DNA of 41,016 bases from Methanobrevibacter sp. (GTDB lineage: Archaea; Methanobacteriota; Methanobacteria; Methanobacteriales; Methanobacteriaceae): assembly GCF_015062935.1 (NCBI RefSeq), contig NZ_SUTM01000014.1:1-41016 (forward strand), read 5' to 3'. Positions 1-41,016 of the stretch are shown in pieces. The notes beneath the pieces are model-generated. The model made no database searches. It was not told where the DNA came from and saw only the letters and a list, made by a program, of their open reading frames with translations. Position 1 is the first letter of the stretch. The number at the start of each line of letters is the position of its first letter. Position numbers and translations under genes: made by a program.

Positions 1-1554
1 ACAGTCACATCACCAAGAACACAATCACCTGTATTAGTTACAGTAATATTAAACGCAACAGTGTCATTCACAACAACGAAATCTGTAATGTTCAAACTTA
101 CTTTTTCCACAGTCCTATTAGGATTGTACACAGTCACATTAGCAGAACTATTAGTATCATTGGTTACATTAGACCTAGCAGTAACGTTATTTACTAAAGT
201 ACCGTTAACTAAAGCTTTGAAGTAAATAGTAAATGTAGCATTAGCACCTTTGACAAGGTCATTTCCATAGAAGAAAGTCATATTGTCATCAGATGCAGTC
301 CAATCAGCACCAACAATCTTGATAAACTCAAATTCGTCAGCATTGAATTGTTCAGTAACATTCATTTTACCTAAAGTACAATCACCAGTGTTGGTTACAG
401 TAATATTAAACGCAACAGTGTTATCCACAACAACAAAGTCAGTAATGTTCAAGCTTACTTTTTCCACAGTCATATTAGGATTGTACACAGTCACATTAGC
501 AGAACTATTAGTATCATTGGTTACATTAGACCTAGCAGTAACGTTATTTACTAAAGTACCGTTAACTAAAGCTTTGAAGTAAATAGTAAATGTAGCATTA
601 GCACCTTTGACAAGGTCATTTCCATAGAAGAAAGTCATATTGTCATCAGATGCAGTCCAATCAGCACCAACAATCTTGATAAACTCAAATTCGTCAGCAT
701 TGAATTGTTCAGTAACATTCATTTTACCTAAAGTACAATCACCAGTGTTGGTTACAGTAATATTAAACGCAACAGTGTTATCCACAACAACAAAGTCAGT
801 AATGTTCAAGCTTACTTTTTCCACAGTCATGTTAGGATTGTACACAGTCACATTAGCAGTATCATTAGTATTATTTGTTACATTGGATTTAGCAGTAACA
901 TTATTCACTAAAGTACCGTTAGTTAATGCTTTAAAGTAAACAGTGAATGTAGCATTTCCACCTTTGACAAGAGTTCCTTGATAAGTGAATACATCACCTG
1001 ATTTGACCCAAACAGCCTTATCAGAATGATCAATATAACTCAATTCACCATCATCAAAGATTTCAGTAACAGTAACATTACCTAAATCACAATCACCAGT
1101 GTTGATTACAGTAATATTAAACGCAACAGTATCATTAACAATGACAAAGTCAGTAACGTTTAAACTTACTTTCTCAACAGTCATGTTAGGACTGTAAACA
1201 GTCACATTAGCAGTGTCATTAGTATCATTTGTTACATTAGATCTTGCAGTAACATTGTTTACTAAAGTACCATTAGTCAATGCTTTAAAGTAAACAGTAA
1301 ATGTTGCATTTCCACCTTTGACAAGAGTTCCTTGATAAGTGAATACATCACCTGATTTGACCCAAACAGCCTTATCAGAATGATCAATATAACTCAATTC
1401 ACCATCATCAAAGATTTCAGTAACAGTAACATTACCTAAATCACAATCACCAGTGTTGATTACAGTAATATTAAACGCAACAGTATCATTAACAATGACA
1501 AAGTCAGTAACGTTTAAACTTACTTTCTCAACAGTCATGTTAGGCTGATAAACA
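1..1554 (-). repeat. Near-identical tandem DUF11 coding repeats (354 and 357 bp)
   Basis: Copies start again every 357 bp (the motif at 124 recurs at 481 and 838) and then every 354 bp (847, 1201, 1555). The pair at about 961-1200 and 1315-1554 appears identical base for base over about 240 bp. The two 357-bp copies at 124-480 and 481-837 differ by very few bases. Further DUF11 units toward 2630 are diverged. The near identity points to recent duplication or gene conversion. Confidence 0.85.
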
Positions 1555-4500
1555 GTGACATTTGCAGTGTCATTCACAGGGTCAGTGACATTAGATTTAG
1601 CAGTTACATTGTTAAGTAAAGTACCGTTCACCTTAGTAATTAAACCGACAGTGAAGTTTGCACTGGAACCATTTGCTAAAACGTCACCATAAGTGAATAT
1701 CAAGCCATTCATGGACCAGCCGTTAGGTACAACCAAACGTAGTGAGTCGAATTCAGATGAATTGAATATTTCAGTAACAGTTACGTTACTTAAATCACAG
1801 TCACCTACGTTTTTAACAACAATTGTAAAGAATGTTTCATTTCCGACATAAACAGTCTTGTTTAAAGCAATCTTTTCAACAGTTAAATTAGGTTGATATA
1901 CTCTTGTAGTGTTTTCAGAAGTTTTGTTTTTGGTTACATTGGATGTTACGTTAACAGTGTTTAATAATGTTCCGTTAACTAATGTTTTGAATATTACAGT
2001 GAAGCTAGCGCTTTCACCAGGGGTTAAAATACCATTATATTCAAAGACATTTGTTGCTGTATTTGACCATTTATCCTTATTTGTGTAGTCTAAGTATTCT
2101 AATTCAGTAGAATCGAAGAATTCACGAACGACCACATCGGATAAATTGCAGTCCCCAACGTTTTTAACCACTATCTCGAATGTGACATTTTCTCCGACAT
2201 AGACAGTCTTGTTCAAAGTAATCTTTTGAATGGTCATGTTCGGAAGATAAACAACAGTGGTATTGTTTGCCTTGTTGTTTGTAGTGTTTGTCTCATTGCT
2301 TGTAGTGTTTACAACAGCGACATTCACGAATGTACCATTAGTTAAAGCCTTTGTAATAATGACAATTGATCTTTGCTCTTTAGGCTGCATGGAACCGATA
2401 TTCCAAATTACATTTTGTCCGTCAGCTGTACAACCTTCAGGCAATTTGGTCAAGTCAATTTCAAGACCATTTGGAACTGTGTCTTTAACATAAACATTTT
2501 CAGCAACTTTAGAACCGCTGTTTACTACAGTAATATTCCATGCGACTGAGTCTCCAACATATATTCCTGTTATGTTAACAGTCTTGTTGATAACAAGGTC
2601 ACATTGATCATCAATAACAATAATGATCGTTTCATTGTTGATTTCTGTGTAGTATAATGTTTCGTTGTACCATGCTTTGATGAGATAAACTCCAACGCCT
2701 AAATCAGTAAGGTTAATATCTATGGAACCGTTGATATCGGTTCTTGCTGAACCATTTTTGATTAGCTTACCGGTTTCATTGTCATAAACTTCATAATAGA
2801 TTACCTGATTGTCTTCCAAATCATCTAAGTAAATATTAGTACCATCGAAGTTTTCATAACCTAAAACTGGAATGAGGTCTTCGTTTGGAGTTGTTCTTAT
2901 TTCCTCAACGCCATTGTGATAGAATGGGAATGTGATATTTCTTATTGTAATATCACTTGTACCTCCCCTATTATGAATTGCATTAGCTATATTGTCCCCA
3001 CCAATGTGGCTGAAACTAACAATCTTATCGTCACCAACTTGATATGTTGTTCCGTTTTTAGGAGCAGCAAGCAAGTAGTAAGATTTTGCCTGGTTATCAA
3101 AGAAAGTTGAATTGTATACTCTTAATGTAGAATCCTCAACATAAATTGCAGAACCGTTTGTAGCAGTGTTATTGACGAAATCACCTTCAATATCAATATA
3201 CTCTGTACTTGAAATGTGGAAAGCTCCACCTTCACCTCTATCTATGGATATATCACCAGTAGCACTGTTATTGATGAAAGCAGAGTCTGAAACATGCACA
3301 TGGTCTGCCATCATAATATGACAGAACCCACCATTTTCTGCAGTGTTGTTAAATGCATATGTTTCATTAAAGTAAATGTCTCCACCCAGAGTAAAGATAA
3401 ATACTCCACCACCGTTGTCCTGAGCATAATTAGATGAAATATTGTTATTGGTGAAATTCAATTCATTACCAAATAATGTTTGAATATAAATACCACCACC
3501 AGCAGGATAGGATGAATCTTCACTATCTATGGCTTTATTGAAGGTAATGTTATTGTTAACGAATGTAGTATAATCACCTTCAATGTTCACACCACCACCA
3601 AAAATAGCAGTGTTATTATGTACTGTTGAATTTTGTACAAGTGTGTAATCACCTACAATATATGTGGAACCACCGAAATCTGCAGTGTTGTTTACTGAAG
3701 TAACGTTTGTGAATGTGTTATGATTTCCATCAACATATACAGCTCCACCTTGACCATAATCTTCGGTAACATGATTGTTTGAAAGACTAGTATTTACAAA
3801 ATTACATTCATTTCCTTCAACATACAATCCACCACCTGCAGTAGTAGCATTGTTACCGTCCAAGTCACAATTCTGAACTGTTACATTGTTTCCAGCAACA
3901 TATGAAGAACCACCATACATAGCAGTGTTGTTGGTTGAGTTTACATTATCGAAGAATGCATGATCACCAACTACATATACTGCTCCACCTTCTTCGGAAG
4001 CACGGTTGTTTGACACACTGACATTAATTACCTTACAGTTGTCTCCTCCTCCGATGTTCAATGCTCCACCTCTGATTTCTGCGGTGTTGTTGTCCAGGTT
4101 ACAGTTCTGAACAGTCACATTTGAACCTCTGATGAATGTGGAACCACCACGATAAGCAGTGTTGTTGTTTGAGTGAACATTGTCAACCAAGATGTTGTCA
4201 CCGACAATGTCGAATCCACCACCTAAACCGGTGTTATCGGTACCGTTATAGATAGCCTTGTTGTTGTTCAATTCTCCGTTTTTAACAATCACATTAGTAC
4301 CGTTGACAAATGCAGATCCTCCACGTTGAGCAGTGTTGTTGTCCGCAATGATTCCAGTAATGTTTGTACCGTTGGACATGATGTAGAGACCACCTCCCAT
4401 GGTACCTGCCTTGTTATTGGATACACTAACATTGTTAACTGTACAGTTGTCACCTGCAATGTTCAAACCACCACCCCTGAGGGTTGCGGTGTTGTTGTCC

Positions 4501-5261
4501 AGGTTACAGTTATCAATCACTGTGTTGTCACCCCTAATGAATGTTGACCCACCACGGTAAGCGGTGTTGTTGTTGGAGTGTGTATTATTAATGTAACAGT
4601 TATTACCTGCAATGTCCAATGCTCCACCGAGACCGGTTGAGTTAGGATTGCTTGCATTGAAGATAGCCTTGTTGTTGTTGAATTCTGAATTCAAAATAGT
4701 TACATTGGTACCGTTAACGAAAGCTCCCCCACCACGTTCAGCCTGGTTGTTGTCAGCAGTGATATTTGTAAATTGAGCTCCATCGGAAACTACGTAAATA
4801 CCACCACCCATAAGACCGGCCTGGTTGTTGATGATTTCAACGTTTGTAACAGTACAGTTTTCACATTCAGCAATGTTCAAACCACCACCCCTGAGGGTAG
4901 CGTTGTTACCGTCAAATTTAGAATCTTCAACACAGGTGTTGTTACCCCTAATGAAAGTGGATCCTCCACGGTAAGCACTGTTGTTAAATGATGTTACGTT
5001 TGTAACGTTACATCCATTACCTAAAATGTCCAGTGCTCCACCGAGACCTGATGAATTGGTTTGGCTTTCATTGTAGATAGCCCTATTGTTACTTAAGGTA
5101 CAGTTGTCGATAATTACATTGTCACCATCAATGAATGCTCCACCACCATTTTTAGCAGCATTGTTATCAGCAGTTACATTCCTTAAGAGTGTTCCATCAG
5201 CTACAATGTAAATACCTCCACCGAGACCAGAATCTTTCTCATCACTGTCAAATGCATTGTA
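1..5261 (-). CDS. Giant adhesin-like surface protein, C-terminal part (partial, out of frame with its N-terminal part)
   Basis: This frame stays open from about 5261 to the left edge and continues beyond it. Read in transcription order it first completes a right-handed beta-helix (about 5260-2960) made of Asn-rich coils with GGGLNI, GGSTFIRG and NNTA motifs. A short Ig-like linker follows (about 2870-2640). Then come at least seven DUF11-type (TIGR01451-like) repeats of 116-119 residues, each carrying variants of VEKVSLN, VAFNITV, NTGDC and NGTLVNNVT. It is the direct continuation of the protein starting near 8356, separated only by a one-base deletion near 5260. Family knowledge: Methanobrevibacter adhesin-like proteins are exported wall-surface proteins thought to bind partner cells or plant and host glycans. 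No ligand can be read from the sequence. Whether this part is translated depends on whether the frameshift is real. Confidence 0.85.
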
Positions 5262-5560
5262 TTGGATACATTAACATTGATGATTTGGCATCCGTCACCA
5301 GCAATGTTCAATCCTCCACCCCTGAGGGTAGCGTTGTTGTTGTCGAAACTGGAATCCATAACCAATATGTTGTTACCCCTGATGAATGCTGCTCCACCAC
5401 GGTAAGCGATGTTGTTGTCTGATGTAACATTGAAAAGATGACAGTCGTTACCTACAATATCCAATGCCCCGCCAACACCTGAGTTCTCTTGTTCTGTTAA
5501 AATTGCCTTATTGTTGTTAAAAGTACAATTCTGGACTAAAGTATCATTACCTTCGATGTA
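4130..5560 (-). repeat. Higher-order beta-helix repeat of about 405-430 bp
   Basis: The phrase encoding AYRGGSTFIRG recurs at about 4145, 4551, 4966 and 5395, giving a super-repeat of about 135-143 residues. Each unit holds the same order of coils: AYRGG-type, ATLRGGGLNI, AGxMGGGxYI, AxRGGxAFVNG and GLGGxxDI. The frameshift near 5260 falls inside one unit. Confidence 0.7.
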
Positions 5561-8356
5561 TGCGGAACCTCCTTTTGCAGCAGTGTTGTTTACTGAAGTC
5601 ACGTTTTCAAATACAGCACCATTTGCAACAAGACAAATAGCTCCACCTTCAGTACCTGCATGGTTATTGGAGATTTCGGAATTGGTGAATGTACTTGGAG
5701 TATCGGTAGTGTTGATGTACAATCCACCACCTTCTGAGGTAGCGGTGTTGTTTTCAATAACGGAATTGTCCACATTAACTGTGTTAATAATATATAAGTC
5801 TATTGCTCCACCCCTGTCAGCAGTATTGTTGTAAAATTCACTGTCAAGGATTTCTACATGGTCAATTGAATACATGTGAACAGCTCCACCTTGAGCACGC
5901 TCATCGCCACGGTCTCCTTTTGCAGTATTGTTAACAAAAGTAGTGTTAACATATCTGAGAACAGGCGGTTGAACATAAGATGTATCGATAGTCACATCAA
6001 TAGCACCACCGTTACCGTTGGTAGCCACATTGTCATAGAATTCGGAATCTTCAGTGATGAAAGGTCCTCTTAATGCACCACCATAGGTACCTTTGTTGGC
6101 TGTAAATGTAGAGTTATGTATTTCAACTTCACCATAACATGACCAAATAGCTCCTCCACCGTTTTCGATTCCTCTACCGGCATCTTCACCATTACCGTAT
6201 GCAGTGTTGTTGATAAATGTGGAGTTATATACATTCCATTCATTACCGTTTTGGATTTTGACAGCTCCACCACCGATATCAGCAGTGTTGTTTGTGAAGC
6301 TCACATTGCTTATTACACCATTATTGGAACCTCCAGCAACATAAATTGCACCACCGTCACCGCCAGCGCCGTCCGCATGGTTGTTTGTGAAATTTGAATT
6401 GAGCACATTGAAGTTATTTGAATTTACCCCAACATAAATTGCTCCACCGTCGCCTTCAGCGACATTACCATTTATGAAATTAATATGGTCGAGAACCACA
6501 TTATTGACACCACCATTGATTGTGAATATTCTTGATTCTTTTTCCGCATCCAAGACGGTTCCATCAGTACCTATTATTGAAATTGTTTTGTCAATGACCA
6601 TAGTTCTATCAATATCATTTAGATAAGTGATATTTTTCAGGAAAATGATGTCTCCCGGTTGTGCGTTGTTGATTGCCCTTTGAATATCTGAAAATCCATT
6701 ACCCTCAACTTCTATTATACCAAAAGTACCCTCTTTTGTTTTACCGCCTAAATAAGTTGCGGTATAAGTGTAGGTATCTTTTGGAAGATGTGAGTAATCA
6801 TAGGTTATCTGTCCGTTACTGTCAGTTACACCTGAGACAGTGTCAACTAAATCACCATTACTATTACGGATTTCCACTTGAATCTCTTCGTCAGGTAATG
6901 GAACTTTAGAGCCGTTGCCACCAGATGCTCCATCAATATTTCCTACAACAATGTTTGAGTAGTCAATTGACAATGTAAATGTTAATTTTGGATATCCTCC
7001 ACTAACGCTTAAATCAGTTACTCCTCCAAGATCACAGTTTGTTACTTTTCCGTCACCACTACCGTCAGCATAAATAGCCTTTCCAGTAATAGCATTGTTG
7101 TCTACAAAATTAGAATCTGTCATTTGCGCATTGTGACAGTCATCAGCAATATAGATAGCTCCACCTTGACTTGTAGCAGAGTTATCTGTAAAATCACAAT
7201 TTGTTATAGTAGCATCATCATGGTAAACACTAATTGCACCACCAGTAGCAGCGCTATTATCAGTGAAATTACAGTTTTCAATAGCAACACCTGATGCCTC
7301 AATATTTACAGCACCACCGTGTCCTGCGCTGTTCTGTTCAAAATTACTGTTGGTAATTGTTGAATCTGAACCGTCGATTTCAACTGCACCACCAAATGCA
7401 TATCCTGCAGTTACTTCGTTACCGATAAAGTTACAGTTGTCTATTAATGAATTATCCCCACCAGCATATACTGCACCACCATTAGATCGGGTTGCTTTAT
7501 TACTGGTGAAGTTGGAATTTCTTGCTGTTATAGTTCCTCCACTATAAACTGCACCATAATTACTAGCACTGTTTTGGTTGAAATTGGAATTTGCAATTGC
7601 AAGGTTTCCGGCACTATAAACTGCACCATAACTACCTTCTGCAGAGTTTTTTTCAAAATTACAACCATCAATTTCATTATCGGAACCTGCAAAATAAATT
7701 GCTCCACCGGATCCGCCCCATCTAGCTTTATTATTTGTAAAGTTACAATCGGTAATCTTTGTATTTGAAGCGGTAGCGGATGCGTAAATAGCACCACCTT
7801 GAGCCACTTCACAATTGTCAAATACACAATTGTTTACTGTACAATCTGAAGCACCGATATTTATTGCAGACCCCGGTCCCTGCCCGCCATGGGCATTTAT
7901 AATTTTAACATTGTTCAATGTTATTCCGGCAGCATTAAAGTTAAACACTTTAGCTGAATTAGCGTCAATTGTTGAAAATCCGTCTGGATTATCACTTGTT
8001 CCACCGGAAATAATCACATTAGCCACATTAACATTAATTACTTGGTTTGCATCCCATTCACTCCAACTGGATGAGATACTTTGGTTTCCCAAATATATGG
8101 TGTCCCCTTCCTGAACAGTTCCGGAATCAAATAAATTTCTTATGTCCTGAACTGTTGAACCGGACAAATCATGTGTGGCGGACAATTTATCATTATTAAT
8201 GGATTGCAGCTCGAGCAGTGTTCCATCACCGCCCGTTGTCATCGATATCGTATTATTCATTGCTGAATCCTGAGATGCACTAACTACTCCCACTAAAGAT
8301 ACGAGCAAGAATAATATCAAAATAAACAAAATAGTTTTTTCTATTTTTTTATTGAT
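5201..8356 (-). CDS. Giant adhesin-like surface protein, N-terminal part (frameshifted; start codon reads ATC)
   Basis: A signal peptide (NKKIEKTILFILILFLLVS, ending near VVSAS) is followed by a Pmp-like beta-helix of FTNN/GGAIY coils. An Ig-like or CarboxypepD_reg-like module sits about residues 465-560 (VEIRNSNGDLVDTVSGVTDSN), then a second beta-helix runs out of the fragment. The frame ends at 5201 after about 18 nonsense residues, because one T is missing near 5260 in an otherwise conserved ttgttattggata context. Reading on in the other frame restores the repeat pattern to the window edge. The only in-frame initiator upstream is TTG at 8380, but it lies before the strong Shine-Dalgarno AAAGGAGGAGAT (8361-8372). 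The codon correctly spaced after that site is ATC (8354-8356) where ATG would be expected. The gene may therefore be silenced, use an unusual start, or contain assembly errors. Confidence 0.85.
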   Translation of the reverse strand: MNKKIEKTILFILILFLLVSLVGVVSASQDSAMNNTISMTTGGDGTLLELQSINNDKLSATHDLSGSTVQDIRNLFDSGTVQEGDTIYLGNQSISSSWSEWDANQVINVNVANVIISGGTSDNPDGFSTIDANSAKVFNFNAAGITLNNVKIINAHGGQGPGSAINIGASDCTVNNCVFDNCEVAQGGAIYASATASNTKITDCNFTNNKARWGGSGGAIYFAGSDNEIDGCNFEKNSAEGSYGAVYSAGNLAIANSNFNQNSASNYGAVYSGGTITARNSNFTSNKATRSNGGAVYAGGDNSLIDNCNFIGNEVTAGYAFGGAVEIDGSDSTITNSNFEQNSAGHGGAVNIEASGVAIENCNFTDNSAATGGAISVYHDDATITNCDFTDNSATSQGGAIYIADDCHNAQMTDSNFVDNNAITGKAIYADGSGDGKVTNCDLGGVTDLSVSGGYPKLTFTLSIDYSNIVVGNIDGASGGNGSKVPLPDEEIQVEIRNSNGDLVDTVSGVTDSNGQITYDYSHLPKDTYTYTATYLGGKTKEGTFGIIEVEGNGFSDIQRAINNAQPGDIIFLKNITYLNDIDRTMVIDKTISIIGTDGTVLDAEKESRIFTINGGVNNVVLDHINFINGNVAEGDGGAIYVGVNSNNFNVLNSNFTNNHADGAGGDGGAIYVAGGSNNGVISNVSFTNNTADIGGGAVKIQNGNEWNVYNSTFINNTAYGNGEDAGRGIENGGGAIWSCYGEVEIHNSTFTANKGTYGGALRGPFITEDSEFYDNVATNGNGGAIDVTIDTSYVQPPVLRYVNTTFVNNTAKGDRGDERAQGGAVHMYSIDHVEILDSEFYNNTADRGGAIDLYIINTVNVDNSVIENNTATSEGGGLYINTTDTPSTFTNSEISNNHAGTEGGAICLVANGAVFENVTSVNNTAAKGGSAYIEGNDTLVQNCTFNNNKAILTEQENSGVGGALDIVGNDCHLFNVTSDNNIAYRGGAAFIRGNNILVMDSSFDNNNATLRGGGLNIAGDGCQIINVNVSNTMHLTVMRKILVSVEVFTL
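5260..5261 (-). other. Single-base deletion (frameshift) inside the adhesin beta-helix
   Basis: The plus strand reads gcattgtattggataca, while the equivalent place in a neighbouring repeat (about 4431-4450) reads ttgttattggataca. One T is missing. Inserting it restores an open frame running about 5.2 kb to the window edge. The site is not a long homopolymer, so slipped-strand phase variation is not the obvious cause. Confidence 0.8.
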
Positions 8357-8372
8357 ATTATCTCCTCCTTTG
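8354..8372 (-). promoter_or_regulatory. Strong ribosome binding site followed by ATC instead of ATG
   Basis: On the minus strand the sequence is AAAGGAGGAGATAAT followed by ATC AAT AAA AAA ATA. GGAGG ends 7 nt before ATC, which is ideal spacing, and the codons after ATC encode a textbook signal peptide. A single G-to-C change would explain the missing ATG. The in-frame TTG at 8380 lies upstream of the Shine-Dalgarno and has none of its own. Confidence 0.75.
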
Positions 8373-8380
8373 TAATACAA

Positions 8381-9394
8381 TTTTTTACTTACACATATAA
8401 TAAATCAAATTTATCATACCTGTCTAGAACAAGTCCAGACAATTGTAAATTAACATATAATTTTTTACACAAATATTAACGAAATATATATTATTTGTAT
8501 ATGTTCATAAATATACGGTAAATATTGAATTATTGTCTTATTTTAAATAACATGAATAAAAAATATATATATAAATTTACATATTTTGTATTAGCTTTAA
8601 CAGTAAATAAGCGTATATATATGACATATTTATTTTACATATATAATAGTCAGTTTTAACACCAACAACCCAAAAAAAATCAGATAAATGCCATATCTAA
8701 TCCAAAATCAAAAGACAATTAAAATCCCTATTTAAACAAATAAAAACATTCATTAATTTTTTTCATTAAAACATAGTGAAACAGACATTCAAATAGCTTT
8801 ATAATCTCTTAAATATCATATAATCCCTTATTTTAAAATTAAAGACAGATATTAAACAAAAGTCCAATAAATAAATATTAAAAATATACATTACTACAAC
8901 ATTTTTAAATATTTTAAAGACTGATTCATCAAAAAATAATTTCTCAATCAGATAGAATAAGATCAAAGACAAAAATAGTGATGTATGAAAATATTGGTTT
9001 AATGCGTTCCTGATGAAAAAACCTGTGATAAAAAAATTATAATGGAAAATAAATCCTCCAATACAATCATCCATTAAAATGCTTCATATAAATCAAAAAA
9101 AAATGCAGAATCACAAAATTAAGGGGATTTTTAAATCTGAAGTGCCATATTCAATTTCAAAAGTTTTTGAAGTGAAGTCAAATTCCTATCCTAATGAAAT
9201 TTTTAAGGCAATATTCGCCAATATAATGAAATCTTTGCATTAAACACAAGTTAGTACAAACAAATAAAAAAGTAAACATAAACATCAATAATTTTTGAAA
9301 AAAAACAAGTTATCCTTTAAAAAAATAAAAATTTTGAATGACTTTCAATTTGGAATTTCAAATCTGAAAAGTCTTCATATTTAGGCTTGTCAAA
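8381..9394. other. AT-rich spacer of about 1 kb with no supported gene
   Basis: This stretch holds the adhesin leader, many TATA-like tracts (for example around 8565-8650) and no convincing coding region. A 91-codon open frame on the minus strand at 8799-9074 has a strongly AT-driven Phe/Ile/Tyr/Leu/Lys-rich composition and no ribosome binding site. No tRNA or clear RNA fold was seen. Confidence 0.6.
8422..8440 (-). promoter_or_regulatory. Imperfect dyad upstream of the adhesin
   Basis: The minus strand reads GTCTGGACTTGTTCTAGAC, a 7-bp stem (one G-T wobble) around a 5-nt loop. It ends about 66 nt before the proposed start. It is the only GC-richer structured element in a very AT-rich leader and could be an operator or a leader hairpin. 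No homologue was recognised. Confidence 0.3.
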
Positions 9395-9429
9395 TAAAAA
9401 AATAAGAAAAATTAAAGAGCTACAGCTCT
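9395..9429 (-). terminator. Intrinsic-type terminator overlapping the acyl-CoA synthetase stop
   Basis: On the minus strand AGAGCT-GT-AGCTCT (9416-9429) is followed by TTAATTTTTCTTATTTTTTT. The TAG stop codon (9420-9422) lies within the hairpin. Confidence 0.6.
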
Positions 9430-11084
9430 CCATTTTCCCTGCGTTTTTCAAGAAGTTCCAGACCTAAATCGCCCAGTTTGTACTTCTGGATTTTACCACT
9501 TGTTGTAAGCGGGAACTCATCTACAAAGAAAACGTATTTCGGAACCTTATATCTTGCAATGGAACCTATACAGAAGTCACGTATGTCCGCTTCTGTAACG
9601 TCATCAAATCCTTCTTCCTTGATGATGAATGCTCCGACGATTTCACCGTATTTTTCATCCGGAATTCCTGCAACCTGAACGTCCTGAACACATTCGTGAG
9701 TGAATAGGAACTCTTCGATTTCACGAGGGTAGATGTTTTCCCCTCCTCTGATAATCATGTCCTTGATACGTCCGACGATTGAGTAGTAACCGTCTTCATC
9801 AACTGTTGCAAGGTCTCCTGAGTGAAGCCATCCGTCGGGCTCGATTGTCTCGGCGGTTTTCTCAGGCATGTTGTAGTATCCTTTCATTACGTTGAAACCT
9901 CTGCACATTATCTCTCCGGTTTCACCAGGTCCAAGTTCCTCTCCGGTTTCAGGATCTACAATCTTTACTTCAATATTCGGGAACTTGCGCCCTACGGTAT
10001 TGATTTTTTTCTCGAATGAATCGGAAGCATTTGTCTGTGTAAATCCTGGTGCAGCTTCTGTAAGGCCGTATACGCTTGTAATCTCTTTCATGTTCATCTT
10101 TTCGATTGCATCCTTCATTGTTTCAACAGGACATGTTGAACCTGCCATGATTCCAGTTCTAAGTGAGCTCATGTCAAACATCTCAAACATAGGATGGTTC
10201 ATCATTCCTATAAACATTGTAGGAACTCCGTAGATTGATGTACATTTTTCCTTCTGGATTGAGGAAATGGCTAAAAGAGGGTCATACTCTTCCAGCACAA
10301 CCATTGTGGAGCCGTGGGTTATGACTGCCATTACTCCTAAAACTGTACCGAAGCAGTGGAAAAGAGGTACCTGCAGTAATAATCTGTCATCAGGAGTGTA
10401 GTTCATGTTTTCTCCGATGTAGTAACCGTCGTTTACGATGTTACGGCTTGTAAGCATTACTCCTTTAGGGAATCCTTCTGTTCCTGATGTGTACTGCATG
10501 TTGATTACGTCATACTGTGAGACTGAATCCTTAATCTTCTGGTATTCATCGTCATCGTAGTTCATTCCTAATAAGATTAATTCATTTGTATTGTACATTC
10601 CCCTGTGCTTTTCCTGACCGACGTGGAAAATGAATTTCAGGCGAGGGAATTTCTCAGCAATAAGATGTCCTCTTGCACAGCTTTTAAGTTCCGGTACAAG
10701 TTCGTTTATAATGTCAAAGTAGCTTGTGTCCCTGAAGCCGTCGGTCATTGCCAGTGCCTTCATGTCTGACTGTTTTAGAACGTATTCAAGTTCGTGTGAC
10801 TGGTATGCTGTGTTTACTGTTACGATTGTTGCACCTATTTTTGCTGTTGCAAACATGTATGTCAGCCATTCCGGAACGTTTTTTGCCCAGATTCCAACGT
10901 GGTCTCCTTTTTCAATTCCTATAGCTAGCATTCCTTTTGCAAGATTGTCTATTCTTTCATCAAATTCCTTGTATGTAAATCTTAAGTTTCTGTCTGGATA
11001 AACGATAAATTCATGATCTGGCTGTTTTTCAACCATTGATTCGAAAAATTTTCCTAGCGGTAATTCTGTAAATAGTTCACTCAT
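9420..11084 (-). CDS. AMP-forming acyl-CoA synthetase (fatty-acid or acetate-type)
   Basis: A 554-residue ANL-superfamily ligase, normal length for the family. It would activate a carboxylic acid with ATP to an acyl-adenylate and then form the CoA thioester in the cytoplasm. The ATP/phosphate loop is [13 protein letters not shown], near residues 196-208. The adenine motif is VYGLTEAAP, and [17 protein letters not shown] with [16 protein letters not shown] form the hinge and A8 region. The catalytic lysine is in TTSGKIQK near the C-terminus. The start is ATG at 11084 behind GGAGGAG with 6-7 nt spacing. It lies 159 bp downstream of the HTH-cupin regulator on the same strand, and that regulator probably controls it. 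Sequence alone cannot decide between medium-chain, long-chain or branched acids as substrate. Methanogens lack beta-oxidation, so lipid remodelling or scavenging of rumen acids are the likelier roles. Confidence 0.93.
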
Positions 11085-11128
11085 TTTATACTCCTCCGTT
11101 AATGTTTGTTGTTTTCAATTCCTGGCCC

Positions 11129-11223
11129 AATATGTTTAAACGCAACTGCAACAATCCCAACTCATGAGTAAACAGGTTCATTTTGCCAAATACTTCATAT
11201 TTTAATTCTGATTTAAACATATT
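11129..11223. promoter_or_regulatory. Spacer with a 12-bp inverted repeat ahead of the acyl-CoA synthetase
   Basis: AATATGTTTAAA (11129-11140) and its exact reverse complement TTTAAACATATT (11212-11223) flank a 71-bp interval between the HTH-cupin stop and the synthetase start. They could be paired operator sites for the adjacent regulator or the arms of a long leader stem. GTTTAAAC in the first arm is itself a palindrome. Confidence 0.4.
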
Positions 11224-11243
11224 ATCAAGCCTCTCGTTAATGA

Positions 11244-11816
11244 TTAGTATGGAGTGTAGAGTACTGCTAATATTTTAGCCTTGTCGTTTCCGCTTGCGTG
11301 AAGGTGGTGTGGCACTACTGAATCGTAAAAGATAGTGTCTCCTTTACCTATTGTGAATGTGTCCTTTCCGTAAATTACTTCTATTTCTCCTTCAAGTACA
11401 TAGATGAACTCTTCGCCTTCGTGGGATGAAAGTTCCTTTTCGCCTTCTTCATAGTCAATGTCGATTATGAAAGGATCTATGTTTCTGTCTATTTTTCCCG
11501 CACCTAGGGAGTGGAACTCAAGATTTGTTGCGTTGGTTACGTCTTCACGTCCTGAAAAGTAAAGTGAGTTTTCGGTTTTTCCGCCTCTTGTAACTACCGG
11601 TCCGAGTTCAGGTGTGTCGTCGAGAAATGTTCCTAAACGGACTCCTAAAGCCCTTGCCATTTTTGTTAATGGTGTAAGTGAAGGGATTACCTCACCGTTT
11701 TCCATTGCCTTGAGGACTTCAAGCTTTACTCCGCTTCTCTCGGAAAGCTCTTCGATTGTCATGTCTTGTCTTGCTCTTATGTCTTTAATCTTTTGTGCAA
11801 AGTCTTCGTTTGTCAT
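11244..11816 (-). CDS. XRE-type HTH transcriptional regulator with C-terminal cupin domain
   Basis: About 190 residues. An N-terminal helix-turn-helix (FAQKIKDIRARQDMTIEELSERSGV, recognition part LEVLKAMENGEVIPSL) is followed by a C-terminal cupin_2 fold. The cupin carries SSHEGEEFIYVLEGEIEVIYG, GKGDTIFYDSVVPHHLHA and AKILAVLYTP. Family knowledge: HTH-cupin proteins sense small molecules, often organic acids or amines, and regulate the neighbouring catabolic gene. Here that gene is the acyl-CoA synthetase just downstream, so an acid or acyl-CoA ligand is a reasonable inference. I prefer ATG at 11816, which has GAGTGA 5 nt upstream. An in-frame GTG at 11825 would add three residues but overlaps that site. 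A perfect dyad at 11842-11858 lies at the predicted transcription start, suggesting autoregulation. Confidence 0.9.
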   Translation of the reverse strand: MTNEDFAQKIKDIRARQDMTIEELSERSGVKLEVLKAMENGEVIPSLTPLTKMARALGVRLGTFLDDTPELGPVVTRGGKTENSLYFSGREDVTNATNLEFHSLGAGKIDRNIDPFIIDIDYEEGEKELSSHEGEEFIYVLEGEIEVIYGKDTFTIGKGDTIFYDSVVPHHLHASGNDKAKILAVLYTPY

Positions 11817-11841
11817 ATATTTCACTCATTTTTGGATTGTT

Positions 11842-11890
11842 ACTTAAATTATTTAAGTATTTATAAGTATATTCAAAAAGATATATAAAA
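11842..11890 (-). promoter_or_regulatory. Promoter with perfect 8-1-8 dyad upstream of the HTH-cupin regulator
   Basis: ACTTAAAT-T-ATTTAAGT (11842-11858) is a perfect palindrome with one central base. On the minus strand a TATA-like CTTTTATATATC lies about 25 nt further upstream (about 11879-11890), so the dyad covers the expected transcription start. This is a typical place for an archaeal repressor operator. Confidence 0.5.
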
Positions 11891-11995
11891 GTTACCTTAA
11901 AATTGGAATTATTAAAAATTTTTTAATTAAAATTAAAAAACAAATATAGAAAATAGCTTTTCATTCAAAAAAAAATAATGTTAAGAAAAAATTAG

Positions 11996-12412
11996 TTATA
12001 AAAAGTCACTTTTCGGCCTTGATTCAATGTTGAACTGCCTGTAGGTCAAACGGGAGTATCTGTTTGACTCGATGGAGAGCAGCTTTTCAGTATCATCACC
12101 GAATCTTGGAATTATTTCCTCTTCAAGCCAGTATTTTTTCAATGCCGGAGGATGACGTCCGAAGTTCCAGTATGCTTCATCAGGTTTATATCCTGTCTTT
12201 TCCTTGAGGTGCCTGAGGGCCTTGAATGACTTGGAATACGGACATGCTGAAATTATTATCACATAATTATCCTTGATTAAGTCAATCAAATCGGTATCGT
12301 ATTCACGCACTTCAATCTCCTTACGTGCATGGTCATCATCATTTTTAATCAATGTGTGAAAAAAATCCAAAAGAATAATCCTGTCTGAGGCAATTTCGAT
12401 TTTACCGTCCAT
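11996..12412 (-). CDS. Small HAD-like hypothetical protein
   Basis: A protein of 138 residues. The segment IILLDFFHTLIKND resembles HAD motif I (DxDx[TV]) but has Phe where the second Asp normally stands. VIIISACPYSKSFKALRHL fits motif II (h-h-h-S/T). The lysines in HPPALKKYWLEEEIIPRFG could supply motif III. A clear motif IV DD or DxxxD is not visible, although FGDDTEK is a weak candidate. The protein is short for a HAD enzyme and lacks an obvious cap. It could be a binding-only or phage-type HAD-like domain, or may not be an active phosphatase. The start is ATG at 12412 with GGTG about 8 nt upstream. It appears to be a single-gene unit with AT-rich sequence on both sides. Confidence 0.6.
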   Translation of the reverse strand: MDGKIEIASDRIILLDFFHTLIKNDDDHARKEIEVREYDTDLIDLIKDNYVIIISACPYSKSFKALRHLKEKTGYKPDEAYWNFGRHPPALKKYWLEEEIIPRFGDDTEKLLSIESNRYSRLTYRQFNIESRPKSDFL

Positions 12413-12552
12413 TTGTTAACACCAGATAACAATCTGTTAGGCATCAGTTAAACTTGTTTTGGATTTGATGAAAAAAACATTTTACAAAATATTGCTTTAA
12501 CACTGCTTGAATATTGATAAAAGGTTTGATTGAAGTTATTTAAAACAAAAAC

Positions 12553-12690
12553 TTATATAAAATCAGGTTCAAGGTATTATTGTGAAGATTAATCCCCAAA
12601 TCTTTACATGAATCATGCAGAATTAAAATATAGAATGAATGATCTTTCTAAAAAATTGGAGTATGGGGTTGGACGACCAACCTTATACTT
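12553..12690 (+). ncRNA. Candidate small RNA or antisense leader ending in a strong hairpin
   Basis: The TATA-like TTATATAA (12553-12560) is followed by a 13-bp hairpin at 12660-12689 (AGTATGGGGTTGG, loop ACGA, CCAACCTTATACT). It pairs fully with two G-U wobbles only if transcribed from the plus strand. On the minus strand those two pairs become A-C mismatches, leaving a GGTTGG/CCAACC core followed by CCCATACTCCAATTTTTT, which could instead end the TPR gene. Strand and existence are uncertain. Confidence 0.3.
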
Positions 12691-12703
12691 TAAAAAAAAT
12701 GAA

Positions 12704-13513
12704 TTATCTGTTAAAGCATTCATCCCAAAGCTTTTTGTCATCATCGTCCAGGGCGAATATTGAATTTGCCTTTTCGAAAAATTTTACTGCATCAGCGTAT
12801 TTTTCCATGTCATAATATGTTAATGCAATTCCTCTGAATGCTTCAAATGAACCGTCATCAACCTTCAATACAGAGTTATAGACATTTATTGCATCTTCAA
12901 AGTCCCCGTTTAGCCTGTTTGCATCTGCAATTTCCAGTCTAACATCAAGATTATCCTCATCCAATGCAAGGCATGTTATGAACTCCTCAATAGCTTCATC
13001 ATAACTTTTGAGATTTACAAGAGCTTTTCCCTTAAGCAGATATGCCTTTGGATTTAATCTGTTCACTTCAATTGCCTTGTTACATAACAGAATGACCCTG
13101 CTGTTTACTGTCTGCCTGGATGTATGTTCATTTACAGAATCTGCCCTTTTCAGTTTTCTTTCAGCCCTTCTTACATAATCAGCATCCATGTTCAATGCAA
13201 CTTTGGCATTCAGAGAAGGTTCGCTTATGAAATTCGGAACATCCTCACCGCTGATGACTTCGTCCTTGAATTCGGAAATGTCACATAAAACATCGTCTAT
13301 CTGGTCAATGGCTCCTTCACTGAATTCCTCCAAATCCATCTCTTCAATTCGCTCTTTAAATTCGTCACTATCCAATTCCTTTAACACCACATCAGCTTCC
13401 TGCTTTAAAAAGTCAATGCTGTCTGAAATGTTTTGAAGAAATGTGGATTCAAAATAAACCTTTTGAGAGCTTTTTCTTGAAACCTTAATATCTTCCCAAT
13501 CCTTTTTCATCAT
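12704..13513 (-). CDS. TPR-repeat protein
   Basis: A 269-residue cytoplasmic protein with no signal peptide or membrane segment. Residues 1-100 are acidic and helical (FLKQEADVVLKELDSDEF, DQIDDVLCDISEFKDEV). From about residue 145 there are TPR units: NPKAYLLKGKALVNLKSYDEAIEEF, the one ending GDFEDAINVYNSVLKVD, and SFEAFRGIALTYYDMEKYADAVKFFEKA. TPRs are protein-interaction scaffolds. The gene follows the second DUF4062-like gene by 64 bp on the same strand, and that gap holds a TATA-like ATTTATATAC. The link is suggestive because TPRs and this N-terminal domain occur together in NPHP3-like STAND proteins. Two adjacent ATGs are possible (13513 and 13510); GGAGAGG upstream fits the second slightly better. 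Confidence 0.85.
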   Translation of the reverse strand: MMKKDWEDIKVSRKSSQKVYFESTFLQNISDSIDFLKQEADVVLKELDSDEFKERIEEMDLEEFSEGAIDQIDDVLCDISEFKDEVISGEDVPNFISEPSLNAKVALNMDADYVRRAERKLKRADSVNEHTSRQTVNSRVILLCNKAIEVNRLNPKAYLLKGKALVNLKSYDEAIEEFITCLALDEDNLDVRLEIADANRLNGDFEDAINVYNSVLKVDDGSFEAFRGIALTYYDMEKYADAVKFFEKANSIFALDDDDKKLWDECFNR

Positions 13514-13577
13514 ACCTCTCCGTGTAATGATTGAAAGATATTATTTAAAAAAAAGTATATAAATATTTTCAAATGAG

Positions 13578-14438
13578 CTATTCGCAGAAATTCTCAGGAT
13601 ATTCCTTTTTGAGCCCCTCAATGATATCTGCTATAAGAATTTCCTTTAAAGGCTTGTTTTCATATTCAAAACCGTCAAGACATCCGTTATAATCATAGCA
13701 CATGTTCTTTTCATGGGTCTTTATGAACATGCTCAGGTCCATATTGGTCAGCCTGGAGTACTCTTCAGCATATTTTAAAAATACCTCATGCATATCAAGG
13801 TCCCTGTTCCAGAATCCCTGATAATATCTTATCCTGATATCTGCATCATCTTTTTTATCGAAATCCCTTTTTACTTCAAAAATCAGATCTTTTGCCTTTG
13901 CAATTTCCAGATCATGGACACTTCTGTTGTCTTCATCACACATATTTGTGAAAAACATCTTCTGGGTTTTTGACAAATCATCTGAAAAGTCAAAATCTCT
14001 AAAGTAGAACAGTGCATGCTTTACAGGACCCAGTTCAATTGGCTTGTCATTTTCGAATTTGGCAAATGGATGCAGGGCATGCATTATTGACAGTTCGGTT
14101 ATTGAAACGTTTCCAACATAGTCTACAAGCTCAGGATACTCATCTATTGTCAGCCCGTTGACGTTCATATGGTCCGGCTTCCATCCTAGCTTATGGCCCC
14201 TGAAGCATATGAAGAATGTCCTGTCGAAATCGATTGATCTGAAATCATCAAGGATTATGCTTTTGTCTGAGTAATCGTTAAGCAATGAAAAGGCAACATC
14301 CCTGTAATATAGATGAATATCATGCTTTGCGCAGTATTCCTTTAGATAAGGAAAGACCTCTTTTATGAAATAGTAATATTCTCCGAACATATCATAGAAT
14401 GTACTTGTTATCATCAGTGTTACATGTTGTGTTGCCAT
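13578..14438 (-). CDS. Stand-alone TEP1/NPHP3-N-like (DUF4062-type) domain protein, copy A
   Basis: A protein of 286 residues. The N-terminal segment matches, by recognition, the domain that precedes the NACHT/AAA module in TEP1, NPHP3 and NWD proteins and in bacterial DUF4062 proteins. It has MITSTFYDMFGE (residues 9-20), FIKEVFPYLKEYC (24-36), LYYRDVAF (43-50), DRTFFICFRGHKLGW (72-86), YVGNVSITELSIMHAL (107-122) and ALFYFRD (142-148). No Walker A or B motif follows; the rest is charged and helical (KAKDLIFEVKRDF). The eukaryotic and bacterial relatives are usually fused to an NTPase, so a separate protein is unusual. The domain is considered TIR-like in fold, but whether it has catalytic or ligand-binding function here is unknown. 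The start is ATG at 14438 behind GGGGTAA. Copy B lies 280 bp upstream and the TPR gene 64 bp downstream. Confidence 0.75.
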   Translation of the reverse strand: MATQHVTLMITSTFYDMFGEYYYFIKEVFPYLKEYCAKHDIHLYYRDVAFSLLNDYSDKSIILDDFRSIDFDRTFFICFRGHKLGWKPDHMNVNGLTIDEYPELVDYVGNVSITELSIMHALHPFAKFENDKPIELGPVKHALFYFRDFDFSDDLSKTQKMFFTNMCDEDNRSVHDLEIAKAKDLIFEVKRDFDKKDDADIRIRYYQGFWNRDLDMHEVFLKYAEEYSRLTNMDLSMFIKTHEKNMCYDYNGCLDGFEYENKPLKEILIADIIEGLKKEYPENFCE

Positions 14439-14718
14439 AGTTTACCCCAGTTATATTTCTAAAATTTTTAGTATAAATAGTTTTAAAATGTTCAGAATAA
14501 TTGATGTTATAAAGAAAAATTTGAATATTTACAGAAAAAAATAGAATAAACTATATGTTCATAAAAAAATTTTAGAAAAATTAATCAGACCGCCCCTTTA
14601 ATTTTATAAAAAATAATAAACCATGTTAAAAAACTATTACATATAAAAAAAGTCAATGTAAAATAAACATCACACAAAAATATTGAAAAATTTTAAAAAA
14701 AATATAAAAATAATCGAA
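14439..14718. other. AT-rich spacer between the two DUF4062-like paralogues
   Basis: 280 bp of very AT-rich sequence with several TATA-like tracts and no open frame of note. It probably holds the terminator of copy B and the promoter of copy A, so the paralogues need not be co-transcribed. Confidence 0.5.
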
Positions 14719-15582
14719 TTATTTGAAATTCTCAGGAAATTCGATTTTCAGTTCATTTAAAATATCCTCATAAATCACATCACCCAGTGGCCTTCCTCCA
14801 AAAGCCAGCTCGGACAATGCGCCATCTGCATTTCTGCAGAGATACTCTTCATGAATTTCAATGAAATCATCCAATGGTCTTTTAACTATTTTGGAATACT
14901 CATCAACATAGTCCAGAAACATTTGAAAAGTGTTTAAATTTTCATCCCAAGTAGCATCATAATTTCTGATAATCATTCTGGAGGAATTTTCAGAGTTTTT
15001 ATCCAAATCATGTTTTGTTTCAAAAATCAGATCCTTGGCCTTTGCAACTTCCAAATCAAGTATTTCCTTAAGCTCGCCGTTGGATTTGTTAACATAAAAA
15101 TGTTTGACCTCACCTGACAAGTCTTTTTCATAGTCCGGCTTTCTGAAATAGAACAGGGAATGTTTGGCAGGTTTTATGTCACATTTTTCGCCGTCAACAT
15201 ATCGGTCAAATGGTGTTAAAGCATGCATGATTGCAAGTTCAGTGATGGAAACGTTTCCAATGTAGCCCACAAGTTCAGGATACTCATCTATTGTAAATCC
15301 GTTGATGTTTGTATGCTTTGGTCTCCATCCAAGTTTCTGACCTCTGAAGCATATGAAAAATGTCCTGTCCATATCAATGAATCTGAAATCCTGAAGCAGA
15401 ATGCCCTTATCTGCTTCATTTCTAGGCACTGAAAAAGCTACATCACGGTAATTTATCTCAATATCATATTTTTGACATTCCTCTTTTAATCTTGGATAGA
15501 CTTCCTCAATAAAGCATCTGTATTCAGCCATCATATCATAAAAGGTACTATTAATCATCAGGGTTACAGTTTTAGCTACCAT
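14719..15582 (-). CDS. Stand-alone TEP1/NPHP3-N-like (DUF4062-type) domain protein, copy B
   Basis: A 287-residue paralogue of copy A, roughly half identical and collinear throughout. It has MINSTFYDMMAE, FIEEVYPRLKEEC, INYRDVAF, DRTFFICFRGQKLGW, YIGNVSITELAIMHAL and SLFYFRK. The C-terminal half is more diverged (EVAKAKDLIFETKHDLDKN, then FPENFK at the end). The conserved residues of the N-terminal half (S-T-F-Y-D-M, R-D-V, D-R-T-F-F, G-W, T-E-L) are kept in both copies, while linkers and the C-terminal third differ. That pattern suggests two preserved proteins rather than one decaying copy. The start is ATG at 15582 with a weak GTGAG upstream. The gene lies 226 bp from the DUF3344 gene and probably has its own promoter. 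No partner NTPase is visible in the window. Confidence 0.75.
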   Translation of the reverse strand: MVAKTVTLMINSTFYDMMAEYRCFIEEVYPRLKEECQKYDIEINYRDVAFSVPRNEADKGILLQDFRFIDMDRTFFICFRGQKLGWRPKHTNINGFTIDEYPELVGYIGNVSITELAIMHALTPFDRYVDGEKCDIKPAKHSLFYFRKPDYEKDLSGEVKHFYVNKSNGELKEILDLEVAKAKDLIFETKHDLDKNSENSSRMIIRNYDATWDENLNTFQMFLDYVDEYSKIVKRPLDDFIEIHEEYLCRNADGALSELAFGGRPLGDVIYEDILNELKIEFPENFK

Positions 15583-15777
15583 TTAACTCACAATAATAGG
15601 TTGACATTAATGATATAAAAATATGTTTATAATAAAGATATGCAGAAAAATGTTCATTTATCTACATTTGATGATACAATCATGTGAAGAAAACATTACC
15701 CTTTTAAATTATTAATGTTCGATTTGATTAAACTTATGTTAAAATCAAAAAGCAGCAAAATAATTTATCAAAAAGGT

Positions 15778-15816
15778 AAAATAAAAAAAGAAAAATAGGA
15801 AGTGAATCCTATTTTT
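15778..15816 (-). terminator. Terminator overlapping the DUF3344 gene stop
   Basis: AAAAATAGGA (15791-15800), loop AGTGAA, TCCTATTTTT (15807-15816) form a perfect 10-bp stem. On the minus strand it is followed by a T-rich tract (CTTTTTTTATTTT). The TAG stop (15809-15811) is inside the stem. Confidence 0.7.
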
Positions 15817-18385
15817 TAATTGTTATAACACTTTTTGCACTGATGACATATTTGGAATTTCCGGAAGAAACTACAACTTTATGCTTACCGACTTTTAAAG
15901 ATTTGGTGTTGAGTTTGGCTAAACCTTTAGAGCTGGTTTTTACAGTATATGTTTTGAATTTCTTGCCTGTGTAGACTTTAACTTTTATCTTAATGTTTTT
16001 GACTACTTTTTTGGTTGCTTTATTTTTAACAGTAACTTTAAAATATTTGGATTTTTTAACTTTTGCAGTAACTTTTGGAGCTGAAACAGTGGTTTTAGCT
16101 TTATCTACCTTAATTGAAGATGTAGTCTTTTTGACATTATAATCTGTACTTGAAGATGTAATTTCCACCTTATGAGTTCCAATAGCCAATTTTGAAGCAA
16201 GAGTGAATGTTGCAACACCATTAGATTTTGTGACTACAGAATATGTTTTGGATGATTTTCCTGTGAAAACTTTTAAATTAAGTTTCAAACCTTCCACAGC
16301 ATTTCCGTCTTCATCTTTAACAGCGATTGTGAACGCTTTTCCTGAATCATAAGTTGTAGACAATATTTTTGGTGTTAAAGTTGTATCAAGAGAAAGTTTC
16401 TGGCTTACTGCAAATACCTGTTGTAAAGCCAGGATTGTAGAACCTGTTGCTACAAATGAAACGTTGTTTTTTGAATTTAACTGAATAACATTAGCATTGA
16501 ATATCTCAACAGAGTTCGAAGATCCATTCCATACATTTTCTACAACTTCACCATTGAAAATTATATTACCTTCACCAGCTTGTGCACTTGCTGCAAAGAC
16601 AAGCAAATTAGCTTTGACCAATTTTTTAGAACCAAATTCAACATTCAATAATGCATCAGTGCTAACCGCTCTGCTTGCTTTATTATAACTACTTGCAGAC
16701 AATAAGTCCGCACCATTTCCAATGAATATTGTTGTTAATGTATCACTGCCGGTCATATTTGTCATATATATTAAAGTACTTGGATAAACAGCAGTCAAAC
16801 CAGGTTCCTTGTTTATTATAAAAGTATTGTTGCCTTCTTTAACAAGGCTTGATACATCATAGACAAATAAACCGTAACCGTATTTTCCATAGGTACCTAA
16901 ATTGGACTGATCCCTATAATGAGCTTTAGGACTTACTGATACTCCATTAAAAGTAGTGTTGAAAACAGGACCTGATGCACCAGATTTATCCCAGTTATAA
17001 GCAACATAGATTAATGCATTTACAAATTGGGAGTTTTCACCAATTGTAATTTCCCAGACATCACTTCTGTTTGTTTTAGCTGCAGACATGTAGGTTGAAT
17101 CGCTGAGTGTTTCAGCCTCCATTTTTCCAGTAATTCTGTAAATTTCACTATCTTCAATATAGCTTGCATTGTATGCAAAATCCTTGCCCAAATTACCATT
17201 GTAGAGAACAGGCACTGTTTTATTAGCTTGAGCCACTACATTTTCGCCATATTTTAAATCAACTGCATAAAGCACTTTAGTATTGTTTGCACCATTTACA
17301 GTTGTCTCATCAACAGGCCTGACAGTCTGGTCAGTCAATAACAATGTAGCTGCACCGTCGACATCAATTTCTGTGCTGTTGACTAAAACACCATCAGCAA
17401 ATAATTCAATTGTGTATCTGCCTGCCTTATTGGAATTTACATTAACTGTTATTGTATTATTTGTTCCTGCATAACATGTGTTTGTATATTCTGTTGCTAA
17501 AGATACATCAGCCTGTATTGAAAATGTTTTTAATAATGACAATACATTTTTGACTGAACCGTATGCGCTTGTTCCGGCATACATTGATAAAAATTCAGTA
17601 TCTTCACCTTTATTTAAATCACCGGTCACATCCCAGCTGTTATATTGATAGTAGTCGCCGGAAGTATGATTTTTTGCATCACCCAAAATGACCTCATTGA
17701 CTTTATAACTTCCGTCACCGCTTGAAAGCATGATATTGTATAATTCAGCACTGTCTATATTATTTGCATCTTTTGTTGCAAATGTTGTTGAAATATTGGT
17801 TTTTGACCATCTTTGAGTAGAATCCACCCAATAATTAATTACATCTGAATCTCCATCATCATATGCAAGAATCAATGCGATTAATTTGATTCTGCCGTCA
17901 AAGGTCTTGTTGTCCATTTTAAATGTGTCTACCTTAAGAGTTATTGCAGATCCGTTCAAACCTTTTACTGAATCGGTAATGTCATAATACATCTGATAGT
18001 CAGAGTAACATTTTGTTGTGTGGTCGTTTACTGGATAGACAGTTCCGTCACTGCTGCCGTCTTCAATCCATAACTCTTCACTGGCTATTTGTTTTTCTCC
18101 GTCTACTGTTTTTATACTAACATTTGCATTTGCTCCATGAGTATTTTTAGCACTTCCACCGTACACGTTTACATAAACGTTGACACTTTTGATATTCTGT
18201 GCGTCTGCAGGGATGTCATAGTTAAGCTCACCGCTTGTAGACCAAGGGTTTACAGAAGCCAAATCAACATCTCCTGAAACTTCACCAGAAATACCCTCCT
18301 GTGGATTGTCAGCACTTACTGCACTAAGAGAAATTACAATCATGAAAAGCAAAGCAAAAATAAAAATTAATGATTTCCGTTTCAT
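15809..18385 (-). CDS. DUF3344 surface protein with C-terminal Ig-like repeats
   Basis: 858 residues. It has a signal peptide (KSLIFIFALLFMIVISLSAVSA) and two DUF3344-like modules. The first is about residues 30-290 (YDIPADAQNIKSVNVYVNVYG, then DSDVINYWVDSTQRW). The second is about 400-660 (FVNALIYVAYNWDKSGASG, then HYRDQSNLGTYGKYGYGLF). A CARDB-like Ig module lies between them (NNTITVNVNSNKAGRYTIELF). The C-terminus holds two Ig-like wall-associated repeats rich in Lys and Thr (about 670-858), of the kind that ends many Methanobrevibacter adhesin-like proteins. DUF3344 is typical of methanogen surface proteins and has no known activity. The gene starts 250 bp downstream of the CobN/ExbB/DUF2149 operon and shares an identical TATA-region 12-mer and AAAAGTAWTACT motifs with that operon's promoter. 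It may therefore be its co-regulated surface partner (inference). Confidence 0.9.
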   Translation of the reverse strand: MKRKSLIFIFALLFMIVISLSAVSADNPQEGISGEVSGDVDLASVNPWSTSGELNYDIPADAQNIKSVNVYVNVYGGSAKNTHGANANVSIKTVDGEKQIASEELWIEDGSSDGTVYPVNDHTTKCYSDYQMYYDITDSVKGLNGSAITLKVDTFKMDNKTFDGRIKLIALILAYDDGDSDVINYWVDSTQRWSKTNISTTFATKDANNIDSAELYNIMLSSGDGSYKVNEVILGDAKNHTSGDYYQYNSWDVTGDLNKGEDTEFLSMYAGTSAYGSVKNVLSLLKTFSIQADVSLATEYTNTCYAGTNNTITVNVNSNKAGRYTIELFADGVLVNSTEIDVDGAATLLLTDQTVRPVDETTVNGANNTKVLYAVDLKYGENVVAQANKTVPVLYNGNLGKDFAYNASYIEDSEIYRITGKMEAETLSDSTYMSAAKTNRSDVWEITIGENSQFVNALIYVAYNWDKSGASGPVFNTTFNGVSVSPKAHYRDQSNLGTYGKYGYGLFVYDVSSLVKEGNNTFIINKEPGLTAVYPSTLIYMTNMTGSDTLTTIFIGNGADLLSASSYNKASRAVSTDALLNVEFGSKKLVKANLLVFAASAQAGEGNIIFNGEVVENVWNGSSNSVEIFNANVIQLNSKNNVSFVATGSTILALQQVFAVSQKLSLDTTLTPKILSTTYDSGKAFTIAVKDEDGNAVEGLKLNLKVFTGKSSKTYSVVTKSNGVATFTLASKLAIGTHKVEITSSSTDYNVKKTTSSIKVDKAKTTVSAPKVTAKVKKSKYFKVTVKNKATKKVVKNIKIKVKVYTGKKFKTYTVKTSSKGLAKLNTKSLKVGKHKVVVSSGNSKYVISAKSVITIKK

Positions 18386-18480
18386 AATATCCCTAACATT
18401 TTTTAAAACATTTTATTCATATTAAAACACTTTTTAACTGTTATTTATAAAATGCTTCACTTAAAATTGAGTAGTAATAA

Positions 18481-18555
18481 CAATATAAAGATTATCTTAT
18501 TACTTTATAAGTCTAAAAGTCCCAAAAAGTATTATTTTAGGCTAAAAGTAATACT
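18481..18555 (-). promoter_or_regulatory. Promoter of the DUF3344 gene with AAAAGTAWTACT motifs
   Basis: The TATA-like ATCTTTATATTG (18481-18492 on minus) is the same 12-mer seen before the CobN-like gene. Upstream lie AAAAAGTATTATTTT (18524-18538), the dyad TTTTAG-G-CTAAAA (18535-18547) and AAAAGTAATACT (18544-18555). These are candidate operators for a shared regulator. Confidence 0.5.
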
Positions 18556-18599
18556 AAATGTAATAAAATATAAAAAAAGTAATAAAAATAGAAAATTTT

Positions 18600-18623
18600 G
18601 AAAAAATAAAAGTAATACTTTTT
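18600..18623 (-). terminator. AAAAGTA-N-TACTTTT dyad after the DUF2149 stop (terminator and/or operator)
   Basis: On the minus strand AAAAGTATTACTTTT (18608-18622) is followed by ATTTTTTC. The perfect 7-bp inverted repeat around one base, together with the T tract, fits an operon-end terminator. The same core also occurs in promoter positions nearby, so an operator role cannot be excluded. Confidence 0.5.
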
Positions 18624-18635
18624 ACTTAATTTCTA

Positions 18636-18971
18636 TTAACCTTCAACCATAATCAGCTTGCCCGTTGAAGGATCCTTATAGACCTTGCCCATTTCCATAT
18701 AACCTTGACCTGAACTTTCAGAAGACTCTGGAGTTTCGTTCAATACCTGCCCTTCTGTAACCTCAGTGATATTAGCCTGGGCATTCTCAACAGCCTGCGA
18801 TTGCTCATGAGAAGTATCCTGAAATACAACACTTTGCATATTCCAGCTAATCACAACAAAAATTAAAAAACCAACTGCAATAACAAGCATTGCATCCACA
18901 AGGTTGGAAGTTCCAGCCATAGGGTCTTCTTCGCCCTCGCTAAATCGTTTTTTGCATTTTCGCCTAACCAT
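18636..18971 (-). CDS. DUF2149 protein, ExbD/TolR-like energy-transducing subunit
   Basis: A protein of 111 residues. A basic cytoplasmic N-terminus (VRRKCKKRF) is followed by one membrane helix at about residues 22-46 (SNLVDAMLVIAVGFLIFVVI). A 65-residue external tail then carries Gln/Glu/Ser-rich sequence and ends KDPSTGKLIMVEG. The helix starts with L-V-D-A-M-L-V, closely matching the ExbD/TolR signature around the proton-carrying Asp (E. coli ExbD Asp25, I-D-V-M-L-V). Asp26 is the equivalent here. It is last in the operon, 13 bp after the ExbB-like gene, which is the usual ExbB-ExbD pairing. The proposed role is to couple proton flow through the ExbB-like channel to the extracellular CobN-like protein. 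Family membership is confident; the ExbD function is inference from motif and context. Confidence 0.85.
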   Translation of the reverse strand: MVRRKCKKRFSEGEEDPMAGTSNLVDAMLVIAVGFLIFVVISWNMQSVVFQDTSHEQSQAVENAQANITEVTEGQVLNETPESSESSGQGYMEMGKVYKDPSTGKLIMVEG

Positions 18972-18984
18972 AGCATAACTTCCA

Positions 18985-19632
18985 TTAATGTTTCAATTTA
19001 TCCAGAAGAGCATCGCATAATGCATCCAAATTAGACAAGTCCTCTTCATACCATCTGCGTCTGATTTTTGATACGAAATACCCTACAGCACCTGCTCCTA
19101 TACCTACAACAGTAGTATCGAATGCAACTATAATCGCATTTGCCAAAGTATTTACATCACCTGCACCCAAAGCCGCAAGACCTGGACCCATCGGAATCAA
19201 TGTACCCATCAAACCTAAAGTAGGACCAATACGTGTGACAATATCGGTTCTTTCGATTCTTTTGGCAGCATTAGTTTCCTCAAACTCAACCAGTTTTCGT
19301 GCAAGAGTTTGCCTGGTTTCTGCTGTCAGGCTTTCAGACCTTAAAATCTTAACCAAAATAACTTTCTGATTTTCATAAATCCCAGAATTTTTAATAATAT
19401 TCAACAACTCATCACTGGAACCTGCATTGGATATTGCATAAATTATCTTTTCAAGGCCGTCCGGAGACACCTTCCTTCTTGAAGTATACTCTGCAATGAG
19501 ACTTCCCAGTGTAACTATTGCAAAAAATGCAAAAATTACAAGAAAAATAATTACAGGAATCTGCAGGCTCTGTGCTATCATATTTAATCCGGAAGTTAAA
19601 ATCTCACTCCCAGGAACAGTAACAGCCACCAT
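18985..19632 (-). CDS. MotA/TolQ/ExbB-family proton channel protein
   Basis: A protein of 215 residues with three membrane helices. The first, about 22-46 (LQIPVIIFLVIFAFFAIVTL), is followed by a long cytoplasmic segment containing ARKLVEFEETNAAKR. Helices two and three are about 131-155 (IGPTLGLMGTLIPMGPGLAAL) and 165-188 (ANAIIVAFDTTVVGIGAGAV). The G-P-T-L-G-L-M-G-T and AFDTTVVG stretches are the family signature, with the polar Thr residues that line the proton path. A cytoplasmic tail (SKIRRRWYEEDL) ends the protein. It follows the DUF2162 gene by 6 bp and precedes the ExbD-like DUF2149 gene by 13 bp. In archaea there is no outer membrane, so the force it provides must act on a surface or cell-wall-zone partner. 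The secreted CobN-like protein of the same operon is the obvious candidate. Confidence 0.93.
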   Translation of the reverse strand: MVAVTVPGSEILTSGLNMIAQSLQIPVIIFLVIFAFFAIVTLGSLIAEYTSRRKVSPDGLEKIIYAISNAGSSDELLNIIKNSGIYENQKVILVKILRSESLTAETRQTLARKLVEFEETNAAKRIERTDIVTRIGPTLGLMGTLIPMGPGLAALGAGDVNTLANAIIVAFDTTVVGIGAGAVGYFVSKIRRRWYEEDLSNLDALCDALLDKLKH

Positions 19633-19638
19633 AACACC

Positions 19639-20346
19639 TCAATCTAAATAGCTATTGTTCTTAAAGTAGAATCCGCCTAAAAACATTATCATCAGCATCA
19701 ATCCTAAAACCGCCAAAATGTATTCCGGTGACTGAATTGAAATTGCATCCATCGGATTTTGCAGCAATGCTGTAATATTCGGCAAGAACAATGCAGATAT
19801 AAGGAAATAAATTCCTAAAAACAGCATGAAGTTACCGAGCACAATAGGATAAGGCTTCTTGATAAAATTGACCAGATAATTTGAAGCATAATATGTCACA
19901 AGAATTGTCAAAACCAAAGCACCTGCAACAATAGCGCTCAAATGCATAAGACCCAAACCTACAGTAGGTGCAACAAGCATTATACTTACAATAATTGAAC
20001 CAAAACAGCAAGGACATGGTGCAACAACAGCCATACATGTTGCAGCAGTTGTATTTTTCTCAAATACCTTGTATTCTCTGATTGTAAATATACCTGCCAA
20101 AATCATTATGACAGCCATGATTAAAAAGAACTCAAAATTATAAGTGTAAATCAAATCTGTGATTTGTGTTGTAAAAAATGATGAAATCTCAGTCAGAATC
20201 AAAACTCCGCCACCATAACCTATTGTAACCATTGCCAAATATCTTTTAGACATATTGGCCAGACCTGTTGCAAGGCCTAATTTTATTCCAAATATTAAAA
20301 CAGCCGACAATATACCCAGCTGCCATAATAAACTAATTACTTCCAT
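19639..20346 (-). CDS. DUF2162 multi-span membrane protein with a CPCC motif
   Basis: A protein of 235 residues with about six to seven membrane helices (for example LWQLGILSAVLIFGIKLGLA, FEFFLIMAVIMILAGIF, AIVAGALVLTILVTYYA and YILAVLGLMLMIMFLGG). Between helices lies ATCMAVVAPCPCCFGSI, about residues 104-120. Its clustered cysteines could bind a metal or undergo thiol exchange. Family knowledge: DUF2162 is a predicted transporter family found with CobN-like and ExbB-like genes. The gene lies 40 bp after the CobN-like gene and 6 bp before the ExbB-like gene, so all four form one operon. A role in moving the metal or tetrapyrrole released outside across the membrane is a reasonable inference; the substrate is unknown. 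Confidence 0.85.
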   Translation of the reverse strand: MEVISLLWQLGILSAVLIFGIKLGLATGLANMSKRYLAMVTIGYGGGVLILTEISSFFTTQITDLIYTYNFEFFLIMAVIMILAGIFTIREYKVFEKNTTAATCMAVVAPCPCCFGSIIVSIMLVAPTVGLGLMHLSAIVAGALVLTILVTYYASNYLVNFIKKPYPIVLGNFMLFLGIYFLISALFLPNITALLQNPMDAISIQSPEYILAVLGLMLMIMFLGGFYFKNNSYLD

Positions 20347-20386
20347 TTCATTCCCTCTTTTAAAATAAAAAAATTAAATGAACTGT

Positions 20387-23300
20387 TCATAATTTATCAT
20401 TGAACAGATCATCTAAATTGCTTTTTGACTTTTTATCTTTGTCATTATCTCTAAAGTAACCGACTCCAATAATCAATATTAAACAAATAACGCCTAAAAC
20501 TGCAATAAGGCTCATTCCAACCTCACTTGCAGAGAGTTGTGTTACCGGATTAATCTCAATGGATTTCTTAACATCAGCACCTTCACTGCTTGCTGCCCCA
20601 ACATCACCCTGAGATGAACTTTCACCAGCATCACTGACTGCCTGACCCTGTGAGTTAGCACTGCTTTGTGAAAACTGATTGCTGTTTGTTGTAGTTGAAT
20701 TCGCAGCCACTGTTGTTGAGGATGTAGATCCTTTTGTAGGATTAGGGGTTGAAGCTTCCTGACTTGAAGGGTCAGTGTTTTCAGGAATGGCATTATTGGT
20801 GTTATTCAAGAATACCGGATTTTGTGTTGCCTGATATAATTTAGGCAGTAACTGAGCCAATATATCCGGATTGACATATTGAACTGCCCATTGCATCATA
20901 GCAATATTTCCACAGCTGCAGTCACAGCATGCAACACCGTTCTGGACTGTTGCCTGAGCCCATGTGTTTGCAATATCTTTTAGAGTTGCTTCATCTGCAT
21001 TCCAGTAATTCTCATGAGCTGCTGTCAACATGGTTCCACTCATTGAAATCAATGAGTATGCATTATTTCCACTCATCAGCCAATCTTTAACACCGATTCC
21101 ATATTTATCTCGATAATATGTATTGTATACCCTATTCCATAAATCGTCACTCACTGATGCAGGCCTTGTTACCTGCCAACCGTACAGGTTGCTTACAAAC
21201 TTGTTTGACATGTAACGAGCCCCACTATAACCTTCATTCATCATCCCTTTAATCCAATTAGGATTATCATATCTTGCAGCGATTTCACTATACATGACCT
21301 CCTCCAAAGAAGAGATATATGCATTGCTTTTGTCCGCATACATCAGTACTTTCATGTTCGGAGATTTTCCTGAGACATTTTCAACAGCCATTGAAAGACC
21401 TCCCCAATAGTCAAAGAAGTCATCGTTGTCCAGAACACCATACTGGTTTGTGTTACGGCTTGTAATGATAGTGTCTGAGTCGGACAATGCTCTTATGAAA
21501 ACCAGAGGATTTGTATCTCCCCAATAGTTTTTGGAATACATGTTACCCATTCTGCCCAAATAGAACTGGGCCAGCTCATCAGTATCATTCCAAGTCCATG
21601 ACATGGATACCAGTTTTGATATTCCTGCACCGTAATCACCGTTTGGAGGAGCAAAGATGCGTGTAATAGCACATTCTCCTGCATAAGTGGAATTATATCC
21701 TATGCTTAGATAATACAGACAATCTTCAATCCAATGCTGTGCAACATAATTATCACTTAAAGCTTCATTTGAAACACCATAATAATTTATTCCACCGACA
21801 ACACCTTCCAAAGCTTCCCTTAACTGGTTACCATATTTGCCATTCATCAAAGTTTTGTTATTGATTAAAGTCAGATATGACCTTGCTAGAGTTACTCTGT
21901 AAGCATTATCAAGCAGAATTGACTGTGAGGAATATAAATCCCTAAATAATCCGCTGGTAATTACAGTTACATCTATTCTTTTGTTTTCCCATCCGTCAGG
22001 CCTGGTCAAATCATTTAGCTTGATTACTTCAGGCATGGACCCTACCTTTTTACCTGTAGGGTTTCCTTCATCGTCAAATCCTGCACTTGAGGAATCTGTC
22101 CAAACCGGTTTCATTCCAAGCAGATATAAAACTGTTGATACTAAAGCACCATCATCCCTTGCGGTTTCGACACACCAGATTCCCATTATTATTTTTTCTG
22201 TAGTGTCGTTTAAATCAGCAAGAGTTAAAAGAGCAAGTGTTTTAGCGTAATCCCATGCATCCATTGTTGGAAGTTCACTGGACTGGTCCTGAAACATGTT
22301 TTTTCCTGTCGGAAGAATTGCAGGCTTTACAACTATTTCACCGCCTTCACCTACAGGAATATATCTGCCGTTTAATCCGTCAAGCATTGCTTCCAACTCA
22401 GATGAAATGCTTTCATTAATCAGATTAATGTATGTTTTTCCTAACTCAAGACATCCTAAAACATTGGAATTGTTGAATTTGGTATTCTGATTAATTAAAG
22501 TGGAATAAACCGTATTTACATCCCAGTATATCAATGCTTTAGCTATATCATAGGATTTATTCAGAATAAATTCCCTTTCAAATGCTGTCAGCTCACTGTA
22601 TGATTTGGAATAATAAATGTCGGAAAGCTCTGAAAACAGATTCAAAACTCCCTGATTGTTCTCCAAAACCAAGTCCCTGGACAGTATTGCACTGACAGTA
22701 CTTGCAAGATCATTTTCATTCCATGCATCACCTAATGCATGAAGACCCAATGGATATAATGTATCCTGAGTTGCTTTTAGGAAAGTATCAACTTTTTCAA
22801 GGAGCACCTCCATTGAAATGCTTTTCACTTCACTTTTGTTTAATCCCAAATTGGTTGAAAAATCATTTGTGATTATCAAATCACGAATCTGGGATTCTGT
22901 TTTCTGATTTTTATTGTCCTGATAATCATTGATGAGATTAGCCAATTGTGTCAGATTTCCATATAAGTGTGTATATGCCATTGGAGATGTTAAATGTGAA
23001 ATTATTACTGCAAAACCTCTTCTTTTTGCCTGAATAGCTTCTGCTAAACCATCTGATATATAGAAGTATAGCTGCGGAACATCACCAACTACAACCGAAC
23101 CGTAATCAGTAGCTGATAAAAGAATTTCTTTGCCGGGCAGCCATTCATGAGTAGCGTGCCTTCCCACAAATATCATTGCATTGGAATATTTAGTCTGCAT
23201 GTAGTAATATGCAGCCAAATATTGATGTGTCGGAGCAACAGCAGTACAATGGTATAGATTTTCAATGTCGGATTCCCATCCTCTTTGAGGTTCGGGAGCG

Positions 23301-25423
23301 ATGAAAACATTACCGAATGTCAATCCCGGAATAACAAAATAGTCAGTGCCATTTTTATTTACTACCATTACATTTCCAGGAGCTGCACCCCATCCGTTTA
23401 ATCCAGAAATGTTTAAACTTTTAAATTCATCATAATACTTTAAATATAAATCATAATATTCAACTGATTGAGTTTTTGCATAATTTTTCAAGCTTGAAAC
23501 AATATTATCCAGAACTTTCTTAGATTCAGCTGACTTTTCATCCGGAAGAAGAGAAACTACCTGATTATACCAGTCGGTAATTGTATCTGCGATTGTTGAA
23601 GTGTAGTTCAGCTCAACTGCACGTCTTGTCAACTCTCCAATATATGCAACAGTACCGTTTTCAACCTGTATTTTAACTATATCATCCAAAGAGTTAAACC
23701 ATGTGGTATACTCATCTACAGGAAGCAGAGTCACTTCAGAGCGATTTGCCAATTTGGCAAGTTCTCCTGGCGCCCAAGTAGCTACATTTATACCGCATGA
23801 AATGATTAAATCTTCAAGCTGAGAAACATTTGTTGGAAGTTCACCAACATCATATCCTGCATTTTTTAAGGTGTAAAGCACGTTATAAATACTTTTGATT
23901 GTATCAAGGTAACTTGAACCTATATTCTGTTTTCCAGGAGGATAATTATAATAGATTATGGATATCAATTTATCTTCATTTGAAGTGTATTTTAAATCGA
24001 CCCATGAATCAATCCTATCAGCTAAAAGTTCAATGTTGCCTTTATGAGATATATATGTTGTAATCTGAGCTCCTGTAAGATTTGAAATATAGCTTGAAGC
24101 TCCTCCAATAAAGGTTGCATCAATTATTCCCTGGGTTTCTGCTATTGTAATATGCCACCATTTGTCACTTTTTTCAGTGGTGAGGCCAGTTGATCCAAGT
24201 TCCCACTGTTCATTTGAAACATAATCAGAGTGAACTGCCCGGAATACAGGGACACCAACCTCTTCAAAAAAGTCTGTTGCCTTGGTGAAGTTTTCACCTC
24301 CAACCCCATATGCAACCATGGAAACAATAGCATCGACATAGACATCATATGCAGATGAATCGGTTAAAAATTCTGCAATGTCAGCACCAGCATTTGTCCA
24401 TGATTCAACCATTACCGCCAACTGTTCAGCAGAACCTCCTGCAGCAAATACAGGAATGACATTATATCCTCTTGATTCTAGAGATTCTATAATTTCATAG
24501 CATGTATGTAACTGCTGAGATTCAATATACATGGTACTTTCCAAAACACCAACTGTGCGAGTGTTAGATTTGTTAAAGAAAGTTTCTATGTATTCATCAA
24601 GTGAATACCACCTGTCCCTATATATTCCATAAGTTTTACTGCCCGTAAATATTGGCTTTTCATATTTCAAATCAAGACCCAAATAATTCAGGACATACAA
24701 TATCTGATTTTTCAGATTGTCCTTGTCATTGAGGTCCTTATAGAGAACCATCTGGTTTAAAAATTCATTGAAGTTTGCCGCATCATATGTTATGTAGCTA
24801 TTTACACTTGAGTATGCAATACCTCTTTTAGTATTTTTAAAGTATTTTATCAGTTCTTCATTAGTAAAACCTGTAAATATCTTATTATAGTTCAAGGTGT
24901 TGTTTCTTAACAATTTGATTGAACTGGAATCTGAATTCAGGTTGCCGGAAGGAGCTTCCAATATGAGAAATATTTCTTTGTTTGACAGTTCAGGGTATTT
25001 TCCCAAAAGACTTGTTAAAACTGAATCAACATCACTGCTAATCCATTCTCCAATAAAAGCATCACTTCCATTAATTAGAGATGCCAATTCATCTTCACTC
25101 ATTGTCTTAACCTGGTTTCCATTTCGGACAACTAAATTAACATTTTTAAGGTCATGTTCCTCAAAAAGTTCCTGACCCGATTTGTCCAGAACATTTGTTC
25201 CAGGATTATCACTTATTATAAATAAAGTAGTATTCATTGAATTCTTTGAAATATAATTAGAGCCATCAGATTCACTATCCAATACCACATCTACATTATC
25301 ATCCTGTTTTAAATCATCATCAGTCACATTTGATTGTGCAAATGCAACCTGTGAAAATAAACTTAATGACAATATTACGAGCAATATCACCAGTAAAGTC
25401 TGTTTTTTTCTAACAAATTTCAT
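20387..25423 (-). CDS. Secreted, membrane-anchored CobN/Mg-chelatase-H-like protein (HmuS-like)
   Basis: 1678 residues. A signal peptide (KQTLLVILLVILSLSLFSQVAFA) leads into a CobN/BchH fold, and the C-terminus has a Ser/Thr/Asn-rich linker (about 1545-1620) and one membrane helix (about 1634-1657) with a short basic tail. CobN-type signatures: GRHATHEWLPGKEILL (about 753-768), QAKRRGFAVIISHLTSP, DDGALVSTVLYLLGMKPVW, SGLFRDLYSSQ, NPNWIKGMMNEGYSGARYM and a cysteine cluster VACCDCSCGN near 1496. CobN inserts cobalt into hydrogenobyrinate in the cytoplasm with CobS/CobT; this copy is exported and no AAA+ partner is present. The operon instead supplies ExbB-, DUF2149- and DUF2162-type proteins, as in the HmuSTUV part of bacterial haem-utilisation loci. 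A role in binding or de-metallating an external tetrapyrrole is therefore favoured over cobalamin synthesis. Start ATG at 25423 with AGGAG upstream. Confidence 0.9.
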   Translation of the reverse strand: MKFVRKKQTLLVILLVILSLSLFSQVAFAQSNVTDDDLKQDDNVDVVLDSESDGSNYISKNSMNTTLFIISDNPGTNVLDKSGQELFEEHDLKNVNLVVRNGNQVKTMSEDELASLINGSDAFIGEWISSDVDSVLTSLLGKYPELSNKEIFLILEAPSGNLNSDSSSIKLLRNNTLNYNKIFTGFTNEELIKYFKNTKRGIAYSSVNSYITYDAANFNEFLNQMVLYKDLNDKDNLKNQILYVLNYLGLDLKYEKPIFTGSKTYGIYRDRWYSLDEYIETFFNKSNTRTVGVLESTMYIESQQLHTCYEIIESLESRGYNVIPVFAAGGSAEQLAVMVESWTNAGADIAEFLTDSSAYDVYVDAIVSMVAYGVGGENFTKATDFFEEVGVPVFRAVHSDYVSNEQWELGSTGLTTEKSDKWWHITIAETQGIIDATFIGGASSYISNLTGAQITTYISHKGNIELLADRIDSWVDLKYTSNEDKLISIIYYNYPPGKQNIGSSYLDTIKSIYNVLYTLKNAGYDVGELPTNVSQLEDLIISCGINVATWAPGELAKLANRSEVTLLPVDEYTTWFNSLDDIVKIQVENGTVAYIGELTRRAVELNYTSTIADTITDWYNQVVSLLPDEKSAESKKVLDNIVSSLKNYAKTQSVEYYDLYLKYYDEFKSLNISGLNGWGAAPGNVMVVNKNGTDYFVIPGLTFGNVFIAPEPQRGWESDIENLYHCTAVAPTHQYLAAYYYMQTKYSNAMIFVGRHATHEWLPGKEILLSATDYGSVVVGDVPQLYFYISDGLAEAIQAKRRGFAVIISHLTSPMAYTHLYGNLTQLANLINDYQDNKNQKTESQIRDLIITNDFSTNLGLNKSEVKSISMEVLLEKVDTFLKATQDTLYPLGLHALGDAWNENDLASTVSAILSRDLVLENNQGVLNLFSELSDIYYSKSYSELTAFEREFILNKSYDIAKALIYWDVNTVYSTLINQNTKFNNSNVLGCLELGKTYINLINESISSELEAMLDGLNGRYIPVGEGGEIVVKPAILPTGKNMFQDQSSELPTMDAWDYAKTLALLTLADLNDTTEKIIMGIWCVETARDDGALVSTVLYLLGMKPVWTDSSSAGFDDEGNPTGKKVGSMPEVIKLNDLTRPDGWENKRIDVTVITSGLFRDLYSSQSILLDNAYRVTLARSYLTLINNKTLMNGKYGNQLREALEGVVGGINYYGVSNEALSDNYVAQHWIEDCLYYLSIGYNSTYAGECAITRIFAPPNGDYGAGISKLVSMSWTWNDTDELAQFYLGRMGNMYSKNYWGDTNPLVFIRALSDSDTIITSRNTNQYGVLDNDDFFDYWGGLSMAVENVSGKSPNMKVLMYADKSNAYISSLEEVMYSEIAARYDNPNWIKGMMNEGYSGARYMSNKFVSNLYGWQVTRPASVSDDLWNRVYNTYYRDKYGIGVKDWLMSGNNAYSLISMSGTMLTAAHENYWNADEATLKDIANTWAQATVQNGVACCDCSCGNIAMMQWAVQYVNPDILAQLLPKLYQATQNPVFLNNTNNAIPENTDPSSQEASTPNPTKGSTSSTTVAANSTTTNSNQFSQSSANSQGQAVSDAGESSSQGDVGAASSEGADVKKSIEINPVTQLSASEVGMSLIAVLGVICLILIIGVGYFRDNDKDKKSKSNLDDLFNDKL

Positions 25424-25492
25424 TTTTTAAACTCCTAGTAGCAAAAATTTATAAAAAAATATTACTACAAATAATAATTTTGTAATAAAATC

Positions 25493-25638
25493 CAATATAA
25501 AGATTTCTAAAAAAAGTATTACTAAATCGCTTTAATTCACTAAAAAAGTAATAATAATCATTTATATCAAATAATAGTAATAATAAGTATTTAAATATAA
25601 TATTAAAAAGTAATACTTGATAATGAAGTATTACTGAA
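25493..25638 (-). promoter_or_regulatory. Promoter region of the CobN-like operon with repeated AAAAGTAWTACT motifs
   Basis: ATCTTTATATTG (25493-25504 on minus) is identical to the DUF3344 promoter 12-mer. Copies of the motif lie just upstream of it: AAAAGTATTACT (25512-25523), AAAAGTAATAAT (25544-25555), AAAAGTAATACTT (25606-25618) and GAAGTATTACT (25625-25635). The clustering in one 150-bp stretch suggests cooperative binding of a regulator, possibly metal- or tetrapyrrole-responsive (inference). Confidence 0.5.
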
Positions 25639-25640
25639 AC

Positions 25641-25670
25641 TAAAAAATTAATAAAAAAAGTAATACTTTT
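25641..25670 (-). terminator. AAAAGTA-N-TACTTTT dyad after the MATE stop (terminator and/or operator)
   Basis: On the minus strand AAAAGTATTACTTTT (25656-25670) abuts the MATE stop codon and is followed by a T-rich tract (TTTATTAATTTTTTAG). It is the same 15-mer found after the DUF2149 gene. Confidence 0.5.
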
Positions 25671-27037
25671 TAAGAATTCAAACAGGAATATTTGAATTTA
25701 ATGTTGAAAATCCAGATGAAGACAAAACCTATTAAAGAGCCTATGTTCATCCCCACAATTGCACCCAGATACACTCCGAAAACTCCCATATCCAAAACGA
25801 TGCCCATAAGGTATGCCAAAGCCATGCTCAATATTAATTCGCGAAAAACAGTCAAACCCAATGACTTGAATCCTGAACCGACACCCTGATATGTGTATGC
25901 TGCAGTAGCTCCGAAAGGAATCAGAACGTTATAGAAAACCAGAAGCCTGAGTATTTCAGCTGAACGGTTTACCAGATTCAAATCATTTGCCTGGAAATTG
26001 AAGGCTCCGCATAATGGATATGCGAAAATGAAAAATACTGCACATATCCCAACCGTTATTGCCAGACCCAATAATGTTGAATACTTTATGGTTTCATTGA
26101 AGTTCCGCCAGTTTCTGGCTCCATAGGCCACACCTGAAACGGTTATTGTAGCAATGCCTATTGCCATGCAAGGCAGGAATGCAATGGATATGAATCTCCA
26201 TGCAATTGTAAATGAGGCAACTTCACCGACCCCTGCTGTCACGATTATGAGGAAATTCAAGATAATCGCCACAAGGGCAAAGATTACCTCCTCCAATGCG
26301 GCAGGAAGTGAAACGACCAGAATATTTTTATATATTTCAAATCTGCGCCTGTAATATGAAAGATTGAATTTGAAAAATGTGTCCTTTTTAACGAAAATCC
26401 AGTAAAGCATCCACATCCATCCGATGAATGAGGAGACAACTGTTGCAAGCCCCGCACCGAAAATTCCCATATCCGCACCGTAAATGAGAACAGGATCAAG
26501 AATCATATTTAGAACTGCTGTCAATATTAACGGATTTGTTGCACGGCCGACATCACCTTCACCTCTGAATATGCTTGCTGTCACATTAGGTGCCAGAAAC
26601 ACTATATTCAGCAAAAATATCACACCGCCATAGCTTAGGCAATATGACTTGACTGATGAAGCCCCAAGAAGAACTACCAAATCATCCAAAAAGAATGTCC
26701 CTACAAGCAAAACTATGACTGACACCAAAAGCATAAGAATAATTGAATGGATAACTGCATTATTTGCATCTTCAAAACGTTCCGCACCGACATATCTTGA
26801 AATCAGGGAATTCGCTCCCGCACCAACACCGTTTCCAAGACCTATTATGACAAGATACAATGGTAAAATGAACCCCGAAGCGGCAAGGGCCTCTGCACTG
26901 ATTCCGGAAACCCAAAAACCGTCAATCAGGTTATTGAGAAACATCAAAAACATAGACAGGATGGTTGGAAAAGCAAGCCTGTTGATGGCTTTTCGGGGAT
27001 TTCCCATAATTGAATCAATGTTAGAATTATTTATCAT
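25670..27037 (-). CDS. MATE-family multidrug/cation efflux protein
   Basis: About 455 residues and twelve membrane helices, the family's usual size. An N-terminal IMGNPRKAINRLAFPTILSMF leads to the first helix. Typical MATE features include LIDGFWVSGISAEALAASGF, GVGAGANSLISRYVGA and FRGEGDVGRATNPLILTAVLNMILDPVLI. The second half repeats the pattern (AALEEVIFALVAIILNFLI, GVAYGARNW). MATE proteins export organic cations or drugs by Na+ or H+ antiport; the substrate cannot be read here. I choose ATG at 27037; the in-frame TTG at 27040 has no better support and no clear Shine-Dalgarno is present. It is divergent from the flavodoxin gene with only about 48 bp between starts, so their promoters overlap. 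Confidence 0.93.
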   Translation of the reverse strand: MINNSNIDSIMGNPRKAINRLAFPTILSMFLMFLNNLIDGFWVSGISAEALAASGFILPLYLVIIGLGNGVGAGANSLISRYVGAERFEDANNAVIHSIILMLLVSVIVLLVGTFFLDDLVVLLGASSVKSYCLSYGGVIFLLNIVFLAPNVTASIFRGEGDVGRATNPLILTAVLNMILDPVLIYGADMGIFGAGLATVVSSFIGWMWMLYWIFVKKDTFFKFNLSYYRRRFEIYKNILVVSLPAALEEVIFALVAIILNFLIIVTAGVGEVASFTIAWRFISIAFLPCMAIGIATITVSGVAYGARNWRNFNETIKYSTLLGLAITVGICAVFFIFAYPLCGAFNFQANDLNLVNRSAEILRLLVFYNVLIPFGATAAYTYQGVGSGFKSLGLTVFRELILSMALAYLMGIVLDMGVFGVYLGAIVGMNIGSLIGFVFIWIFNIKFKYSCLNS

Positions 27038-27085
27038 CAATATTTATATTGTTTAATGTGCTAATTAAAATAATAAGGTGAAAAA

Positions 27086-27493
27086 ATGAAAATCGCAATT
27101 AGATACTACACAAAAACAGGAAATACAAAAAAGCTTGCAGAAGCAATTTCCAGTGTTGTAAACGTTGAAGCAAAAACAGTAGATGAACCTTTAACCGAAG
27201 ATGTGGACATTCTGTTTTTAGGAAGTGCAGTTTATGCAGCAGGAATTGACAAAAAAATAAAAGAGTTCATCCAAAACATTAACGTTAACGTGGGTGAAGT
27301 TGTAAACTTCTCATCAGCAGCTCTCATCGAGTCAACCTACAAACAGGTCAAAAAGGAAGTTGAAGCCAAGGGCCTTAAAATGAGCGAAAACGAATTCCAC
27401 TGCAGAGGAGCATTCAAGCTCGTCCACAGAGGACGTCCAAATGATGAGGATTTAAAAAACGTGAAAGAATTTGCAAAAAGAATAATTAATTAA
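27086..27493 (+). CDS. Small flavodoxin-like protein
   Basis: A protein of 135 residues. The FMN phosphate loop YTKTGNTKKLAEAI (residues 8-21) fits the T/S-x-T-G-N-T flavodoxin signature. DVDILFLGSAVYAAGIDKKIKEFI is the second FMN-contact region. It is slightly shorter than classical flavodoxins and resembles flavodoxin-like proteins with redox roles near detoxification genes. Shine-Dalgarno AAGGTGA is 6 nt before ATG. Its stop overlaps the stop of the opposite-strand channel gene (both within 27490-27493), so the two transcripts converge and overlap. The electron partner is unknown. Confidence 0.85.
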   Translation: MKIAIRYYTKTGNTKKLAEAISSVVNVEAKTVDEPLTEDVDILFLGSAVYAAGIDKKIKEFIQNINVNVGEVVNFSSAALIESTYKQVKKEVEAKGLKMSENEFHCRGAFKLVHRGRPNDEDLKNVKEFAKRIIN

Positions 27494-28308
27494 TTTTTCT
27501 TATTCTTTTTAATCAAATCTTCAATATGATCAAATCTCTTGTAGAGATTTCTTCTAACGATTGACACCGCCAGTGTAGCCGAACCGACACCAGACAGGAT
27601 AAAACCTGACCACACCAGAAACAGTGCATCCATCTTACCAATACCTGATGAACCTAAAACTGAATAACCGTTACTTGTAAAGGCATTGGAAACCATCACA
27701 ATTGAATCCAATGGTGAAACATTCTCAACAATAATTGTAAATAAAAAGCTGAACAGTACTATCAGATACAAAAGCATTATTGTTATTCCCAAACCGTTTG
27801 TCTGTGTATATTCCAGAAACTTCTGATAATAGACTTTTATCATATACAGATATGACAGACAGTGCAGCGAATCCAGGACATAGAATAACCTTGACCCGGC
27901 AGGATCTCCTCCGATCACTATAAAAAGTGAACCGAATGGAATCAAAAAGAAAAAGAGGAATTTTCTTTTAAGGTCATTTTTATCCATTTCATATGCAAGA
28001 TATACTGAAAAGATAATATCCATTGCTATAATAACATGTCTTCCGCTTTGCCACCCGAATATGGAGTAGAGAATAATGAATACAAAAATTATAATCATTA
28101 CCAGATAAAAAACCTGCTTAAGCGTATGTGCTTCCTCAACAGGCAGATATTCCTCAAGGTATAAGAATCTTGAAGATTTAATTTGGGAACTGTTTTTAAG
28201 TCTAGGCCATATAAATCTAACAGCGAAAAACATGGCAGTAAAAATTAAAATACAGACTAAAAAACTTATAATTAAACCTAAAATCATCATTGACTCATTC
28301 ATTACCAT
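27490..28308 (-). CDS. K+-channel-like membrane protein, paralogue 2
   Basis: A protein of 272 residues with several membrane helices (MMILGLIISFLVCILIFTAM, VFYLVMIIIFVFIILYS, ITIMLLYLIVLFSFLFTII). The C-terminal third looks like a two-helix pore module: pore helix and filter region SPLDSIVMVSNAFTSNGYSVLG, then inner helix KMDALFLVWSGFILSGVGSATLAVSIVRR, then a short charged tail. The canonical T-V-G-Y-G-D filter is replaced by T-S-N-G-Y-S. Ion selectivity is therefore uncertain, and it could be a non-selective channel or not a channel at all. Its start codon shares one base with the upstream paralogue's stop (TAATG), implying translational coupling. GGGGGTGA supplies the ribosome binding site. 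Confidence 0.6.
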   Translation of the reverse strand: MVMNESMMILGLIISFLVCILIFTAMFFAVRFIWPRLKNSSQIKSSRFLYLEEYLPVEEAHTLKQVFYLVMIIIFVFIILYSIFGWQSGRHVIIAMDIIFSVYLAYEMDKNDLKRKFLFFFLIPFGSLFIVIGGDPAGSRLFYVLDSLHCLSYLYMIKVYYQKFLEYTQTNGLGITIMLLYLIVLFSFLFTIIVENVSPLDSIVMVSNAFTSNGYSVLGSSGIGKMDALFLVWSGFILSGVGSATLAVSIVRRNLYKRFDHIEDLIKKNKKN

Positions 28309-29087
28309 TATTCTTCACCCCCATCTTCAAGAAGCCTTTCCAGCTCATCAAGCCGCCTGTTGAATTTTCTAACTAAAATTGCCGCCGTTAATGTAGCCGA
28401 ACCTGCACCTGATATGATATATCCTCCCCAGACCAGAAAAACACTGTTCAGTTTTCCTAAAGCAGATTGTCCTAAAACTACATAACCGTTACTTGTAAAA
28501 GCATTGGAAGCCATTACCAGGGCATCAAGAGGTCCCTTATTCTCAGCAAATTGGGTAACGAAAAAGCTGATGAAAATTATGGCAAATGTCAAAACAACTG
28601 TAACACCCAGACCGTTTGAAAATGTGTATTCCTGGAATTTTCCATAGTAATACTTGATGAAATAGATAAATATCAGGAAATGAACGAAATCTACCAAATA
28701 AGTTAAAGAAATACCATCGAAAAGTGCGTATGTCAAAGATCCGAAAGGCACTAAAAGCAACAGAATTATTTTATGCATCTTAGATGTTTCAAATGTAACA
28801 GCAATATACAGTGAAAGTAAAATATCAAATGCAATAAAATAAATCCAAGAGTTATCAAAGATGGATATGAAATAAAACAGATAAATGAAACATAAAGCCA
28901 TCAGTATGAGATAGAATACCTGTTTTAAGGTCTGCACTTCTTCAAGTGGAAGGAATTCTTCGGGATTGAGAAATCTGCTTGAACTGTTTTGAATAATATC
29001 ACGTATCTTCACACCGATAAAAACCAAAACAAAAAACAAAGCAATTACAACAACAAATTCCACAATAGAAGTTACAACTAAATCCAC
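28308..29087 (-). CDS. K+-channel-like membrane protein, paralogue 1
   Basis: 259 residues, collinear with the gene downstream. Shared features are SSRFLNPEEFLPLEEVQTLK before the second helix, the YYGKFQEYTFSNGLGVTVVL turn, and the pore-like segment GPLDALVMASNAFTSNGYVVLG followed by the inner helix NSVFLVWGGYIISGAGSATL. The filter-equivalent residues are again T-S-N-G-Y. Keeping two coupled, non-identical copies suggests a hetero-oligomer (inference). The start is GTG at 29087 with AGGTGA about 6 nt upstream. The gene is divergent from the esterase gene, and a perfect 8-2-8 palindrome lies in the shared spacer. Confidence 0.6.
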   Translation of the reverse strand: MDLVVTSIVEFVVVIALFFVLVFIGVKIRDIIQNSSSRFLNPEEFLPLEEVQTLKQVFYLILMALCFIYLFYFISIFDNSWIYFIAFDILLSLYIAVTFETSKMHKIILLLLVPFGSLTYALFDGISLTYLVDFVHFLIFIYFIKYYYGKFQEYTFSNGLGVTVVLTFAIIFISFFVTQFAENKGPLDALVMASNAFTSNGYVVLGQSALGKLNSVFLVWGGYIISGAGSATLTAAILVRKFNRRLDELERLLEDGGEE

Positions 29088-29108
29088 TTAAATTCACCTA
29101 TATAATAT

Positions 29109-29126
29109 ATATACTATTTAGTATAT
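29109..29126. promoter_or_regulatory. Perfect palindrome in the channel/esterase divergent spacer
   Basis: ATATACTA-TT-TAGTATAT is an exact 8-2-8 inverted repeat in a 103-bp divergent intergenic region, 22 nt from the channel start and 65 nt from the esterase start. It is a candidate operator for either or both genes, although AT-only palindromes arise easily in such sequence. Confidence 0.4.
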
Positions 29127-29190
29127 GTAACTTTGCTAAAAATTTTATAATAGGGAATGAATTAAATAATATTACAAAAACGGTGAAAAT

Positions 29191-31029
29191 ATGAAAAATA
29201 TACATAAAATACTCATAGTTGTAATTGTTTTGGCAATAATAATTGCAGGAGCATTCACTTTGTTTGGAAAAACTGCTCCAACAGGGAACAGACCTTCATA
29301 TAACGTGTCCGCCTTAAGCCAAAAGCTATCCATAAACATGAACAACTGGAGTTACGACAAAGACAATGACATCTACTATCAGATAGGACTCATATACTGC
29401 ATGAATCCTGAAGATACCAAATATCAGTCATGCGGAATATACGTACCCGGAAAATACTTTGAAGCAACCGAAAACTCAAACGGAACATATTCCTGTAAAA
29501 TTAAAGATGGGGAACAGGTCGGAAACTACACCTCATCATCAGCACCGATAGTAATGCCCGTAAATACACCAGGATACTCATCATGCACCGCACCTTCCAG
29601 CTATAATGCAGGAGAAATCAAGAACTATACTGATGCAGGTTTCATTTACCTGAATGCAGGATGCAGAGGAAGAGACAACGCTGAAGCACCTGATGGAGTT
29701 ACAGATTTGAAATCAGCAGTAACATACTACAGATTCAACGGCGATGTACTTCCAGGCGATACAGAAAACATATTTACATTCGGCCACAGTGGTGGAGGAG
29801 CACAGTCTGCAATAATGGGCGCAAGCGGAAACAGCAAACTCTACACTCCATATCTTGAAGACGTTCAAGCTGCAATGGTTGACAAGGATAGAAACACTTT
29901 ATCCAATGCAATTGCAGGGGCAATGTGCTGGTGCCCAATTACAAATCTGGATACCGCCGATGAGGCTTATGAATGGAACATGGGCCAATATGCAAGAAGC
30001 AATTCATCATTTACCGGTGAACTCAGCAGAGATATGGCAAAAGAGTATGCAACATACATCAATAATCTAGGTCTTAAAGACCCTAACGGCAACACACTGA
30101 CCCTTGAGGAGAGCTCTTCAGGAGTTTATACTTCAGGATCATACTATGATTACATGTTAAGCGTTACTGAAGAGTCACTGAACAATTTCTTAAATGATAC
30201 CGCATTCCCTTACACCCCAAGTGCAGGAGGAATGGGCGGAATGCCTTCAGGAGGAGCTCCTTCAGGAGATGCACCAAGTGATTCAGGAAACATGCCATCA
30301 GGAGATATGCCCTCAGGTGAAGCGCCAAGTGATGCGGGAAGTGCTCCGGCAGGAAATGCTGCTGGAGAAATGGGTTCATCAGACACATCAGACAATACTA
30401 CATACAACACTGCCAAGGATTATATCGCATCACTGAACGGCAATGAAACCTGGATTGAATATGATGAAAGCACAAACACCGCTAAAATAACAAGTCTGGA
30501 AGCATTTGTAAAACATTGCAAAAATCCGTCAAAATCAGCACCTGCATTTGATGACTTGAATCGTTCACAGGCTGAAAACGGACTCTTTGGACTTGATGCA
30601 AACGGTTCATCCCATTTTGATAAAATAGCAAGTGACCTGCTTAAAAACAATAGTGATAAATACTCCAAATTCAGCGATTATTCATCAGATTATGTCAATG
30701 AATACAGCAGTGATTTGGAAAAAACAGACAGCCTGAACAATACAATCAAGACCTGTGTTGACATGTACAATCCAATGTATTACCTATGCGATTATTACGA
30801 CGGTGCAGGAAGTTCAGATGTGGCCAAATACTGGAGAATCAATACAGGTATTGAACAGGGCGACACATCCCAATGTGTTGATGTAAATCTGTATTTAGGT
30901 GTTTTAGGTAAAGTAGGATCTGATAATGTTGAATTTTCAACTGTATGGGGTCAAGGACATACTCAGGCTGAAAGAACCGGTGACAGTACAAGCAATTTCA
31001 TAAACTGGGTCAACAAATGTTTGAATTAA
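29191..31029 (+). CDS. Membrane-anchored tannase-like alpha/beta hydrolase
   Basis: 612 residues. An N-terminal signal anchor (HKILIVVIVLAIIIAGAFTLF) puts the rest outside the cell. The nucleophile elbow is FTFGHSGGGAQSAIMGASGN with Ser200. The presumed acid is Asp558 (GDTSQ) and the base His590 (WGQGHTQAE). This elbow, the WRI...DTS segment and the GQGH segment resemble bacterial subtype B tannases and related feruloyl-ester hydrolases. Residues about 344-400 are a Gly/Pro/Ser-rich insertion of PSGxAPSG units. Such a hydrolase would cleave phenolic or other esters of plant material in the gut; the substrate is not proven. Similar low-complexity inserts are familiar from Gram-positive gut bacteria, which hints at transfer. 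Shine-Dalgarno CGGTGA lies 5-6 nt before ATG. A terminator follows directly. Confidence 0.8.
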   Translation: MKNIHKILIVVIVLAIIIAGAFTLFGKTAPTGNRPSYNVSALSQKLSINMNNWSYDKDNDIYYQIGLIYCMNPEDTKYQSCGIYVPGKYFEATENSNGTYSCKIKDGEQVGNYTSSSAPIVMPVNTPGYSSCTAPSSYNAGEIKNYTDAGFIYLNAGCRGRDNAEAPDGVTDLKSAVTYYRFNGDVLPGDTENIFTFGHSGGGAQSAIMGASGNSKLYTPYLEDVQAAMVDKDRNTLSNAIAGAMCWCPITNLDTADEAYEWNMGQYARSNSSFTGELSRDMAKEYATYINNLGLKDPNGNTLTLEESSSGVYTSGSYYDYMLSVTEESLNNFLNDTAFPYTPSAGGMGGMPSGGAPSGDAPSDSGNMPSGDMPSGEAPSDAGSAPAGNAAGEMGSSDTSDNTTYNTAKDYIASLNGNETWIEYDESTNTAKITSLEAFVKHCKNPSKSAPAFDDLNRSQAENGLFGLDANGSSHFDKIASDLLKNNSDKYSKFSDYSSDYVNEYSSDLEKTDSLNNTIKTCVDMYNPMYYLCDYYDGAGSSDVAKYWRINTGIEQGDTSQCVDVNLYLGVLGKVGSDNVEFSTVWGQGHTQAERTGDSTSNFINWVNKCLN

Positions 31030-31062
31030 GAAATCAATATTGATTTCTTAAATTTCTTTTAT
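31028..31062 (+). terminator. Terminator overlapping the esterase stop
   Basis: AAGAAATCAAT-ATTGATTTCTT (31028-31049) is a perfect palindrome beginning in the TAA stop codon, followed by AAATTTCTTTTATTT. Confidence 0.6.
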
Positions 31063-31257
31063 TTAATTAATTAGAAGATTTAATTTCTCTTTCCTACTCT
31101 TTAAACTTATTCATAACATAATTCAACAATGCAATCTATTTTTCCCATGAAAATACCCTGTATTTTTTCCTAATCATATCATAAATATCAAAATATATTA
31201 CTTAACAGCAGCAAAATGCCTGCAAATATTAATATTAATGAATTTAACATAAAAAAT
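31030..31257. other. Convergent spacer between esterase and SIS gene
   Basis: Apart from the terminator near 31028-31062, nothing is recognisable. The sequence is AT-rich with no open frame of note. Confidence 0.5.
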
Positions 31258-32058
31258 TTAAATTGCACTGCTTAAAACATCATGATATGCCTTTAAGTCT
31301 TTTTCACGCAAATTCAACTTGTGCATCAGCTCAACGATTAACGCATCAAGCAAAACCAGAGCAGACACTTCAAAAGCAGTTCCCATTAAAATCAGTTCAA
31401 GGGGACGGTAAATATTACTTATTCCATAGATTTCATGGGGCAGTTCATACATCTGAGCCATTATTTTTTTATCGGCCATGTCAATGTTTTTCCTTGGAAG
31501 GGCATCCAGCTGACGTTTTACTTCATCACTATTTTCAAAATTCATTATTGTTTTAGGTAAAAACTCTATGAAATTGTCGATATCGGAATCCTCAAGGTTT
31601 ACTAGTATCTGTGGCAGGGAATCGATGACTATTCTTGCATCTGACTTTTGAGCCAGTTCGGATTCAGTGTTGCCGCAAACAGCAAGGAATTTAACATTAT
31701 CAATTTTAGAATCTTCAACAATCTGAGTAATTGAATTGGATTTGCCTGATTTTGAAATGATTATGATTATATCTCCATCCTGAACCGGAGGGGCGATTGT
31801 TTCATTGAATACATATACATAGAAACCCAAATGCATCAGTCTCATGGCAAATGATTTTGCAACAAAACCTGATCTTCCGGCTCCAGCTAGGAAAATTGTT
31901 GTTTTCTTTTTAGGTGATGTTCGCTTATTTGAAGCTGTTAGAATAATGTCTCTAAATTTGATAATTGCCTCTTCCTGATTTTCAACTACATTTTTAGTTC
32001 TATTCAGATTTTTTAATATTTCATCCAATGATAAATCCATATATTTTAACTCAGACAT
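31258..32058 (-). CDS. SIS-domain protein, 6-phospho-3-hexuloisomerase-like, with a 70-residue insert
   Basis: A protein of 266 residues. The SIS core is clear: TIFLAGAGRSGFVAKSFAMRL (about 54-74), NETIAPPVQDGDIIIIISKSGKS (about 85-107) and FLAVCGNTESELAQKSDARIVI (124-145). The C-terminal PHI-like part is PLELILMGTAFEVSALVLLDAL (219-240) and AYHDVL (257-262) with the active-site Glu and His. PHI isomerises 3-hexulose-6-phosphate and fructose-6-phosphate; archaea use it with HPS to make ribulose-5-phosphate. Ordinary PHIs are about 180-200 residues and join ARIVI almost directly to PLE. Here about 70 residues (147-217, LPQILVNLEDSDIDNFIEF and following) intervene. An altered specificity or a regulatory module is possible. 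ATG at 32058 has only a weak AGGTTAT upstream. Confidence 0.8.
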   Translation of the reverse strand: MSELKYMDLSLDEILKNLNRTKNVVENQEEAIIKFRDIILTASNKRTSPKKKTTIFLAGAGRSGFVAKSFAMRLMHLGFYVYVFNETIAPPVQDGDIIIIISKSGKSNSITQIVEDSKIDNVKFLAVCGNTESELAQKSDARIVIDSLPQILVNLEDSDIDNFIEFLPKTIMNFENSDEVKRQLDALPRKNIDMADKKIMAQMYELPHEIYGISNIYRPLELILMGTAFEVSALVLLDALIVELMHKLNLREKDLKAYHDVLSSAI

Positions 32059-32137
32059 GTCAATAACCTTTTTTTAATTTTTGAAATTGTTTTACACTTT
32101 TCTATATTTAATTGTATCTTTAGAATTAGATAAGGAA

Positions 32138-34699
32138 TTATGAGTCTTGATTCTCTTCTTTTTCTAGTTCATGTTTTTCTTTAAGCTTCTGCTTAATAGC
32201 TTCCTTTTCATTGCTTTCAAGCTCTTCTTTCTCTTTAAGCTTCTGCTTAATAGCTTCCTTTTCCTGTTCTTCTTTAAGCTTTTGTCTTATTTCTTCTTCC
32301 TGTTCCTGCCTGATTTTTTCCTCTATCAATTTTTGCTGTCTTTCCAGCGCCATTAAAAACCATTTCGGATACTGTTTTAAAGATTTACATCCTTCAAAAA
32401 TCAGGTCCATATTTTCCAGTTTTTCAACATTCCAATTGTCAAGAACAGACCCATCCTCGAGTTTTTCACAGTCAAAGAACATGTGGTCCATGGAAGTTAC
32501 ATTGCTGACATCCCAATTGGCCATTGGAGAAGCATTTACCAATGCTCTGCAGTGTTCAAACATTCCGGACATGACCTTTACATTAGAAACATTCCAGGCC
32601 GCAAGGGATGAGAAGTTTTCTATTGAAATGCATCCGAAAAACATTCCGTTCATGTTTTCAACATTTGAGACATTCCAGCTGCCTAAAGACAGAATATTGA
32701 CCAGAGATATGCAATTCCAGAACATTGCTCTCATAAACTGCACATTTTCAACGTTCCAATTGCTTAACGGCACATCAACCAGTGACAGGCATCCTAAAAA
32801 CATCCCATTCATATCCTTAACGTTAGATACATCCCATGATGATATCGGTGCGATATTATTTAGGAATTTGCAGTCATGGAACATGAATTTCATGTCAACA
32901 ACATTGGAGACATCCCACATTTTTAAAAATGATATATCCTCCAGAGACTGGCATTTGTCAAACATTCCGACCATTTTCTCGGCACTGTCGACACCGTATG
33001 CAAATACTGCCTTTAAAGATGTCATTCCAGCATAATGCTCGGTCAAATCAGTTTCACCGGAGAGATCCTCATTAACATATAATATATCCTGTCTGTTTGC
33101 TACCTTGTCCCAGCTTGTCAGGTTTGTACCGTCCTTCAGTATGATTAAAACTTTAAAATCGCCCAGATTGAAAATACTGTCGGTGATTTTATTTAATCTG
33201 TTGAATTCAAGAAGATTTTTGCTGCTTCCTTTAAACGCACCATTTGGACACCACATCGGATAGATTTTAATGTTTTCACAGTTTTCAAAGACATTGTCAG
33301 CATATTGAATTTCACCCATTATCCAGAAGTCAAGAGGATTTGTATTTTCAAGGGCCTTGCAGTCCCTGAACATGTCATTTATGTTTATAACCTTTGATAC
33401 ATCCCATTTTTCAAGTCCAGATATATCAACCAGTGATTTGCATCCGTCAAACAGGCTTTCCATAGTTCTTATATCGGAAGTGTTCCAGCTGAACAGTGAT
33501 GAGGCGTCAGTCAGTGATTCACATCCTGCAAATATGCCTGTTAAGCTTTTGACATTGGAAATATCCCATGACACTAAAGAAGTAATGTCCTCCAGTGATT
33601 CGCATGAGTTGAAAAGATCTTCCATTTCATATACATTACCAATATCCCATGATTTGAGTGAAGATATGTCTGTTAGTGCTGTGCAGCCGCAAAACATTTC
33701 AGTAATGTTTTGGACATTGCTTACATCCCAATCCGTTAAAGCAGAGACATCCGTTATGGATTCACAGCCATTAAAAAGACCTTCCATATCAGTCACGTTT
33801 GAAACATCCCAATTTTTCAAGGCTGAAATGCTTGTAATTGAACTGCATCCGTCAAAAAGTCTGCTGATTCTTGTGATGTTTGATAAATCCCAGTTTTTCA
33901 AAGCAGAAATGTCTTTTAGAGAAGTGCAGTCAGTAAATAAAGATAATAGTGATGAATTATTGTCCATCTTAGATAAATCCCATTTTTTTAATGCTGAAAT
34001 GTTTTTTAATGATTCACATCCTCTAAACATTGCAGTTATGTTGAATGCACTGGATAAATCCCAGTTTTTCAAAGCAGAAATGTCTTCAAGAGATATGCAG
34101 TAATCGAATATGCAGGCCATATCAGATACATTGGATACATCCCATTTTTTCAGGGCTGAAATATCCTTCAGACTGACACAATCTGAGAAAATGTAATGCA
34201 TATCTTCAACATTGCTTACATCCCAGTCCTTTAAAGCAGAGATGTCTTCAAGACTGGAACAATACCCGAACATATTGCCCATTGATTTAAGATTGGATAC
34301 ATTCCAGTTAGAAAGAGCTGAAATGTCACTTAAAGACTGACATCCTTCAAACATGCTGGTCATGTTGACAACATTTGAGACATCCCATGATTTCAGTGAA
34401 GTGATGTCTGATAGAGATTCACATCCCTGAAACATCCCTTCCATATTCTTTACATCACCAAATCCAAAAGGAATTATTGCTTTAAGATTAGTCAGACCAG
34501 CATAACGTCTTGCCAAATCAGTTTTACCGAACAAATCTTCAGTAATATAAATAATATCCTCTTTATCATCAACAAAATCCCAACTGGTTAAATTGGAACC
34601 GTCCTTAAGGATTATCAATACATTTAACTCATTTAATTCATATATGCTTTGAGTTGTTGTATTCAGCATCTCAAATTCTCTAAGCTCTTTACTAATCAT
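32138..34699 (-). CDS. DUF285 (BspA-like) repeat protein without signal peptide, C-terminal coiled coil
   Basis: 853 residues. There are two repeat arrays of about 27-residue units of the type W-D-V-S-N-V-x-x-M-x-x-M-F-x-x-C-x-S-L. The first array has about 15 units and the second about 8. Each is preceded by a related header (LIILKDGSNLTSWDFVDDKED near residue 28 and LIILKDGTNLTSWDKVANRQD near residue 515) and the phrase YAG[LM]T[NS]LKA. The last 70 residues are a highly charged helix (EEEIRQKLKEEQEKEAIKQK), probably a coiled coil. DUF285 repeats are best known from surface lipoproteins and BspA-like proteins, but the N-terminus here (MISKELREFEMLNTTTQS) has no signal peptide or lipobox. A cytoplasmic role or a missed upstream start are both possible. 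No upstream in-frame extension with a hydrophobic stretch was seen. Confidence 0.88.
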   Translation of the reverse strand: MISKELREFEMLNTTTQSIYELNELNVLIILKDGSNLTSWDFVDDKEDIIYITEDLFGKTDLARRYAGLTNLKAIIPFGFGDVKNMEGMFQGCESLSDITSLKSWDVSNVVNMTSMFEGCQSLSDISALSNWNVSNLKSMGNMFGYCSSLEDISALKDWDVSNVEDMHYIFSDCVSLKDISALKKWDVSNVSDMACIFDYCISLEDISALKNWDLSSAFNITAMFRGCESLKNISALKKWDLSKMDNNSSLLSLFTDCTSLKDISALKNWDLSNITRISRLFDGCSSITSISALKNWDVSNVTDMEGLFNGCESITDVSALTDWDVSNVQNITEMFCGCTALTDISSLKSWDIGNVYEMEDLFNSCESLEDITSLVSWDISNVKSLTGIFAGCESLTDASSLFSWNTSDIRTMESLFDGCKSLVDISGLEKWDVSKVININDMFRDCKALENTNPLDFWIMGEIQYADNVFENCENIKIYPMWCPNGAFKGSSKNLLEFNRLNKITDSIFNLGDFKVLIILKDGTNLTSWDKVANRQDILYVNEDLSGETDLTEHYAGMTSLKAVFAYGVDSAEKMVGMFDKCQSLEDISFLKMWDVSNVVDMKFMFHDCKFLNNIAPISSWDVSNVKDMNGMFLGCLSLVDVPLSNWNVENVQFMRAMFWNCISLVNILSLGSWNVSNVENMNGMFFGCISIENFSSLAAWNVSNVKVMSGMFEHCRALVNASPMANWDVSNVTSMDHMFFDCEKLEDGSVLDNWNVEKLENMDLIFEGCKSLKQYPKWFLMALERQQKLIEEKIRQEQEEEIRQKLKEEQEKEAIKQKLKEKEELESNEKEAIKQKLKEKHELEKEENQDS
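32430..34460 (-). repeat. Tandem 81-bp DUF285 coding repeats
   Basis: Units encode WDVSNVxxM...C.SL about every 27 codons in two blocks (roughly 34460-33300 and 32990-32400), separated by a spacer and a second header. Nucleotide similarity between units is moderate, so the array is older than the adhesin repeats. Confidence 0.7.
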
Positions 34700-34768
34700 A
34701 TCATCATCTAAAAATAATTACAAATTATAATTTTGTCCAATGAAATATATAAAATATATTTACTGCAG

Positions 34769-35269
34769 TCAGTATCTGTCAAAGTGAACCTTTGATTTGT
34801 CATATCTTAGTTTAACTTCATTTTCTACTGCAGGATAGCCGACACAGATTACTGAAAATGGAATGCAATAATCAGGAATTTCCAAAAACTCCTTCAATTT
34901 TAATGTACGGTCTTCTATTGGATGAAAACCCAGCCATACTGCACCCAGACCTTCATGGGTTGCCTGAAGCAAAATGTTTTCATTGCATGCTCCAAGGTCC
35001 TGCTCAATCATTCCAATCACTTTTGCCTCATTCAGGTTTCCCAAAGTAATAATGAGATGTGAAGCGTTTTCTGCAGGCTTTGCAAACTGGTGCATCTGAG
35101 AAATTGCCTTTTTATCTTCACTTTTTGAAACAACCACAAACTCCCAAGGCTGTGAATTGCATGATGACGGAGCCTGCATGCCTGCTTTAAGCAAGTTTTC
35201 TATCAGTTCATCCGGAACTTTTTCATCTTTGAATTTACGTACACTATGTCTTTTAAAAATTAAACTCAT
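34769..35269 (-). CDS. Nitroreductase-family FMN oxidoreductase
   Basis: A 166-residue, compact nitroreductase fold. The N-terminal FMN-binding motif is RHSVRKFKDEKVPDELIENLL with Arg/Ser/Arg contacts. MQAPSSCNSQPWEFVVV follows, then DLGACNENILLQATHEGLGAVWLG and IPFSVICVGYP near the C-terminus. Members reduce nitro-aromatics, quinones or flavins using NAD(P)H; in methanogens the physiological substrate is generally unknown. ATG at 35269 directly follows the ClC stop codon, with GGTGG inside the end of the ClC gene as ribosome binding site, so the two are translationally coupled. It is the last gene of the ATL-ClC-nitroreductase operon. Confidence 0.92.
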   Translation of the reverse strand: MSLIFKRHSVRKFKDEKVPDELIENLLKAGMQAPSSCNSQPWEFVVVSKSEDKKAISQMHQFAKPAENASHLIITLGNLNEAKVIGMIEQDLGACNENILLQATHEGLGAVWLGFHPIEDRTLKLKEFLEIPDYCIPFSVICVGYPAVENEVKLRYDKSKVHFDRY

Positions 35270-36826
35270 CTAACCACCAAATAGCTCTTCAATCTCTTCT
35301 CTAACATAAGGATAGTCATTGCTGTCTGTTAAAATCTGGACCTGATCTGAATACTGGATTTTGAAGTCCTCCGTTGGAATTATATACTTGCCGTTTCTGA
35401 TAACTGACACAACAATTGCATTTTTAGGAAATGGAATGTCCTTGATTTTAAAGTTAATGTAATTGCAATCCAACGGCACAAGATATTCACTCAGGACATG
35501 TTTTGAAGGCTTTTTAACGAACTGCCTGTTTTTGCTTAAAAGCAACCTGTCATAAAGTGACTCATAGATAGGTTCGTTTCCGAGAAGTGTTGGAACAACA
35601 TATGCAATAAGTGACACGATAATCATTGCCACAAGGGATTCTGTTGAGCCAGACATTTCCGCAAGAAGTACAATACCAGTAATTGGTGAGCGGACGGTTG
35701 CTGCAAAAAACCCTGCCATTGAAATTATAACAAACCGATAAATCAAATCATGCTGCCAGCCGAAAGCCGGAACAACAACTGAACCGAATACTGCACCTAT
35801 ATATGCGCCCAGCACAAGGATAGGCAGGAATATGCCTCCAGGAGCTCCTGATGAGAATGAAAACATTGAAAATAGATATTTCAATACAAGAAGCAATACA
35901 AGAACTCCAAGTGACGGGATAGCTATGTCAAGCATGTCCATCATGAAATGACCTCCGTCACTAATTTCAGGAATCATGAGAGCTACAACACCTGAAACCA
36001 TGAATACCAGCACGAACTTGAGCCATGAAGGAATCTTAAGATTTTTTACTATATCGCTTGACTTGATCATTCCAATATTATAGACATAACCCAGAAGGCC
36101 AACAATCAAACCTAAAACGATTAAAATCCAGAATGAATCCAAAGGAATGTTCAATACAGGGAAATTCAATATTGTGGACTGGCCGAAAATGCCCTTTGAA
36201 ATAAAGTCAGATACAATAGCTGAAACCAGAGCTATGAAAACCAGGGTCTTATCAAAACCGTGATTGATTTCCTCAAAGACAAATATCACTCCTGCAAGGG
36301 GAGCATTGAATGCTGCAGTGATACCGACAGCAGAACCTACAAGAATCAGGCGAAGCTCATCGGTTTTGGATCCTTTGAAAAGCTTGGCTATTCCCTTTCC
36401 GGCCATACCTCCAATCTGAACGGACGGACCTTCAGGACCTAATGACAAACCGCCCAATGCTGTTAAAACACCGGCTACTATTTTAGAGAAAAGTACTTTT
36501 GCCCAGTTGGCTTCCATATGGCCTTTTACCTCCGCATAAACCTGAGGTATGCCGCTTCCAGAAGAATCTGCTTCCCATTTAGTTAAAAAATCAATTAAAA
36601 GCCCCATTATGGCAAGGGCTATAAAAAATAAAATGATGTAAAATACATTTCCATGTATAATACTTAAATAATCTCTTAAAACACTTTCTGAACCTGCAAG
36701 CAGCAAACGGTATAAGCATACCATCAATCCGGCAAATATACCTACCAGTACACCCTGAACAGTTAATCTGAAAATGTACTTTGGATTTTCTGTCACAGAT
36801 TTTAAAGTTTTTTCAAGAGATTTCAT
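35270..36826 (-). CDS. ClC-family chloride transporter with C-terminal TrkA-C domain
   Basis: A protein of 518 residues. The ClC signatures are present: GSGIPQ (90-95), GPEGPSVQIGG (130-140) with gating Glu132, and GGIFLPILVLGAYIGAVFG. The FVFEEINHG segment corresponds to the region of the proton glutamate in E. coli ClC-ec1, so Cl-/H+ exchange is more likely than a pure channel (inference). About residues 445-518 form a TrkA-C-like domain (HVLSEYLVPLDCNYINFKIKDIPFPK and following), which in related transporters binds a regulatory ligand. ATG at 36826 is 11 bp after the ATL-like gene and has no recognisable Shine-Dalgarno in the AT-only gap. Translation may depend on re-initiation from the upstream gene. 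The nitroreductase gene begins immediately after the stop. Confidence 0.95.
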   Translation of the reverse strand: MKSLEKTLKSVTENPKYIFRLTVQGVLVGIFAGLMVCLYRLLLAGSESVLRDYLSIIHGNVFYIILFFIALAIMGLLIDFLTKWEADSSGSGIPQVYAEVKGHMEANWAKVLFSKIVAGVLTALGGLSLGPEGPSVQIGGMAGKGIAKLFKGSKTDELRLILVGSAVGITAAFNAPLAGVIFVFEEINHGFDKTLVFIALVSAIVSDFISKGIFGQSTILNFPVLNIPLDSFWILIVLGLIVGLLGYVYNIGMIKSSDIVKNLKIPSWLKFVLVFMVSGVVALMIPEISDGGHFMMDMLDIAIPSLGVLVLLLVLKYLFSMFSFSSGAPGGIFLPILVLGAYIGAVFGSVVVPAFGWQHDLIYRFVIISMAGFFAATVRSPITGIVLLAEMSGSTESLVAMIIVSLIAYVVPTLLGNEPIYESLYDRLLLSKNRQFVKKPSKHVLSEYLVPLDCNYINFKIKDIPFPKNAIVVSVIRNGKYIIPTEDFKIQYSDQVQILTDSNDYPYVREEIEELFGG

Positions 36827-36837
36827 TATTTATTAAT

Positions 36838-37308
36838 TTATTGTAAATCATATAAGTTATTTTCATAGTCTTCGACAAAATATCTTATATTTTTTCTTCC
36901 CTTGGTTATGATTGAGTGACCTTCGCACTCCAGTTTGTGTTTTTGGTATTCAATTCCTCCAGGATATTTAGGATTCAGCTCACCGTGGGATTTTAAAGTT
37001 CTCCAAAAAGGAATTCTATCAAAATCCCTTTCACAGCTTGCCCTGGCAGACAGGTTTATGAACATTCCAGCAGTCATCGGGCAGGTGAAATCAGCACCAC
37101 GCCTTTGGGATAAAAATTCCCTGATTTCACGGATGGTAATCACTTTGCCTTCAGGAATTAAAGCCATAATGTCATTGTACTCCAGTGGCGGAGCTATCAG
37201 CATGTTTTTTCCGCCATATATCTCGATTGACCTTTCATGGTCAACCACTACTATTTTCGGCATATCTTTAGAGTCTTGTAATTTATCATTGAAAGTTTTG
37301 CGTGCCAT
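36838..37308 (-). CDS. ATL/MGMT-like DNA-binding protein
   Basis: A protein of 156 residues. Residues about 48-130 resemble the DNA-binding domain of alkylguanine transferases and alkyltransferase-like (ATL) proteins: ALIPEGKVITIREIREFLSQR, CPMTAGMFINLSA, IPFWRTLKSHGELNPKYPGG and YQKHKLECEGHSI. The transferase active-site PCHR sequence is absent; the equivalent place reads IPFWR. Methyl transfer is therefore not expected, and ATL proteins instead flag alkylated guanine for excision repair. The N-terminal 45 residues (DKLQDSKDMPKIVVVDHERS) are extra relative to short ATLs. Start ATG at 37308 with AGGTGAT at 4-5 nt. It leads an operon with ClC and nitroreductase; no functional link is obvious. 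Confidence 0.75.
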   Translation of the reverse strand: MARKTFNDKLQDSKDMPKIVVVDHERSIEIYGGKNMLIAPPLEYNDIMALIPEGKVITIREIREFLSQRRGADFTCPMTAGMFINLSARASCERDFDRIPFWRTLKSHGELNPKYPGGIEYQKHKLECEGHSIITKGRKNIRYFVEDYENNLYDLQ

Positions 37309-37644
37309 AATATCACCTTTGAAAAATCAAAGTAAACTTATTTAGACCTTACTGATATTTATACTCAATGAAAACAAAAACAGTTCAAATAAATCTTAAC
37401 AATTCAAGTAAATTTATACAAATTCACCCAAATACAAAATTAATTAAATAAAATATAAATTTTAAAAGATAAATTATTATTTTTTTATACTTATTGAGTT
37501 TTTAAAATTAAAATAAAAATAATTATACAAAGTATATAAAATTTATTATACATTAAAAATATAATATATACTTATTAAAGTTCAAAGAATAATGATTCAA
37601 ATAATGTTATTAAAATGAACAATTTATTAAAAATGAGGGAATTT
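37309..37644. other. AT-rich divergent promoter region (ATL operon / AGCS symporter)
   Basis: About 300 bp with almost no G or C. It contains numerous TATA-like elements (for example tatataaaattta near 37531 and ataatatatac near 37560). No coding sequence or structured RNA was seen. Confidence 0.6.
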
Positions 37645-39060
37645 ATGTTAGATATAGTTTATATTTTAAATCAGATTGACAATTTTTTGTACTTTCCCAT
37701 ACTGATTATTGTTATGGCAGTATCAGGATTGTATTTCACCACCAAAACCAGAGGGGTGCAGATAAGGCTGTTCATTGAATCTGTCAAACTCCTTCTGGAA
37801 CCTTCAGAAGACAAAAAATCCGTATCCTCACTGCAGGCAATGCTGGTTTCCACCGCTTCAAGGGTAGGGACAGGAAATATCATAGGTGTTTCAACAGCAC
37901 TCTGTCTCGGAGGACCAGGAGCATGTTTCTGGATGTGGGTTATGTGTATTATCGGAGCATCCTCCGCTTTCATTGAAAGTACACTTGCTCAAATCTTTAA
38001 AAGAAAAGATGATGAAGGAAAACCTTATGGGGGACCTGCATATTATATTGAACATGGCCTTGGAAAACCGAAAATAGCTGCACTGTTCTGCATTTTCCTA
38101 ATCTCAACATATGCTTTGGGATTCAATCTTTTATGTTCATATAACCTCCAGTCAACCTTCATGGACTATTCATTCTATAATGCAACAACACCTCTAATCA
38201 TAGGTGCAATATTGGCAATAATAGTCGGATACTGTCTGCTTGGAGGAGAAAACAGAATCGTCAAGATTACAAGTACAGTAGTTCCTATTATGGGAGTTTC
38301 ATATGTTGCAGTGGCATTGATTGTCATATTATTCAATTATCAGAACATTCCATCAATGTTTCTTTTGATTTTCCAGGATGCATTTGATTTCCAATCCATT
38401 GCCGGAGGTATTGTCGGATCTTGTCTTGTATACGGAATTAAAAGAGGATTATTCTCAAATGAAGCAGGTGTGGGATCTGCTCCTAACGCTTCAGCTTCCG
38501 CTAATGTATCACACCCTGCAAAACAGGGCCTTGTACAAACATTATCAGTTTATATAGATACACTTCTTTTATGTACTGCAACTGCATTGATGTGCTTGTC
38601 TACCAGTGTTGCAAGGGACGTGACAGTTTCAGGAGCACCATATGTACAGAATGCAATTTCAACCGTTTTCGGTACAGCAGGACCTATATTCATCACAGTT
38701 GCGATGGTGCTGTTTGCATTCACAACATTGCTCGGTAACATATATTATGTGGACAATGCATTGGCGTTCCTAAACAAAAAAAGGGTTCCTTCAAAAAGAT
38801 TCATGCAGATATTTTACCTGTTATGTGTAGTGGTAATTTTTGTCGGTGCGATAATTCCTATGGATGCCGCCTGGGCAATGGCTGACATTACAATGGGACT
38901 AATGACATTGATAAACCTGCCGACATGTGTAATTCTTGGAAAATACGCCATCGGATGTCTGCGCGATTATGAATATCAAAAGAAAGCAGGAAAAAATCCA
39001 GTATTTAAGTTAAGTTCAATAGGGCTTAACGAGGAAGAATTCGATTTCTGGAAAGATTAA
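37645..39060 (+). CDS. AGCS-family sodium:alanine/glycine symporter
   Basis: About 471 residues and 10-11 membrane helices. Family signatures are FFP-type N-terminal helix FLYFPILIIVMAVSGLYFT, SSLQAMLVSTASRVGTGNIIGVSTAL, PGACFWMWVMCIIGASSAFIESTLAQ, KPYGGPAYYI and RGLFSNEAGVGSAPNASASA. Members import alanine, glycine or related amino acids with Na+ or H+. I choose ATG at 37645 because GAGGGA (37635-37640) sits 4 nt upstream. The in-frame ATG at 37615 lacks a ribosome binding site and adds ten polar residues not typical of the family. The gene is convergent with the adhesin on its right. Confidence 0.93.
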   Translation: MLDIVYILNQIDNFLYFPILIIVMAVSGLYFTTKTRGVQIRLFIESVKLLLEPSEDKKSVSSLQAMLVSTASRVGTGNIIGVSTALCLGGPGACFWMWVMCIIGASSAFIESTLAQIFKRKDDEGKPYGGPAYYIEHGLGKPKIAALFCIFLISTYALGFNLLCSYNLQSTFMDYSFYNATTPLIIGAILAIIVGYCLLGGENRIVKITSTVVPIMGVSYVAVALIVILFNYQNIPSMFLLIFQDAFDFQSIAGGIVGSCLVYGIKRGLFSNEAGVGSAPNASASANVSHPAKQGLVQTLSVYIDTLLLCTATALMCLSTSVARDVTVSGAPYVQNAISTVFGTAGPIFITVAMVLFAFTTLLGNIYYVDNALAFLNKKRVPSKRFMQIFYLLCVVVIFVGAIIPMDAAWAMADITMGLMTLINLPTCVILGKYAIGCLRDYEYQKKAGKNPVFKLSSIGLNEEEFDFWKD

Positions 39061-39104
39061 TTTAAAAAAAGTTTCTTTAAAAAATCTGAAATATTATTTT
39101 TAAA

Positions 39105-39138
39105 AATAAAAAAAAGGTAGTGAGATATTATCTCACTA
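39105..39138 (-). terminator. Terminator overlapping the right-hand adhesin stop
   Basis: TAGTGAGATA-T-TATCTCACTA (39118-39138) is a strong hairpin. On the minus strand it is followed by CCTTTTTTTTATTTTTA, and the TAG stop is in the outer stem. Confidence 0.75.
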
Positions 39139-41016
39139 TTTTACAGTTAATTTTACACTTTTACTGCTTGATTCATAGGACACATCACCTGCAAATGAAA
39201 GTTTTGCAGTGAATTTTCCTTTCTTGTTGAGATTGGTTATTTTAAAGGTAACCTGACCTTTACTGTTAGTTTTACCAGTGTAGGTTTTGCCGTTGACTTT
39301 TAAAGTAATCTTTTTACCGGATGCAAGGTAAGTTTTACCGTCAACAGAAGCACCTTTAATGGTTTTTAAAGTAACAGTTAACTTTTTGGTTTTTGTTGCA
39401 ACTTTGTAGGTTTTTGCAGATGCAGAAATTGATGTAGGTTTCTTGTTGATTTTAACTACATAAACAGACATAGAAGCCTTATATTCATCATCACCTAAGA
39501 AAACAACAACAAAGGTGTATAATCCTGCATTCTTAAGGTTGATTTGAACATTAATGAAACCGTTTTCATCAGAAACCCTTTCCAGAGTAACTCCATTATA
39601 TCCAATATAAACTGTTTTATTTACAAGAGAGTTGCCGTTTTCATCAACAAGACGTGTTGTAAAGTTACTACCCCTTTCACCAACATAATAATCACAGGAG
39701 TACTGCTCAAAGTTTTCACCAAGTATGGATGTCGGAATCAATTCAGGAACCAAATTAATTGAAAGACTGCATGGCATGAAAGAACCATTACCTTCATAGA
39801 TTATTTCTACAAAACTTCCTGAAATGTTTTCAATGACAAACCAACCGTCCCTATCAGTTGTAGTATTGAATTTAACATCATCAACAGTGTAAATGATACT
39901 GGTATTAGCTAAAGCATCACCGGTAGATAATGTTAAAAATGCACCCAGACTGTTTTTGTAAACAGTCACATTCTTAAAGCTGGTATCAAATGCTTCAAGA
40001 TAGATGTTAGTACTATTTTCTGCAGCAGCGTAATCATCATCGCCTTCAAAGACAACAACTACACTGTGATCACCATAATCAAGAGAAGGAAGAGTTAAAC
40101 TGCCAACACCTTTATCATTCAACTTAACAGTAGATTTAACACCGTCAACAAATACAGATACTTCACCAAGAGCATTGGATTTAACAGTAACAACAGCATC
40201 TCTACCATTAATCTCATAGCTTACATCTAAAGTTGTATTGATTTTAGCAGGATTAACATTACTTAAATCAACTTCAAAGCTGGAAGGCATGAAAGAATCT
40301 TTACCCTCATATTTAAGCTCAACAACTTTACCAATAACATCTTCTACAGCAACCAAACCATCTTCACCAGTAGTTACATTATACTCTTTTCCATCAACAA
40401 TAACAGTAACAGTCTCATTAGCCAAAGCATCACCAGTAGCTAAAACCAGATAAGCAGACAAACCATAATTATCAACAGTAACATTGACAAACTTAGTGTC
40501 AAACGCTTCACGATAGATGTTAGTACTGTTTTCTGCAGCAGTGTATTCATCATCGCCTTCAAAGACAACAACTACACTGTGATCACCGTAATCAAGAGAA
40601 GGAAGAGTTAAACTGCCAACACCTTTATTATCTAACTTAACAGTAGATTTTACACCGTCAACAAATACTGCAACTTCACCAAGAGCATTGGATTTAACAG
40701 TAACAACAACATCAGTACCATTAATCTCATAGCTTACATCTAAAGTTGTATTGATTTTAGCAGGATTAACATTACTAAGGTCAACTTCAAAGCTGGAAGG
40801 CATGAAAGAATCTTTACCCTCATATTTAAGCTCAACAACTTTACCAATAACATCTTCTACAGCAACCAAACCATCTTCACCAGTAGTTACATTATACTCT
40901 TTTCCATCAACAATAACAGTAACAGTCTCATTAGCCAAAGCATCACCAGTAGCTAAAACCAGATAAGCAGACAAACCATAATTATCAACAGTAACATTGA
41001 CAAACTTAGTGTCAAA
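39136..41016 (-). CDS. Second giant adhesin-like surface protein, C-terminal part (partial)
   Basis: The frame is open from 39136 through the right edge, so the N-terminus lies outside the window; the apparent initiator at 40974 is an internal TTG. It carries two near-identical 171-residue units, each with two Ig-like (Big/SdrD-like) modules. Motifs are AFDTKFVNVTVDNYG, VIVDGKEYNVTTGEDG, VVELKYEGKDSFMP, VAVFVDGVKSTVKL and VVVVFEGDDEYTAAENST. A diverged third unit follows, then a module around ENFEQYSCDYYVGERG. The end is the Lys/Thr-rich Ig-like domain common to Methanobrevibacter adhesins (TSISASAKTYKVATKTKKL, closing SSKSVKLTVK). It is presumably a wall-attached adhesin with an unknown ligand. 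No sortase motif or membrane anchor is visible at the C-terminus. Confidence 0.9.
   Translation of the reverse strand, partial: FDTKFVNVTVDNYGLSAYLVLATGDALANETVTVIVDGKEYNVTTGEDGLVAVEDVIGKVVELKYEGKDSFMPSSFEVDLSNVNPAKINTTLDVSYEINGTDVVVTVKSNALGEVAVFVDGVKSTVKLDNKGVGSLTLPSLDYGDHSVVVVFEGDDEYTAAENSTNIYREAFDTKFVNVTVDNYGLSAYLVLATGDALANETVTVIVDGKEYNVTTGEDGLVAVEDVIGKVVELKYEGKDSFMPSSFEVDLSNVNPAKINTTLDVSYEINGRDAVVTVKSNALGEVSVFVDGVKSTVKLNDKGVGSLTLPSLDYGDHSVVVVFEGDDDYAAAENSTNIYLEAFDTSFKNVTVYKNSLGAFLTLSTGDALANTSIIYTVDDVKFNTTTDRDGWFVIENISGSFVEIIYEGNGSFMPCSLSINLVPELIPTSILGENFEQYSCDYYVGERGSNFTTRLVDENGNSLVNKTVYIGYNGVTLERVSDENGFINVQINLKNAGLYTFVVVFLGDDEYKASMSVYVVKINKKPTSISASAKTYKVATKTKKLTVTLKTIKGASVDGKTYLASGKKITLKVNGKTYTGKTNSKGQVTFKITNLNKKGKFTAKLSFAGDVSYESSSKSVKLTVK
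39991..41016 (-). repeat. 513-bp near-identical tandem repeats in the right-hand adhesin
   Basis: Sequence at about 40504-41016 repeats at 39991-40503 with a 513-bp (171-codon) period. Long stretches such as 40260-40453 and 40773-40966 look essentially identical, with only scattered differences elsewhere. The array continues past the window edge. Confidence 0.85.

What the first reader, a model, noticed from the sequence alone, without database searches (positions are those of the whole stretch)
12704..15582. Tandem stand-alone TEP1/NPHP3-N-like proteins next to a TPR protein: a STAND sensor without its NTPase
Both 286-287 residue proteins carry the domain that in TEP1, NPHP3, NWD and bacterial DUF4062 proteins precedes a NACHT/AAA motor (S-T-F-Y-D-M, R-D-V, D-R-T-F-F-I-C-F-R-G-x-K-L-G-W, T-E-L-x-I-M-H-A-L, F-Y-F-R). 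Here no Walker motifs follow. The next gene encodes TPRs, which are the usual other end of such STAND proteins. This looks like a split system: two N-domain proteins plus a TPR scaffold. Possible roles are defence, stress sensing or regulation of an NTPase encoded elsewhere. Seen: motifs, tandem copies, adjacency. Inferred: the system.
Basis: partly seen in the sequence, partly recalled or inferred. Interest (0 to 1): 0.75.

Follow-up and report, generated by a model that had tools for sequence, protein, structure and literature searches.

The report
Stand-alone, catalytically dead TIR-like proteins
Two neighbouring genes of a gut methane-making archaeon encode only the enzyme domain of an NAD-destroying immune protein family (the one in human TEP1), but with the catalytic glutamate gone; the genus has kept such genes at fixed places, as if the dead domain took on a new, perhaps regulatory, job.

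Summary
In detail: two complete genes (A 14719-15582, B 13578-14438, both minus strand, 52% identical) encode only the module that precedes the NTPase in TEP1-type STAND proteins, and a TPR gene follows. The module is DUF4062, shown in a 2026 preprint (PMC13174449) to be a TIR-like NADase, so it is the effector end, not the sensor. Pfam misses A and B, but a profile of their relatives finds the TEP1 crystal structure (11gz) at E=6.8e-13. The new result: all 25 stand-alone copies lack the catalytic Glu, while 20 of 22 other relatives with a readable motif keep it. The stand-alones form one clade (100/100), are under purifying selection (dN/dS 0.04-0.15), were found only in this genus, and sit at a few fixed chromosomal sites. 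Glu-bearing DUF4062 genes are scattered over the species tree like mobile defence genes. The TPR gene is a common genus gene (47 of 67 genomes), usually elsewhere, and occurs at this same locus without the pair, so the split-STAND system is not supported. Most likely these are vertically inherited pseudo-NADases acting by binding, possibly restraining active DUF4062 proteins. That last step is inferred and weakly supported.

The parts
14719..15582 (-). Gene A: stand-alone DUF4062 (TIR-like) protein, 287 aa; Ala at the catalytic Glu position (A117)
   Evidence: AlphaFold2 pLDDT 85, pTM 0.87
13578..14438 (-). Gene B: paralogue of A, 286 aa, 52% identical; Ser at the catalytic Glu position
   Evidence: separate clade from A, shared with other species
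15217..15252 (-). Codons 111-122 of A (VSITELAIMHAL), aligned to SVTEMEVMQFL of TEP1 and SATEMEIEHAL of the multi-domain relatives; codon 117 (15232-15234) is the lost catalytic Glu
   Evidence: TEP1 E1008 from PMC13174449
12704..13513 (-). TPR-repeat protein, 269 aa; genus-wide gene, a neighbour rather than a component
11244..11825 (-). HTH-cupin regulator; with the AMP-ligase gene it marks the conserved site where A/B-type genes sit in other genomes
9420..11084 (-). AMP-binding ligase, second marker gene of the conserved site
15809..18385 (-). DUF3344 surface protein, upstream neighbour and other marker of the site

Best explanation
A and B belong to a family confined, as far as searched, to this Methanobrevibacter genus. 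Stand-alones form a single clade homologous to the N-terminal TIR-like NADase module (DUF4062) of DUF4062-NACHT-WD40 proteins. Shown here: the NTPase and WD40 parts are absent, the catalytic Glu and the RWG of the BB loop are lost, and the rest is kept under purifying selection at fixed chromosomal sites. Inferred: the proteins no longer hydrolyse NAD+ and work by binding. TIR-like domains act by assembling with each other, so the likeliest single mode is a soluble dead subunit that joins or caps assemblies of active DUF4062 proteins (three Glu-bearing ones are encoded elsewhere in this genome) and so restrains them, in the manner of CARD-only or pyrin-only proteins. I give the pseudo-enzyme part about 0.85 and the restraint of active DUF4062 proteins about 0.25-0.3. 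The TPR gene is a neighbour, not a component.
For: Homology: profile of stand-alones hits TEP1 TIR-like domain 11gz_A, E=6.8e-13, residues 5-178, and nothing else at E up to 10. Multi-domain relatives carry Pfam DUF4062, NPHP3_N/AAA and WD40. Lost Glu: 25 of 25 stand-alones have A/S/T/I/L/V/M where 20 of 22 other relatives have Glu. The column is TEP1 E1008: its three active-site Arg (R908, R954, R976) fit residues 15, 61 and 83 of the 11gz chain with offset 893, which puts E1008 at residue 115 (PMC13174449 reports loss of activity in E1008A). Also lost: R21 and R49-W50-G51, fixed in the multi-domain relatives. Constraint: dN/dS 0.04-0.15, including B against G020 (L039; 0.04) and A against G040 (0.12). 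One clade 100/100. Inheritance: 7 changes on an rpoA1 tree against 13.4 shuffled (0 of 500), while Pfam-detected DUF4062 needs 18 against 18.3. Fixed sites: HTH-cupin/AMP-ligase, M42 peptidase/TrmO, CobM. Active-type DUF4062 in the same genome: three proteins with motifs TEYEY or TELEY; the two scanned also carry HATPase_c_4. Co-occurrence with Pfam DUF4062 genes: 13 of 17 genomes with stand-alones against 18 of 50 without, p=0.005, not corrected for kinship.
Against: Binding to active DUF4062 was not tested. Four genomes with stand-alones (G011, G017, G028, G036; 81-94% complete) show no Pfam DUF4062 gene, so a strict dependence is unlikely. No stand-alone examined lies next to a Glu-bearing DUF4062 gene. 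Loss of NADase activity is inferred from one residue column plus the BB loop; the neighbouring Glu (E115) is kept, so another chemistry is not excluded. Foldseek gave no convincing PDB or viral match; 11gz may post-date that library, so the TIR-like fold rests on the sequence profile.
Confidence: 0.6

Rival explanations
1. Exaptation: the dead TIR-like module has become a sensor, carrier or scaffold in ordinary cell physiology, for example binding NAD+, ADP-ribose or another nucleotide without cleaving it, and has nothing to do with defence or with other DUF4062 proteins.
For: Chromosomal, syntenic sites among housekeeping genes; lineage inheritance; kept in genomes with no detected DUF4062 gene; new residues fixed across the family (S51, D72, T74, R80, L84, L116).
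Against: No partner gene recurs across all sites; no ligand evidence; several copies per genome with variable presence are less usual for a housekeeping gene.
Confidence: 0.35
2. Split STAND system: A and B as N-domain subunits, the TPR protein as scaffold, with an NTPase encoded elsewhere.
For: B and the TPR gene are 64-67 bp apart in the window genome and in G040; all 17 genomes with a stand-alone also have the TPR gene, against 30 of 50 of the rest.
Against: TPR gene in 47 of 67 genomes, usually elsewhere; adjacent in only 4; same locus with TPR and no stand-alone in G042, G014 and G055; stand-alones at two other sites have no TPR neighbour. The co-occurrence is not corrected for lineage.
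Confidence: 0.05
3. Still-active NAD-consuming enzymes with a relocated catalytic residue (E115 or the conserved H120/D47).
For: E115 and H120 are invariant in the aligned stand-alones; R976 of TEP1 is replaced mostly by Lys or Arg.
Against: E115 also exists in TEP1 and in the multi-domain relatives, where the other Glu is the tested catalytic one; the BB-loop RWG and R21 are gone too.
Confidence: 0.1
4. Decaying remnants of STAND genes that lost their C-terminal parts.
For: One copy is split by an in-frame TAG (L046); one 285-aa DUF4062 gene elsewhere (L063) looks like a separate, Glu-bearing fragment.
Against: 24 intact copies of nearly equal length in 17 genomes, dN/dS 0.04-0.15, and orthologues at matching sites.
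Confidence: 0.03

Closest known systems
TEP1 TIR-like domain (DUF4062; PDB 11gz; PMC13174449)
   Same: Homologous over residues 5-178 of the profile (E=6.8e-13); AlphaFold2 topology is compatible.
   Different: A and B lack catalytic E1008 and the BB-loop RWG, and are not followed by NACHT and WD40 domains.
DUF4062-NACHT-APAF1-helical-WD40 STAND proteins of Methanobrevibacter (e.g. L054, L055, L056)
   Same: Their N-terminal ~285 residues align end to end with A and B, 31-35% identity.
   Different: They keep the Glu and carry the motor and sensor parts; A and B end at the module boundary.
Swarozyc (KpSwz) antiphage DUF4062 NADase (PMC13174449)
   Same: Same domain family; the window genome has three short DUF4062 proteins with the Glu.
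   Different: KpSwz needs E97 and an auxiliary portal-binding domain; A and B have neither, and no defence gene was recognised beside them.
CARD-only and pyrin-only proteins (PMC3775265)
   Same: Stand-alone copies of the interaction domain of NLR-type proteins, lineage-restricted and thought to compete with the full-length proteins. Analogy in working mode only.
   Different: Unrelated fold; no interaction has been shown for A and B.

Membership tests
DUF4062 (PF13271) TIR-like family | Significant match to the Pfam model above its gathering score | tested here: not met
   No hit for A or B at E<=1; none of the 25 stand-alone places appears in a genus-wide PF13271 scan at E<=0.01
DUF4062 (PF13271) TIR-like family | Homology to a solved DUF4062 domain | tested here: met
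   Profile of 20 stand-alones against PDB: 11gz_A TEP1, E=6.8e-13, the only chain at E<=10
DUF4062 (PF13271) TIR-like family | Catalytic Glu (TEP1 E1008, KpSwz E97) | tested here: not met
   25 of 25 stand-alones have A/S/T/I/L/V/M
DUF4062 (PF13271) TIR-like family | NAD+ hydrolysis | not testable with these tools
   Needs purified protein
STAND NTPase (NACHT/AAA with N-domain and repeats) | P-loop NTPase in the same protein | tested here: not met
   No AAA/NACHT hit in A or B; full length is the N-module only
STAND NTPase (NACHT/AAA with N-domain and repeats) | Sensor repeats encoded in the same conserved unit (the TPR gene) | tested here: not met
   TPR gene in 47 of 67 genomes, adjacent to a stand-alone in 4; locus without stand-alones in G042, G014, G055
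Swarozyc antiphage system | DUF4062 with catalytic Glu plus auxiliary sensing domain | tested here: not met
   No Glu, no auxiliary domain
Swarozyc antiphage system | Patchy distribution and defence-island setting | tested here: not met
   Lineage-clustered (7 changes against 13.4 shuffled); conserved sites among housekeeping genes; no PADLOC hit for A or B; flanks were not all scanned with PADLOC
CARD-only/pyrin-only type regulators (working mode) | Binds and inhibits full-length relatives | not testable with these tools
   Only co-occurrence available: 13/17 against 18/50, p=0.005 uncorrected

The most novel reading that the evidence does not exclude
An archaeal counterpart of CARD-only/pyrin-only proteins: a vertically kept family of dead TIR-like NADase domains that co-assemble with horizontally arriving DUF4062 NADases and keep them from killing the cell, so that host lineages can tolerate these defence genes.
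Probability: 0.2. Interest if true: 0.75.

Novelty: new variant of a known kind. Interest (0 to 1): 0.5.

Why it matters
DUF4062 was named a TIR-like NADase family only in 2026. A whole clade that lost the catalytic residue yet is strongly conserved, and that the Pfam model does not see, suggests the fold has a non-catalytic use in prokaryotes. If it restrains active NADases, it would be a built-in safety device against an abortive-infection effector. It might also bear on NWD1, NWD2 and NPHP3, which showed no NADase activity in the preprint's assays.

Tried and rejected
TPR partner: rejected on genus-wide occurrence and empty-site comparison. Recent tandem duplication: rejected, A and B fall in separate clades each shared with other species. 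Viral origin or viral decoy: no relative in viral contigs by the patterns used. Gene decay: rejected by dN/dS and synteny. The weak third match in the own genome (C13:33141, E=0.007) was not followed. Foldseek against PDB and BFVD gave nothing usable. An aEF-2 species tree was dropped because many genomes lack the standard copy; rpoA1 was used instead (quick method, 56 of 67 genomes). Remnants of stand-alones at empty sites: none found.

Full report
Observation. A and B are 52% identical. Alone they match no Pfam, NCBIfam or PADLOC family, so the resemblance could not have been confirmed by a simple domain scan.

Identity. A search of 67 genomes of the genus with A gave two kinds of relative: stand-alone frames of about 285-300 aa (38-70% identity) and the N-terminus of proteins of about 1400-1780 aa (31-35%). 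Most of the long ones examined carry DUF4062, an NPHP3_N/AAA NTPase and many WD40 repeats, the plan of human TEP1; one, of 843 aa, instead has TIR_2, a weak DUF4062 match and NACHT. A profile built from 20 stand-alones matches the crystal structure of the TEP1 DUF4062 domain, 11gz_A, at E=6.8e-13 and no other chain in the PDB at E up to 10. Homology is therefore secure. AlphaFold2 on a 20-sequence alignment gave pLDDT 85 and pTM 0.87 with alternating strands and helices. Foldseek against PDB and viral libraries gave no match at E<=0.001; the PDB library stops at 8 April 2026 and 11gz may be later.

What the domain does elsewhere. A May 2026 preprint (PMC13174449) shows that DUF4062 is a TIR-like NADase, an antiphage effector in bacteria (Swarozyc) and active in TEP1 in the vault; NADase activity depends on TEP1 E1008 and KpSwz E97. 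The N-domain is thus the effector of such STAND proteins; by analogy with APAF-1 the WD40 or TPR end is the sensor.

The lost Glu. The preprint names R908, R954 and R976 in the TEP1 active site. Their spacing (46, 22) fits Arg 15, 61 and 83 of the 11gz chain, so E1008 is chain residue 115, the second Glu of SVTEMEV (my deduction from the printed alignment). In all 25 stand-alones this column holds A, S, T, I, L, V or M; in 20 of 22 other relatives of the taxonomic family with a readable motif it is Glu, the exceptions being the TIR_2-DUF4062-NACHT protein (G, L067) and a 495-aa protein (K, L069). The stand-alones also lost the Arg of AERD and the RWG of DLRWGV, but keep D16, E20, D47, R73, G85, E115, H141 and R147. 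The first Glu of the motif (E115) is kept, which leaves a small opening for other chemistry.

Selection, history and place. dN/dS between close orthologues is 0.04-0.15, though dS is near saturation in many pairs. The stand-alones form one clade, 100/100, apart from all multi-domain relatives included; A and B belong to different sub-clades each with members in other species, so the duplication is old. Stand-alones of this kind were found only in this genus, among 152 genomes of the phylum and in the 84,980-species collection by the patterns used (19 loci, all Methanobrevibacter), and not in viral contigs. They occupy a few fixed sites: beside HTH-cupin and AMP-ligase (the window's site), between an M42-like peptidase and a TrmO-like gene (nine loci), and beside a CobM-like gene (three loci, one broken) (these last names are my reading of the sequences). 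On an rpoA1 tree of 56 genomes their presence needs 7 changes against 13.4 for shuffled labels (0 of 500 as low); Pfam-detected DUF4062 genes need 18 against 18.3. The stand-alones are inherited in lineages; the Glu-bearing genes come and go.

The TPR gene. It occurs in 47 of 67 genomes, nearly always once, often beside a MatE transporter and two genes that in the window lie about 12 kb away (25670-29087). It adjoins a stand-alone in only four genomes (G000, G040, G034, G011), in differing orders. G042, G014 and G055 have the same locus with the TPR gene and no stand-alone, without recognisable remnants. It is a neighbour.

Mechanism. Shown: a TIR-like module without catalytic Glu, without motor, conserved, inherited vertically. 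Inferred: no NADase activity, hence function by binding. The genome also encodes three short DUF4062 proteins with the Glu, at least two with HATPase_c_4. Genomes with stand-alones have DUF4062 genes more often (13 of 17 against 18 of 50, p=0.005, uncorrected for kinship), but four have none detected. I commit to a non-catalytic binding protein, and as the likeliest single role a restraint on active DUF4062 assemblies, by analogy with CARD-only and pyrin-only proteins (PMC3775265), at about 0.25-0.3; a role unrelated to DUF4062 is at least as likely in sum.

Novelty. The domain family and its NADase activity are known. In the papers searched I found no report of a stand-alone, Glu-less clade; the preprint's supplements were not open to me. 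I rate it a new variant of a known kind.

Noticed in passing
L055:3059-6493, L058:6828-10934, L060:3935-7483, L054:1184-3643, L056:8703-11216: The long DUF4062-NACHT-WD40 genes are often directly beside a gene for a beta-helix protein that lacks an obvious signal peptide (N-termini like MGFFDKFK); in three cases same strand, about 10-50 bp apart. Possible partner of the STAND protein.
   Followed up: partly
L063:7643-9844 and 9841-10698: A 733-aa RyR-domain gene overlaps by 4 nt a separate 285-aa DUF4062 gene that keeps the catalytic Glu: a different stand-alone, possibly a two-gene system.
   Followed up: partly
L067:764-3292: Protein with TIR_2, then a DUF4062 with Gly in place of the Glu, then NACHT: a dead DUF4062 combined with a canonical TIR.
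   Followed up: no
L069:9608-11095: 495-aa protein with a divergent DUF4062-like N-terminus and Lys at the Glu position, no Pfam hit.
   Followed up: no
L046:8965-9831 (G011:C4): One stand-alone copy is interrupted by an in-frame TAG; pseudogene or assembly error.
   Followed up: no
L089:2751-4004, L090:3533-4954, L091:3872-5272: Three DUF4062 proteins of 417-473 aa in the window's own genome with motifs TEYEY/TELEY; the two scanned also carry HATPase_c_4.
   Followed up: partly
rpoA1 regions of G004, G005, G016, G022, G027, G035 and others: RpoA1 reading frames of about 1000-1170 aa with a split profile match, as if carrying inteins, scattered across the genus.
   Followed up: no
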